DNA of 64,000 bases from Chrysophaeum taylorii (lineage: Eukaryota > Sar > Pelagophyceae > Pelagomonadales > Pelagomonadaceae), in contig JAQMWT010000315.1 in assembly GCA_029834535.1 (NCBI GenBank), forward strand, positions 1 to 64,000, in the 5' to 3' direction. This document shows, in pieces, positions 1-64,000 of the stretch. Within the stretch, counting starts at the first letter, position 1; each line of letters starts with the position of its first letter. The notes under the pieces were generated by a model that was given only the letters and a program-made list of their open reading frames with translations, was not told the DNA's origin and searched no databases. Position numbers and translations under genes: made by a program.

Positions 1-2470
1 TACTCGACCCTCGCAACGGGAAATTACGCTACCCCACTCGACCGGAGTTGATTCGTGCTACCAACCACACCAAACAACAGGAATCCTTCCTCTTGTCTCT
101 ACGCCATCTTTGCTGGACATGCTCAGCAATGCTCTGCCTGCCGGTGCATACAGCACTCTGTACAAGCACCTTTCGCTCATCGTCGCCGATATTAAATCCC
201 TTATGTTGGACCCTACCTTCCAACATACTGCTGCCGTGACGAAGAAATCCTATGTATCCAATTTCATGACCGTTGACCAAGCTTCCACCACGTGCAGCAC
301 AGATACCTTGTCTTTGGCTCAATCTTTTATGCTGTCTATTTCCAGCAACTGCTTGACCGAAATGTCGTTAAACTATACATCGTCGTCCTACGAAGATACT
401 CTCGCTACTCGTGATAATGAGGACGCACCTCCAAGTGACCCTGCTGTGCACCAGGATGACGACGCACCGCCTTCCCCTGCCTTAGACACCGAACTCAAGT
501 TCGATGTTCGGCGCAAACGGCACATTCCCGCTCATCCAATTCCTCGTAAGTCCCTCGCACACGGATCCACCGAATATCTCAATGCCAAAGAACGTGCTAA
601 TCGCTTTCACCGGGTGCATTGCCCCGACAACGTCGCTGCCAAGGCCCCCAACGTACTTGCTCGCCCTGGATTCTCTGCTTCTGACATACCATATCGCGAC
701 TTATGCACCGACTGCATCGCACACAACAAGCGCCACCCGCACAAGCATTTCAATGCGACCAAGCCTTCTTTTGAGCATACCCACAAAGCCGGTGAAGTCT
801 GGGCGTGCGACGGCGGCTATGTGACCATCCCATCCGAATGGGGAGGCTTCGCACATATCATCGTCTTCAAGGAGCTCATTTCGAAATTTCTCTTGGTGTA
901 CTTTACACGCACCACCAACGCCACGGTGTTCACTCAAGCTCTGGATTTTGTGTATGACTTCTGTCGTACACAACTCAATGTGCACATGCGCACCCTCTAC
1001 TCCGATGCATTCAAGCCTTACTTTAGCCAGCACATTACGTCCCCGTACCGCGTCGATAAGGGCATTCAACTCATTGCCTTCCCGCCGTACATGCACCACT
1101 TTAACTTTGAAGTTGAGTCTGCCATCGGTTTCATCGCCTCCGCCTCCTCAACTCGCCTTCGTTCTCTCCTTAATGCTCACTATCGTGGCGCCAAGATCGT
1201 GGAACCCGCTATCATGTTCCCATGGGCGGTGATACACACCGTTCAAAGCTATAACCTTCTCCCGAACGCCACGCTCGAGCGCATTCATCATGCTATTCTG
1301 AGTCCGCAACAGCTACTCTACAACCAACCCAGCACTCCCCAACACGATATGCTCAAGATTTTTGGCGCTGAATGTTACCTCCTATTGGAACCCCATGAAC
1401 ACCACAAGTGGGAACCGTGCCGCCGCAAATATCTGTATCTCTGTTGCGCCAACGCACAAAACCCGCTCGTCTCCCCACGCGTCGACCATCTCGCTGACGT
1501 CGCCCTCAACCCTGAAAACGGACAAATTCGTGTTTCGTCCAAGCTGCAATTCCTCTACATGTTGCAGCATCCTACTCCTGATCCTGAACTAGCTCCTCTG
1601 CCACACGCTCCTTCCGCGCCTTTCTCGCTCACACCCCACACCACTATGCAAGACCATGTCACTCAGAGGGGGACAAGGACTCCTCATCCTCAGAGGGGGC
1701 ACTCCCCACCTTCTTCAGCTCCTCCTTCTTCGTCCCCTACTCCGGCCTCTTCTCCCTCTTCTGACGCTATCGCCGACGAATCTGGCTCTATGTCACCGCC
1801 GCCCTTGCTTCCTTCTTACAAAGACCTTTTTGCACAAGATGACCTCATTCTTGTTCCAGGTTCCAAACAGCCTAACACTCGCAAAGCCACTTCTATGAAA
1901 ACTATCCGAGCCTGGTTATAAGCGTCTACCATTGGTGCTTACAAAGCCGCTGGTGGCAAGCTCGCCGATTTCCGCTGGGATCTTCGCCACCACTTTCTTA
2001 CGTTCAAGTCTCCCGCCCTCTCCGCCCTTCATCTCCGTGGTGGTATCCTCTGGTCTGCTATGTGCTCAGAGGGGGAACATGCGTTGTTAGCTCGCCTTCT
2101 TCTCCCGTTGCGTACTGACTTACTTGCCCGCTACCCGCACGTCGATGGTTACTTCGCCCGCGCCAAGTGCGCATCCAGCATCCCAGCTGCAACCTTTTTA
2201 ACTGCTGATGGTTCACCTACGTGCCCTATTCCTCAGCCCCTTTTATCTGCGTTCACTGACCACGCTGCTGCCTTCGGCACTTCTTCCTTACAATATGCAC
2301 TTACGTACCTGGCGCCGACCAGCTTTATTGATCACAACTCATCCGAGTTTGGCGCTACTACTGCATCTCTGGCTGACTTGGAGGAATACCTTCTGGTCTC
2401 TACATAGTTTATCACCCAGGTCTTACGTACCGACCCTAGTCGCTCACTCAGTCACTCACATTTGGATTTT
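1..2470 (+). mobile_element. Copia-type LTR retroelement fragment with integrase (element A)
   Basis: This is a fossil Copia (Ty1) piece that continues past the left edge of the window. From about 600 to 780 there is an integrase zinc-binding-like segment with paired Cys and His. From about 790 to 1300 there is an integrase core: CDGGY, then the TLYSD segment. A typical Copia sequence follows, with YNLLPNA, LLYNQPS and LKIFGAECY. From about 1580 to 1900 lies the Pro/Ser-rich linker seen between integrase and reverse transcriptase, ending in a PGSKQPN motif. No reverse transcriptase follows; 1921-2407 is coding-like but not recognised. No LTR is seen, so the element is partial and broken. It is distinct in sequence from element B next door. 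Confidence 0.75.
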
Positions 2471-2477
2471 ATTTTTT

Positions 2478-2738
2478 TGGAATTCTGTCCTCCAATGGAA
2501 GCCGGGACGTTCGCAGCGGGACGGGTTATGTCCGGGGGGCACAGAAGGAAACGTTAGCGACGAGATGGTTGTCAGTCAAATCGTGGTCTCCGCGCGCATG
2601 GTGACAAGCGCAGAATTTCCCAGGACGCGCCTTCCAGCCCCCCTCGTCTCTCGGCCCCTTGACTCTGATCCCACGCGCCACGGCGCTGGGATTAGCCTAC
2701 GCCCCATGCACTGGGCTGGCCTATTGTTAACTAGTTAG
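2478..2738 (+). repeat. SINE-like interspersed repeat, family 2
   Basis: This non-coding repeat starts in the GTTCGCAGCGGGACGGG region and ends in GGGATTAGCCTACGCCCC, a CATGCACTGGGC motif and a TTAG-rich tail. The same sequence with point differences recurs at 18790-19075 and 43530-43855, and its end recurs near 27620. Its core resembles part of the other SINE family at 57758-58133. The Copia element B sits in its tail. The pattern (short, dispersed, same 3' end, simple tail) is that of a SINE. No tRNA-like head could be confirmed by eye. Confidence 0.6.
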
Positions 2739-2933
2739 TAGAGATAGAAAAACTGAACTAGGGTTAGTACCCCCTGTTCTAGGGTTAGTTCACTTAACTT
2801 TGCCACCTTAGATTTAAGAAAACGCTGTGTCATTCACACCAGCTGTCCTCGATTAAGAGACAGATTCGAGGACAGACTACCACTGTTCTCACACTCTGCT
2901 GAAGGGTAACACAGTTGTGATTACTGTTCTCTA
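2739..2933 (+). repeat. 5' LTR of Copia element B
   Basis: This 195 bp direct repeat matches the copy at the other end of the element. It has a 6 bp terminal inverted repeat (TAGAGA/TCTCTA) instead of the usual TG...CA. A GGTATCAG motif at 2953-2960, just inside the element, is a candidate tRNA primer-binding site; that role is inferred. Confidence 0.85.
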
Positions 2934-3109
2934 GGTATTGGGCACCAGTCCCGGTATCAGCAGAGTCCCAGGATTTCCAGACAAGTCAAGTTCACTGACG
3001 TTCCTGAACCAAAATGCCGACGAACCAAGAACTCCGGAAGGAGATAAGAGAGCAAGAAGCTCGTTAAAGAGAGCAAGAGGCTCGTATAGAAGCCAAGTAC
3101 CAAAGAGAC

Positions 3110-5240
3110 ATGCAACAGCAAGCTCAAGCGTACGAAGCTCGGCATAAACAAGAGATGTTAGACAAAGAAACTCGCTTGATGGCACAAATAAGCGCTTTGT
3201 CCACCCAAGTGCAAGCAACGCAAGCACCACCACCTGCCGTCGCTGCTGCGGCTCCGCCTCCCACTCCGGCTCAACAAGATCCCAAGTCCAAGGTTAACAC
3301 CTTTAGTGACCCCCCCTAGCGCCGTCCTCAAGTCGATGGACAACGCCCAAGTCACACCCCAAATGCTTTCGTTTCGCGTCATGCAATTGTTCGTCGAACA
3401 TCTGATGCCTGAAACAGGTATAACTCAGTACTTCCTACAGGGCTTCTACACGTGGGAATCCGTCCTGCGCGGATCTAACGATCTCGCTGACGCTCTCCTA
3501 AGCCACTGTATCGACGAATACGACAAGGGCCCCAACAACCACTCTACCGCCGAGAACACGCAAGATTTCCAAGGCCGTTACGTGTATTACAAGGGTGCCT
3601 ACCGCAAGTTCGGCAAACACTTCCTGGACGACGTCTACGAGCCAAAGCTCCAAGCACTCAAGAACCAAGACAAGGACCCGACCGATATAACAAAAGGCAA
3701 GCTATACCCGATCACCCAACCGCATCTCCAAGGAAAAGAAGCCGACTTCATCGTATATCTCCGCGAGACCGTACACCCCCTATTTCGCCGATTCCTACAT
3801 GCCGGTAGCGACTCCGTCAAGCACCCAGCATACGACGAAATCGATGCACTTGGATCCTCCTACCCGATAGGACTCGAATTCGTGCTGCAAGTTCGCCTCG
3901 CACTCGATAAGCATGCGGGCTATAACCACATCCATCATGCGCATTATGTTTACAATGCCTTTCTGGACACGCCGTTCAACCCTGAAATCCATGAGCCAGC
4001 TCACTACATCGATTACATGCGTCATGTCCAGCAGCAGCTCCGCCAGATCACCACGGACGCTTCTCTCCAACTTCCCGACAACAAGATCCTCGAAGAAATT
4101 CACCAAATTCTTCGATTCAAGTACCCCCCAAGCTTGCTTGACTCCCGCGCCCCAACACACATCAAAGGCTTTGCACGTCTTGCTAACTGTTTGCGTACTC
4201 CCAACGATTCGCTATTACTCGACGAAGACAAGGACGCCATCCACCACCTTCCTAAGCTCATCGCCCGCATCACCGTTATTTCAACGTTTGAGCGCCACTT
4301 TTGGGCTCACCTCAAGCCTCACCCCACTCTTAACTTCAAGCCTTTGCGCTTTGTTATGGACTTTGGTCGTCTGCCAACAAATGATAAAGACAACCCGCGC
4401 TTTCGCTCCCGCGGTCATGGTCTCCACCTCACCGAAGACGATAATGAAACATCTCCCTCTGAAGACGCAACCCCACCGGACCCCATTGAAGCCACCGACC
4501 CCGTCGCCGTTTTTCTCGCGGAGGCCAATCTTGATCAAGAGGAAGACAATGATCTTATTCACCAACTACACGCCTACCGCAAGAAGCAAATTTCGCGGCA
4601 CGTCAAAAAGCCCCCTCCAGGCAAAAAGCCCCCTAATCCTCGCTCCCCGTCTTACTACGACGTCAATGACAGTCCTAAGCCCAAGGCCACCCCGGTCACC
4701 CCACCGAAGAACAAGCACCGTCCCCGCGCTCCTCCTGTCACCCCTGACAAACGCGAGCACCCGCATCTTCGAAAGGTCACCTTCCCAACGCAACCTCATT
4801 CACCCAAACCATCTACTCCAGACCAACGCTTCAAGGTCTCCCTTCGTGAAGTTCGTCGCATACTCCAAACCATTCGCAATCTTAGCCAAGCCGGTCGCCA
4901 ACATACGTCTAGCTCCGAGCGTATGAACAAGCTCATCAACCTCATCACCACCATTTCCGACGAGATACTTCTTTCCGAAGCCGAAGCTGACGCCGCCGAA
5001 TTTCTCCAGATGCTAACGTCCGATCCCCAAGATGATCAACCTGATGAGGACGACGCCGAAACCGATGCCAATGACCAAGAAGACAAAGGACATCTCGGCT
5101 TCTATGACGATAACGGTCAGCTCGACCTCTACATCGCCTCCGTTCCCGACACCCAAGATGAAGAAGACTCCGCCGAAGCCTACGCCAAACGTCACAATGA
5201 CTACATGCGTGCTCTCCACAAGAGTCAGCTTTTTCCCTGA
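3110..5240 (+). CDS. gag-like region of Copia element B
   Basis: The region opens with a Gln/Glu-rich coiled-coil-like stretch and a Pro/Ala linker. Then comes a long reading frame of about 640 residues whose first 350 residues are helical and fairly hydrophobic, as in Copia capsid domains. The last 290 residues are very Pro-, Lys- and Asp/Glu-rich, as in nucleic-acid-binding gag tails. No classical CCHC knuckle was found. The assignment rests mainly on position between the 5' LTR and the protease. It would form the particle shell of the retroelement. Confidence 0.6.
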
Positions 5241-5399
5241 TGGTTACCGACGACGCCTGTGACGACAACCACGCCTTACTTCATCAGGCATCTAACCTCA
5301 AGATGACGAATTTCCCGACTTCATCCACTATCTCCAGACGAGTCGCGGATTTTCTTTGTACCACTTACACTCCAGACAAGACCTCAAAGAAGACTAGCT

Positions 5400-5760
5400 C
5401 CCTGCACGGATGCAATGGCCCCGGCGTAGAAACCTCATTGATTGACGGTGGCGCATCTTTTTGTTTTACGCGCACAATTCAAAATTTTGTTCCCGAGACC
5501 ATCCGCCGCATTCCCGAACATACTATTCATATGGAACGAGGCACTCTTACGAGTCACTTTATCGGCGTCAAACCGTTGTATCTGCAGGCTGCAGGTCTCT
5601 CTTCACAGGATACAAAAGACAACACAGGTTACGTTTTATATCTCGTATTTATGGTAGTCCCGCAATTTCGACAAGGTCTTCAAGTTATCGCAACATCTCA
5701 GCTCAAAGCTCTGCATGTACAAGCAACCGACCCACCCCTGCCCCACGAGCCCTACCTTTA
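5400..5760 (+). other. Aspartic-protease-like region of element B
   Basis: A LIDGGAS motif lies about 70 residues into the long pol reading frame that opens near 5240. It matches the D-(S/T/G)-G-A/S catalytic loop of retroelement aspartic proteases and is followed by a beta-rich stretch of about 90 residues. Its place between gag and the methyltransferase-like region fits a Copia protease, which cuts the polyprotein. Confidence 0.6.
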
Positions 5761-6054
5761 TGAGCTTCTCACGTCATCAACCTCAGACCACCACGATTAT
5801 GCAACACTAATAGGAAAGACCGCCGTTGTACTCGCCACTCGCAAACCCAACGGCCTATTGTCCCTGCCATCCCATCCAAAGCAAACATTCGCCACCGTGG
5901 TCAGCTTTCACACAAGAAAACGAATGTCACTCCAGGATGAGATTGCACACATCACACAGCATGTCGCCAAGACACGCTCACAATCGCACACGCTTGACTT
6001 CGCGAAGTTACAAAATCATTCCATGTATCTTACCGAACTGCTCAACTTCCAATC

Positions 6055-6645
6055 TCCTGTTGTCTACTATGCCTTCAATGGCTCCGCAGGCCTCTCTGTG
6101 CAAACACAAACCCCTCTGCTCAAAACAGCCATTATTGCAGGCGGACTTCACCAGGAGGGTTTCGACACCTTTCGCAAACGATTCGACAAACGCCTAACTG
6201 TCGTAGTTACCTGCGAAATCAACGATATCTTGCGCACCCGTGCGCAACACCTCTTTCCGCACGCCACGCACTATGCGGACCTCAGAAACCTCAATGTCGC
6301 ACTCCAAACCGGCAAAATAAGACTCCCGACATTCGACCTCGCAGTTTTTACATTGCCCTGTCAGCATCTCAGTGTCATGAAAGAATACGACGGTTATGAC
6401 ACTCCGGTCACCGCCGACCTCTTCGTCACCGAGCAACTCCGCTTCGTTCGTTGCACGCTCCCGACTTATACCATTGTCGAGAACGTCCCTCCCAACCCCC
6501 GAACCCACCAAGAATATGCTCAACTCGCCACAGGTTATCAGCGCTTAGGCTACTTCCGCCATTCCGGCGTCTACAATGCCTCTTTTTTTGGTGATGTCAT
6601 CAGCAAGACGCGCTATCTCGCTGTGTATGCCCGGCACCCGCTCAC
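6055..6645 (+). CDS. C5-cytosine DNA methyltransferase-like domain inside Copia polyprotein
   Basis: Five conserved blocks of C5-cytosine methyltransferases appear in the right order in the pol frame (residue numbers from 5240). Motif I-like FNGSAGLS is near residue 277 (SAM-binding turn). A Glu-containing motif II-like CEINDILRTRA is near 325. Motif IV-like FDLAVFTLPCQHLS is at about 365-378, with the PCQ catalytic cysteine loop. Motif VI ENV is at about 416. A motif VIII-like SKTRYLAVYA is near 455. Family knowledge: the PCQ cysteine attacks C6 of cytosine and ENV positions the base. No target-recognition domain is recognised. The block is short (about 200 residues), like a core catalytic domain. 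Capture of cytosine methyltransferases by LTR retrotransposons has been reported in some algae and protists, so the call is plausible. Activity cannot be judged, and this is part of a broken element. Confidence 0.72.
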
Positions 6646-6959
6646 CGGCTACACTCTCGAGAAAACCGCCTCCCCTTGGTTAACCTCGCCTCCGAGCAAG
6701 CTTCATCTCCTCGATCCCAGTCCCACCATCCCTGACGATCTCTGGATCGCCAAACCCGTCCTTCGTGGTAAAGTGCCCCGTTCTACCTTGCACTACTACC
6801 AGCACAAGGCTACCTACTCCTACGAGCCCGCAAACGCCTCGAAACTCTCGATTTCCGAGAATGCCCGCATCTGCCAAATGCTCGCACGTCTCACCAAGCC
6901 CTTCACGGATCTCGGTTTAGATGCCGACGGCACCCCCTACGCCACAATGGCGTCCATTT

Positions 6960-7300
6960 CCCACCTACTGGTTTTCACTCTCCTGCACAACCATTTGTCA
7001 CAACACCCCACTCTCGTCGCTTGGAATACCATCCGCTGTTTTCATGCCTCAGAGTCTCAATGTGCTTACCATTTGGATGGAGCCATCACCGGCACCGCCG
7101 CTACTGCCGTCGCATGCGGCTACTTCTCGCGCGCCTCCCTCACCCTCCATTCCAGGCCCCCTCAGATTTTGGACTGTTCCCATCAACCCGCAGTCTTTAC
7201 CCCAACGCACTCCTTTTCCCTGGATGTTCCCAAGGGCACCGCCTTTCTGGTCGTCGCATACACCACCTCCTTGGCCGCCGCTCACAGCTGTACGCGTCCG
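6960..7300 (+). CDS. 2-oxoglutarate/Fe(II) dioxygenase-like (TET/JBP-type) region inside Copia polyprotein
   Basis: Downstream of the methyltransferase-like block, in the same frame, is the segment QCAYHLDG with an H-x-D pair at residues 611 and 613 (numbered from 5240). Then come a Gly- and Leu-rich beta region and a second His at 657 inside FTPTHSFSL. A KGTAFLVVAYTT strand follows. The HxD...H spacing of about 44 residues and the final hydrophobic strand ending in AYT resemble the double-stranded beta-helix of TET/JBP-like dioxygenases and the dioxygenase-like segments I recall from algal and dinoflagellate Copia polyproteins. In the known family, the two His and the Asp bind Fe(II) and the enzyme oxidises 5-methylpyrimidines. 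The call rests on this short pattern and is tentative. Confidence 0.5.
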
Positions 7301-8084
7301 TCCACTTGGGTCCACTATACGAATCGTTCGCATCCTGGCTTTGCCGCGATCGACTCACGAGGGCGAACTACTCTCGATGACCCCAAGGGACTCATTATGT
7401 CCAAAGCACGTCCCACTTACGCGGACTATGTCGGCCACATCGGAGACACGCTTCAGAAGAGCACCAAATGCTTGCTACTCGGTCACTGGCTCGCCTTGCT
7501 GCTGATCTCTCCAGACCACATCCGCTATGCGACCCTCAACGAAATCGCAAAGTTTGGACACCACTCGGACTCGGAACTGCTCCGACTATTCGAACAGCAC
7601 CCGCCGTACTTCGCGTTCAAGGCACTGGCCAACGCCGTCCCGCACCACATGTTGCAGGCAAAGTACAGCGCTGTCCTCGCATTCCACGAATCGCAACACC
7701 ACGTGAACTTTCACATAGAATGGGCAACAATACGCAATGGCATCCCCAGCCCAGGAGACATCACCCAGGTTGCAGACTTCTTCATGAGCATCTCCAGCCG
7801 CCTCCTAGCAGAGGAAGACCTGAACCTCACCTCCCTCTTCAATGCCGTTGCAGATGCTCACCATGATGCGATCCGCAAACCAAGCAAATCGACAAACCTC
7901 GAGACGCTTCTGGCCGAGGCAACCGTTGCTAAGATCCGAGTCGACAAGCGACCCAGCCCCCCCAGCGCTTCGACTGCCGCTCTGCCTCCCTTGCAACAGC
8001 CCGGCACCACTCAGCACGCCAAAAGAGTGCTTTTGGTCACTCGCTGGCACCGCATACACCCCAGCAAGCAGAGATTCTTCGCCG

Positions 8085-9080
8085 CACCATTGCCGCTAAT
8101 GTAACGAATCTCCGCCCAGGTGATGATCGGTATCTGCAAGACTGCAGCGAGTGCAAACGCTGTCAATCGCATGTCAGTTTCCGTCACAAGAACACTTCCT
8201 GGTCACAGGACGAACTGGCCTACGCTCCTGGCCAACACCTCCACATGGACGTGTCATACCCGAGCATCCACAAGTGCTACGGCGGATTTCGCTACATCAT
8301 GCACTTCGTGTGTATCATCTCAGCACACAAATGGGTCTATTTCCTACGGAAATTAGACGCACAAGATGTTCTGGCCGGCATCCTCTACGTGTTTAATGTG
8401 ATCAAAGTCGAATTTGATGTCCACGTGAAGATCATATCCTCTGACGTTTTCTCAACTTTTCGCTCTGAAGCCTTCCACCCTCTTAAGGTGCAGCTTAGTC
8501 TCCAATTCCAAGTCCTTGGTCGCCACCTCCACCAGAGGAATTTTGCTGAAAACATTTTCAAAGAAAACATCCGAGGCACCGTGGTTCGTCTCCTCAACCT
8601 TCGCAATGTGCGCATCGAAGGAAAGTCTATTGCCGCTGAGTATTATCACCCATTTGCTCTCCTGCATAAGATCCAAGCCGACAACCAGCGCTCTCATGGA
8701 CTGCCCTCGCGCACAAACATGACATGCACCGTTCCCCGGCGTATCATGTCACCCATGGCACCGCTCTTAAAGCTTCTCCCCTTTGGCGAACCTGTCACTT
8801 TCGTCTACCCTCAAAGTCACAAACTGGAACCCTCCAGCGTCTCTGCCTCTTACTTTCATAGCAACAACTATCTCCCGAACCTCCCCGGTACGGACCGATT
8901 TATCCGTGATGTTCACAGCTCTATCCTGCTTGTACATCTAGGGCGATATGGAAAAATTGTCACCTCTAACGACTTTCATGTCGACGCAGACATGCCCGTC
9001 AACCGTAACAAGGAGATCGCACGGATCAAAGCACTCGCACAGATCCCAACAAAGGCACGACAAGAGGACCCGCTACCAGC
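8085..9080 (+). other. Integrase region of Copia element B
   Basis: A Cys-rich stretch (CSECKRC) with nearby His gives an integrase zinc-binding-like head. It is followed by the core with HMDVSYP, a central beta/alpha stretch and the IISSDVFSTF segment, consistent with an RNase H-fold DDE core. Downstream GEPVTFVYP resembles the Copia post-core sequence. From about 9.1 to 9.5 kb there is an acidic Pro-rich linker, typical between integrase and reverse transcriptase. It would insert the cDNA into the genome. A decayed homologue lies near 23.7-24.1 kb. Confidence 0.75.
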
Positions 9081-10129
9081 TATAAGCGAACAGAGAATGC
9101 CGGAAGTTAGACAGGAATCAAAAAATGAGGGCGAGACTCACGAAGACGAGCACGATGATAAACCTAGCGATGACGACGAACACAAAGAACCGGATCCAAC
9201 TCCCGCTGCTGATTCTAGTCCCATCTGCAACGCGACACCTGAACAGGATTTTTCGTTCCTCAACCGGCCACCTCCACCGGATGGTAGCATCCCGATGCCC
9301 AAACGAAAAGATCGCCTAGAGGTTGTTCTCGACGATTCAGGTTTTACTCCAGTTCTCGTGCATCGCAACCAGAGCGATAAACTCAAGGCAGATCTCAATG
9401 ACGAACGTGGATTCCGGATCCCTAAGGATCAACTCTACATCGTTAAACGTGTTGACGATGGAAAACTCTTCACCAAACGCATTCTCGCCTCAGAGTACGG
9501 TCGCAACTGGAAATACCAGCAAGAGCAATCCACGGCTCACGCCACAACCAACATGTCCAGTACATTGATGTTCCTCATCAGTGTCAGCGCTCTGCACCAG
9601 GGCCACGCCGCCAGCATAGGCTCTGCTCTCAATATTCGAAGAGAAGCTAAGCCGCCTAATGGTGTCCCGAAAGGATGTCTCCTAGCAACTACCACACAAG
9701 ATTACGGTACCATGGGCGGCACCGCACTGGATTTGCAGAGAGAAACCGACGCGGAACTCTTGTATGTTGACTTCCCCAGGAAACCATACCACTCGTCTGT
9801 GTTGGTTGACCACCTTGACAACGACAATTCTGATCTCGAGAACTACATGTGCAATGACGAAATGTCACCGGCAGAGTACTATGCGCGTCAATGGAACCAA
9901 GAATTCTGTTGTATGGGCTCCTCTCTTTCATGGGACATCTCCGCGCATCAGCACTACCATCTAGCTTCTCGCATGCCTTCATGCATGATTCTAGCGAACT
10001 CGGACACCTCTTCCTATGTCAAAGTGATCCAAATCAAGACATCCTCGAAGAAGTCATGGACTATGATTTGGAGCACATCGATCACGTCGTATTACAGCTC
10101 GTGACCGCTGAAGACATCGTCTATGAGCC

Positions 10130-11655
10130 AGAAAAGATTGTCGAACTTAAAGGACTCAGCGAAGAAGATAAGTTAAAGCATATCGCCTCGATTCGCAAGG
10201 AAATTGAAGGATTGTGCTCCAATGGTGTATTCCAGCTTGAGCCTTTACCACCAGACCGTTCGTCCATCTCGACAAAGCTCGTGTTGAAGATCAAGTATTT
10301 TGCTGACGGCACTCCCGACCGCTATAAAGCCCGTCTAGTCGCCCGAGGTTTCTTGGCACGTGTGGGCATTGACTTTTATGCCACATCCTCCCAAACCGCA
10401 ATGCTCGCTACAAACCGGCTACTGCTCGCCATCGCTGTGAAGCACAAGCTCCCGGTCGCGCACGCGGACATTCCTCAGGCATTCATCCAATCGGCACTCG
10501 ATCGCCCAGTATGGATCGACTTTCCTCGTGGAATACGTGTCTCGCCAAATCTTATCCAGCAGATACAAAAGAACCATCCAGAGTCGAAGCTCGCTCTCCG
10601 ACTCGTCAAGGCTCTCTATGGCCTTAAACAGTCAGCTTTGTTGTGGAATATTAAGCTCGACTCATTTCTTCGACAACATGAGTTCGAACGCTCACAAGTC
10701 GATACTTGTCTATATATCAATTGGGGTCGATCTATCAACCAATGGGTATTACTATCCGTTTCAGTCGATGACTTATTGATCACTGGTACCAACACTGCCA
10801 AAATTGCGTCTCTTCGCACCGCTCTGGAGACCGAATATGGCAAGAGTACATGGCATGACAACATCAGATCCTTTCTTGGCATCGATGTTCACTACAATGT
10901 CTCCTCTGGTCATCTCACTATGAATGTAGCAGCGAAGATCACTAAGATGCTCGCTGAGCATAAGCTCAATCTGCATAGCCTAGACGTCCCCTATTCGGAC
11001 ATCCTCGTCCAAAAACCTTCCAATAAACTTCTATCAGACTTGGCTCCTACCTTAGACGTATTACGCCAAAACTTCCCTTTCTACTGTGGCACCAGCATTT
11101 ATTTGTCTGTCACATGTCGGCCGGACATCACCACCTTGTGCAACAAATGCTGCAAGGGGATGCACAACCCTGACCAAACCCATCTTCTGCACTTGTATGT
11201 TTTACTTCGCTACTTAAGGGGCACTCCGAATGATTCCCTTGACTATTCATCCGACAGCCCGTCTATTACCCCCTTTATTCAGCATCTGATCGCTCACTAT
11301 CCTGAACTGCATCATCTTCGTTCACCTATTATCTGTTTTACTGATGCAAGCTTTGCTGAATGTTCTGACCCTCGCTTACGATCCAATTCTGGTGTATGTA
11401 TATTCGTCTTTGGCAATCTCGTATTTTGGTCTAGCAAACGCCAGACTCTTACTGCCAAGAGCACCATGGAAGCTGAACTCATCGCCGCCAGCGCAGCTGC
11501 TGATGAATGTCACTGGTTCTACAAGCTTTTCTCCTCCCACCCCTATCTATTTTCGTGTGATCAAGCTCACGCTATTCCCTTACTTATCGACAACGCTAGC
11601 GCACTACATGTCGCTAATCATCCTGAAGTCAGTGCTCCTTCTCGTCATACCAACT
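10130..11655 (+). CDS. Reverse transcriptase and RNase H region of Copia element B
   Basis: This is a clear RVT_2-type (Copia) reverse transcriptase: YKARLVARGF, AHADIPQAFIQ, LVKALYGLKQS and the SVDDLLITG catalytic loop (a form of YVDD), all in order. About 150 residues later comes the Copia RNase H: FTDASFAE, SGVCIFVFG, FWSSKRQ and STMEAELIA. Together they copy element RNA into DNA and remove the RNA strand. This is the most certain part of element B. Confidence 0.92.
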
Positions 11656-11960
11656 AAAGAGAATTTCGCATTCGTGACTACCAAGCTAACTCGATCACTA
11701 GACCTCTCTGGTGTCCTACTCTCTACCAGGTCGCTGATCATTTTTCGAAGCTCCTTCAACGCAACTTATTCCACAAGTTCAAAAACGCCTACGGCGTTCA
11801 TTCCACTTCATCCTCCCCACCATCCCATCAAGTCACTCTTTCCGCTACTCTTCCACCGTACGACTCTGTCCAGAACACTCTCTACATTCTTGTCGATGAT
11901 AAGACGCTTCCCGCGTAGTTTGATCCAGATTTCACTCCCCACGTTCAATCTGTGAGGGCA

Positions 11961-12370
11961 TAGAGATAGAAAATCTGAACTAGAGTTGGTTGTCAGTCAC
12001 ATCGCGGTCTCCTCGTCGCAAGGCGACAAGCTTGATGGTCACTCTCCGCCGACCGACCTTTCGGCGCTCCTCGTCTACAGGCCCGTGATTCCGGACTGGC
12101 GCCTGTCGGTCCGGCCTGGCTCCCATGCTCGGGAGAGGTCTGAAGTTAGTTAGTTAGTTCAATCTGTGAGGGCATAGAGATAGAAAATCTGAACTAGGGT
12201 TAGTACCCCCTGTTCTAGGGTTAGTTCACTTAACTTTGCCACCTTTGATTTATTGAAAACGCTGTGTTATTCACACCGGCTGTCCTCGATTAAGAGACAG
12301 ATTCGAGGACAGACTACCACTGTTCTCACACTCGGCTGAAGGGTAACACAGTTGTGATTACTGTTCTCTA
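11961..12370 (+). repeat. 3' LTR of Copia element B, split by a SINE
   Basis: The LTR starts at TAGAGA (11961), right after a purine-rich GTGAGGGC tract, and ends TCTCTA at 12370. A 174 bp SINE piece (11984-12157) interrupts it and is flanked by a 40 bp direct repeat (11944-11983 and 12158-12197). Without this insert the LTR is about 196 bp and close to the 5' copy. Confidence 0.82.
11984..12157 (+). repeat. 5'-truncated SINE (family 1) inside the 3' LTR
   Basis: This is nearly identical to the last 175 bp of the full SINE at 57758-58133, ending in GAGAGGTCTGAAG plus a (TTAG)n tail. It lies between 40 bp direct repeats of LTR sequence, so it arrived after the Copia element. 5' truncation with a fixed 3' end is the mark of target-primed reverse transcription. 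Confidence 0.8.
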
Positions 12371-13110
12371 GTTAGTTTGTTATTCCCTTATTGTATGGTT
12401 TGCATCTCCCAGGCTCAACAAGCCAGAGTACTTATTCTAAGTATTGTGGTTTAGAAATCCCAGGCTCAAAGAGCCAGAATTTGTGATTCCCTTATTATTA
12501 TTATTATTATTATTATCAACAACATGGTTTGTAACTCCAAGAGCCAGAAAGGATGAGCGCAGAGGGAAACAAGGAAGAGGGAAACAAGGAAGACGCAAGA
12601 ACACTACGGATCATTATTGTGCTGTGCAACTCCCAGGCTCAAAGAGCCAGAATGGATGAGCGCAGAGGGAAACAAGGATGGAGCAAGAACGCAAAGAGGC
12701 GCAGAAAAGTAGGAAGAAGCGAGCAGGGCAAGAAGGAGTCACGCGAGGTGCTGTAGAAGAGGTCGAGAGAAAAAGAAGAGAGTGTAGCGGTAGGCGTGGT
12801 CATAAAGAAAGACGCGACAAGACGACGCTAAAAGACGGTCGCAGCATGATGCCAGACCTTCCAAACAGGCCTCCCTACTTTGGTCCGGGCGAGGCGGCGG
12901 CCAAATGTATGTCGCGAGAATGCAAGGTAACCACACGCCATCAGCATCAACGTCACGAACAACCAGGATGTCAATAAGCTCCGCCGGCAAAGGACCTCGC
13001 ACGAAGTCATAATCAGCGACGGTGCCATATGCAACGGGAAGGACAGACGAGCGCCATATGGTCGTTCTTATTATTATGGTTTGCAACTCCCAGGCGTGCG
13101 CAGAGAGCCA
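12371..13110 (-). mobile_element. LINE 3' untranslated ends, several stacked pieces
   Basis: On the minus strand this region matches the 3' untranslated part of the LINE at 61846-64000 (-) and of the one at 56560-57540 (+). The shared end has the motif TTTGAGCCTGGGAGTTGCA, followed by an AAT-rich tail. The end motif occurs at least four times (near 12400, 12455, 12630 and 13085), partly with an (ATT)n tract at 12495-12520. This means several truncated insertions or tail duplications. No reverse transcriptase or RNase H part remains here. Confidence 0.7.
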
Positions 13111-13419
13111 CTATTATAGTCATTGTCCCTGGTGCATCACGCTCGGACGTGGATTAGCGCTTCCAGTTGGTACGTAGACACACTGCGGAACCAAAGGCCC
13201 CGGTCTACGCGTCGCCTGCCGATGTTGGGGCTAGGAGAGTGTGCACTATGACACTCTCCGAAAGTAAAAACTGCCAGATGCACTCGGTGTCAGAGTCGGA
13301 ATGGTTCTTTCGAACATCCCTTTACCACTCGCAACTTCAGAACCCTCTGGACTACAACTTTACCCGTGAACGGGGTGAGCGTCGCTATTGCGGCTCGAGC
13401 ACTTCCCCACTGCTTCGCA

Positions 13420-13494
13420 GCAGTCAGTCAGTCAGTCAGTCTGTCTGGCTGTTTGTTTGTTTGTCTCTCTCTCTCTCTGTCTCTCTCTCTCTCA
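13420..13494. repeat. Microsatellites (CAGT)n and (TCTC)n
   Basis: A short CAGT run (13421-13443) is followed by TGTT and TCTC runs up to 13494. They abut the 3' end of the RAP-domain gene. The stretch 13111-13420 before them holds no recognisable gene. Confidence 0.85.
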
Positions 13495-16422
13495 TCAGAG
13501 TTTGGCCCGGAGGTAGGCATCTTGGGCTGGTTCGCTGTCCGAAGGCCACTCAAAAAACGGAACGTGGGCAACATACCACCCGAGCCGCCGCAGGAGCCGC
13601 GACTTGAAGCGCGAGGACCCAGTTTTAGTGGTGGCGCCACCACGGAGACTCCGGAGATAGTGGCTCGGGCCCTCGACCTCGACGCCACACTTCTTCGCAG
13701 GCTGGGCCATGTCGAGAGAAAGTCCCTCCGAAGTCGCATGGTCGATGACGTGGATCCATCCAACGCGCTCGAGCGCGGTCGCGACATCGCGCCGGAGCAG
13801 CGATGGATCCCGAGAATGATAATCGCGCCGATACGCCGCTCGCAGCGTCTCTCGGTGCTCGGACAACGGGGACGCCCGATCGGGCCAAGTCAGTTCGACG
13901 TGCAACAGCACCAGGTACAGACGCGAAAGGTCGCAGTCCTCAAAAGTGGTCGGATCACCAACTGTGGCGGCGACCTCCGCAAAAAGGCCGGGGTCCTTCC
14001 AGTCGACGCACGCGAAAGCCCACGCCATTTCAGCAAGGTCCCGAGGGTTGAACTCTTCAACGCGCGCGCTCTCGGCGATTCTACCGAAGACGTCGTGGGG
14101 CGCCTCCACGCCTGTCGTCGTAGCAAAGGCCCACGCCGTGTTCGCGAGGTCCCTCGAGGTAAGGGCGTCCAGTCGCGACGCGACGACCGCGCCCGCGATC
14201 TCCTCGAAAAGGCAGGGATCGTCTACGCGCGCCGTCGCGAACGCCCGCGCTGCGGTCGCGAGGTCTTGCGCCGTGAACTCGCAAAGCCGCGCCCGAGTTG
14301 CTATGGCGATCGCGTCCAAGAGCAGCAGAGATGCCTCGACCCCGGCAGTAGTAGTTGTTGTTGCAAACGCCCACGCCGTGTTGACGAGGTTCTGCGGGCT
14401 GAAACCGTCCAGTCGCGCGAGAGCTTTGGTCGCAATGTCGGCAAAGAGTTCGGGCGCCTCGACGCCCGCGGTCGCCAAGCCCCACGCCGTGTTGGCGAGA
14501 TTTTGCTCGTCGAATTCACGCAGCCGCGACCGCGCAACGTCGCAGATCACTTCGAAGAGGCGAGGTGCCTCGACTCCGGCTTTTGCGTAGGCCCACGCCG
14601 TCGTCGCGACGTGATACGCTTTGAAATCGTCGAGCCGCGATCGACTCAAGGCGTCGGCGATCGCCTCGAAGAACCCCGGCGCCTCGTCGCGAGCCGCCGC
14701 CGTCGTCGTCGCAAAGGCCCACACCGTGTTGGCGAAATCCAGCGGTTTGAAATCGGTCAACCGCGACCGAGCGGCGTCCGCGAGCGCGCCGAAGAGTCTT
14801 GGCGCCTCCAAGCCCGCGGTCGCAAAGGCCCACGCCGTGTTGGCACAATCCTGCGGGTTGAGCTCCCATAGCCGCGACCGAGTCATGTTGGCAATCGCGT
14901 CGAAAAGCTCGGGAATTACTTCGCCGGCCGTCGCGAACGACCACGCCGCGACGGCGAGATCCTGCGATTTGAACTTGTCCAGCTGAGACAACGCGGCCTT
15001 GGCGATCGTGGCGAAGAGTCGCGGGGACTTGAAACCCGCCGTCGCGTAAGCCCACGCCGTGTTGCTCAGGTCTTGCGCGTTGAACTCGTGCACCCGCGCG
15101 ACGTTCGCGACGGCTTCGAAAAGCTCGGGAGCTTTCTCGCCCGCCGTCGCGAACGCCCACAGCGTCATGGCGAGATCCCGCGGGTTGAAGTCGCCCAGCT
15201 TGTCCCGAGCCCAACTCGCGCTCGCCTCGAACAGCTCCGGCGCCTCGACGCCCGCTTTTGCGAAGGCCCACAACGTATTGGCGAGGTTTTGCGCGTTGAA
15301 CTCGCCCAATCGCGACCTAGCCGCGCGCGCGATCGCGCCAAAGAGCTCGGGCGCTTTGGCGCCCGCCGTCGCAAACGCCCACAACGTGATGGCGATATCT
15401 CGAGCCTTAAAGTCGCCCAGCTTACGCCGAACCTTGTTGGCCATCGCCTCAAAGAGGTGGGGCGCGTCGACGCCCGTTTTCGAAAACGCCCACAGCGTGT
15501 TGGAAAAGTTTTGCGCGTTGAACTCGTCTAATCGCGACTGCGCGACGTCCGCGATCGCGCAGAAGAGCTCGGGCGCCTTGACGCCCGACGTCGCGAATGC
15601 CCACGCCGTGGTAGACAGGTCTTGCGCGTTGAACTCGCCCAATCGCGACCGAGCCGCGTCTACGATTGCTTCGAACAGACGTCGCGCCTCGACGCGCGCC
15701 GTCGCGAACGCCCACGCCGTGTTGGCCATGTCGATTGCGTTGAACTCGCCCAGGCGCGTCAAAGCCATGTTTGCGATCACGTCGAACAGTTCGGGCGTGT
15801 GGACATTCGCCTTTGCAAAGGCCCACGCAGTGTTGGCGAGATGTTGCGCGTCAAACTCGAGCGCGCGTCGTCGACAAACGTCGGCTAGTGCCGTCACGCG
15901 CCAGTCGAGTCGCAGGCTCCTGTTCCCGCCTCCAAACTTGGCGACACGATGCGCGGCAGTCGACAGATTTCGAGCGCTAAATCGTTCTCCCTCGGTCGCA
16001 AAGAGAGACAGAATCGTCTCGGGGGTCGCGCCGCGACGCGTCATCTCCTTCCCCCACCCGACTTGTTGCCAAAGCGGTGCCTCCGCCTTCTTGTTGCCTT
16101 CTCGCGCCTGCTCCGTGCGACCGGCATCCCGCCGCATGTCATCACGGCGTCGATCCTTCTCCGAGACCCGTTGTCGTCGTCTCGGCGACCTGTCTTCGAG
16201 ACGTCGACCTTCATCTACAATTTGCCGTCTTGGCGTACGAGAGCGCCGCAGATCGACGCCCCCGCGATCACCCTCCTGCCGCGACCGCTTTGCCCTTCGA
16301 CGCTCGTAAGACGCTGGGGACTCGTCGCGGCCTCTTAAGCGTCTCTCACGTCGCGAGCCACTCGACCACTGGTCATCGCCAAGCATGACGTGAACTGTTG
16401 TTGAACAGTCCGTTGACGACAT
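13495..16422 (-). CDS. WAFA-repeat protein with C-terminal RAP domain (organelle-type RNA-binding protein)
   Basis: The product is a single-exon protein of 975 residues. Residues 1-120 are very Arg-rich and disordered. Then about 17 helical repeats of 36-40 residues follow, each with the signature NTAWAFA(T/K)AGVEAPELF. These belong to the octotricopeptide/FAST-kinase-like helical repeat class. Residues about 900-965 form a RAP domain: LSLDMA, GVEVEGPSHYLR, a RLLRRLGW segment and VPFFEWP. Family knowledge: such proteins bind and process RNAs in mitochondria or plastids. An organelle role is inferred, because no clear transit peptide precedes the Arg-rich stretch. The start at 16422 is the first Met of the frame. 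Only 3 bp lie between this ATG and a block of nested repeats, so the original 5' UTR or a longer N-terminus may have been displaced. Confidence 0.88.
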   Translation of the reverse strand: MSSTDCSTTVHVMLGDDQWSSGSRRERRLRGRDESPASYERRRAKRSRQEGDRGGVDLRRSRTPRRQIVDEGRRLEDRSPRRRQRVSEKDRRRDDMRRDAGRTEQAREGNKKAEAPLWQQVGWGKEMTRRGATPETILSLFATEGERFSARNLSTAAHRVAKFGGGNRSLRLDWRVTALADVCRRRALEFDAQHLANTAWAFAKANVHTPELFDVIANMALTRLGEFNAIDMANTAWAFATARVEARRLFEAIVDAARSRLGEFNAQDLSTTAWAFATSGVKAPELFCAIADVAQSRLDEFNAQNFSNTLWAFSKTGVDAPHLFEAMANKVRRKLGDFKARDIAITLWAFATAGAKAPELFGAIARAARSRLGEFNAQNLANTLWAFAKAGVEAPELFEASASWARDKLGDFNPRDLAMTLWAFATAGEKAPELFEAVANVARVHEFNAQDLSNTAWAYATAGFKSPRLFATIAKAALSQLDKFKSQDLAVAAWSFATAGEVIPELFDAIANMTRSRLWELNPQDCANTAWAFATAGLEAPRLFGALADAARSRLTDFKPLDFANTVWAFATTTAAARDEAPGFFEAIADALSRSRLDDFKAYHVATTAWAYAKAGVEAPRLFEVICDVARSRLREFDEQNLANTAWGLATAGVEAPELFADIATKALARLDGFSPQNLVNTAWAFATTTTTAGVEASLLLLDAIAIATRARLCEFTAQDLATAARAFATARVDDPCLFEEIAGAVVASRLDALTSRDLANTAWAFATTTGVEAPHDVFGRIAESARVEEFNPRDLAEMAWAFACVDWKDPGLFAEVAATVGDPTTFEDCDLSRLYLVLLHVELTWPDRASPLSEHRETLRAAYRRDYHSRDPSLLRRDVATALERVGWIHVIDHATSEGLSLDMAQPAKKCGVEVEGPSHYLRSLRGGATTKTGSSRFKSRLLRRLGWYVAHVPFFEWPSDSEPAQDAYLRAKL

Positions 16423-16440
16423 GGTGACATTCTAACTAAC

Positions 16441-16498
16441 CCGCCCACATCCTTCATGCTCCCCACACACACCCCCCTCTTAGCAGTCGACATTTAAA
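16441..16498 (+). mobile_element. 58 bp LINE tail insertion
   Basis: This is the same end sequence as the LINE fragment at 60199-61030, finishing TTAGCAGTCGACATTTAAA. It is flanked by the 15 bp repeat GACATTCTAACTAAC (16426-16440 and 16499-16513). It is an extremely 5'-truncated insertion into the tail of the neighbouring SINE. Confidence 0.75.
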
Positions 16499-16505
16499 GA
16501 CATTC

Positions 16506-16899
16506 TAACTAACTAACTAACTAACTTCAGACCTCTCCCGAGCATGCGAGCCAGGCCGGACAGGCAGGAGCCGATCCGGAATCACAGAGGAAAATCACGC
16601 AGTTGGGGCAGAGGCGAAGGACGAGGACTCGTTGATGACGGACCGCCACTGCGCGCGGTCTTGTGCGAAGTCGTGCAAGAGCGTCGCAGGCCGCAAACGT
16701 GTTGGTCAACGAACAATCGACCTGTCCGTCGCGTTCTGCCCAACCGAGCGAACCCCATCCCAGCGCGGACTTTCCGGGTGCTAACCGGCCAGCCCGGGAG
16801 GCGAGCAGGCACCGTCTCACTCCGGGACGGCCGGGGCCGCCGCAGGGAGCAAGCGTGTTGGGCGCCGTCCTCCATCGCAACCAACGGTTAGCGATCGGT
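16506..16899 (-). repeat. SINE family 1, full-length copy
   Basis: On the minus strand the repeat runs from the GGTTGCGATGGAGGACGG head (near 16880) to GAGAGGTCTGAAG and a (GTTA)n tail. It is flanked by GACATTC repeats at 16499-16505 and 16900-16906. It is close to the copy at 23116-23505 and shares head and tail, but not all of the middle, with 57758-58133. It lies just upstream of the RAP-domain gene and on the same strand. Confidence 0.82.
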
Positions 16900-16906
16900 G
16901 ACATTC

Positions 16907-18400
16907 CTCCTATAAGTTCTATCAAGGCGCGGTTGAGGACGTGCCTGTGCGCGACCTATGCTCTCCCTCCGCGCGCGCGGCCGTCATGGTCAAGGATGCG
17001 AATTGTCTCGTGGGGAAAACGCGAGTCCACGGTTCGCTCGGAACGCTGAGGATGCACCACAAGTCGCGGCAAGTAGTGGAAGTCAATGATGTGCCGGCGC
17101 AACAAGAGCGTCAAATTAATCCGTGGGCATTACGCGGGAGGGCGACAAAAAAGTGCGGCCGAGCGATCGCTGCCGCTAAAGCGAAGAGTGACGATCACTC
17201 GAGAGGCCGGTGCTCGCAGCGCGTGGCTCGAGCCGTTCTGGCCACCGTTGACTTGAACGCTGACAACGCGTCGGTTACGACGGCTCACCAGCCGGCGGCC
17301 GGCGACGCCTCGGTGGGACCGAACGACAAGGCGTAGCAGCAGCGCGTGGCGACGGACTCAGTGTCGCATGGTCTGCTGGAGCTCACGGGGTCGAAACAGA
17401 GTTCGAGGTAAAGGTCCGCGGCTCTCACAACACCACCCGGGACAATACGAGGCCGCCCGAAAGACTGAGGAAGAAGTCAAGGCGGCGGCGGAGAGGGCGC
17501 TGCTGACGGCGACGGCGCTCTCTGTCAAACGCTGTTGCAGGTCCAGGAACAAATTTGGAAGGTGCATCACCAACGTCGAGTACGAGATTTCCTCGCTCGA
17601 GGAGACCGCCGCCGCCGCCAATGAGAAGAGCAAGGCCGCGGTCAAGGCGAATGAGCAGAAGCAGGCCGACGCCTGGGAGGAGCGCCACTCCGAGAATATT
17701 CCGCGCCCTTCGCCGCTTTCGAGGCGCATTCGAAGCTCCGTCGTGGCCAGCTCAAGTCCTTCATCTATGGCCGCGCCGGCAAGGTCGCCAAGGCCAAGAA
17801 TAACAAGTAGAATGGCCCCTTCGAATCGAAGAAGCCCACTCCCCCGTCGTCGACAAGCCCCTGCTTCTGCCTCCGACGCCAGCGCCAGCTCGAGACAACC
17901 CCGCGGCCGAACGTGCTGCTGCCCCAAAATACGAGCCCGACCCGCTCCAGCTCCTAGTCACCACCACCCTAGACACGCCCCAAAGGCCGGCCGGGCTCGA
18001 TTGTGGGGCTTCTGTTGGCCCTAACCTTCCTCGAATATCGCCCAACCGGTCTCCTCCATCGTCTGCTTGGCCGCCTCGCCCCGAAAAAATCCACTTTCGT
18101 GAATAGTGGCTCAAAATTAAAACTCGCCTCAGAAAGACTCGACTTTGGCGCGACACATTGTAGCGGCAGCGACTCCTACGGGTTTTCCTCGGGCTTGTTC
18201 CCACGCGTGGGTGCAGATGTCGAGGCTGTGTCGCCGGCTCGGCGGCGCCTTGGGGTCGACGTCTTTGGTGTTTCGACGTCTTTGGTGTTTTCTCAGGGTC
18301 GCGCGTGATCGCAAAAAAATCGGCTCAATTGTAAGATAGCGCTGATGCAGGCGGGGGGGTACGCTCGGACTCCAACCTGCGTTTATTCTGCCCTTAACCT
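16907..18400 (+). other. Weakly coding-like stretch, possible mobile-element remnant
   Basis: No gene is recognised. A 131-residue reading frame (16941-17336) is Ala/Arg/Lys-rich. From about 17458 to 17690 the plus strand gives a charged helical stretch with KTEEEVKAAAERAL and ISSLEETAAAANEKSKAAV, likely a coiled coil. The short GQLKSFIYGRAGK lies just beyond in another frame. This may be the decayed coding end of an element or a lost gene. The rest to 18400 shows nothing clear. Confidence 0.3.
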
Positions 18401-18409
18401 TTAAATTTA

Positions 18410-18660
18410 CTCCTCCTTTGCCATGGCGATCACCAAGAGCCAGGGCCAGTTCGCTCAGAAAAGGTCGGCGTCCTCTTGCCCACAAGCCCGTTTTCGGCCA
18501 CGGCCAGCTACCTCTACGTGGCTCTCAGCTGTATTGCAACAAGCCCGAGGACATCGTCTTCTGGATCGACGACGCCACCCTACCCCACGTTGCGCAATAC
18601 CGACACCGCCACCCCAGCGTCTACGCGCGCAACATGGTTTACCATGAGGTCCTCAGGTAG
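18410..18660 (+). pseudogene. Helitron helicase C-terminal fragment
   Basis: The plus strand carries ITKSQGQ (helicase motif VI-like region of PIF1-type Helitron helicases). It then gives KPVFGHGQLPLRGSQ, and a DDATLPHVAQYRHRH stretch up to a stop at 18658-18660. The frame changes between ITKSQGQ and KPVFGHGQ, so the fragment is frameshifted. It also lacks everything upstream of the last roughly 80 residues. The tail matches the DDSTLPHTC segment of the Helitron-derived units elsewhere in the window, but belongs to a different subfamily. Confidence 0.65.
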
Positions 18661-18789
18661 CCGCCCTACCCTTCGTAGGACTGTGTTTGCAAGGGACCGA
18701 AACTTTGTGGGGTTTGAGAACCACGTGAATGTGGGATTTGAGATTTGGGACCAGGTGAACCTACTGGCCTGCACTTGCTTACTCCTAAA

Positions 18790-19075
18790 CCCTATTTTGT
18801 TTCGGCGGCATAGGTTGGCATTTGTTTGCCTACCGAATGGGCCGGTTGGAAGCGTTCGCAGCGGGACGGGGATTGACCGGGGGGCACAGAAGGAAACGTT
18901 TACGACGAGATGGTCATCAGTCAAATAAATCGCGGTCTCCGCGTCGCATGGCGACAGGTCTCCCTCGACGCTCCTTTCAGCGTCCCTCGTCTCTTTTCCC
19001 TGTGATTCTGATCCTGCGCGCTTCGGCACTGGGATTAGCCTACGCCCCATGCACTGGGCCGGCCGTTCTCAGAAG
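18790..19075 (+). repeat. SINE-like repeat, family 2
   Basis: This is a second copy of the repeat at 2478-2738, with GTTCGCAGCGGGACGGGG, then CATGGCGACAGG and GGGATTAGCCTACGCCCC in the same order. It has a longer head, including a GCCTACCGAATGGGCCGG stretch. Confidence 0.6.
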
Positions 19076-19099
19076 TTGAAGTCTCTCACAGAAGAGTGA

Positions 19100-22000
19100 G
19101 TACCCGTGGCTCCGCATTTGAATCCAAAAATGACGAGACCTCGTACAGGCCGGAGGTGTATTTCACCCCTTCCGATCTCAACACAGCTGCTTATGGTCTG
19201 CTTTCAACTCTCATCCATCAGATTCCTTACAACTGAGAATCCGACACGGCCGATAATCAGCTTTCTGCAGTCCATCAACACGCTGGCCGAGTTGAGTGCG
19301 CCAGCAACGCAACAACGCCTCGCTGCTGTGCCGCACATGGTCAAGTCTCGCGTGCCTGCTAATATTGCCTAACTGGCCTTCAATGAGAACGATGAATTCA
19401 TCGCAACGCATTGGTTTTCTCCTCAACATACTCAAGCGCACTGTGGCTAAGCTCTTCAAGCAGCTCAAGCACCCTGGTGCCTTCGTATCACGATCTAAAG
19501 TTCATCAAAGGTGGATCTTTGCGCAACTCATATGAATCGCTGGTGAACTCGCCCGTCACCTTAACCACCCGATCCCGACGACCTCACTTCGCGACCTCAC
19601 TCTGCTCACCATCGCTGAGAACTCAGACCAAAACGCTGGTTATCGTTCCCGCCGTACCGCTGATACGGTACTGAGGATGGATCAGCAAGACGCTGCTGAC
19701 TTTGATGCATACAAGGCAGCACATGACTTATAGTCAAACCCAAAATCGTCCGACAATGACGATCGTGCGCTCAAGCTGACGCCTTCGACCGGCTCGCACA
19801 GACGCCGCAACCTGCTTCAGAGCTCATCGACGCGAGGTAGCCGCGCATTACGGATAATCACAATTTCATCGGCACAAGGGTCGAGAAAAACCACGCTCGT
19901 CATCGACATTCGACGAAAGATCGTACCCGGCTCGACCCCTAACCGCCCCGTACGTAGACGTTCGGATGAAAGATCTGCTGCGCTCACAAAGACATCCGAG
20001 CGAAAGCACCGCGTACATCCGTACAAAGCTCTCGCGAAGGATTCCCGCAATCGCCGCGATCATCGTACGCACAAGAATTCAAGGGAGAAGACCGAATCGA
20101 AGACAAGGTTCCTCTCGCGTAAGTCGCGAAAAACACGAGACGCCGATAGCGGCTCTCGTACGCCCCATCCGTCCCTACTTCCTGTATAAGGTTCGCAAAA
20201 TTATGCACGTGGCGGTCTACATCGCCAAGCTGCTCACACGTGATGAAATGCGCGACAACTTCATCGCGACGATTATCCAGGAGGCCGTGATCTGATTGGG
20301 AAAGACAACTCCAAACTTTAAACGGCCATGTCATGATACGCCTCATGGCGACGATGAGATGTCTCAGACGACTCGTCAAACCCTCGAGCACGGCGTGGGC
20401 GACTCGTACACCCCGTGCGCTCAATCCACGAGCCCACGCAACAAAGGTAGTCACACCAGTAGCATCTCCTCATCAACATAGATTTCCGCAGTCCAGTAGT
20501 CCCTTCTCCTCACTCCTTTCTAGTTGTTCTTTCTCCTTCGAGACTTCACCACCACAAAAACTGTCGCTCAATTCAACACTTATCGCGTGTTTCAATCAAC
20601 GACCGACAACTCGTCGGACGTACTATAAGTCTTCCCGAACCAACTCCCCCAGAAGACGCACGGTCGTCTGAGCAGTTGCATGCCAACACCACAAAGCAGG
20701 TCACCATCTTCGACACGGGTGCCACCTTCAAATGTTTGCCAAACCACCACGTCCCCTCTTATTCTTGAGGGATCTCCCGTAGACGTCACCCCCGTCAAGA
20801 TCTCCCAGGGCCCAACGTAAGGTTATGTCTACAAAGCTCGCATTCACACTTCTTCTCATCGTCGAAGAAGACGCTGGCAACCCAGACACAGGTCTTGCGT
20901 ATCTCGGTACAGTACTTTTGCTGAATAGTTTTCGCGAGGATTTGTTCCTGCTGTCGTCCACAGTTGGCCACGTCTTCAACGTACTGGTGTTTGATGCTCC
21001 ACCGCCACGCATCTCGTATGGCACCCATAAGTCCCCCGCGCTAGACGCCTTGCCTTGGATTACCGCCAACTCGATGAGGCGACGATGACTCTGCAGCCGT
21101 CCTCGTGCGCGAGAAATAAATCCAATAACGGGCTCATTCAACTGCCCTCGCGCCAGACTTCTGGGTTCAAGACCCTGCATTCATTGATCACCAATGTGGC
21201 GTTCTCGCTGTTTCGTGATCTCCTTCGCATCCAAGCGGTGGACTATAATCTCCGCAAACTGTCGCTGTCGGATCTCCCATCATCTCACAGCCATCGTCGC
21301 TCCACCTGGCTCGACAGCGCTTCGGCGCTGCCATCATTACGTGCGACGATGCTACCAAGATCCCTGTGCTTGTTAAGTCCGGCAAGCTCCAGGTCACAGC
21401 TGAAGTCTTAATGCTGTCGACTGCGTGCATGTCCGAGACATCCCTCGAAAAATGATCTCAATGATGGAGATATCCAGACACCAAGTCGGCCTGAAGTGGA
21501 GGTTTCGGTCCAACGTGCGAATTCGGCTCGCAGAAGCACACTCCTCTCACAACACATCTAGGAAGAGCTCACCCCAGCATCCCCGGCAAACTACGAGCAC
21601 CACCAAGCTGTGCTCGCAGCAGTTTTGGCTTTTACTCTGCTACAACCATCTGCAATGCTGTCTCCTTGGGGCCCCTCTTTTCATGATACGATGCTTCGCC
21701 ATTCACAGCAGCTCGCCGATTCCGGCACTCGACATACGAAGAACGTGGACTTTCGTCCAAGCTCACGTCCATGAAGCAGTTCCTCCAGGTAGATGGCGCT
21801 GTCTCGGCACTGTGTGTTATTCCGCGTGAAGGGTTCCCGCTACCAGATGCTGTTCTACCTTGGAAGTCGCCTCCGTCTTCGAGCAAGCGCAACTTCTTCG
21901 CTGCTCAATCCGAACACAGCTACCTAGGCGACTCAGTGATTCCTCACATGCTAATCACCTGGTCGCCCAAGTCTTTCATTTGCTGCAGTGCCACATGCTG

Positions 22001-25000
22001 CACGCCTGCGACAGGGGGTGTAATATAAATGAAACACAGTAAACGTTTAAAACTCGTGACTCTGCCGTCATCCTTGGACTGGTCACAGATATGTGCTCCT
22101 TACCGGCCATTGTGCAGTCGTCAAACCGACACTCTCATGCGCACGAAATGCAAGGTCTCTCCTTCGAGAGACACATTCCTGGACTCTGGGATCAGCACGG
22201 GCATTTATGTCATGGTCGCGTCGCGCAAGCGACTTAGTGTGAGCACCTCAGCGTACCACGACCTCAAGCCTCAAGCACCCTCGGATTCTTTTGTGGTGGT
22301 CTGCAGACCATAGAACCACCCAATCATCCCGCAGGCACACACACGCGTGATGCCTATGGCAAGCAAATTTTGCAACATGGCCATCAAGTGACTCTTATCG
22401 CGGCACATCAAGCGTACATGATAGCAGTGCTGGCACGCAGTCCGGAACTTCCTGAGACTGCGGAGCTCTTACCCGACGCAGGAATATGTGTAGCACAACC
22501 GGTGAATGCTCTGAACGCCAACTCGGTCATCATAAGCTACCCGCGCAAAATGCTGGACTCACAGGTAACGACGTCGCGAGCACATCGTGACAAACATTAT
22601 GAGCTCGCTGGCAAGAAGTCCACGCTTGGTCTTCGAACCTACTTGCCTACTGGACCTTCGCGAACGCTCACGTCAGACGCCAGCCTGTTGATGCGCCATG
22701 AATGATGGACGCTATCGGTACACTTCACCCAAGAAAGCAGCACGGATCCGCACCGTGGATGATGTAGTGAATCACATTTTGGTGGCAAAAGCTGGGTCCG
22801 AACACACCATTTAAAGAACAAACAGCTATGATCGCACCCAATCAGCTCATGGCGATGTATTTGTCGCTGCATCACATTTTGCCAAAGTACTCCATGTCAT
22901 ATGATCTCACACGCTATACTAGCGAGATGTATAAGAAGAAGAGCATTGGAGCAAAACAAGAGAAGACCTGGACAAGTCTCGAAGACGCTGCCAGATGTGA
23001 CACTGCAATGTGCGGACAAACTGGCACAGGTGATCACTAGCTCGCACAGTCTCGCCGCGATTGCGTCAATGGTCAAGTTCTCCAGAAAGCGTCCACCCGA
23101 GCGAATGCCAAACTAACTAACTAACTTCAGACCTCTCCCGAGCACGGGAGCCAGGCCGGACCGGCAGGAGCCGGTACGGAATCACAGAGGAAAATCACGC
23201 AGTTGGGGCAGAGGCGAGGGACGAGGACGGACTTGTTGATGGTGGACCGGCACTGCGGACCGCGGTCTTCTGCGAGGTCGTGCAAAAGCGTCGCAGGCCG
23301 CGGACGTGTTGGTCCACGAACAATCGACCCGTCGCGTTCTTCCCAACCGAGCGAACCCCATCCCAGCGCGGACTTTCCGGGTGCTAACCGGCCAGCGCCC
23401 GAGAGGCGAGCAGGCACCGTCTCACTCCGGAACGGCCGGGGCCGCCGCAGGGAGCAAGCGTGTTAGGCACCGTCCTCCATCGCAACCAACGGTTAGCGAT
23501 CGCAGGGTTTAGGAAAAAAAAATAAAAAATAAAAACGGTGCGATTCACCACTGATGCGGCAAAGGCTAGGACGGCAGACAAGGTTACTCATACAGACTGG
23601 CCACCAGAATTGCCTAGGTCGCACTCTGGCTTTCCTGCCAAGTTATTTAGAGTCTGCTGGTATCGCTCATTTTATTGCATAGATACAATGGAGCACAACT
23701 TACGGGCAAACCAAATAATATATGACCTCCAACCTGGTGATTCGCGTTACCTGCGATTCCTCGTATCTGACGACGACCGTACGGCGACGTATACTTGGAC
23801 AACTTACTATGGTCTAACACGCTGGACACGTACGCGCCCAGCGAATTAAACTTCGCTTCAAGTCCTGGCCATGGACGTGGCGGAGTCCACACTTCCGTCA
23901 GTGTACCGTCACTGCGCACATCTGCGCGTGTTTGTGTGTGTGAAATGTGACTTCAGCATTGTCTACCCCGCTCAACGAGTCGACGCAACGACCTTCCTAG
24001 CGGCCATTCTGTGTGCCGCGAGCCTGTTGAAGGTTCGTTTCGACATTCGAGCACGAGTTGTGCTCACCCATATTGCCAAGCACTTCCAAGCACACACTAG
24101 CTGGATAACCTGAAGGTAGAATTGTCTATGCAGATCGATTGAGACTCTCGGTCGATGCAATTTCATCTACAGGATTCCCGCAAAGCACTTCATCGGACGC
24201 CTCACCAAGAGAGCGACCATGTTGCAAGAAGGCTTGTGTGGTAAAACGTCAAAGGTCATGAAGTAGACCCTCGACGCACTGGGTATTCTCGAGCACGTAC
24301 TACAGCACCCTTCATGACAGCACCGGCCCAAGGCATATCTCTCGCCGAGAGCATGCCCCATCAGCTCTTGTCCCGACAGTACGAACGGAGCACCGAACTC
24401 TACCCAATCGGGCCTCGGGCACAGCGCTCTACATCGCCAACAGACGTGAATCGCAAGCACAGCTCGCATAGACTGGCCAGCTCATCACCACCGGAATGTT
24501 CCAAGCCGAGGAAATCCGAAGGTGGACTGGCGCGCATGCAGGACACAACAAATCGTCAATCAGGCCACCAGCGCCAATGAATTCTTGGACGATCCGCGCG
24601 TGATCCCTAAACACGCGTGCAGGACACAAAAACTTGTCAATCAGGCCACCAGAGCCAATGAAATCCAGGACGATCTGCGTGAGATCCCAAGTGCGGTCAC
24701 TGACGCGCAACCGCATACGACGACCACGCTATCACCTAAGCCAGTTCCTTCTTAGAGGCTCTCAGGCTTGCCATCCGCCCCAGGAGACGCCACCAATCTT
24801 GAGGATGACAAAGACGAAAAATCTTCAGATTCAGACTCATCAAAAAGCGTGTACTTCTACACCACCACCGTCGCCACGCCCGCGACGAAGCGCCGCGCAC
24901 ATCAAAACCTTTCCGGACAACCTTACTCCTCGTCCCCCTGGCCGACGAACAACCCCCCGTCGTCTTTCAGGAGTCAGTCGTCGGCATATCTCATCAGCAC

Positions 25001-25450
25001 CGTCATCCACAACAGACTTGGAACCTGACAAGTCATCTCAGCCCGTAGTCGCCATATCCCCCGCTCCTCGCGATGCCTCCGAATCTGAATATGACGATAA
25101 TAACAGCGGTCCCACCACGTCCCAACGGAGACTCTCGACGGTATGTGACGGAGACGTCATTGAGGTACGCGGTACCGGCACGGACGGTAAAGACGTCTGG
25201 GCAAACGCTCTCATCGCCCAACTAACAAGACAAGATCCCGCTCAAACATGACAACGGCGCACCGATTCCGGCCCGTGAGAAAACCCGCGTCATCATCGTT
25301 GAACTTCAAGATCCGAACCGCGGTACACCAAACACCTGTCCCCAAGCCTCTACACAGCGACACTTAGCATTACGAAGGTGCAAATGCCTCTCGCACCAGC
25401 AAGAAACACCTCGGGCAACTCGCCGCGCAGTCCGCCGTGGACAGCATCGC
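19100..25450 (+). mobile_element. Strongly decayed Copia element related to element B (element C)
   Basis: This is an old relative of element B, read on the plus strand. Short segments resemble B in the same order. A protease-like IFDTGATFKCLPN is near 20720, and a linker segment with NGLI is near 21120. A methyltransferase-like CEHLSV with a following PPNHPAG is near 22240-22330, and an LQPGDSRYL segment is near 23730. An integrase core resembling that of B lies at 23860-24110. A linker with two 70 bp direct repeats is at 24540-24690. A SINE is nested at 23116-23505. No LTRs were found. It has very many interruptions and is far older than element B. Confidence 0.6.
23116..23505 (-). repeat. 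SINE family 1 nested in element C
   Basis: On the minus strand this runs from GGTTGCGATGGAGGACGG to GAGAGGTCTGAAG and a (GTTA)n tail. By eye it is over 90% identical to 16506-16899. It interrupts the decayed Copia between its dioxygenase-equivalent region and integrase. The target-site repeat is not clear. Confidence 0.82.
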
Positions 25451-25509
25451 CGATGCCCTTTCTGATCTCGCGCCGCCTGCCTAGCTGGTGCGGCAAGTTT
25501 TCGTCGCAC

Positions 25510-27590
25510 CGTGCATAATATTTACGACACGTTAGGAACTTCACCGTCGGACGCGGGCTCTGTATACTCGAAGTTGGAGACAGCGGTTCGCGCAACGGCT
25601 TCCGCCGCGCTGAACCGCACCCGACGCAACGAAGCGGGTTGGTTCACAGCTGCAGCTCAGATTGTATCACCCCTAATTCAGGGCTTTCGCAGCGTTCACG
25701 GCAGTATCCTCGGCTGCCGCGCGTCGCTTGCTCGTCACTCCTCTGCGAGTTGCTCGTCGTGCCGTTTGTAAGGCCGTCGTACAGCAAAGGAACGCAGGAT
25801 CTGCTCGTTGTGCGTGTCGGGCTGACTGTCGTCTGCGAGTCGCTTGGTGGCACGTCGCGATTTTTGGAGGTTATCAGTCGTCTTAAGAGCAGCTTGCCCA
25901 AGGATAGGTCGTCACGTCAGACGCTCCCGCGCAAGCCGGATGGTGCGCGCTGTTCAACACGTCACGAGAATGCCGAAATGTTCCGTGCACACTTTGCAAA
26001 GCTATACCGCCAGCCTTGTTTTGACGCATTATTCAGGATACAGCACAGCGGCCAATCCGTGATGAATGGGTGTTGTAACCGTCAGAGCTCGCTGGTCTTC
26101 AGAGCACGTTTATGATCCTCAGAGTTGCAGTGCGCGACTTCTGGTCGTCGTCCGAGAAATAAAAGGAAGCATGGGATATTGTCCTCGTTGGTATTTTGCC
26201 GAAGAGAGGTGACCTTTCCCTGCAGGTCCAGGTTCTTATCGCGACGTGATGATGCTCGAGGTCGCGCAAACGATTGTCTCCAACATCATACGCATGCGCA
26301 TTGGTGTCTGTCATATCCGCTGAGCTAGAACACGAATCGCAGAGCGGCTTTCGGCCAAACAGGGGGACTGCCGACGCAACCTTCAGCCTGAAGATGGCAT
26401 TGAAGAAGCGTCGTGAGCATGGCATGAGCACATGGGTTCTAATCATTGATTCCGTCGAGGCTTCGAGCGGGTCCCGCGGGAATTACTCTGGCAAGTGCTC
26501 TCACCAGCGAAACTCGCACGCCTTACTATACAATTGCGGTTCTCCGTCTCCGACGCTGTCGCTTCGATCGACTCAACCATCGGCGTTAAGCATGGTGATG
26601 TCCTCGGTCCGGTTCTTTTCTTTTTATACATGGCGGCCTTGACCATCTCATGGCGACGACGTGAAGGTCAGGAACCAGCGTGCGCTTTCAAAGGCGAAGC
26701 AAGACGACGTACTCGCCGTATGTCGCTACAACGCTGAAAAGCGGCACTGAGGAAGTCGCTCTCGAATAGTCAGCGTAGGCAGATGATGTGGCGTTCCCGT
26801 TTCACGATCGTCGTGCTGTGAAGGAGGAGACACCCCTGTCTCATCCGGCACTTTGCCAGATGGGGTATGGAAGTCCACGCGGGTGACCGCCAAGCAGGGA
26901 AAGTGTCGAAATAGTGTATGTTGCCAAGCCAGGCATTCTCTACGATGATCCAATAAGCTACGATGGTGCCGACCTTTCCGACTTAAACGTAGGTGACGGT
27001 CGTCATATCTCCGTGGTGGCGACGTTCAAAAACGTGTGCTCGCAACTGTAGTGGCTTTGAGGACGTTGACTCTCGTCCGAACAAGGCGGCAGCGGTTTTC
27101 GGTCTACGTTTTTGCCTCGAGATACGTCTCTGCTAGAGCCAAGCGAACTGTCTACGTCGGTCTCATCCTCGCCATCCTCCTTCACGGTGCGGAATCATGG
27201 TGGTGAATAAACGAGGTTGTCTACAATCGTCGAAAATGCTTTCACGCACAGTGCGCACGCGCGATGTGCCGCGTTACACGTCGCCAGACCTGGCAACATC
27301 ATATCAAAACTTTAACCCTCCTCCAGCGCCTTGGAGACTATCGGCATCTACATCTCTTCACCGACAACTCCGCTGGGCAGGCCATGGGTGCCCGCATGCC
27401 CTGTGGAAACACCTCCCTAGGAAGATGCTCGCCTCCTGGTGCGCCTCCAAAAAACGTCCCCGGGTTACAGTTCACTTACGGCCGGGGTCTTAACAACGCA
27501 ATCGGCAAATTCGTCATACCAACGAAGGCCTGGTACTCCCTCGCTCAAAACCGTGACAACTGGCGACAGACCACCAAGCCGCCCTAAATC
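25510..27590 (+). mobile_element. Decayed RTE-like LINE with reverse transcriptase and C-terminus
   Basis: Pieces of a non-LTR reverse transcriptase lie in order on the plus strand in different frames. WDIVLVGILPKRGDLS is near 26170, and SGFRPNRGTADATFSLKMAL is near 26340-26400. VLIIDSVEAS follows near 26435, and GVKHGDVLGPVLFFLYM near 26590. The C-terminal end is at 27350-27590 (LRWAGH, LPRKMLASW, FTYGRGLN, LAQNRDNWRQT). The order and the GH...LPRK...TYG...RDNWR tail fit the RTE-like clade. No endonuclease is recognised upstream. It carries several frameshifts and stops and is dead. Confidence 0.72.
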
Positions 27591-27609
27591 CCCCTTTCTA
27601 CCCTCCCCC

Positions 27610-27680
27610 ATCTGAATGCCCAGTGACTCTGATCCCACGCGCCACGGGCTGGCCTCTAGTAGTTTGATAGTTAGATTGTG
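27610..27680 (+). repeat. 3' end of a family-2 SINE
   Basis: GACTCTGATCCCACGCGCCA followed by GGGCTGGCC and a TAGTT-rich tail matches the last part of the repeat at 2478-2738. Confidence 0.45.
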
Positions 27681-29473
27681 CCATGACGCCACCTGGCCTA
27701 ACTCTCATCATGAGCTAAGATCACTTGGTCACCACCGACGTCCACGATGCAAAACCGCAAACGTGCGAGGCCTTGACTTGCATATACTCTTTGTTTCTTA
27801 CCTGGCAGCTGTTGTGACGGAGGTAGGTAGAAGGCCAGAAAAAAAGTCAACACCGTCGTCGCCGTGATAGGCTTGTCTCTCTCGTACTACTCAAGGCAGG
27901 CAGGCAGGCAGGCAACGTCTCTTCGCTGTATTCATGTCGGGTTTCTCGAAGAAACACTGGCGTGCCGGTCAATCAGCCATCGCCATATGCGTCGCGAACG
28001 GTGCGTTGAATCGCCAGACTTCACACGGCGATCATTAAAATTCGATGTTTTGGTAGTCTTTTTTTTGCCACTTGCGCATGCAAGGTGCCCTCGCCACTCT
28101 TGCTGGTTGGTTTACGTTTTGAGGGGACTTGCTTGAAATTGGGCTCGCGAGCACTACTTTCGCACAGCACATTGTTCACCCCACTGGCAAGTAAGTCATG
28201 TTTTGCGGGAGATCGGTCTGCTCGCCATGCTCCGGGTGTCACAGCCGGCGTGCGTATTGATTTTGCGTGCCCGAGTCGCAACGTATTTCCATGCAACGCC
28301 ATTGGTCTACGTCGGCACGCGAACTATCGTTCTCCATCACATTTCAAAGAGAAAGCCAAAGCCCCGAAAATCTGATGATTCCGGGTCGACACAAGGCTGA
28401 TGATGCGAAGTGCTCGAGTCTGCGTTCGATGGGATATGGAGATTGTCAAAGGCTCGAGTTCGGTGTGCCCTCGTCGGAGATTTTCCACGAATCGCATGCG
28501 CAACCTGGCCCCGCGAGAAAATGGCGCACGCTGGCACGTCAAGGCAGTCGCGGCCGGCAGCGCATCTGCACAGAAACGACGCATTTGCCGGGCCACATCG
28601 GCTACCACCAAGGAAGAACTCCTGCTGCCTTTTTTTCTCAAGGTGTCGTCGTTCTCAAGTCGACGCGGCTGCCTGGTGCCTTGACTTGGCGGCATAACGC
28701 TGGTGCGTTGTAAGGCTCCGGCGCGATCAAGCACCCACCCCTCTTAGCAGTCGACCTTCGAAAACTTCCCGAGGTCGCCGACCTCGTAGTCGACGGCGTC
28801 GCAACGACTCGATACGTCGTGTTGTTCAACAACGTAACGCAAGTAGGGGCGCCGATTCGCATCGCTCTTCATCATTGAGCCTGTCTTCGGAGAAGTGCCA
28901 GTGCTGACCGTCCTCAGGCGACACAATTCTTGTCCCAAAAGCACATGGTTCCGCACCATAGAGCGAGCCGAAAAAAATAGAATAGAGCCGTTTGTAGTCC
29001 GTTGCTTTTCCAATAACGCCTACTGAAAAAGCGTGTGCGATTCCGCGAGCCAATCCGCCGCAACCTTCAGAGGGCGATGCGCGCCGTGCGGCGTCCTACG
29101 GTGGCAAAGCCGTGCCACCACCGACCCGCCCCGACCATCCGCGGATCTTTGTTACCCCAATTAAATTTAATTATTCATTGTTGGTGGTGGCCTTGGTGAA
29201 CTCCGCGCACACTTGAAGTTCCCCCACCACATCTTCGTCCTCTGCTTCCTCGCGTTGAACGGGTCGAAGGCCACCCAGTTGCGGACGAAGGTCTCCTTGA
29301 TCTTCGGGTCCGCCAGGTGGCTGCCGCTGAACGACACATTAGACGCGACGAACATCTCAACCGCCGTATCACGACGCCCGCCGTAGCCAACCGCCTCTTC
29401 TTTTTGTTGAAGTTATCGACATTACAACTTGTATCGAAAATTTCTCTGTGCTGATGAGCTTTATTTTCGACAA
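27681..29473. other. Region without a recognisable gene
   Basis: It contains a short GGCA run (27895-27914). A LINE-tail-like CCCCTCTTAGCAGTCGAC lies near 28740, similar to the ends at 16498 and 61030. A minus-strand reading frame (29167-29355, extending open to about 29410) contains KIKETFVRNWVAFDPFNARK and MWWGNFKCA, which look protein-like but are not recognised. On the plus strand near 28770-28870 DLVVDGVATTRYVVLFNN is also protein-like and unrecognised. These could be remnants of genes or elements. Confidence 0.35.
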
Positions 29474-32400
29474 GTGCAGACCAGTAAGTTCGCCAGTAAG
29501 TTCACCTGGTCCCAATCTCTAACCCCAGTAAGTTCACCTGGCCCCAGTAAGTTCACCTAGTCCCAATCTCTAACCCCAGTAAGTTCGGTGTAAGCCCACT
29601 CGTGCTCACATCCACTCACCCCACTCTCCTTCGAGCTCGTCGCTCTCACCTCCGCCAATCCAAGCTGCTTTGATCCGTACACGCCGCCCGCCTTTGCGTT
29701 CACTCTAAAAACCCCTGTAAGTTCACTTGGTCTCAGTAAGTTCACCTGGTCACTAAGTTCACCTTGTCCCAATCTCAAACCCCAGTAAGTTCACCTGGTC
29801 CCAGTAAGTTCACCTACCGTGCGCGTGTAGACGCCGGGAGGGGGCTTATCGGTATTGCGCAGCACGTGTGGGGTAGGGTGGAGTCGTCGACTCAGAAGAG
29901 GATATCCTCGGGGTTGCCGATCGACAGAGAGCCACGTAGAGCTGGACGTGGCAGAAGACGGGCTTGGGCAAGAGGACGCCGACCTTGCGGGGCGTCTGCC
30001 TCTGGCTCTTGTTGATCGTTTGGCGTCGGTGGGGCTTGAGGGATACAGGTTGGAGGAGCCTCGGTGACACGACACTATCGATGATGTATCTGGTACCGTT
30101 GCAGTCGCCGTGCGACGGGTCGAGGTTGCGAAGACTTTAAGCTCGCGATCAAAGTCAGCATGCCGTTGGTTGTCAGGGAGTTAAAAACTCGACTGTAAAG
30201 AGCGAGGCGTCGTCTTCCGATCCAACCTAGTCGGCCGAAAAGAACTCCGACGCCTCGTCTCCGGGAAAAAAAGGCCGCGGTCGCTATCTGGTACCGTTGC
30301 AGTCGCCGTGCGACGGGTCGAGGTTGCGAAGACTTTAAGCTCGCGATCAAAGTCAGCATGCCGTTGGTTGTCAGGGAGTTAAAAACTCGACTGTAAAGAG
30401 CGAGGCGTCGTCTTCCGATCCAACCTAGTCGGCCGAAAAGAACTCCGACGCCTCGTCTCCGGGAAAAAAAGGCCGCGGTCATGCGCGCGGCGTTGTCAGC
30501 ATCGACAACATCGTTTCGACGGGGCGTGAGAATGGCGCGCTGAAAGAGCCGCCGCGGCTCGTGGAAATAGTCTGCGAGGTCGCCGTAGACGGCTTGGAGG
30601 ATCACTGTCTGGCTCTCGTGCCTACCTGATCCTTACTCTCGCGCCTACCTGATCCTTACCCTAAATCGAGGGACAGACAAACAGACAAACAGACAGACAA
30701 ACATCTGTCGATTAGTAGTTAGGAAATACAAGTGCAGGCCAGTAAGTTCGCCAGTAAGTTCACCTGGTCCCAATCTCTAACCCCAGTAAGTTCACCTGGT
30801 CCCAGTAAGTTCACCTAGTCCCAATCTCTAACCGTTCGGCTTAAAAAAGTTCGGCGTAAGCCCACTCGTGCTCACATCCACTCACCCCACTCTCCTTTGA
30901 GCTCGTCGCTCTCACCTCCGCCAATCTAAGCTGCTTGGATGATTCACCTGGTCCCAGTAAGTTCACCTACAGTGCGCGTGTAGACGCCGGGAGGGGGCTT
31001 ATCGGTATTGCGCAGCACGTGTGGGGTAGGGTGGAGTCGTCGACCCAGAAGAGCAAATCCTCGGGGTTGCCGATCGACAGAGAGCCACGTAGAGCAGGAC
31101 GTGACAGAAGACGGGCTTGGGCAAGAGGATGCCGACCTTGCGGGGCGTCTGCCTCTGGCTCTTGTTGATCGTTTGGCGTCGGTGGGGCTTGAGGGATACA
31201 GGTTGGAGGAGCCTCGGTGACAGGACACGATCGATCATGTATCTGGTACCGTTGCAGTGGCCGTGCGACGGGTCGAGGTTGCGAAGACTTTAAGCTCGCG
31301 ATCAAAGTCAGCATGCCGTTGGTTGTCAGGGAGTTGAAAACTCGACTATAAAGAGCGAGGCGTCGTCTTCCGACCCAGCCTAGTCAGCCGAAAAGAACTC
31401 CGACGCCTCGTCTCCGGGAAAAAAAGGCCGCGGTCATGCGCGCGTTGTCAGCATCGACAACATCGTTTCGACGGGGCGTGAGAATGGCGCGCTGAAAGAG
31501 CCGCCGCGGGTCGTGGAAATAGTCTGCGAGGTCGCCGTAGACGGCTTGGAGGATCACTGTCTGGCTCTCGCGCCTACCTGATCCTTACTCTCGCGCCTAC
31601 CTGATCCTTACCCTAAATCGAGGGACAAACAGACAAACAGACAGACAAACACAAGTGCAGGCCAGTAAGTTCACCTACTCCCAATCTCTTACCCCAGTAA
31701 GTTCGGCGTAAACCCCCTCGTGCTCACACCCACTCACCCCACTCTCCTTTGAGCTCGTCGCTCTCACCCCCGCCAATCCAAGCTGCTTTGATCCGCACGC
31801 GCCGCCAACCCTTGAGTTTACTCTAAACACCCCAGTTCACCTGGTCCCAGTTAGTTCACCTGGTCCCAGTTCACCCAGGCACTCAGCTCACCTAGTCCCA
31901 ATCCTAACCCCAGTAAGTTCACCTAGTCCCAGTAAGTTTACCTACAGTGCGCGTGTAGACGCCGGGGGGGGGCTTATCGGTATTGCGCAGCACGTGTGGG
32001 GTGGAGTCGTCGACCCAGAAGAGCAAATCCTCGGGGTTGCCGATCGACAGAGAGCCACGTAGAGCTGGACGTGACAGAAGACGGGCTTGGGCAAGAGGAC
32101 GCCGACCTCGCGGGGCGTCTGGCCCTGGCTCTTGTTGATCGCTTGGCGTAGGCGGGCCTTACGGGATACAGGTTGGAGGAGCCTCGGTGACAACGACACG
32201 ATCGATCATGTATCCGGTGCCGTTGCAGAGGCCGTGCGACGGGTCGAGGTTGCGAAGACTTTAACCTCGCGATCAAAGTCAGCATGCCGTTGGTTGTCAG
32301 GGAGTTGAAAACTCGACTATAAAGAGCGAGGCGTCGTCTTCCGACCCAGCCTAGTCAGCCGAAAAGAACTCCGACGCCTCTTCTCCGGGAAAAAAAGGCC

Positions 32401-32656
32401 GCGGTCATGCGCGCGTTGTCAGCATCGACAACATTGTTTCGACGGGGCGTGAGAATGGCGCGCTGAAAGAGCCGCCGCGGCTCGTGGAAATAGTCTGCGA
32501 GGTCGCCGTAGACGGCTTGGAGGATCACTGTCTGGCTCTCGCGCCTACCTGATCCTTACTCTCGCGCCTACATTATCCTTACCCTAAATCGAGGGACAAA
32601 CAGACAAACATCTGTCGATTAGTAGTTAGGATCTGTCGATTAGTAGTTAGGACTTG
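29474..32656 (-). mobile_element. Tandem array of Helitron-derived units (array 1, three units)
   Basis: There are three head-to-tail units (about 29474-30722, 30731-31650 and 31652-32656). Each starts at AAGTGCAGGCCAGTAAGTTC on the plus strand, with small variants. Next comes a block of TAAGTTCACCTGGTCCC repeats, then a roughly 700 bp block that on the minus strand encodes the end of a Helitron PIF1 helicase. Then come CGCGCCTACCTGATCCTTAC repeats and an ACAAACAG microsatellite, and the unit closes at TCTGTCGATTAGTAGTTAGG. Read on the minus strand, a unit begins TCCTAACTACTAATCG, like the TC start of Helitrons. Helicase evidence: LFQRAILTPRRNDVVDADN, SLTTNGM, INKSQGQTPREVGVLLPKP and VQLYVALCRSATPR. 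The frame shifts inside every unit, so none encodes an active enzyme. Confidence 0.75.
30087..30482. repeat. 198 bp tandem duplication inside the first Helitron-derived unit
   Basis: The segment 30087-30284 (from TATCTGGTACCGTTGCAG) is repeated almost perfectly at 30285-30482. The other units have this segment once. Confidence 0.85.
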
Positions 32657-32735
32657 TAGAGCCGTTATATAGCCGTTTCAGAGTCGTTGAATGACGGCGA
32701 AGCCGTTCGCTTTTTTTTTCCAGGGTTTCGGACCT

Positions 32736-35700
32736 GTTACGAATGGAATGAGGCGTTAAACTAGCGGTAAGAGAATGACGTAGGGATACTGGATACGTGG
32801 TGCAGGGGTAAGTGTCATAGCTTCCTCACACAGGTGCTGGAAAAGAAAGAAAAGGAAAAAGGGGTAAGTGAGGTCCTCACACAGGTGCTGGAAAAGAAAG
32901 AAAAGGAGAAAAGGGTAAATGAGACGCTCATAGAGGAAAAGCTTGAAGGAAGACGTCAGGAAAGGCATTGTGGCAGAAAGAGACAACAGAGATCAGGGCG
33001 AAGATCACGAAGTGAGGTAACGAGCACGAAGCCGGAGGAAGGAAGGAGCTTCCGTACGGCGGGCGAAAATATCGCTAAGGGTGTCAAGACGAGTAATGTG
33101 TTGGAGATTAATGATGTGGTTGCGATGATATTCGGCGGTGCTGCAAAAGCGAATGTCAAGATGGCGGGTGCGCCGTGTGAGACATTGGAGACGGACTTGG
33201 GTGACGGTGGTGCTATTATCGACATACATTGGGACCGTGTGACGAGGGAGATCAAAGTCATCGAAAAGTTTGAGAAGCCAAGAGAGCTCAGCAGTAGCGG
33301 CGTAAAGAGCGAGCAATTCAGCTTCAAAAGAAGAGCGAGCAAGTAAGTACTGCGAGCGGGAGCAGTAGGCGATCATAGAGCCAACAACAAAAGAAGAGCG
33401 AGCAAGTAAGTACTGCGAGCGGGAGCAGTAGGCGATCATAGAGCCAACAAGGAGAAAACAAAAAAACAGTTGTAGAGTGGCGGTCATCAGGGTCGTCGGC
33501 CCAGCTGGAGTTGGAATAACGACAGAGACGAAGGGTAGAATCGCGACCAAGAACAAGGGCAAGATCGTGAGAACCATTGAGGTAACGAAGAGTGTGGGAT
33601 AAAGCGTGCCAGTGGGGTTTACCAGGATTGCGTGGAAAACGCGCACACTGATTGACGGACCAAGTGATATCAGGGCGAGTCATGATGGACCAAGTGATAT
33701 CAGGGCGAGTCATGATGGAGATAAATAGGACACAGCCAACAAGACGACGAAAAGGGATGCGTGCCATGAAGACGTGAGCAGGGGAGCCAGGTGCAGGAGA
33801 AGCAGCCGCAGAAAGAGGAAGAAGCATTGGGAGCGGGAGTAAATTCTGGTTTACTGTTGATGAAGCGATGTTCGGTGAGGATTTCACGGATAGCATGGGA
33901 TTGGTCAAGAGTGAGGGTTCTCCGAGGGCGATCACGCGTAATGCGAAGACCAACGTAAGAGGTGAGATCAAGTTCATTGACGTCAGTGAAAGCGCGGAAA
34001 CGGAGGAAAAAGGCTTGGTAATGGCCAATGCAATGACGAGGGTGCGCCACAAGAAGATCATCAACGACCAGAAAGAGACGTAGAACGACGGTAGAATTGA
34101 GCACGAGCTTGTAATGGCAAGTGTCACCAGATCCGCGGACGAAGCCACAATCATTGAGAAGGAAGCGTTCCATCGTGCTTCAAGCCTTACTGGCTTTGTT
34201 TTATCGTCTCGCGTTTCGTACCGATGAATGTGGTTGTACCCTTGAGAAGTTCAACAACAACCAATTTCGATAGCATGCACAACCACTTCCGCCGCGCTAT
34301 CCGCCGCGTCGTCAGCCACGACTTCAGACTCTTCCAACTGACCTACCCTAGACTCTCCCCTTTCCCAACAACCTGGCTCTACTCGATTCCGACGCACTAC
34401 CCGATGTCCTTTTGGCGGCTGCAAGGATCACTTTAAGGGGCACTGCCGCAAGTTTCAAAGTTCCTAGCTATTCCACGACAACGCCCTACCCACCATCGCC
34501 GTTCTTCTCAACAGCGCAACACTTCCAATGACTCCAAAAACACCCAACAACACCAACCCAAACCCACCACCACTGACACTACCTTTTCTGCTCCTATGCC
34601 TACTCCCACCTTGACTGATTCTAGTTCCACTCCGCCGCTTTTCTTAATAATACCACCACCTATTACACCCCCCTTCACCGCCTTAAACGGCCACACCCAC
34701 CGTCTCACATACACTTCCCGATTCTCTATCTTATCATCTTTGCACCTTTCTGCCAATCAAGATAATTCCAAGTCAGCGTGTGTACCGCCGAATGTCTGAT
34801 GCAAGCACATCAACAACCCCATCCCACGGAAGCCCCTCGTTTTTTTTTTTTTGTTTTCAGTTCCCATTGCACAGGCGCCTCGTTCTGTATTTTCCGCTAT
34901 TCGTTGCTCAACCCCTCGTTCTGTATTTTCCCCTCGTCGTTGCTCCTCTCCTCGTTCTGCCTTTTCACCTCGTCGTTGCTCCACTCCCCGTTGTGCATTT
35001 TCAGCTATTCGTTGATCCACTCCTCGTTGTGCTTGTCGGTTTTGGTAAAACCAGCGAATCACGTTCCATCGCGCATTTCACCTGCCACAACTAAGCTGTG
35101 CCTGTCAATTTTTCGCGTGCGCAGTTTTCGTGCTTCCTATGTGGTTGGATCGCTCATCTTCGGGATCCTGGACAGACGCTTCTTTGCTGTGTGATTTGTG
35201 GTTCTCCTTCACGCACTTTTTCGCCGCTTTTCTGACCTTTAAAATTCGGTTTTGCTATCGACGTGAATTCCGTGCTCAGCACCCGCGACGCTAGCTGCAA
35301 TGTTCTTACGTGCCACTGCGACGCTATCTGCAAGCTATCTGCAACGTTCTTACGTGCCACAACTGTTTTGCCACTGTCGCCAACTTCTACCGCTATCTGC
35401 AACGTTCTTACGTGCCACAACTGTTTTGCCACTGTCGCCAACTTCTACCCCAGTCTATTCGAGTATGACGAACGAAGCTCGCCGCTTGCTCCTCCAACGT
35501 TGGCCCATATGGCAACTTCGTTCTTGCGAATGCGAAAACGGGCCACTTTCTTATCTGTCACAGCAGGCTGGCATACAGCAGCCTGGTCTACCCGTGTTCG
35601 TTCCTTACACCGCTGGTGCGTCCGAAGTCTTCCATCTTCGCGTACAGGACGCGGTCGTGCCCATGGCAACTTGCTCGCGCCACAACAACCAAACACCCAA

Positions 35701-36799
35701 CGTTCGCATCAACCCTGTTTACGCCTGTTTTTTGCTTCAGTCGCCTCCGACCATCGTCATGACCTGGTCACCATACAACATATCTGCCCACAGGCAACGT
35801 TCTCATCAGACGTCTGGTACACCGCCATCATATGTACGAGCCTGTGTTTCCGCTATCTTTGCCCCTCTGCGATCCTCAGTGGCAACAATCGTCTAACGCA
35901 CGTCATCCCAGGCACTTTTGTCGCTATTGTTCTTCAGACCTCGATTTTGCTGACAGTTTCACTTACCCGATTTCCTGCAATGTCAGCCACCGAAGGCACT
36001 TCAACGTTGTTCTGACTTTCTCGAATCACGATTCCAAGCTCTCGTCTATTGTTGCCCCATTGTCACCTGTTCCTGCTGTTGCCCGATTGTCACCTGTTCT
36101 TCTTCCGCTGTTGCCCCCTTGTCCGCTGTTGCCCCCTTGCCCCCTGTGTTTGATGAGAATGCCCCGGTTTCACCGGGACTGATCACCCCATCACGTGAAC
36201 CGACCATTCTACGAGCTCATAAACTCCGACGCACCAAAGAGAGAAAACAACAGAAAGTGCAAAAGAGCACCAAAGACAGAAAACAACAGAAAGTGCAAAA
36301 CAAAGTCGAGCAAACCAGAGCCGACAAAACCAAAGAGCCCAAAACCTCCTGAGGAAAGTGCAAAACAAAGTCGCGCCAAACATAGCCGACCGCGCAAAGT
36401 CGACCAACGCGCGTTACAACAACCAACAAACTTTTATATACGGGCGATTCTGTTTCCTCCTGTCACGATGTCGATTGTTTCCTCTGTCGCTTCTGTTTCC
36501 TCCTGTAACTCTTTGTATATCTCTTCTGTTAGCTTTCGTTTGTTAGTTCATTATGTCTTCCTTCCCCTTTGTTTGGCTAACAACACACCCTTGTTGATCC
36601 CCATGCACACGTTTATTTATTACTCTGCTTCCGAAGAAATCTCTCGGTATTCAGCCATTGACGAACACCTGCTACCATGTTACGAATGGAATGAGGCGTT
36701 AGACTACCGGTAAGAGAATGACGTAGGGATACTGGATACGTGGTGCAGGGGTAAGTGTCATAGCTTCCTCACAGGGGTAAGTGTCATAGCTTCCTCACA
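32736..36799 (-). mobile_element. Short-LTR Copia relic (element D)
   Basis: It is bounded by 95 bp direct repeats (32736-32830 and 36679-36773) that start TGTTACG and end CTCACA. The right one is followed by a 26 bp repeat of its own end, to 36799. GGACC at 32731-32735 and 36800-36804 is the target-site duplication. On the minus strand, near 34.17-33.0 kb, lie the last part of a Copia reverse transcriptase (VVDDLLVAH, SYVGLRITRD) and RNase H (SRSQYLLARSSFEAELLA, VPMYVDNSTTV). The middle (34.2-36.6 kb) is Pro- and repeat-rich. It shows Cys/His-rich pieces on the plus strand (near 34410 and 35910), so it may be a composite. It is heavily broken. Confidence 0.72.
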
Positions 36800-36852
36800 G
36801 GACCTCTGCATGAACCACACAATTCAGTGACGTTATTAGCCCTCATCTTCGG

Positions 36853-37479
36853 ATGCGGGGAAGCGGGGTCGCGGTGCTCTCTGCGGCGGCGTCGTTCCTC
36901 GCATGGGGAGCTGGCGCCTGGATGATAAGTATTCCTCGGAGCTCCAAGGCCGCGCGCAAAGTTGTGGGCGGCGCGGCGTGCTTCGCTTCGAAGGTCTTCT
37001 CCGTCGGCAAGATTTTCTCCGGAAAAAACATCGACTCAACAACGGTCATCAACGGTAGCGTCCCGTTGTCCTGCACTGGGGACTCGTGCGAATGTCTCGG
37101 GGGGTGCAAGCCCGAATCCAAGCTCGATTTTTTTTTGGACACGAACGGCTGCGGCGGCGACGGCAGTAGGTTCGGGACGGGCGACGACGCCTGGGTCGAC
37201 GCCATCAACCCCTTTCAACGGATTTTTGGGAGCACGACATACCGGCCACACCTTATCGACGTCTGCAACACCCACGATGCCTGTTACACGGTGTGTGGGG
37301 TCTCTAGGGCCGAGTGCGACGATGCTTTTTGCGACGAGCTCGACGGCGTCTGCGATGCCCACGACTCGGAATTCTGCCACCTAACTGCGAGCAGCTTCTG
37401 CTGCTTTGTGAGAGACAACGGCCGGAAGTTTTTCGAGGTCGCCCAACACAAAGCGTGCACCTGCGACTCTTGTACATAG
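36853..37479 (+). CDS. Secreted phospholipase A2, group XII-like
   Basis: The product is 208 residues from one exon. Residues 1-22 form a hydrophobic signal-peptide-like segment. The catalytic motif C-N-T-H-D-A-C-Y is at residues 138-145, with His141 and Asp142, followed by CGVSRAECDDAF and many Cys (disulfides). An NGCGG loop near residue 98 resembles the calcium-binding region of group XII enzymes. Family knowledge: these enzymes cut the sn-2 acyl chain of phospholipids and use calcium, although some group XII members are poorly active. The ATG lies only 54 bp from the right end of the Copia relic D, so element sequence may act as its upstream region (inference). The length is normal for the family. 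Confidence 0.85.
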   Translation: MRGSGVAVLSAAASFLAWGAGAWMISIPRSSKAARKVVGGAACFASKVFSVGKIFSGKNIDSTTVINGSVPLSCTGDSCECLGGCKPESKLDFFLDTNGCGGDGSRFGTGDDAWVDAINPFQRIFGSTTYRPHLIDVCNTHDACYTVCGVSRAECDDAFCDELDGVCDAHDSEFCHLTASSFCCFVRDNGRKFFEVAQHKACTCDSCT

Positions 37480-37837
37480 TAGCTGTTTATATTTTATAAG
37501 TCGGGGTCGAACTGGTGGTGGCGTGTTCTACTTTTATTTATGCAGAGCACTCGCCTCGTCGGGTCCTCTCTCTCCTCTGCTACTGGTCAGTAGCATAATA
37601 AAAATCCCGAGCGCCACTCGAACTTGGCAGCTGCAGCAGCAGCGCGCTATGTTTTTTTTTTTTGCTCACCGGAATCTGATCTGATGGTGTGTCCCTGAAC
37701 TACTGCGAACCACTTCCCCCCTTTCATTCATATCCGCGACGGCGACGACGACCAGGCAATGGCGTCGTCGTCGGCGATAGAGGTTCGATCACAGAGCTGG
37801 TAAAAAGAAGAACAGGCTCTACATCAGAGACACTAAA

Positions 37838-37972
37838 CTAGTAGTAGACGCAGAGCCGCGAAAAGTCAGTTGCCGGGGCTCCTTTGAAGCACGTGTCCCA
37901 CCCGCCAACCTCGGCCATTCCCCCCCGCACTATGCACTCCAGCACAGCGAAGTCGCACGGCACCACCACCAT
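37838..37972 (-). CDS. Small unrecognised reading frame, possible last exon
   Basis: This 44-residue minus-strand frame begins MVVVPCDFAVLEC and ends in DFSRLCVYY. Its balanced, non-repetitive composition looks coding, but no family is recognised. It could be the last exon of a minus-strand gene lying upstream (37970-38200 also has open minus-strand frames) or chance. The rest of 37480-38830 holds no clear gene, only T-rich tracts. Confidence 0.25.
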   Translation of the reverse strand: MVVVPCDFAVLECIVRGGMAEVGGWDTCFKGAPATDFSRLCVYY

Positions 37973-38831
37973 ACGCTACTCGTCTTTCTTTCGCAAGGAC
38001 GCGATGCACACGCGCGGTGGTGCGCGTCTTGATGAACGCGCGCAATGCGCGTGCAATTCCGATATGCCATCATCGAGGGCCGCCGTCGTCGTTCCAGTCG
38101 CCAACCACCTCGGTTGCCGAGTTCGCGGCATCGCATCTCTCCCGCTTGCTCGCAGGAACAAAAAATTTCCGATAGAAGTACGCAATTCCTCACGTCGAGC
38201 GCGTCATTAAATCCCCGCTGCGAGCGCCCTCAATAATAATACACTCTCGTCGACTTATTAAAATCCATCGTGCTGCAGGAAGAAGACGGAGAGCTACCCC
38301 CTTTCGAGAGGAACGACAACAAAGGTCTCGGCTTTTTTTTTTTTTCTTCTCCCTTCTTCTGCAGACATTTATTTTCTTGAATAGAAAGAGGATTGCGCGG
38401 CAATCTCGGACGCGCGACCAACAAACTGTCCGAACCAAGCGAAAGAGAGCAAGTATATTGGCGACCGGTCCGGGTGGTCAAGAAGACAGGAAGACGAGCC
38501 CGGGATGTCCAGAATTAGCGCGTCACAACCACTTTGCCGCTGCCAGACAGGTTGTTGCAACGCGCAAAAGTGGAGGCGCCCGAAGGAAAAAAAGCGATCA
38601 AACCGACGGCATGTGTCTCGAATGCGGCGGCTCCTTCTCGGACCCGCAGCATCCAGAATAATGCCAGGTCGAAGGAGCGGTAACTTCCAAAGGGAATGAG
38701 AAGCTGCGCCACTTGGACCCCAAAGAAAACTAGCTTCTTCTTCCGTAGTTGTGGGTGTTATTATCATCCGAAGCGCCAGGGTCTCTCTCTTTTTGGTGCG
38801 GAGTGAAGAAAATCGTCGAACCCTCTACTAC

Positions 38832-40115
38832 ATGGAAAGGACTACAACGACTGCGCGCGCGCGTCGGCTCGCGACGGCGCGGGCGGCGATGGAGGCGAAC
38901 CGCGAGGCCGTGGCGCAGCAAGAGCGCGAGGGGTACTGCGATCCGTTCAAGGCGAAGCTGTCGTATTCGGTGTCGCGGATGCTCGCCGAAGACGAGGTGT
39001 GCGAGAAGGACGAGAAGGCCATCGTAGGGCTTATCGATGGTCCGCTCGCGCCTGGGCACTCGTGCGGGGTGTGGGCCGATGATCGCATGTACCCGTCGGT
39101 CGAGCACGCGCTGCAGGCGCTCAAGGCGCCGCCGGAGGAGCGCGCGGGAATAGCCGAGGCGGACGTTCGAGAGGCGAAGCGCCTCGGAGCGGCGGCGCTC
39201 AGGAAGAATCCTGAATTCCGCGAAAAGTCGGTGAGCGTGATGGACGCGTTGCTGCGCGACAAGTTTTTGCGGCACCCGTCGCTGCGGGCCGCGCTGCGGG
39301 AGACGGGGACGAAACGTTTAGTGCATTTGAACGACTACGGCGACGCGTTCTGGGGCGAGGTCCCTTACGGCGAGAAAATGCGGCGCGGGAAGAACGAGCT
39401 CGGGAAGGCCCTCGAGCGCGTGCGGAGCCTCACCGAGGAGCAGCTTCTGAAGGCGTGGTTGCGAGACCGGTGCGACATCGAGGACGTTCGGAACGCGTCG
39501 CTGGAGGTAACGTGGCGTCGACGCGGCGGCGAAAGCTCCGAGGTCGTTCGCGTCCTAGAAGAAGAAGAAGCAAAAGTGTGTGTTGTCGGGCGCGCGGGAA
39601 ACATCGTGATCGATCATCCGTCGTCGTCGCGGCAGCACGCGGCGCTCGTAGTTCGCGAGAAGCGAGTTTGGGTGATAGATCTCGAGTCGACGCACGGGAC
39701 GTTTCTCGACGGCGTCCGGCTAGAGCCCCTCGTGCCGCGCGCCGTCGACGGCGCCGAGCTGAGGTTTGGGGGGTCGTCCCGTCGGTACAGAGCGAGGCTC
39801 GTGACGGACCTCGCCAAGCGCAAGCAGGGCGACCTGTACGCGAAGATAGCGACGACGGCGGCGGTGGAACCGCATTCGTCGTCGAATTTTTTTGTTGTGG
39901 TCGAGAACGTCCCCTACGAGGCGACGGTCCGCGACCTCGAGCGAATATTCCCGGGGGCCGTGGACTTTGAAATAGAGGGGGGTCGGGGGGTGGTGAGGTT
40001 TACAACCTCGCGGGAGGCGACCCTGGCGGTTGCGAGCGACCGCGACGAGATCGACGGGAGGCGGATCCGGGTCTTTTTGCCCCACCAGAAGAAAAAGAAA
40101 CAACGGATATCATAA
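38832..40115 (+). CDS. NADAR-FHA-RRM three-domain protein
   Basis: The product is 427 residues from the first ATG; an in-frame GTG at 38751 is not a likely start. Residues about 45-200 are a NADAR (YbiA/DUF1768) domain: MYPSVEHALQALK at 86-98, VMDALLRDKFLRHPSLR, then a DAFWGEVPYG segment and GKNELGKALERVR. Known members hydrolyse N-glycosidic bonds in riboflavin intermediates or remove ADP-ribose from nucleic acid. Residues about 240-310 are an FHA domain (VVGRAGNIVIDHPSSSRQHA, then LESTHGTFLDG), which binds phosphothreonine. Residues about 350-425 are an RRM-like RNA-binding fold (NFFVVVENVPYEATVRDLER ... RRIRVFLP). The combination suggests ADP-ribose or nucleotide chemistry directed to RNA and phosphoproteins; this is inference. 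It is followed 102 bp downstream by the DH-PH-FYVE gene on the same strand. Confidence 0.8.
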   Translation: MERTTTTARARRLATARAAMEANREAVAQQEREGYCDPFKAKLSYSVSRMLAEDEVCEKDEKAIVGLIDGPLAPGHSCGVWADDRMYPSVEHALQALKAPPEERAGIAEADVREAKRLGAAALRKNPEFREKSVSVMDALLRDKFLRHPSLRAALRETGTKRLVHLNDYGDAFWGEVPYGEKMRRGKNELGKALERVRSLTEEQLLKAWLRDRCDIEDVRNASLEVTWRRRGGESSEVVRVLEEEEAKVCVVGRAGNIVIDHPSSSRQHAALVVREKRVWVIDLESTHGTFLDGVRLEPLVPRAVDGAELRFGGSSRRYRARLVTDLAKRKQGDLYAKIATTAAVEPHSSSNFFVVVENVPYEATVRDLERIFPGAVDFEIEGGRGVVRFTTSREATLAVASDRDEIDGRRIRVFLPHQKKKKQRIS

Positions 40116-40216
40116 TCATCTTAAACCTGCCTCTGCCTGCCTGCCTGCCTGCGAGAAGAAGCTCCTCTCCTCTTCTTTTAATAAGCCCGAAGGAGCCCGC
40201 CACCATACTATAACTC

Positions 40217-43090
40217 ATGGCTGCGGCGGCGGCGGCGGCGGTTTCCGGCACCACCACCATCACGACGCGCGAGCGCGTGATCGAGGAAATCAAGGAGACC
40301 GAGCGGTCGTTCGTCGCGTCGGTCCGAACGGCGATATCGGTTTTCGTGACGCAGTGGACCGACGCCGGGAAGAGCCTCGAGGCCGCCGCGGCGACGGACC
40401 CCGCCCTGACGGCCGTCCTGAAGGAGCTGAGTCTTTTGTTCAACTTCAACTCAAAGCTCCTCGAGGAGCTCGAGTCGGAGCCTAACGTGGGCAAGGTGTT
40501 CTCCGACTTCGCGCCGTACTTGAAGATGTTCGCTCGTTACCTGAGCCTTTACGAGCGGTGGTCCCAGGAAAAAGGTAGCACTGCTACCAAGGAGACGTCC
40601 GAGTTTGGATCGTTCGTCAAGGCGTGCGAGCAGGATCCGCGGTGCGAGGGCCAGACGTTGGGGAGTTTCCTGATCATGCCCGTGCAACGCGTCCCGCGGT
40701 ACAGGTTGCTGCTGGAGGAGTTGCTCAAGCACTCGGAAGGTCAGCCCGACGTGGAGGACGTGCGACTCGCTGTCGACCTCGTGCGCGACTCGGCCGGCCG
40801 CAACAACGCGGCCAACGAGTCGACCCACTTCGACGCGCTCACCAAGCTCCAGCTGTCGATGTTCGACCCCGCGAACGACCTCAATTTGCTCGACTGGCCG
40901 GCGAGACGATTGGAACTCGGCCCCGTCGAAATGAAGAAGTTGTGCCGAAAAGGTCCGAAAAATTTCACTTTCTGGCTCGTCTCGGATAAAATACTATATG
41001 CCCAGAAGGTCATGGGAAGCAGCAGTTTCTCGTACCAGTTGAACCGCCAGATATTGCTCGCGGAATGCGTCGTCGGCGACACGGCCTTCGCGACGCTGTC
41101 CCAGCGGTCGACGCGGCGGGCGCAATCCCTCATGGGTGCCGACGCCGTCCCGCGCGCGAGGTCCCAGTGCTTCCAAATTCTAAGCGCCAAAAAGAGCTTC
41201 GTGGTCGAGGCTCCCTCGATCCAGACAGCCAACGACTGGCGCGACGCGATCGACCGGCTGCAGCAGCGCTCGAACGATCGCCCCGTCGTCGCGCCTATCT
41301 GGGTTCCCGACAAGGCCGTCAAGGCCTGCGACAAGTGCCGCGAGCCCTTCACCGTCCTCCGCCGAAGGCACCACTGCCGCAGCTGCGGCAAGTGTTTTTG
41401 CAAAGACTGTTCCAAGTACTCGAAAATTTTGCCGCACCTCGACGCTTCAAAAAAACTCCGCGTATGTCTCGCTTGTTACGAGACGACAGTCGACGATAAG
41501 CCGAACAACAACAACAACAACAACAAGGGGTTTGCGATGCCGCGAGAGTCGGTGTCGTGGCGCGTTCCGGAGTCTAACCCCTTTCAAGTCGAGGTCGCGA
41601 AGAACGAGGACGACGACGACACCGACGACGAGGAGGAGGACGAGGAGGAGGAGGAGGAGGAGGAGGAGGCGGCGCCGACTCGCGACCCGCCGCCCGTGCC
41701 TGCCGACGTCGCCCCCCCCGCGGCCGATAAGCCCCCGAAAAAGCCCTTCAACCCCTTCGCCAAGCCCCCGGCCCGAGAGCGCGCGGCCCCCCCGCCGCCG
41801 CCGCGCGAGAGCCTCAAGCCCCCTCTGCCGCCGCGAGAATCCATGTCCTGGGAGCCGTCGCACCCGCCTCCCCCTCAAGAGCGCGTCGCACCGCGGTGGC
41901 CCCATCAAGATCCGTCAATACAAAAAGAGAGACGACGACAGCCCGAGGAGGACGTACCGACTCGACGCGAATGGCCCCCGAAACAAACTACTACTAGGAA
42001 CCCTCCGCCGAAACCTCCGCCTCCCGGGGACCTGGCGACCCGAGTCGTGCGCCAAGCCCCCAGATGGCCCCCTCCGGCGGAAGATGCTGCGCCGACCACG
42101 CTGCAACAACAGCACGCGAATAAACACTCTCCCAAATGGCCGCCGCCGGCGGAAATTGCGCCCTCTCCGAGGAACCCCCCGCCGCAACAACAACAGCTGC
42201 TCGCCAACAAGCGCTCTCCAAATTGGCCGTCGCCCGCGGCGGAAGATGCTCCGCCGAGGCCGAGGCCGAGGCCGAGACCTCGACAACAGCACGCTATTAA
42301 ACACTCACCCAAATGGCCGCCGCCGCCGTCGCCCGCGGCGGAGAATCCGCCCTCTCCGCCGCCGCCGCCGCCGAGGAACCCCCCGCCCCAGCAGCAGCAC
42401 GCCATTAAACACTCCCCCAAATGGCCGCCGCCGCCGCCGTCGCCCGAGGCGGAAAATCCGCCCTCTCCGCCGCCGCCGAGGAACCCCCCGCCCCAGCAGC
42501 AGCACGCCATTAAACACTCTCCCAAACACGGCATTAAACACTCCCCCAAATGGCCGCCGCCGCCGCCGCCCGCGGCGGAGAATGCGCCCTCTCCGCCGCC
42601 GCCGAGGAACCCCCCGCGGCAGCAACAACAGCACGCCATGAAACACTCCCCCAAATGGCCGAAACCGCAGCAATCCGCGCTGCCCAAGTGGCCGCCTTCG
42701 AGCGTGACCCCCGCCAAGCAGTCGCCCGAGACCCGACGCGCAGATCCTCCCAACCACCAGTGGCCTCCTCCTCCCCAGCAGGCGACAAATGGTCGGTCCG
42801 AGTGGCCCCCGCAAACGGCTCGTCCGACCGCAAACCCCAAGTGGTCGCCTGTCCCCGCCGGCGCTCGCATCCAGGCCTTGACGACGTCACCGAACAACAT
42901 CGAACCCCCCAAAGGCGCCCCCCCCGCCAAGCTCCTCGCCCTCCGCCGCGGCCCCGACGTCAAGATGCCCGCAGCCGCCAAAACCGCACAACAGGACACG
43001 CCCGCTCAAGCCGCGGTCCGGCGCAGCGCGCAAGCCCGCCGGGCCTTCGACGCGGACGCCCCGGACGACGACGACGACCCATTCGCCTAG
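40217..43090 (+). CDS. DH-PH-FYVE Rho guanine-nucleotide exchange factor with proline-rich tail
   Basis: The product is 957 residues from one exon. Residues about 17-205 are a DH (RhoGEF) domain: RERVIEEIKETERSF at the start, then LGSFLIMPVQRVPRYRLLLE, the conserved helix. Residues about 220-350 are a PH domain. Residues 362-423 are a FYVE zinc finger with WVPDK, RRRHHCRSCG at about 382-391 and eight Cys/His ligands, which in known members binds PI3P on endosomes. An acidic run follows at about 460-480. The last 450 residues are a Pro-rich tail with about ten repeats of the type KHSPKWPPPP, likely SH3/WW ligands. Overall it resembles the FGD family and should link phosphoinositides to Rho/Cdc42-type GTPases. 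The tail repeats are GC-rich and prone to slippage. Confidence 0.9.
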   Translation: MAAAAAAAVSGTTTITTRERVIEEIKETERSFVASVRTAISVFVTQWTDAGKSLEAAAATDPALTAVLKELSLLFNFNSKLLEELESEPNVGKVFSDFAPYLKMFARYLSLYERWSQEKGSTATKETSEFGSFVKACEQDPRCEGQTLGSFLIMPVQRVPRYRLLLEELLKHSEGQPDVEDVRLAVDLVRDSAGRNNAANESTHFDALTKLQLSMFDPANDLNLLDWPARRLELGPVEMKKLCRKGPKNFTFWLVSDKILYAQKVMGSSSFSYQLNRQILLAECVVGDTAFATLSQRSTRRAQSLMGADAVPRARSQCFQILSAKKSFVVEAPSIQTANDWRDAIDRLQQRSNDRPVVAPIWVPDKAVKACDKCREPFTVLRRRHHCRSCGKCFCKDCSKYSKILPHLDASKKLRVCLACYETTVDDKPNNNNNNNKGFAMPRESVSWRVPESNPFQVEVAKNEDDDDTDDEEEDEEEEEEEEEAAPTRDPPPVPADVAPPAADKPPKKPFNPFAKPPARERAAPPPPPRESLKPPLPPRESMSWEPSHPPPPQERVAPRWPHQDPSIQKERRRQPEEDVPTRREWPPKQTTTRNPPPKPPPPGDLATRVVRQAPRWPPPAEDAAPTTLQQQHANKHSPKWPPPAEIAPSPRNPPPQQQQLLANKRSPNWPSPAAEDAPPRPRPRPRPRQQHAIKHSPKWPPPPSPAAENPPSPPPPPPRNPPPQQQHAIKHSPKWPPPPPSPEAENPPSPPPPRNPPPQQQHAIKHSPKHGIKHSPKWPPPPPPAAENAPSPPPPRNPPRQQQQHAMKHSPKWPKPQQSALPKWPPSSVTPAKQSPETRRADPPNHQWPPPPQQATNGRSEWPPQTARPTANPKWSPVPAGARIQALTTSPNNIEPPKGAPPAKLLALRRGPDVKMPAAAKTAQQDTPAQAAVRRSAQARRAFDADAPDDDDDPFA

Positions 43091-43529
43091 TTGTTGCCGG
43101 AAGTTGTGTTCTATACATCAAGGAAAAGGAAGGACCTTATGTGATGCCCTCCCCGTGTATGCGCCGAGAACACACCCCGAGGGAAAGTGACCTAGCAGGC
43201 GTTTGTTGCTTGGAGAGGCGCGGTCAGTAACGAAGTTCGTCGACCTTCTTTGGGTCCGGCGGGGCGAGTTGGTCGCAGTTCTCGCGAGATCCTTGGTCGC
43301 TCATCTTCGCGTTCTCTTCCAACTTGGACCGCAATCGCCGCGCTTCGGCGCGTTCCCCCGCTGACCACCACCACCACCACCACCACCACCACATCTTCCG
43401 GAATTTTTTTGTTCCGACAAGCAAGAGCTAAATACGTAGCCTTATTAATTAGCAATAGAGGACGAATCCTCGCTGAGAAGGACACGTATTTTTCGCGCTA
43501 AGGGTAAGGGTATCAAGGATGTGCCTGAA

Positions 43530-43855
43530 GGTATGCGGGGCCTAGTCGGGCTCGTATCGCTGAGCCGCGGGGCCCGATACGGCGTAGGTTAGAGGAGCAG
43601 GGTCTCGGTTGGAAGCTGCTGAAACGTTCGCAGCGGGACGGGTTGTGGCTGGGGGACGCAGAAGAAGGAAAGGTCAACGACGACGAGGTGGTGGTTGTCA
43701 GTAGTAGTCAAATCGCGGCGACATGGCGACAGGAGTCCACTCTCCTCGCCCGACGCTCTCTCTCTCTCAAGCAGCGTTCCTTCCTCCCGCGGCGCCGCCG
43801 GGATTAGCCCGCGCCCCATGTGCACTGGCAGTCCCGTAGTTAGCGAGTTGCCAGG
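43530..43855 (+). repeat. SINE-like repeat, family 2, diverged copy
   Basis: It contains GTTCGCAGCGGGACGGG, AAATCGCGGCGACATGGCG and GGGATTAGCCCGCGCCCC in the order of the copies at 2478 and 18790, plus a longer head near 43530. It lies in the convergent space between the DH-PH-FYVE gene and the O-fucosyltransferase-like gene, which end towards each other. The stretch 43100-43530 otherwise holds only a (CAC)n run at 43361-43391. Confidence 0.5.
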
Positions 43856-43893
43856 ATCGAGCATAGATAGGGAGGTTGGTAATAAAAGGACTC

Positions 43894-45018
43894 CTATGAT
43901 GTCTCATCATCGTCGGATCGACGATGAAGGAGCAAGTCGCGGCGGTGTTTGATCGCCGAGGACATGGAGGAGCCGGGCGTGCCCGCGAAGGCCTGGGTGG
44001 CCGAGGAGGCGACGAGAAGGTCGAGGTGCATGTCGAGGTCCGGGGTGGTCGTCGCGAGGTTCCGGGCGTCCTTGGGCGAAAGACCCGCCTTTCGGCCAGC
44101 ATTAAAAAGTGCGGCAGTCGGAGATCGTTTGTCAAGACCGTCGCTGAGAGTGGCGACGCGCGGCGAGCCAATCCTCTTCAGGCCATCCTTGAAGGCTCGT
44201 CTCGAGCGCACGCCGACGTCGGTCGCGACGTAGAGGACCCTGATAGGATTCGCCGCTTTGAGAAGTTGATGGAAAGCGCGGGCGATGGACGCGTCGAGCC
44301 TGCGCTTGAAGTCGCCGTCCGAACCCCTCAAGTGGATCGACGCGAATTTCGATTCGTTCCGTAGGAGGGTTGCGACGGCCGTCGCCGCGCAGCGCTCAAA
44401 GGCCGGCGCGTAGGTCAAGGTCGCGCGCAAAAAGGCCTCCCTCGTTTTCTTGTCGTATCGTCTATCGAAAGACGCTAAGTCAAAGCCTTTAAACGTCGAA
44501 CCCCAGCGCGCGAGGGCTTCGTCGCCGGTTCGCACGGTCCGGCACTGGCACCCGCCGCGCCTCCGTACCGCGCAGGTCCCATCGAAGCTCCACACCGTGT
44601 TCGTGCAGTCGAACCGCGATGCGACGGCCTCGACGACTCGAGCACCTTGGAAGTAAGAAAAGGAAACGACTCGAACTGGCGTCTCCTCGAGGGCAAGGAT
44701 TCGCAGGAGCGAGGGGCCTACCTTGTCGCCGAGGACCGCCTTCCGGAACCGCGACCGCAGGGCATCGGGGGCGGTCACCGACGAGGGACACGACCCGTAT
44801 CCAACTGCCTTGTGGCTCAGCGCGGGCGGGACAACGAGGGTTCGGTTTGTGGCGTAGGCGACGAGGAAAGCGTGAAGGAGGCATCGACGCTGGTTGTTGA
44901 ACCCGCCGTGTGCGGCGTACTCGAGCGCCGGCTCCTTCGATGCGACGAGTACCCGTTCCACGCGTGATGACCCTGGTGCTCGCTTCGCGCAAACTTTCGG
45001 ACGACGACGACCGGGCAT
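43894..45018 (-). CDS. O-fucosyltransferase-like protein
   Basis: The reading frame is open to 45522, but the likely start is the Met at 45018 (MPGRRRPKVCAKR), giving 374 residues. The longer N-terminus is low-complexity and contains duplicated and TTCC-repeat sequence. GGFNNQRR at residues 38-45 matches the GG-x-NNQ nucleotide-sugar motif of GDP-fucose O-fucosyltransferases (PF10250 type). IHLRGSDGDFK near residue 229 fits the HxR-type motif, and FAGTPGSSMSS near the end fits the last conserved block. Known members move fucose from GDP-fucose to Ser/Thr in the secretory pathway. No membrane anchor is visible from this start, so an upstream exon with a signal anchor is possible. Confidence 0.7.
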   Translation of the reverse strand: MPGRRRPKVCAKRAPGSSRVERVLVASKEPALEYAAHGGFNNQRRCLLHAFLVAYATNRTLVVPPALSHKAVGYGSCPSSVTAPDALRSRFRKAVLGDKVGPSLLRILALEETPVRVVSFSYFQGARVVEAVASRFDCTNTVWSFDGTCAVRRRGGCQCRTVRTGDEALARWGSTFKGFDLASFDRRYDKKTREAFLRATLTYAPAFERCAATAVATLLRNESKFASIHLRGSDGDFKRRLDASIARAFHQLLKAANPIRVLYVATDVGVRSRRAFKDGLKRIGSPRVATLSDGLDKRSPTAALFNAGRKAGLSPKDARNLATTTPDLDMHLDLLVASSATQAFAGTPGSSMSSAIKHRRDLLLHRRSDDDETS

Positions 45019-45057
45019 CCTAACCCCCTTTTTTTTTTCGACCAGACCTACGTCGAG

Positions 45058-45120
45058 CGCTTGCCACCACACACAGTGTCTGTCGTCTACGCCGAGCGCT
45101 TGCCACCACACACAGTGTCG
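45058..45120. repeat. Short direct repeat upstream of the fucosyltransferase-like gene
   Basis: CGCTTGCCACCACACACAGT occurs at 45058 and again at 45098, a 40 bp tandem duplication just upstream of the proposed start. Confidence 0.8.
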
Positions 45121-45326
45121 TCGATCGAAGGCTTCGCAGTCTTCCGCTTGGAACTCGACACCATTCAGAGTGCGGCCGGTGATCTTGCCGCAGTAGTAAA
45201 AAAAAAACCACCTAATTGTTGGCCAGCGACTCGACGGAGACGTGTTCGGTATCGACGGGTTCGAGGGTTGTACAGGAGCTGGCTTTGCACGCGGACGCGG
45301 TTGAGTCGGTGGTGTTGAAAATTCCT

Positions 45327-45358
45327 TCCTTCCTTCCTTCCTTCCTTCCTTCCTTCCG
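45327..45358. repeat. (TTCC)n microsatellite
   Basis: About eight TTCC units lie in the open but unlikely N-terminal extension of the fucosyltransferase-like frame. Confidence 0.9.
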
Positions 45359-45734
45359 GAGGGTGCCCTCGCCGTCATCGACGCCCGCCGAGTGCAGGAT
45401 GATCTGTCTCCTTGATCGTGAGGGTTTTCTTGCTCAATCATATTGCCGAAAATTATCTCCAAACGATCATCCCCGCTTCCGCGGCGTTGGAGATGGTGTG
45501 TGATCGAATATCCCAGGCCCACGTAGGCACAGAATCTCTGAAGAATGCGAGCACAGAGCCTTGTCGGCTGTCTTCGTCAGAGCCTTGCGCTTTGAGGTGA
45601 CACAGCGAATGAATGGCCGGGATGACGCTGCGCCTTTGAACGCCGACTGGTGCGGCTCGAGGTGTTTTCCTCGGCGTCGGGGTAGCGTTGCGACATCGTC
45701 GCCGTGTTGAGCACTTTTGTGTTTAGTGTCTTCA

Positions 45735-48700
45735 CAAGTGCAGGCCAGTAAGTTCACCTACTCCCAATCTCTAACCCCAGTAAGTTCACCTAATCCCAGT
45801 AAGTACACCTGGCCAGTAAGTTCACCTAGTCCAAATTTCTAACCTCAGTAAGTTCGGCGTAGACCCACTCGTGCTCACACCCACTCTCCTTCGAGCTCGT
45901 CGCTCTCACCTCCGCCAATCTAAGCTGCTTCGATCCGTACACGCCGCTAATCTTTGAGTTTACTCTAAAAACCCCAGTAAGTTCACCTGGTCTCAGTAAG
46001 TTCACCTGGTCTCAGTAAGTTCACCTGGTCACTATATTCACCTAGTCCTAGTCTCAAACCCCAGTAAGTTCACCTGGTCCCAGTAAGTTCACTTATAGTG
46101 CGCGTGTAGACGCCGGGAGGGGGCTTATCGGTATTGCGCAGCACGTGTGGGGTAGGGTGGAGTCGTCGACTCAGAAGAGCATATCCCCGGGGTTGCCGAT
46201 CGACAGAGAGCCACGTAGAGCTGGACGTGACAGAAGACGGGCTTGGGCGAGAGGACGCCGACCTCGCGGGGCGTCTGGCCCTGGCTCTTGGTGATCGTTT
46301 GGCGTCGGCGGGACTTAAGGGATACAGGTTGGAGGAGCCTCGGTGACACGACACGATCGATCATGTATCTGGTACCGTTGCAGTGGCCGTGCGACGGGTC
46401 GAGGTTGCGAAGACCTTAAGCTCGCGCTCAAAGTCAGCATGCCGTTGGTTGTCAGGGAGTTCAAAACTCGACTCTTGAGAGCGAGGCGTCGTCTTCCGAC
46501 CCAACCTAGTCGGCCGAAAAGAACTCCGACGCCTCGTCTCCGGGAAAAAAAGGCCGCGGTCATGCGCGCGTTGTCAGCATCGACAACATCGTTTCGACGG
46601 GGCGTGAGAATGGCGCGCTGAAAGAGCCGCCGCGGGTCGTGGAAATAGTCTGCGAGGTCGCCGTAGACGGCTTGGAGGATCACTGTCTGGCTCGCGTGCC
46701 TACCTGATCCTTACTCTCGCGCCTACCTGATCCTTACCCTAAATCGAGGGACAAACAGACAAACAAACAAACAAACAAACACAAGTGCAGGCCAGTAAGT
46801 TCACATATCTCTAACCCCAGTAAGTTCACCTCGTCCCAGTAAGCTCACCTAGTCCCAATCTCTAACCCCAGTAAGTTCGGCGTAAGCCCACTCGTGCTCA
46901 CACGCTCACACCCCTCACCCCACTCTCCTTCGAGCTCGTCGCTCTCACCTCCGCCAATCTATGCTGCTTTAATCCGTACACGCCGCTAGCCTTTGCGTTC
47001 ACTCTAAAAACCCCAGTAAGTTCACTTGGTCTCAGTAAATTCACCTGGTCACTATATTCACCTATCCCAATCTCAAACCCCAGTAAGTTCACCTGGTCCC
47101 AGTATGTTCACCTACAGTGCGCGTGTAGACGCCAGGAGGGGGCTTATCGGTATTGCGGAGCACGTGTGAGGTAGGGTGGAGTCGTCGACTCAGAAGAGCA
47201 TATTCTCGGGGTTGCCGATCGACAGAGAGCCACGTAGAGCTGGACGTGACAGAAGACGGGCTTGTGGGCAAGAGGACGCCGACCTCGCGGGGCGTCTGGC
47301 CCTGGCTCTTGGTGATCGTTTGGCGTCGGCGGGCCTTACGGGATACAGGTTGGAGGAGCCTCGGCGACACGACACGATCGATCATGTATCTGGTACCGTT
47401 GCAGTGGCCGTGCGACGGGTCGAGGTCGCGAAGACTTTAAGCTCGCGATCAAAGTCAGCATGCCGTTGGTTGTCAGGGAGTTGAAAACTCTACTGTAAAG
47501 AGCGAGGCGTCGTCTTCCGACCCAACCTAGTCTCCCCAAAAACAACTCCGACGCCTCGTCTCCGGGAAAAAAAGGCCGCGGTCATGCGCGCGTTGTCCGC
47601 ATCGACAACATCGTTTCGACGGGGCGTGAGAATGGCGCGCTGAAAGAGCCGCCGCGGGTCGTGGAAATAGTCTGCGAGGTCGCCGTAGACGGCTTGGAGG
47701 ATCACTGTCTGGCTCTCGCGCCTACCTGATCCTTACTCTCGCGCCTACCTGATCCTTACCCTAAATCGAGGGACAAACAGACAGACAAACAAACAGACAG
47801 ACAAACATCTGTCGATTAGTAGTTAGGAAACACAAGTGCAGGCCAGTAAGTTCACCTAGTCCCAATCTCTAACCCCAGTAAGTTCACCTGGTCCCAGTAA
47901 GTTCACCTGGTCAGTAAGTTCACCTAGCTCTAACCAACTCCTTTGAGCTCGTCGCTCTCGCCTCCGCCAACCTAAGCTGCTTTGGTCCGCACGCGCCGCC
48001 AACCTTTGAGTTTACTCTAAAAACCCTTTACTCTGAAAACCCCAGTATGTTCACCTGGTCCCAGTTTCACCTGGTCACTCAGTCCACCTAGTCCCAATCT
48101 CTAACCCCAGTAAGTTCACGTGGTTCCAGTAAGTTCACCTATAGTGCGCGTGTAGACGCCGGGAGGGGGCTTATCGGCATTGCGCAGCACGTGTGGGGTA
48201 GGGTGGAGTCGTCGACGCAGATGAGTATATCCTCGGGGATGCCGATCGACAGAGAGCCACGTAGAGCTGGACGTGGCAGAAGACGGGCTTGGGAAAGAGG
48301 ACGCCGACCTCGCGGGGCGTCTGGCCCTGGCTCTTGTTGATCGTTTGGCGTAGGCGGGCCTTAAGCGATACAGGTTGGAGGAGCCTCGGTGACAACGACA
48401 CGATCGATCATGTATCTGGTACCGTTGCAGTGGCCGTGCGACGGGTCGAGGTTGCGAAGACATTAAGCTCGCGATCAAAGTCAGCATGCCGTTGGTTGTC
48501 AGGGAGTCGAAAACTCGACTGTAAAGAGCGAGGCGTCGTCTTCCGACCCAACCTAGTCGGCCGAAAAGAACTCCGACGCCTCGTCTCCGGGAAAAAAAGG
48601 CCGCGGTCATGCGCGCGTTGTCAGCATCGACAACATCGTTTCGACGGGGCGTGAGAATGTCGCGCTGAAAGAGCCGCCGCGGGTCGTGGAAATAGTCTGC

Positions 48701-48796
48701 GAGGTCGCCGTAGACGGTTTGGAGGATCACTGTCTGGCTCTCGCGTCTACCTGATCCTTACTCTCGCGCCTACCTGATCCTTACCCTAAATCGAGG

Positions 48797-48832
<36 letters not shown>

Positions 48833-48866
48833 AACAGACAAACATCTGTCGATTAGTAGTTAGGAC
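45735..48866 (-). mobile_element. Tandem array of Helitron-derived units (array 2, three units)
   Basis: Three units (about 45737-46780, 46783-47830 and 47837-48866) have the same plan as array 1: GTGCAGGCCAGTAAGTTC border, TAAGTTCACC repeats, minus-strand helicase C-terminal block, CCTACCTGATCC repeats, ACAAACAG microsatellite and TCTGTCGATTAGTAGTTAGG border. The helicase block is again frameshifted in each. The block boundaries are identical between arrays. This suggests amplification of one internally deleted Helitron rather than independent decay of full elements. Confidence 0.75.
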
Positions 48867-49123
48867 TTCGAAAGTCTTCCGCCGCAGAAAAAACTCGTCC
48901 GACGTCAGCCCTCGTCGCAAATTTACTTACCCAAGTTTTCTTCTTCGCTCCTGATATATAATAAGTCTTCCAGACATCCGTAGAACTTGCCCCAATCTGT
49001 TGGGAACCGACCGATTCCGACCACGAATGAATAAATAAACAAATAAAATAAATAAGTAAAAGTCGCGGTCTCCGCATGGCGTCTAAAAAAAAAGTCCCAA
49101 GGTGCTGGTTCCAGTGCCCCTCG

Positions 49124-49151
49124 TGAGGTGAGGTGAGGTGAGGTGAGGTGA
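49124..49151. repeat. (GAGGT)n minisatellite
   Basis: About five GAGGT units lie just downstream of the ammonium transporter's stop codon. The stretch 48867-49177 otherwise holds no gene. Confidence 0.88.
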
Positions 49152-49177
49152 GTGAGTAGCACAAGAACTACTACTAC

Positions 49178-50719
49178 TTAGGAGCGCGGCGAATCATCAG
49201 TGAGGTGCTGGAGCTCGAGGCCGTAGGCCTCGGAGTTTTCGTTGACGCTGGTGGGCGTGGCGAAGGTGGGGACGACCGTGGCTTCTTGGGCACGGTCACC
49301 ACCGTAGACCCTCGGGGGGCCGAACCTCGTGGAAGAGGATGTCCTCGAAGAGGGGTCGGGAAAGTTGACGTCGACGGGAGTGTCCTCGATGGCGATGAGG
49401 TTGAAGGTGTGGAGAATATAGAAAAGAGGGAAAAGGGTGACCGCGAGCCAGGCGACGACGGTGAGGACAAAACAGACTGCGGCGATCGTGGTTCCGCCCG
49501 TTCCACCGTAAAATAAACCCTTGCATCGACGAGCTCTGTCGCCGCCGATGGCGAGGTCGTAGTAGAAATCGGTCGCGAAGAGGCTCGCCCCGATGACCCC
49601 CCAGGCACCGCAGGCGCCGTGTACGGGAAAGGCGTCGACGACGTCGTCGATCTTGAGGTGGACCAGGAGTCTGGAGGAGCCGTAGTAAACGAAAGATCCG
49701 ACGAGGCCGATGACGGCCGCCCCCCAGTGAGAGACGACCGCGCAGCCCGCGGTTATGGAGACGAGTCCCGCGAGAATGCCGTTGAGGGGAAAGGAGACGT
49801 CGACGAGGCTCGCATCCCTGACCGGATCGCGGCGGCCGAGGTAGTAGTGGAGGTTGGAGAGGGCGGTAGTCGCGAGGCAGCCGGTCGCCGCGGAGAGCGT
49901 CGTGGTGAACATCGTGTGGGCTGCCAGACCCCCCGCTCCCGTGATGGCGAGGGTCGAAACGCCGTTGAAGGCGTACCAACCAAACCACAGGATGAGGGCC
50001 CCCAGGGTCTGAAAGACCTGGCCTGACTCCCCCGGACCTTCGAACAAGCCTATCTGCTCGTCGGTCTCCGGGAATCGACCCCTCCGTGCCCCGAGGAAAT
50101 TCGTCATGATCAGTGCCGCCAGACCACCGGTCATGTGGACGACCCCCGATCCCGCAAAATCGACGACCCCGCAGCCAGCGAAGAGGCGATTCGATCTCCA
50201 GGCCGAAAAGCGTCCGTCTTCCGACCAAGCGATGTGGACGACCACGGGATATACGAAACCCGAAATGACGACGGCGTATGCGACGTACGCCACGAATTGA
50301 CATCGCCCGGCGACGGCCCCCGAGACGATCGTCGCGGCAACGCCGGCGAAAGCCCACTGGAACAACCAGTTCGCTTGCGAGTACGTTCGTCCCGAAGACC
50401 CGAGCGGTCCGCTGCTCTCGTAAAAAAACCCCGACACCCCGATGACCCCGTTTCCCCCCGTCGACGAAAAGTTATCGGTTCCGTACGCGAACGAATATCC
50501 GGTCGCCCACCACAGCAAGGTCGCGAACGACGCGTCAAACACGTTTTTTAACAGAACGCGGCCGACGACTCCAGAGTGAACGGATCCGGCCTCGAGCATC
50601 GCGAATCCTGCCTGCATGAAGAACACCAGGGCCATCCCGAACAGCAGCCAGAACGCGTCCGCATCCTCGGTGGCGAGGTAGGTGCTGGCGCTCTCGATAT
50701 CATCACCTTCACTCATCAA
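49178..50719 (-). CDS. AMT: Ammonium transporter (AMT/MEP/Rh family)
   Basis: The 513-residue, single-exon protein has about eleven hydrophobic helices. The signature DFAGSGVVHMTGG carries Asp187 and the first pore His (His195). The second twin His is His367 in FPVHGACGAWG, and a NGVSTLAITGAGG helix lies between them. These are the ammonium-conducting residues of AmtB. The last 80 residues form a cytoplasmic tail rich in Ser, Thr and Asp (SSRTSSSTRFG), where regulation by phosphorylation would be expected. It imports ammonium across the plasma membrane. Length and motifs are normal and no breaks are seen. It is transcribed away from the gene at 51230. Confidence 0.95.
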   Translation of the reverse strand: MMSEGDDIESASTYLATEDADAFWLLFGMALVFFMQAGFAMLEAGSVHSGVVGRVLLKNVFDASFATLLWWATGYSFAYGTDNFSSTGGNGVIGVSGFFYESSGPLGSSGRTYSQANWLFQWAFAGVAATIVSGAVAGRCQFVAYVAYAVVISGFVYPVVVHIAWSEDGRFSAWRSNRLFAGCGVVDFAGSGVVHMTGGLAALIMTNFLGARRGRFPETDEQIGLFEGPGESGQVFQTLGALILWFGWYAFNGVSTLAITGAGGLAAHTMFTTTLSAATGCLATTALSNLHYYLGRRDPVRDASLVDVSFPLNGILAGLVSITAGCAVVSHWGAAVIGLVGSFVYYGSSRLLVHLKIDDVVDAFPVHGACGAWGVIGASLFATDFYYDLAIGGDRARRCKGLFYGGTGGTTIAAVCFVLTVVAWLAVTLFPLFYILHTFNLIAIEDTPVDVNFPDPSSRTSSSTRFGPPRVYGGDRAQEATVVPTFATPTSVNENSEAYGLELQHLTDDSPRS

Positions 50720-51229
50720 TCCTCCTCACTTCGAGGATTTGCCTGTTGCTTTTTCGCCACTTTACGGGCGGGCGGGCGGGTACTCACTTTTTTTTTTGTG
50801 TACTATTATTATGGATTTTGGAGGAGGGGGGCATCCTATATCATCATGCAGGGGACCACCACCGGATGACGTCCGGATTCATTTCCGACGAGCGAGCCAG
50901 CAAAAACAAACACTGCGTGCCCAAGAATATATATAGTAAGATTTCCGCCGACGAGACTACGATCTCGATCCCCGCCGCCGCCGCCGCGAAGATAAAAAAG
51001 CCACAACAAAAAAAACGACGACAAGAAGAAGAAGAGGAGTGAGTATGTATGGGGCTTGCTTGCGGCTTGTGAATGCGCGTGCCCATCTCAGAGGAGTAAA
51101 TAAATATAAAGGCCTTTAAAACAAAACGGTGACGAAGGGTGGTGCATTTTTATTGGGGCAGATGGTCTGTGTCGTCATCGGTATATTAAAGTTAGTGCAA
51201 AAAAATCATCTCATCCTCAACAATAAATA
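50720..51229. promoter_or_regulatory. Divergent intergenic region between AMT and the gene at 51230
   Basis: These 510 bp separate two start codons facing away from each other, so they must hold both promoters. There are TATATATA-like (50927-50934) and TAAATAAATATAAA (51097-51110) AT-rich sites, a GCCGCC run and several A-rich tracts. No specific operator is recognised. Confidence 0.5.
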
Positions 51230-52567
51230 ATGCGCCGGTCGGCGTCGTCTGGCGGGAGTTCGGTCAACAGCAAGACATGGCGGTTCCGGCACTCGTCGTA
51301 CGCCGCGTACGCGAACCCCGCATCCCTCGAGGAGGAGGGGTCCTTCGTCCACGTGTACGGCGGTTTCGAGACATTTCTGAGAATCAGGGCACATCTCGAT
51401 GACGCCAAAGATATCGAGGGCGAAGCCCATGTTTCGAGCTGGAAGGTCAAGGCATGCCCCCCCCCAAAGTTCAAGATCGTGCAGCGGGGTTCGCTCTCGC
51501 GCGCCTTGATGGCCGCGCGGCGCGCCGTCGCACCAGATCAGAAGATTTACGTCACTCACGTCAGCCTCCACGACCGCTGCGCGACCGTCGCGATCGCCGA
51601 AGCGTTGGGACGGTGTCTGGTGGTGGCCGTGTCGGCGACGCCCCTCGCCCACGGTAACCGCGGAATGGCCGTCCCGAATTACGTGCAACACGCGATACTC
51701 ATCAAGGACGACTGGCTCGGCGAGGCGGTCTCGTCGGTCTTCAAGCCGAATTGCGACGCGCTCCTGACGCGATTCCGGACCTACTACAGAACCCCCCGCA
51801 GGCCCGCGAACGACGAGGTCCGCGTCCCTTCGATGGTCATGGACGCGAGGATCGAGGAGGCGGTGGTTAACGGATACCGCCTAGACCCCGACGACACGAC
51901 GCGCGAGGCCATAGACTCGCAGCGCCACGCTCTTATCCACTGCTTTAAGAAATTTCTGTGCGGGGTCGTCACGGTCGCGATGGCGGGGGACATGATCACG
52001 ATCAGGGTCGACCCCGTCGAGCCCCGGCGTCTCGGCTCCTTCGCTGGAGGCGCTGTTACCACCGCCGACGCGAGGGTCAGACGCGTCGTCAAGAGCTACG
52101 ACGAGGAGGTTTTCGAGCAGGGCGAGCACATCGCGCGCTGGCTCACGCTCTTCGTCGCCAATTGCGCGCCCAAAAGCGACGACGCCTACGTCCCCGCGAC
52201 CGATCCCCTCTGGGAGAGCGTCATGACCTCTATCGGCCACGCCCCCTCCGCGCTTCTTTTCCTCGTCGCCTGCGACGTACTCCCTAACCTCGTCGCCGAT
52301 CCACCCGCCCGCACCGTCCTCCCCGTTCGCCTCATCCTCGACGATGCCGATCAGATCCAGGACCTGATCGCGACCGACGAAGACACCCTCGAGGCCTGCG
52401 GTCTCGACCCCGACGCCCACCTCCGCCGCATCGCGCTCAACGACGACGCAAACACCATCCGTCCCTGCTGCGTCACGCCGGGCACCTCGGCCTACGGCGT
52501 GATGCGTGGCGTCAACATCATGCGCCTCGACTCCGACCGCCCGGACAACTTCCTCAACGTGGCCTAG
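51230..52567 (+). CDS. Unrecognised 445-residue protein
   Basis: This long, GC-rich single-exon frame has host-like codon use, so it is a real gene, but no family is recognised. Features: residues 20-70 with WRFRHSSYAAYANP; a mixed alpha/beta region at about 95-150 (KIYVTHVSLHDRCATVAIAEA and a VVAVSATPLAHGNRG loop); charged helices in the middle; an acidic helix-rich C-terminus (LDDADQIQDLIATDEDTLEA). There is no signal peptide and no clear membrane helix, so it is probably soluble. The ATG at 51230 follows stop codons and an AATAAATA stretch. Confidence 0.8.
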   Translation: MRRSASSGGSSVNSKTWRFRHSSYAAYANPASLEEEGSFVHVYGGFETFLRIRAHLDDAKDIEGEAHVSSWKVKACPPPKFKIVQRGSLSRALMAARRAVAPDQKIYVTHVSLHDRCATVAIAEALGRCLVVAVSATPLAHGNRGMAVPNYVQHAILIKDDWLGEAVSSVFKPNCDALLTRFRTYYRTPRRPANDEVRVPSMVMDARIEEAVVNGYRLDPDDTTREAIDSQRHALIHCFKKFLCGVVTVAMAGDMITIRVDPVEPRRLGSFAGGAVTTADARVRRVVKSYDEEVFEQGEHIARWLTLFVANCAPKSDDAYVPATDPLWESVMTSIGHAPSALLFLVACDVLPNLVADPPARTVLPVRLILDDADQIQDLIATDEDTLEACGLDPDAHLRRIALNDDANTIRPCCVTPGTSAYGVMRGVNIMRLDSDRPDNFLNVA

Positions 52568-52578
52568 TACAACCCCCC

Positions 52579-52580
52579 CG

Positions 52581-52620
<40 letters not shown>

Positions 52621-52621
52621 A
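52579..52621. repeat. (ATC)n microsatellite
   Basis: About 14 ATC units lie just after the stop codon of the gene at 51230, in its likely 3' UTR. Confidence 0.92.
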
Positions 52622-52786
52622 GTTTTCCTCCTGCTCCTCTGCTTTTTCGTTTTGTTTTGTTGGCGCGCGAAGTTTAATAATTAATTAAGACTGTACCACA
52701 CACATCCTCCTCTTAGCGTGCACCACACGCACACACCCACCCACCTCTTGAAGGAATGAATGAGGTACTACTTGTTTGGGTCATCA

Positions 52787-52808
52787 TCTAACGGCCGCGG
52801 CCGTTAGA
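52787..52808. promoter_or_regulatory. Perfect 22 bp palindrome
   Basis: The half-site TCTAACGGCCG is followed directly by its reverse complement. It lies about 240 bp upstream of the ATG at 53049 and could be a binding site for a dimeric regulator. No factor is known to me for it. The surrounding stretch 52625-53048 holds no gene. Confidence 0.35.
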
Positions 52809-53048
52809 CCACCACCGTTAGCCGCGTTAGTTCGTTTCTGCGACTTTTCTTTTCTTTGGTATCTTAGCATGCATTATTGAGGTTGGATTCTTGGACCCAA
52901 GGTTGTACCGAGAGGTTCAAGTTCGCTCGGAGGAGAAGGGTCTTGTTCCTGGAATGAGTATAAACAAACACCACTGCCACATACTACTATTAATAACAGA
53001 CTGTTCCGCCTGTCGCCACAGCAGTCAGTTCTTGTCTTATCACTCACG

Positions 53049-53864
53049 ATGTCCTCGTCCTCGTTGTCGGAGGACCGGTCGATGCTCGCGGTCGGGGGGG
53101 TGACGCGCGCGTTCCGCCTCGGGAGACCAATGTGTCTCTTCCGGGTCGAGAACCACGTCCCGTGGCCCGTGGTGTTCGTAGCGAGGGAAGTTCCTCAAGT
53201 AATCAAGCTCAAGAAAACTTTCAGCTTGCTCTCGTTGTTTGTCCCGCAACGCAAAGCGCCCGAACAAAAACTCCAGAAGGTGCGGCTCGGACCGGCGCTG
53301 ATCCGCGACGGCAATGTCACGCCAAGGTGCGGGGAGCTCGTAGTCCCGACGACGAGACCGTTCCGGCTCACGGCGTTCGTGTTCGACGGACGGCCGACGC
53401 GCGTCATCAACAAACACCTCTCGGCGCGCCTCATCAAGAGCTTTGCCTTTCTCCCGAAACACATCATCGACGAGCCCGACGAGGCCCCCTACGACCCACC
53501 ACCACCAAAAGTCGTCGACGACGACGACGACGACGGCGTAACCGAGCCGGTCGAGCGGAGCTCGACTACCAACGAAGTTGTCGTGGCGTGGAACACCAAG
53601 CGCATCGGCGACTGCGTCCAAGCCCTCGCCGACCTCGAACCCCCGAATGCCGAGCCCATCACGGCCGCCGACCAGCTCTGGCCGGGCCGCATCGTCGCCC
53701 TCGAGGTCGGTGGCAAGTGGATATATGCCCGCGTCGACCGCCTCTCAGACTCATCTTGCTCCTTCGTCGTCAAACTCCGTCCTGCCAGAAAATCCCGCAA
53801 GACGAAGGTTTACGACTGCGACTACGAAAGTCGCCTTCGTGTCCAGAAGCAACAACTTCCCTAA
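53049..53864 (+). CDS. Unrecognised 271-residue protein with Tudor/SH3-like C-terminus
   Basis: The first 130 residues are beta-rich (FRLGRPMCLFRVENHVPWPV, VVFVAREVPQVIKLKK, FRLTAFVFDGRPTRVINKHL). They are followed by an acidic linker with seven Asp in a row near residue 160. Residues about 213-245 (LWPGRIVALEVGGKWIYARV) look like a small Tudor/agenet or SH3-like barrel, which in other proteins binds methylated or DNA-associated partners; this is inference from pattern only. The end is Lys/Arg-rich. Host-like GC-rich codon use supports a real gene. Confidence 0.7.
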   Translation: MSSSSLSEDRSMLAVGGVTRAFRLGRPMCLFRVENHVPWPVVFVAREVPQVIKLKKTFSLLSLFVPQRKAPEQKLQKVRLGPALIRDGNVTPRCGELVVPTTRPFRLTAFVFDGRPTRVINKHLSARLIKSFAFLPKHIIDEPDEAPYDPPPPKVVDDDDDDGVTEPVERSSTTNEVVVAWNTKRIGDCVQALADLEPPNAEPITAADQLWPGRIVALEVGGKWIYARVDRLSDSSCSFVVKLRPARKSRKTKVYDCDYESRLRVQKQQLP

Positions 53865-53891
53865 AGAAGATGATGAAGATTACCTTTCTTC

Positions 53892-53944
53892 CTTCCTTCC
53901 TTCGAAGGAAGGAAGTCTTCCTTCCTTCCTTCGAAGGAAGGAAG
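53892..53944. terminator. Twin 24 bp palindromes followed by a T run
   Basis: Two perfect palindromes with half-site CTTCCTTCCTTC (53892-53915 and 53921-53944) lie 28 bp after the stop codon of the gene at 53049 and are followed by a T run. They may form RNA hairpins in the 3' UTR. A simple TTCC-repeat origin is the alternative. Confidence 0.35.
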
Positions 53945-54349
53945 ATTTTTTTTGAGCGCGTTTCACGTAGAAGAGAGAGGAAACCAAACCGACCGACCGG
54001 CTGCGATAGAGGAGACGACCAACTATGTGGAGGCTTAGAAGGCGCGGTGGTACTCGAGTCGTCGCCGCGCTGCGCTTTGCCCGTGGTCCGTCCCGTCCGT
54101 CCACTGGAAGTCGGCCGATCAAAACGCAGGAGTTTACGACGAAAAACGACGACGACGAGGACGAGTTCGTGATAATTATTGTCTCGTAAACTGGACTGGA
54201 GCGGAAAAACACAAAAAACAAGCGGGATGGGATCCATCTTGCTGTCTAGGACGGCATACACTTCAATCCGAGGAGGTGAGGTACTACTCCCTCGGAGATC
54301 CATCTCTTCACCAGGCAACCCAATTTGTTGGTCGCGCACTCGTCAACGC

Positions 54350-55867
54350 TCAGTTTACTCGGGCGGGATAGAGGGCGGTGACGGCGGCTGGATTGGTCCA
54401 GCGGTTGATCGGGCTGCCAGCAGCATCGCCGCGGCCCCAACGCCAGAGCGCGCCTCGGGAGTCGAGGAGCGCGCCGGCCGAGGTCCCCATTACGTAGTCG
54501 TCTCCCCACGAGCCGCAACCTTCGCCGCCGCAGGCGACGCAGGTCACGGAGACGCCGCGAAGACTCGGTATCTCTGCCGGAAGCAAGCTCTGCTGGAAGC
54601 CGCCTCGGATAAAGTAGTTGTGCTGCCGGGGAATTGTTTCGGCCGTTTCGAGCTCCCCGTGCCCGAGGGCGCCCGTGCCCCAGCTCCACACTTTGCCCTC
54701 GTCGGTAAGCGCGAACGACACGTGACGGGCGACGGCGGCTTGAACTATTTTCGTCCCAGCGAGCGCCGCCACCTGGCGGGGTCGCGGTTCGTCCTCGAGG
54801 CCACCGTGTCCGAGGGCACCCATGTCGCCGTTCCCCCAGCTGTAGAGACGACCGTCCGAATCTACGGCGAGCGTGTGTCCGTGCGCGTGACGCGGATGAT
54901 ACGAATACTGCATTCGAGCCGTCGAACAGACTTGAACCATCGACAAACCGTCCAACTCCGGGAAAGCGCGCACGAAGGTCGCGGTCTCCGGTCCATCGAC
55001 CGCGAACTTCCCCGCCGCGAGCAGCTTTCCGTTGGTCGTAATCGCCATCGTCGACCCTCCCGCCACCTCGACGTCCTCGATCTTATCCTCCTTCTTCTTC
55101 AAAGCCGCCAGGGTCGGCACGAGAACTTGGGCGTTGCTCGCCGCGTTGTTGATGAGCTCGGGCGTTAGACCTAACCCTAACTTTCCGTACGTGTTCGTAC
55201 CCCACGTCCACAGTCGCCCGTCGTGCCCGAGAGCCGCCGAGTGCGTCACGCCCGCGAACGCCCTCGCCACTCGCTCTCCGCGGAGCGCCTCGACGCGCCG
55301 CGGCACGCTGCACATCCAGTCTGGCGAGCTCCCGGCGGGGTGGCCCAGATTCCCGCCGCCTCGATGGCAGAGCCCGAAGGAAAACAACGAACCCGAAGCC
55401 GTCACGACCAGCGAGTGGCTCGGCCCGGCGGACACGCACAAAACCCGCTCCGACGCGAGCGCCGAGATCGTCCGCGGTACCACCACGTCGGCGCGGTCGC
55501 CGTGACCGAGTTTCTCGCGCTGGGATAAGCACGACTCCCCGATCCGCATCACGAAGCCCCGCAGCCAGCTCCGGCCGCCCCAGCTTCTCGCTCGAAACCC
55601 CTCGTCGACCACGAGGCCGTGCTCTTCGCTCAGCGACAGCCGAGCCCACGCCGGCGACGTCTCGCGCACGTGCAGCGCAAACAACTCATCCGAGAGCGGC
55701 GTTCCTGGAAACTCTTCGTGCGACAATTTTGTTTTCACGTGTTTCGCGACGGACCCGTCGCACAATGAGCACGACGCGCACATCAACACCCCGAGGTCCT
55801 TCGCCATCAGCATCGGTAGGACGTTCGCCATCACGGCCTCCTCGTGCGCTTCCAGCGCCGAGCTCAT
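54350..55867 (-). CDS. RCC1-repeat beta-propeller protein
   Basis: The start is taken at the Met at 55867 (MSSALEAHEEAV), giving 505 residues. The frame is open up to 55987, but that part is repeat-like and AT-richer. Residues 1-60 are helical and contain VLPMLMAKDLGVLMCASCSL, weakly like an F-box. Then come RCC1 repeats: VSAGPSHSLVVTASGSLFSF, AFAGVTHSAALGHDGRLWTW, HGHTLAVDSDGRLYSWG, AVARHVSFALTDEGKVWSWG and GALLDSRGALWRWG, about six or seven blades. Family members act as exchange factors or protein-binding platforms; an F-box would make it a ubiquitin-ligase adaptor. The exact role is unknown. Confidence 0.85.
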   Translation of the reverse strand: MSSALEAHEEAVMANVLPMLMAKDLGVLMCASCSLCDGSVAKHVKTKLSHEEFPGTPLSDELFALHVRETSPAWARLSLSEEHGLVVDEGFRARSWGGRSWLRGFVMRIGESCLSQREKLGHGDRADVVVPRTISALASERVLCVSAGPSHSLVVTASGSLFSFGLCHRGGGNLGHPAGSSPDWMCSVPRRVEALRGERVARAFAGVTHSAALGHDGRLWTWGTNTYGKLGLGLTPELINNAASNAQVLVPTLAALKKKEDKIEDVEVAGGSTMAITTNGKLLAAGKFAVDGPETATFVRAFPELDGLSMVQVCSTARMQYSYHPRHAHGHTLAVDSDGRLYSWGNGDMGALGHGGLEDEPRPRQVAALAGTKIVQAAVARHVSFALTDEGKVWSWGTGALGHGELETAETIPRQHNYFIRGGFQQSLLPAEIPSLRGVSVTCVACGGEGCGSWGDDYVMGTSAGALLDSRGALWRWGRGDAAGSPINRWTNPAAVTALYPARVN

Positions 55868-56559
55868 ATGCTTTCTTTTTAAAGTACTCTGTATTCTATT
55901 CTGTTCTGTCTGTCTGCCCGTCACCCCCTCCAATCGAGTATCATGCGCCTCAACCTCCTCCTTTTGTGGCAGATCACTCAAAATCATTCATTCATTCATT
56001 ACCCTCTCTTCTGATGATGGGACACAAGTTTCGAAGCTAATAATCAATTATTATCTGTTCTGTGGTGGAAAAAAAAAAACTGGCAGCTGCTGCTTCTGTG
56101 TGGTCGTGATGATGTGGGTGCTACGCCTTGCAAGCCTTGGGCGGTCGTGGGTCATCATGCCGGAAGCCGCGCCTGATAGGCAAAAAAAGAACGCTGCTTT
56201 GTGAATGAATGAATGAATGAGCGATTTCGCACAGAGTAGTACTTGCTTGTTGTTGCACGACGAAAAAACAAAAAAATTGAGTTTGGTTTTTTGTACGACA
56301 AAGCCAAGTATCGTCACAAACACGACGAGTCTGGTCACGCACGCTAAAATGCTCGTTTAATAAATAATCCGAGTTTTGTTGTCACAACGAAGGCGAGTTT
56401 TTGTGTGTCAAACAATCCGAGCGCGAAAAAAAAAAACGGGTCGCATAAATGCCGAGGTGAGCGCGGCTTCGGTCGATTTTTCACAACAATAATAATAAGA
56501 CTCTCGTTTTACTGTTCGTAGTAGTAGCCTGCGTCGCCATCGGCGTGAATTCAGCGTCA
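55868..56559. other. Region without a recognisable gene
   Basis: There are short CATT and GAATGA runs (near 55985 and 56205) and A-rich tracts. No coding frame looks real. The first 150 bp are probably the promoter and 5' UTR of the RCC1 gene. Confidence 0.5.
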
Positions 56560-57540
56560 CGGTTTGACAGGTTCCATTTCTTTCCCAGAAACGCTCAGCG
56601 AACGACGTGGGGTGCGAACTGTCGCGCGTCGCCTTGCCGATGGTGAGAAACGAAACTCGCCGCGTGAAGTTTGCACATCAACCTGTACTCTCGCCGCAAA
56701 CGTAGGACCTGCTCCTCGTTGCGTAATTCCCCGTGTTCGTTCCTAGAACTTCAAGGTCGTTTGTTTCTCACATCTCCGCCATCGGAGGTCGGAGATTGAG
56801 TTCCTCGTGGCGCGCGCAATTTTCGAGCCACTCGACAGCGCTCTGCTGCCTGGGGGGTTTGTTGTCCCTCATCACGCGCGTCGCCGCCCTGGTTCGTGTG
56901 AGTCGCTTCACCATATTTTGACTACATGCCCACGTAGGCTCCACTTTAACGACTGCGAGACAGAGTTATGTGCTGTCTCCTTGCACATACATGCTCGCGA
57001 GCATAAGCTTACAGCAAGACTGGGCTGACTTCCCGTCGCTCTGCTTCCCTTAATCTTGACTTACGGACGCGACCTTCGTCTGCTTCCCCGATGCGTATTG
57101 CACCGAGACGCTGCCTTGAAAAAACTTCGTATCACGCAGCCGTTTGCCGGCGGAGCTTTTTGACATCCTTGTCGCTTGTGCCGTTGACGCTGATAATGTG
57201 TGGATACCTTGTGTTCTCGCGACTATCATTTGGCCGCCTCGACAGAGACAACGAACATTTTTGGAGGGTCTCGCATCGTGCTGCGATTTTCCGTCTCCTA
57301 GCGTCGTCGTCGTGTCTTCGCCTGCCGCTACTCTCTGTGCTTCCCTTCTTTTCCTTTGAACTCTTCTTGCGTCGTCACCCCTTCTCGTACCTTTCTTCAC
57401 CTCCCTTCACCCGCTTCTTCACTTCGCCCTGCTTCCTTATTCCTACTTCTGCCGCCGCCCTTTGCGTTCTTGATTCGTCCTTGTTTCCCTTCATCCATTT
57501 CTGCCTCTGAGGGCCTGGCAGTTGCAAATCAAAATAAACA
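56560..57540 (+). mobile_element. LINE C-terminus and 3' UTR, truncated copy
   Basis: Plus-strand pieces include IEFLVARAIFEPLDSALLPG and CESLHHILTTCP (a zf-RVT-like Cys/His motif at 56895-56935), homologous to the minus-strand LINE at 61846-64000. From 57050 on, the 3' UTR matches the reverse of 12540-13070 and 61860-62340. It ends in GCAGTTGCAAATCAAAATAA. Upstream RNase H and reverse transcriptase are absent, so the copy is 5'-truncated. Confidence 0.65.
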
Positions 57541-57659
57541 AAATTTCGCCAATCTATTTGATATTCGTAGCCACAGGTAGGTGCGCCTTTTTTTTGTGCC
57601 TTTGTTTGTTTCAAAGCCTGACAAAGGGTGGCAGCAATAGGGTTGTGACATCTCGACAT

Positions 57660-57757
57660 CAGGGTTTTTAAAGGTCGACTGACTGCAAAGAGGGGGAGGT
57701 TGCGAATGGGGGCTTGAGGGGTTTTTGGTGCGTTGTGTGGGGGTATGAGGGGATGTG
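57660..57757. repeat. hAT-like terminal sequence
   Basis: CAGGGTTTTTAAAGGTCGAC at 57660 resembles the CAGGGTTTTTAA end at 58203. It may be the end of a non-autonomous hAT relative. A 14 bp SINE target-site copy closes this stretch (57744-57757). Confidence 0.35.
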
Positions 57758-58133
57758 ACCAACCCCCCCCCTTACCCTGATCGCCGACTACGGTTGCGAT
57801 GGAGGACGGTGCCTCATGAATCCTGAGCCTTGCGAGGGCATCCGCCCTCCCGGCGTAGGTTGGCACCTAGTCGCCTCCCGGGCGGGCCGGTTGGCAGCCG
57901 GAACGTTCGCAGTGGGACGGGGTATGGCCGGGGTGCGAAGACGGAAGGTTATCGACGAGTTGGTTGTCAGTCACATCGCGGTCTCCTCGTCGCATGGCGA
58001 CAAGCTTGATGGTCACTCTCCGCCGACCGACCTTTCGGCGCTCCTCGTCTACAGGCCCGTGATTCCGGACTGGCTCCTGTCGGTCCGGCCTGGCTCCCAT
58101 GCTCGGGAGAGGTCTGAAGTTAGTTAAGTTAGT
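57758..58133 (+). repeat. SINE family 1, intact copy with target-site duplication
   Basis: This 376 bp repeat is flanked by the 14 bp repeat TATGAGGGGATGTG (57744-57757 and 58134-58147). It runs from a GGTTGCGATGGAGGACGG head to GAGAGGTCTGAAG and a (GTTA)n tail. The clear duplication fixes both ends of the family. The middle differs from the copies at 16506 and 23116 but shares GTTCGCAGTGGGACGGGG with family 2, so the families exchange modules. Confidence 0.88.
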
Positions 58134-58202
58134 TATGAGGGGATGTGCCTGCAAGGCGGATTTTTTTTTTAATGGTTGACTGCTGAGAGGGGGGGACGCA
58201 CT

Positions 58203-58800
58203 CGGAATCAGGGTTTTTAACAGCGTTGTTCACTCTCACTCTAAGTTAAGGGTAAAGTAAAAAGGCTTTACTCTGAGGTGGCAAGGGACAACGACGTCAA
58301 CGTTCAAAGTAAAATCAAGTGGCCGCTAGGTTATCGAGTCGAGGGTAAAGTAAAGTAAAATAGGGATGCATTCTTTTTCGCATCCGCCCCTCCATGGCAT
58401 TCGCATGCCGTCGTTCGCAACCCGCCTACTCTCCAGGCGAGAGTTCGTGTCGTCCTCTTGGTTTCCTTCGGCGGGGATCGTGGTCGCATCGGCGACGTTG
58501 GCGATCTTGCCGTATTTGCGACGGGCCCACACTATGAAGTCGCGGTTCATGCGCGAGAGGACGAGCATGTCGCGTTCATATTCGCCAAGCCGCGAGTTAC
58601 TCTCGGTCAGAACAATGTTGCCGGCCGAGATGATTCGTTCGCTGACGCTCTCGGCAGGAAGCGTGCCGATGGAGCCGCGTGAAAATCTAGCCAGTTTGGG
58701 GAGGATGCCGTACTTGGTGCCTTTCTCGATCTTCTTGAAGAAGAGCTTGCCCTCTTCGCCAGCTCATCACAAGGGAAAGTATAACCCTTGACTCGAGACA
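58203..58800 (-). pseudogene. hAT transposase C-terminal remnant
   Basis: On the minus strand (about 58755 to 58490) an open stretch reads KIEKGTKYGILPKLARF, then LPAESVSERIISAGNIVL and LGEYERDMLVLSRMNRDF. This is the hAT dimerisation region, whose hallmark is the SERxFSxxG-like motif and a following Leu-rich helix. CAGGGTTTTTAA at 58203 looks like one hAT terminal inverted repeat, with GGGTAAAGTAAAG subterminal repeats near 58250, 58340 and 58825. The other end and the catalytic part are not found, so the element is truncated. 58801-59211 shows no gene. Confidence 0.6.
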
Positions 58801-59211
58801 CGGGGCGAGAGAGAGGTGAAAAGTAAAGGGTAAAGTAAAGTAAAAATATGGTTTGTTTACCCTATTAATTTTTCTCTGTAGAGTCATAAAGGCAGGGTCG
58901 TATAAGAAAGTTCGTACGAGCCGTTAACTATGTTTCAGTTTGTGCTAAGACATACTCAACGGATCGCTGAGCTATGTTCATTCGTACTCAAGCAGTATGT
59001 GCCGCCACGCCGCGAGATCGTCGCGATGGAACTAGTCCCCATAGTGAAGTCGGCATCCTTTCGTCCCCTCACGAAAAAAAAGGGAAAAGCCCACGCGTTG
59101 TAGGACCCGTCGTTGCGGCGCGGGCTAGTCTCGTTTTCTTATCCGACCCTAATAAAGGTGGAACGCTGGTTTTTAAAGGTCCCGTCGACATCAGGGTTTA
59201 GGAGTAAACCA

Positions 59212-61036
59212 GTGCAGGCCAGTAAGTTCACCTACTCCCAATCTCTAACCCCAGTAAATTCGGCGTAAACCCAATCTCTAACCCCAGTAAGTTCGGCGTA
59301 AACCCACACTCACCCCACTCTCCTGCGAGCTCGTCGCTCTCACCCCCGCCAATCAAAGCTGCTTTGATCCGCACACGCCGCTAAGCTTTGAGTTTACTCT
59401 CAAAGCCCCAGTAAGTTCACACTTGGTCTCAGTAAGTTCACCTGGTCACTAAGTTCACGTAGTCCCAATCTCTAACCTCAGTAAGTTCACCTGGTTCCAG
59501 CAAGTTCACCTGGTCCCAGTAAGTTCACCTACAGTGCGCGTGTAGACGCCGGGAGGGGGCTTATCGGTATTGCGCAGCACGTGTGGGGTAGGGTGGAGTC
59601 GTCGACCCAGATGAGTATATCTCCTCGGGGATGCCGATCGACAGAGAGCCACGTAGAGCTGGACGTGGCAGAAGACGGGCTTGGGAAAGAGGACGCCGAC
59701 CTCGCGGGGCGTCTGGCCCTGGCTCTAGTTGATCGTTTGGCGTAGGCCGGCCTTAAGGGATACAGGTTGGAGGAGCCTCGGTGACAACGACACGATCGAT
59801 CATGTATCTGGTACCGTTGCAGTGGCCGTGCGACGGGTCGAGGTTGCGAAGACATTAAGCTCGCGATCAAAGTCAGCATGCCGTTGGTTGTCAGGGAGTT
59901 GAAAACTCTACTGTAAAGAGCGAGGCGTCGTCTTCCGACCCAGCCTAGTCAGCCGAAAAGAACTCCGACGCCTCGTCTCCGGGAAAAAAAGGCCGCGGTC
60001 ATGCGCGCGTTGTCAGCATCGACAACATCGTTTCGACGGGGCGTGAGAATGGCGCGCTGAAAGAGCCGCCGCGGGTCGTGGAAATAGTCTGCGAGGTCGC
60101 CGTAGACGGCTTGGAGGATCACTGTCTGGTTCTCGCGCCTACCTGATCCTTACTCTCGCGCCTACCTGATCCTTACCCTAAATCGAGGGACAAACAGAGG
60201 TTTTCGGCATCTTTGCTGACGTCGTCGCCCCTACCATTCGCACGCGCCTCTACGGCCGGTACCGAGGCAATCTCGCCCGACGTCAAGTCGTCCCAGACAT
60301 CCTCACCACGCTCGACAACAAGGAGCAACTCTACGACATCAAAACCCTCGCTTGGGGTTCGTTGTACACCGCCCACGCCCTCCATCCCTCCCACCCGTCG
60401 CCTGTCGATCGGCGCGCAGCGCAAGTCCACTCCGAATACCTCGCTCACGCCCGCGGCATCGACGCCATCATCCCCCAGCCGGGTACAGCACCACCGCCTG
60501 GCTTCTTGGGCCCTGTCGAACAGCGGCTACGTAGCTACGGCACCGTCGCCGGCCTCGTCTTTGGTGCCTTCGGTGAGGCCAGCGCGGCGTGCCACGCTCT
60601 CGCCCAAACATGCGCAGAGCGCATCGCTGCGCGAACCTGGGTGACAAGCGGCTGCGCCAACTTCACAGAGGCAAAGGCGGCCCAAACTCGCCGCATCTAC
60701 CGTGAGTAGGGGATCGCCAACGCATTAGGCCGGGCTCGCTGTGCCCTCACCGCCCTCACCCATGTCGCCGCCTCGGGGAACCCCGCCCAGGCCGCCCGAT
60801 CCCAGCAGGACGTCACCCTTCGTCGCACATACGTCCGGCGGCAGCATGCGTACGACCTACGGGCGGGGCCCGTCCTCTCTTCGCCTGCCCCACGCCTCGG
60901 CGATGACCCCGACTAGGTCCCGCGTACTTATCTCCTAGACCCGTCAGGCACATCCCTCATACCCCACAAACCCACCCACATCCTTCATGCTCCCCACACA
61001 CACCCCCCCCTCTTAGCAGTCGACATTTAAAGACAA

Positions 61037-61067
<31 letters not shown>

Positions 61068-61108
61068 AACAGACAAACAAACAAACATCTGTCGATTAGT
61101 AGTTAAGA
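59212..61108 (-). mobile_element. Helitron-derived unit (array 3, one unit) split by a LINE fragment
   Basis: It has the same plan as arrays 1 and 2: border at 59212, TAAGTTCACC repeats to 59527, minus-strand helicase C-terminal block to about 60125 and CCTACCTGATCC repeats. The ACAAACAG microsatellite is interrupted at 60198 by a LINE fragment and resumes at 61031, and the closing GTCGATTAGTAGTTAAGAC lies near 61108. Confidence 0.72.
60199..61030 (+). mobile_element. 5'-truncated LINE fragment with part of a conserved element protein
   Basis: A frame from 60200 runs through YDIKTLAWGSLYTAHALHP, AHARGIDAIIPQPG and RLRSYGTVAGLVFGAFGEAS to a stop near 60708, then stays coding-like to 60915. 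I recall similar VGPVE...LVFGAFGEAS proteins next to reverse transcriptases in algal elements, but I cannot name the family. The 3' end TTAGCAGTCGACATTTAAA equals that at 16480-16498. The repeat GACAAACAGA flanks the insert (about 60189-60198 and 61031-61040), showing insertion into the Helitron-derived unit. The upstream part is missing. Confidence 0.6.
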
Positions 61109-61211
61109 CTGTCAGGGTTTAGTAGTGAACTCGAATGTTAGGTTACGCGTTGATTCCCCTTTCCATCTCGGGAATCTTTTTTTTCAGTCTTCTTCGTGAA
61201 CGGGATAAGAT

Positions 61212-61693
61212 ATGATGGAAGTGTCGTGGCTGACCGTCATGTTGTCCCTCGTCGGGCTCGGGCTGATAGGGCTTCTGATGATCTTTCAAATCCCCGTCAT
61301 TCTCCATCCCAAAGGCGAATGGACATTGCACAACGCGTACCAGGGCTCGCCCGATGCGACGGATCCGAAGGCATTCTTCGCCTTGAACGTTGGCTTCGCG
61401 TGGGTAGATGCGTTTTTCGTCATGCCGCTCCAGGTTATCGGCAGTGTGGGCATGCTCTTTGGTGCGCGCTGGGGTTTTCTCTTGGCACTCATGGCCTCTG
61501 TACCGTGAGTGTCAACATCTTTAGCGAGACCACCTGCTGTAGGTTCTGGTACAGCGCGGTTCCGCTCTTCGTGTGGGACACGGTCCTCGGCTTCAAAGAG
61601 GACACGCTCTACTATTGGGTGATCATCTGGGGCATCTGGCCGTTCTTCGGCATAATCGAGGGCGTCTACTGCTTTCTTCGTCTTATTGAGTAA
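61212..61693 (+). CDS. Small four-helix membrane protein with a 38 bp intron
   Basis: Exon 1 is 61212-61504 and exon 2 is 61543-61693. The intron 61505-61542 begins GTGAGT and ends TGTAG. Splicing keeps the frame and joins LLALMASVP to FWYSAVPLFVWD, giving 147 residues. Four hydrophobic helices are visible: near residues 5-28 (VMLSLVGLGLIGLLMIF), 60-75, 80-105 and 120-145 (YYWVIIWGIWPFFGIIEG). A soluble loop of about 30 residues (HPKGEWTLHNAYQGS) follows helix 1. The size and layout resemble small EXPERA-like or bacterial four-helix membrane proteins, but no family is certain. Unspliced, the first frame ends at 61508, so the intron model decides the protein. Confidence 0.6.
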
Positions 61694-61845
61694 TTGCGCT
61701 CCGGTTCCGGTGCGTATTGAGCACTGGAGACACCGTACGACGAGCCCTCCCGTCGTACACTATTGCGGCGCTATTTAGCGTGCGCGTTACGTAGCCGAGA
61801 CATCGGGCTGCTAGCTCTTCGCCGGCGGCTTGTTGCCAAGTTGAT

Positions 61846-64000
61846 ATTATGATGGTTTGCAACTCCCAGGGTCAAAGAGCCAGAAAGGATGAGCTCAGGG
61901 AAACAAGGAAGCAGAAAGAACACAAAGGAGATGCGTGCAGAGGGGGGAGGATGAAGAAGCATGAACGCGAAGGTAGGAAGAAGGGACCAAGGCAAGAAGG
62001 AGTGACGCAAGGAGCTCAAAAAGAGGGCAAGTAGAAAGAAAAGAAGAAGGGGGAGTAGCGGCAGGCGTGGTGATGAAGAAAGACGCGAGGAGACGACGCT
62101 AAACGACGGTTGCAGCATGGTGCCAGACCTCCCCAAACGGGCCTCCATAATTTGGTCCGGGCGAGGCGGCCAAATGACAGTCGCGAGAACACAAGGTAAC
62201 CACACGTCATCATCATCGACGTCACGAGCAACAAGGATGTCAACAAGCGGCGCGGCAAACGACTGCGCACGAAGTCACAAGCAGCGTCGGTGCCATATGC
62301 GACGGGAAGGACAGACGAACGTCGTGGTCGTACATCAAGCGTAAGGGCAGTGTGGGAAGCAGAAAGACGGGAACATCAACCAGTCCTCTAAAGTCAAGCT
62401 GGCGAGTACAAGCGGATGGAGAAGCCGAGTGGTCACATAACTCTGTCTCGCCGTCGAGTCAAAGTGGGATGTGGGCTGGCAGTCAGAAGATGGTGAAGCG
62501 ACTCGGAAGAATCAGGGCGGCGACAACAGCGACACGCGAGATCAGGGACAACAACTTCCCAGGCAGCAGAGCGCTGTCGGGTGGCTAGTTGCGCCACGAG
62601 GAACTTAACCTGCATGGCACGCGTCATGAATGACGACTTGCACGGGCCGACAAAAGATGTCCGGAAGAGCAAAATGAGAGGGTGGACATCTGCAGGCTCA
62701 TAAGCACGAAGGCGCAAGCTGCGTCAATAAATTGGAGCAAAACCCCATCGTTCGAAACAGACGGTTCCGCTGCAAGGTGACAAACCAACGTCGGCCGTGG
62801 CAGAAATGCGTGCAAGAAGGATTATCCACACGCGCTCCACACCGGCCACGCGCCGCAAGCCCATCAGCAAGATGTTGGAGAGACTCGACAAAGGTGAACT
62901 GGGACGAAGATTTGCGACGTTCCGGGTGGCCTTGCACCCATTCGAGGTCAAATGAACCAAAATGTGTCGTTAAGCGTGGAGTGAAGCGCGCAATCTCATC
63001 CCAAATCTCGTTGGATGTGACTAGCACGCGCTGCGAGAGGCCAGAATGTGCGAGCACAGCGCTTTTATTGTCAAGAACAGCTTTCACACGTAACCGAGGG
63101 AGTACATCACGAAGGGACCAAAATGCAGCTAGTGCGGTATAGGTGCCTATGACCTCAGCACGATACGCAGATAGAGTTCCAGGACCGGGAACGACCCGTA
63201 AAGCGAAAGTGTAGAGGCGTGGGGCGACAGGATCGAAAATGGCTACAGCAGGTCCGCCCTCACCTTTGGACACGGGTCTGTCGCTGGCTACGTAGAGATG
63301 ATCGATGGGCTGTCTACATTAGGTGCAGAACGAGGCGAGGCCCAAGTAGGAAACAGGGCGGCGACAGTGGCATCGGAGGTGCCCGAACCAAGGTCTGTGG
63401 AAGAGTGGAGAACGTTGGATGCAGGGTTGGACGTGCGGCGGCGGGTATTGAAACAAGTAATTTCGTTACGCATTGCTGCGGGACTTAACTGCAAAGAGAC
63501 ATTTTCCCGATGAAACTCGCCAGCGGCGTTTTGAACACGGGAAGGCGACGCATACCGACGCAAGAGACCGTAACGGCCGTGGCTTTCGGGACAAACCATG
63601 TTGCAGGATCCCAGTCAATAGACAAATCATAGGGAAGAACACGAAACAGTCGCACAGCCATCGGGGTCAAAGGGTACTGGTCGCCGCCAGCGCAAAAAAA
63701 GGATGCGGGTGTGTCTGCCGCGGCCCGTGACGCCGTGGATACGACCCTCGTACAAAACCCCTTCGAGTTTGCCGTCAGATGTGCCTACATGCAGCTCGCG
63801 GTGGTATGTCCGGCCGGGATTCCAATTCACAGACGAGCGCGTTATCACCATCCGTGTCTTGCACCTCAACTGTGCGCAGGTGGCCGTCGCACATGCTCAA
63901 GGCAACGTCACCACGGAGGATACGTGCCATGGAGCGATCGGCCCTTAATTCGGGCCCAACAAGGCCGGCAGCATCCACATGGAGTAATGTCTTCAAGCGC
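61846..64000 (-). mobile_element. LINE 3' half with RNase H domain, continuing past the window
   Basis: On the minus strand, from right to left, there are open but broken frames (64000-63300, with LRTVEVQDTDGDNALVCELE), an RNase H domain and a zf-RVT-like segment (near 62560). A 3' UTR of about 500 bp follows, matching 12540-13070 and 57050-57540. It ends in GGGAGTTGCAAACCATCATA at 61846. The reverse transcriptase would lie outside the window. Frameshifts or stops interrupt the frame at least twice, so the copy is dead. Confidence 0.7.
62698..63273 (-). CDS. RNase H domain of the LINE
   Basis: This 191-residue frame has the RNase H order AVAIFDP (first strand, Asp), SAYRAEVIGTYTAL (Glu), VKAVLDNKSAVLA (Asp) and LEWVQGHPERR followed by LQHLADGLA (last Asp). 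These are the four acidic catalytic positions of type I RNase H in LINE proteins. The domain removes RNA from the RNA/DNA hybrid during retrotransposition. It is followed by the Cys/His C-terminus in another frame. Confidence 0.7.
   Translation of the reverse strand: MSKGEGGPAVAIFDPVAPRLYTFALRVVPGPGTLSAYRAEVIGTYTALAAFWSLRDVLPRLRVKAVLDNKSAVLAHSGLSQRVLVTSNEIWDEIARFTPRLTTHFGSFDLEWVQGHPERRKSSSQFTFVESLQHLADGLAARGRCGARVDNPSCTHFCHGRRWFVTLQRNRLFRTMGFCSNLLTQLAPSCL

Follow-up and report, generated by a model that had tools for sequence, protein, structure and literature searches.

What is a stretch resembling a cytosine methyltransferase doing within the polyprotein of a Copia retrotransposon, and is it a methyltransferase (MTase) at all? 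The question is raised by positions 6055-6645 of the window (i.e., the whole stretch of 64,000 nucleotides of Chrysophaeum taylorii DNA that was analysed), where an earlier note, made from the letters alone, had read five C5-MTase blocks between the protease and the integrase of a "well-preserved" Copia element. The parts of the element are as follows:

2734-2738, no strand: 5' copy of the 5-bp target site duplication GTTAG (sequence)
2739-2933, +: 5' LTR, 195 bp, TAGAGA...TCTCTA (direct repeat; alignment)
3192-5240, +: gag-like ORF, stop-to-stop frame, 682 aa (called "gag" from its position)
5240-8104, +: ORF2, 954 aa, with protease-like part, MTase and start of the integrase (ORF list)
5438-5458, +: protease-like active-site motif LIDGGAS (by eye)
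8040-9000, +: integrase-like region, its HHCC and D,D,E residues recognised by eye, ends approximate
10224-10964, +: Copia reverse transcriptase RVT_2, in ORF 9858-11657 (Pfam)
12175-12370, +: 3' LTR, 196 bp (alignment)
12371-12375, no strand: 3' copy of the target site duplication GTTAG (sequence)

The RVT_2 match (hmmscan against Pfam, E 3.1e-39, 135.5 bits), the alignment of the 5' and 3' LTRs (189 identities, 6 mismatches and 1 gap), the GTTAG on both sides and the recurrence of the LTR borders in the copies C96 and C514 (left 2739, right 2933/12370) together identify the element as an inserted Copia whose two LTRs are almost the same; the earlier note had proposed a Copia, and its placement of the domain also holds, LIDGGAS preceding the domain and the integrase-like region following it. 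The epithet "well-preserved" is appropriate only in part, since pol in the window copy is divided over three frames (5201-8104, 7933-10104 and 9858-11657), ORF2 departing from the frame of the other copies near residue 940 and the integrase-like region sitting mostly in the second of these frames. Pol is therefore disrupted in this copy, whose MTase stretch is uninterrupted. In the copy C96, a single frame of 1952 aa, terminated by a TAA within the RT/RNase H match, encompasses protease, MTase, integrase and most of the reverse transcriptase (RT), and displays the Copia domain order protease, integrase, RT/RNase H. The Asp of the protease-like motif is found in 32 of 35 copies, the other three being gapped; the integrase-like region of the window gave no Pfam match, that of C96 a weak one (rve, E 0.0013, under the Pfam cut-off), and for the gag-like ORF (3192-5240) Pfam gave nothing over cut-off. 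The stop codon of the latter overlaps the ATG of ORF2 in the sequence TGATG (5238-5242), and likewise in several other copies. Within the LTRs (2739-2933 and 12175-12370) two CTAGGGTTAG blocks look like telomere repeats, and the target duplication reads GTTAG.

The MTase domain itself comprises the following features:

6122-7690, +: C5-cytosine MTase domain, beginning with the motif I-like strand and reaching slightly beyond the motif X-like ANAVP, ends approximate (PF00145; hhalign with shuffles; model)
6122-6163, +: better motif I candidate, KTAIIAGGLHQEGF (model, column conservation)
6353-6373, +: motif IV, LPCQHLS, with the catalytic Cys (alignment of copies)
6476-6496, +: motif VI, VENVPPN (alignment of copies)
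6575-6631, +: motif VII/VIII, NASFFGDVISKTRYLAVYA (alignment of copies)
6690-7440, +: conserved middle region at the position of the target-recognition domain
7520-7651, +: motif IX/X-like, IRYATLNEIAKF...ANAVPHHM (hhalign; copies)

Comparison of the ORF2 frame with the Pfam model PF00145 (DNA_methylase), the check that the earlier note had suggested, yielded E 4.5e-7 and 30.1 bits, the cut-off being 22 (hmmscan, profile positions 46-155), and the same model matched 8 of the 10 copies of the window family that were scanned. A PHROG profile labelled "DNA methyltransferase" matches the domain with E 2.8e-8, and the NCBIfam model TIGR00675 (dcm) does so with E 1.8e-7 and 31.1 bits, below its curated cut-off of 100.65. 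The window protein alone found nothing at E under 1 among the PDB sequences, and the profile of its family found M.HhaI at E 0.049; when this profile was compared by hhalign with seven C5-MTases, the scores lay far over those of 60 shuffles. A structural model of the first 290 residues, obtained with low confidence, resembles C5-MTases (with some 12-20% identity when the folds are compared) and has the class I MTase, Rossmann-like fold; the fold expected in the earlier note was therefore recovered, albeit in a low-confidence model for which, by Z, fibrillarin-like chains tie with the C5-MTases. Taken together, the sequence profile, the profile-profile controls, the fold of the low-confidence model and the conservation of the catalytic residues support the presence of a cytosine-MTase domain in this Copia Pol. 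On sequence grounds the domain in ORF2 is real, its catalytic activity being a prediction.

The conservation of the individual motifs was assessed in 35 copies (36 loci matched, of which L006 was dropped, being the same place as L028). The Cys of motif IV is present in 33 of them (one gap, one Met), the Glu and the Asn of motif VI in 32 each, the Lys of motif VIII in all 35 and its Arg in 34, and in 30 copies the catalytic Cys, Glu and Arg occur all together. Motif VIII reads SKTR in the window family, the Gln of the usual QxRxR being absent. LPCQHLS, ENV and SKTRYLAVYA had all been located correctly in the earlier reading, whereas its motif I, FNGSAGLS (6074-6097), is probably wrong: the mean column identity is 0.84 at this site and 0.96 for KTAIIAGGLHQEGF, most of the 35 copies have FNGSADLS, FTGSADLS or similar there (AD in the place of the AG of the window), and the first strand of the low-confidence model lies on TAIIAG. 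Within 6122-6163, TAIIAGGLHQEGF is the better reading of the motif, and KTAIIAGGLHQEGF aligns beside the LLCSGLST stretch of the transcript protein P0001 (see below). A clear FxGxG, usual for motif I, is not seen, the aligned strand reading TAIIAGGL and the FNGSAG first proposed being variable. Nor does the domain end at 6645, as had been assumed, since motif X-like sequence reaches 7651; hhalign scored the motif IX/X-like part 25.2 against the C-termini of reference MTases, with a maximum of 18.6 in 60 column shuffles, an alignment that is weak in absolute terms (E 6.1e-4), and the motif X-like Asn is found in 29 of the 35 copies. With the better motif I candidate at one end and this C-terminus at the other, the domain occupies approximately 6122-7690. 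The middle region, searched from 6863 to 7441, gave neither a Pfam nor a PDB profile match, and a TET/JBP-like dioxygenase, suggested there by a resemblance seen by eye, found no support and was dropped; a search of the genome with PF12851 was silent, and so were its controls.

In the genome, 70.8 Mb in size, the MTase segment is matched at least 150 times (150 of 617 candidates scored), a figure that takes in fragments and pairs of contigs resembling duplicates (C10/C297 and C25/C521). For the RT of the window element there are 90 matches (86 of 2228 candidates scored). The matches within the contig pairs are near-identical and have nearly the same coordinates, so that the pairs are probably duplicated haplotypes of the assembly. 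In the locus L051 (C37:180200-184900) the protease and RT matches lie ~2.2 kb apart, the MTase region being replaced by other sequence; this locus is possibly an internally deleted derivative. Among 10 stop-free copies the pairwise dN/dS of the MTase is 0.219, every one of the 45 pairs being below 1, compared with 0.151 in the protease part and 0.319 downstream of the MTase; over all 35 copies the value for the MTase is 0.237. The middle region (0.225) and the catalytic half (0.201) are conserved about equally. Purifying selection maintains the MTase domain. In the same 10 copies the synonymous divergence declines along ORF2 (5240-8054), from 0.69 in the protease part through 0.60, 0.31 and 0.17 (motif IX/X, uncorrected) to 0.19 after the MTase, which suggests mosaic copies or gene conversion.

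The domain is not needed for every Copia, because canonical gag_pre-integrase elements lacking it coexist in the same genome (at least 150; 150 of 206 candidates scored). Three such loci, apparently of one family, were inspected; L072 has, in one frame, the order of L073, L071 is broken, and all of them offer no space for an MTase between protease and integrase, the distance from the protease motif to the integrase HHCC being 183 residues in L073 as opposed to 878 in C96.

On the other hand, the domain is not a peculiarity of the window family (family 1). A search for Copia RTs, of which the genome has at least 150 (150 of 1670 candidates scored), added six loci all belonging to two further families, 2a and 2b, whose RTs are 58-65% identical to each other and 31-35% identical to those of the window family. 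In the one longer stretch examined for each family (L049 and L050), a segment with SPC/PPC, EMTPP and GDYQ(A/S)RERW is found upstream of the integrase; it is split in two frames in L049 and unbroken in L054 and L055. The Pfam model PF00145 is silent on this segment. When seven family-2 sequences were combined into a profile, however, hhalign scored it 37.2 against the reference MTases, in the correct register, with 22.7 as the best of 60 shuffles. Motif VI reads EMTPP and motif VIII YQ(A/S)RERW, and the Cys and the Glu are present in all five family-2 rows of the alignment, the family 2 MTase being very divergent. The family 2a segment has at least 147 matches (147 of 1003 candidates scored) and a dN/dS of 0.06 (28 pairs, 8 loci); its MTase ORF follows a protease-like ORF with a DTCA motif and precedes the integrase, while in family 2b the MTase-integrase side alone was read. 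In all eight family 2a loci L052-L059 a lone in-frame TGA (GTATGACGCAAG) occupies positions 1399-1401 of the oriented locus, after the protease-like ORF and just ahead of the MTase-integrase ORF; it is a candidate for a stop-codon readthrough that would set the product ratio. The first 2438 positions of the window, just upstream of the element studied here, are a fragment of a family 2b Copia, 97% identical to L050.

The alignment of family 2, used as a query, led to two proteins of relatives elsewhere, both of the source "mmetsp" and named as transcripts: P0001, with E 8.6e-94, and P0002, with E 3.5e-19. P0002 matches PF00145 over cut-off (E 1.2e-10), P0001 remaining slightly under it (20.2 bits). 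When 18 rows were placed in a tree, a branch with 96/92 support separated the window family, family 2, P0001 and P0002 from 11 references, i.e., nine of the ten fetched plus the DNMT2 and DNMT5 of the host, both long branches, with DNMT1 and DNMT3 absent. The common match to the reference MTases, P0002 and the tree link family 1 to family 2, and as far as such a thin sampling of sequences may indicate, the data fit a single MTase acquisition in an ancestor of the Copia families. Thus the earlier picture of one Copia carrying a captured gene stands for the element in question, but is too narrow, two further Copia families having a related domain.

As to the enzymes of the host, the genome was found to match PF00145 at 57 places (123 of 474 candidates scored), 55 of which overlap the window family. 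One of the remaining two is the host DNMT2 (PDB 1g55, E 3.9e-39), adjoined by a PF00504 chlorophyll-binding protein, which suggests that the host is photosynthetic. The second has a match (E 3e-143) to PDB 7r76, an entry that carries the label "DNA repair protein Rad8" and that we take to be the Cryptococcus Dnmt5; this match and its SNF2 domain assign the gene to the DNMT5 type. The count of host C5-MTases is to be read with the proviso that intron-rich or very divergent genes could escape the PF00145 model, as family 2 does. Elsewhere in the window, the reverse strand has at 13498-16431 a gene of host-like character, which contains a repeat of 111 bp as well as the domains FAST_1 and RAP.

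Does the DNA of the elements bear traces of methylation? Across the 35 copies, C-to-T changes are not in excess at CG (550/20791, 0.0265) when compared with CHG (395/14591, 0.0271) and CHH (1329/46035, 0.0289), A/T transitions amounting to 0.0300. In the 12 least changed copies CG lies slightly higher, with 59/7696 as against 141/22507 for non-CG (p 0.19, a ratio of 1.22); for the remaining 23 the ratio is 0.90, and the CG rate exceeds the non-CG rate in 16 of the 35 copies. In the absence of an excess at CG, a standing CG methylation of the copies is not supported; the missing decay speaks against long-lasting CG methylation or for good repair, and may be compatible with a brief methylation of the cDNA. 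A marking of the element's DNA by the element itself, or a change in the methylation of the host, as suggested in the earlier note, is possible; selection maintains the domain, but the CG-decay test across the copies was negative. Two sequence contexts, CCTT (0.049) and ACGG (0.048), exceed the mean of 0.028, but since 64 contexts were tested and the differences are mild, nothing is drawn from them. The CpG observed/expected ratio (1.04 in the element and 1.21 in the rest of the window, alongside a lower G+C; 0.34 and 0.56 in the two LTRs, each of ~195 bp) was not counted as evidence.

If the domain is an active cytosine MTase, what could be the advantage for the element? The reading that we prefer, and to which we would grant a little less than an even chance, is that the enzyme acts on the newly made cDNA. 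The MTase, made within Pol between protease and integrase, would enter the virus-like particle together with reverse transcriptase and integrase, be freed by the protease of the element and methylate cytosines of the fresh cDNA before or at integration. The gain would be an incoming cDNA hidden from the host, or one that arrives marked and is tolerated, and the mark so delivered could be propagated by the DNMT5-type enzyme of the host. Against this explanation stand the lack of CG decay, the atypical motifs I and VIII, the low confidence of the model and the existence of canonical Copia elements without the domain. A bolder extension, in our opinion rather unlikely, is that an old Copia clade, having gained the MTase before its three families split, represents the only candidate de novo writer of cytosine methylation in DNA, in an organism that itself keeps only DNMT2 (tRNA type) and a DNMT5-type maintenance enzyme, so that the parasites would write and the host would copy.

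Part of the same evidence could be accommodated by a domain that is no longer catalytic and that binds nucleic acid or has a structural role within Pol, e.g., in the choice of the integration site. The unusual motifs I and VIII, the EMTPP of family 2, whose MTase goes unseen by the Pfam model, and the similar constraint on middle region and catalytic half would all suit such a role; yet a pure scaffold would find catalytic residues superfluous, whereas Cys, Glu and Arg are kept together in most copies of the window family and Cys and Glu in every family-2 row despite the strong divergence, so that we consider this a minority prospect, though the foremost among the alternatives. An active C5-MTase having RNA as its substrate, either the genomic RNA or the tRNA primer, could stabilise the RNA of the particle or tune priming. 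DNMT2 acts on tRNA and, as is generally known, within the particle Pol domains encounter RNA first and DNA later. The lack of CpG decay in the element DNA would also be explained, and in the excerpts of de Mendoza et al. 2018 (PMC5890265) SymbioLINE-Dnmt produced no DNA methylation in yeast, RNA methylation being raised by the authors. In the present elements, however, no sequence feature indicates RNA, and the retrotransposon clade is separated from the host DNMT2, itself a long branch, by the 96/92 branch; an RNA substrate is accordingly held to be unlikely.

Two further alternatives concern not the substrate but the origin and the very identity of the domain. The Copia families could have captured their MTases separately instead of once; indeed, when the profiles of families 1 and 2 are compared directly they score within the shuffles (23.4, shuffle maximum 25.0; C-terminal parts 12.5, shuffle maximum 18.5). 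Separate captures nevertheless appear improbable in view of the position of the domain, which in family 2a is likewise between protease and integrase (in 2b the integrase side was read), of the grouping of both families with P0001 and P0002 across the 96/92 branch from the 11 reference MTases, and of P0002, which aligns with family 2 (E 8.3e-18) and with the window family (E 5.7e-6), both values being without shuffle controls. Finally, a chance resemblance in a divergent region of pol would be in keeping with the pLDDT of 29.4 that single-sequence structure prediction gives for the whole domain and with a search of the window protein and its family alignment against a large protein database, which found no homologue among about 8000 scored candidates; the shuffle controls, the independent Pfam and PHROG matches and the fold comparison make it extremely improbable. 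The MTase-Copia queries found no match in viral contigs, nor did the family 2 query in genome contigs.

LINE, DIRS and Gypsy retrotransposons with a C5-MTase have been described before, namely SymbioLINE-Dnmt, SymbioDIRS-Dnmt3 and KnitGypsy-Dnmt3, whose hosts, according to the excerpted text of PMC5890265, are dinoflagellates and a charophyte; in the last two the MTase is of the DNMT3 type and part of Pol. The elements described here resemble those of the excerpts in having a C5-MTase in the coding frame of a retrotransposon under purifying selection (dN/dS 0.22 and 0.06 in the present case), but differ from them in their Copia RT, in the placement of the MTase between protease and integrase and in the occurrence of related domains in three families of one genome. 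The same excerpts report Symbiodinium Copia elements without any DNMT domain, as well as DIRS elements with Dam-like adenine MTases, structurally unrelated to C5-MTases; the latter share with the present case an MTase within a retrotransposon, of the adenine type there and of the cytosine type here. With bacterial and phage C5-MTases (PF00145, M.HhaI type) the domain shares the catalytic core, with motifs IV and VI and a motif VIII that here reads SKTR, and the modelled fold, whereas the long conserved middle region and the fusion to a Pol polyprotein set it apart. In the excerpt of PMC12344493 one sentence names "LTR Copia" with DNMT, citing the 2018 paper, which reports Gypsy; this mention may be a slip or rest on a detail given elsewhere, and the excerpt specifies neither a Copia element nor its position or host. 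The excerpts of PMC9998398, PMC12477816, PMC6338049 and PMC3145265 do not describe a C5-MTase in a Copia. Searches of open-licence PMC papers yielded no description of an MTase common to several Copia families. A Copia clade with a C5-MTase seems new relative to the LINE, DIRS and Gypsy cases.

Cytosine methylation is one of the main weapons of eukaryotic hosts against retrotransposons, and elements that keep a cytosine MTase of their own under selection reverse this weapon. Should it be true that these elements are the sole de novo writers beside a maintenance-type enzyme, the source of new methylation in DNMT5 organisms would become testable.
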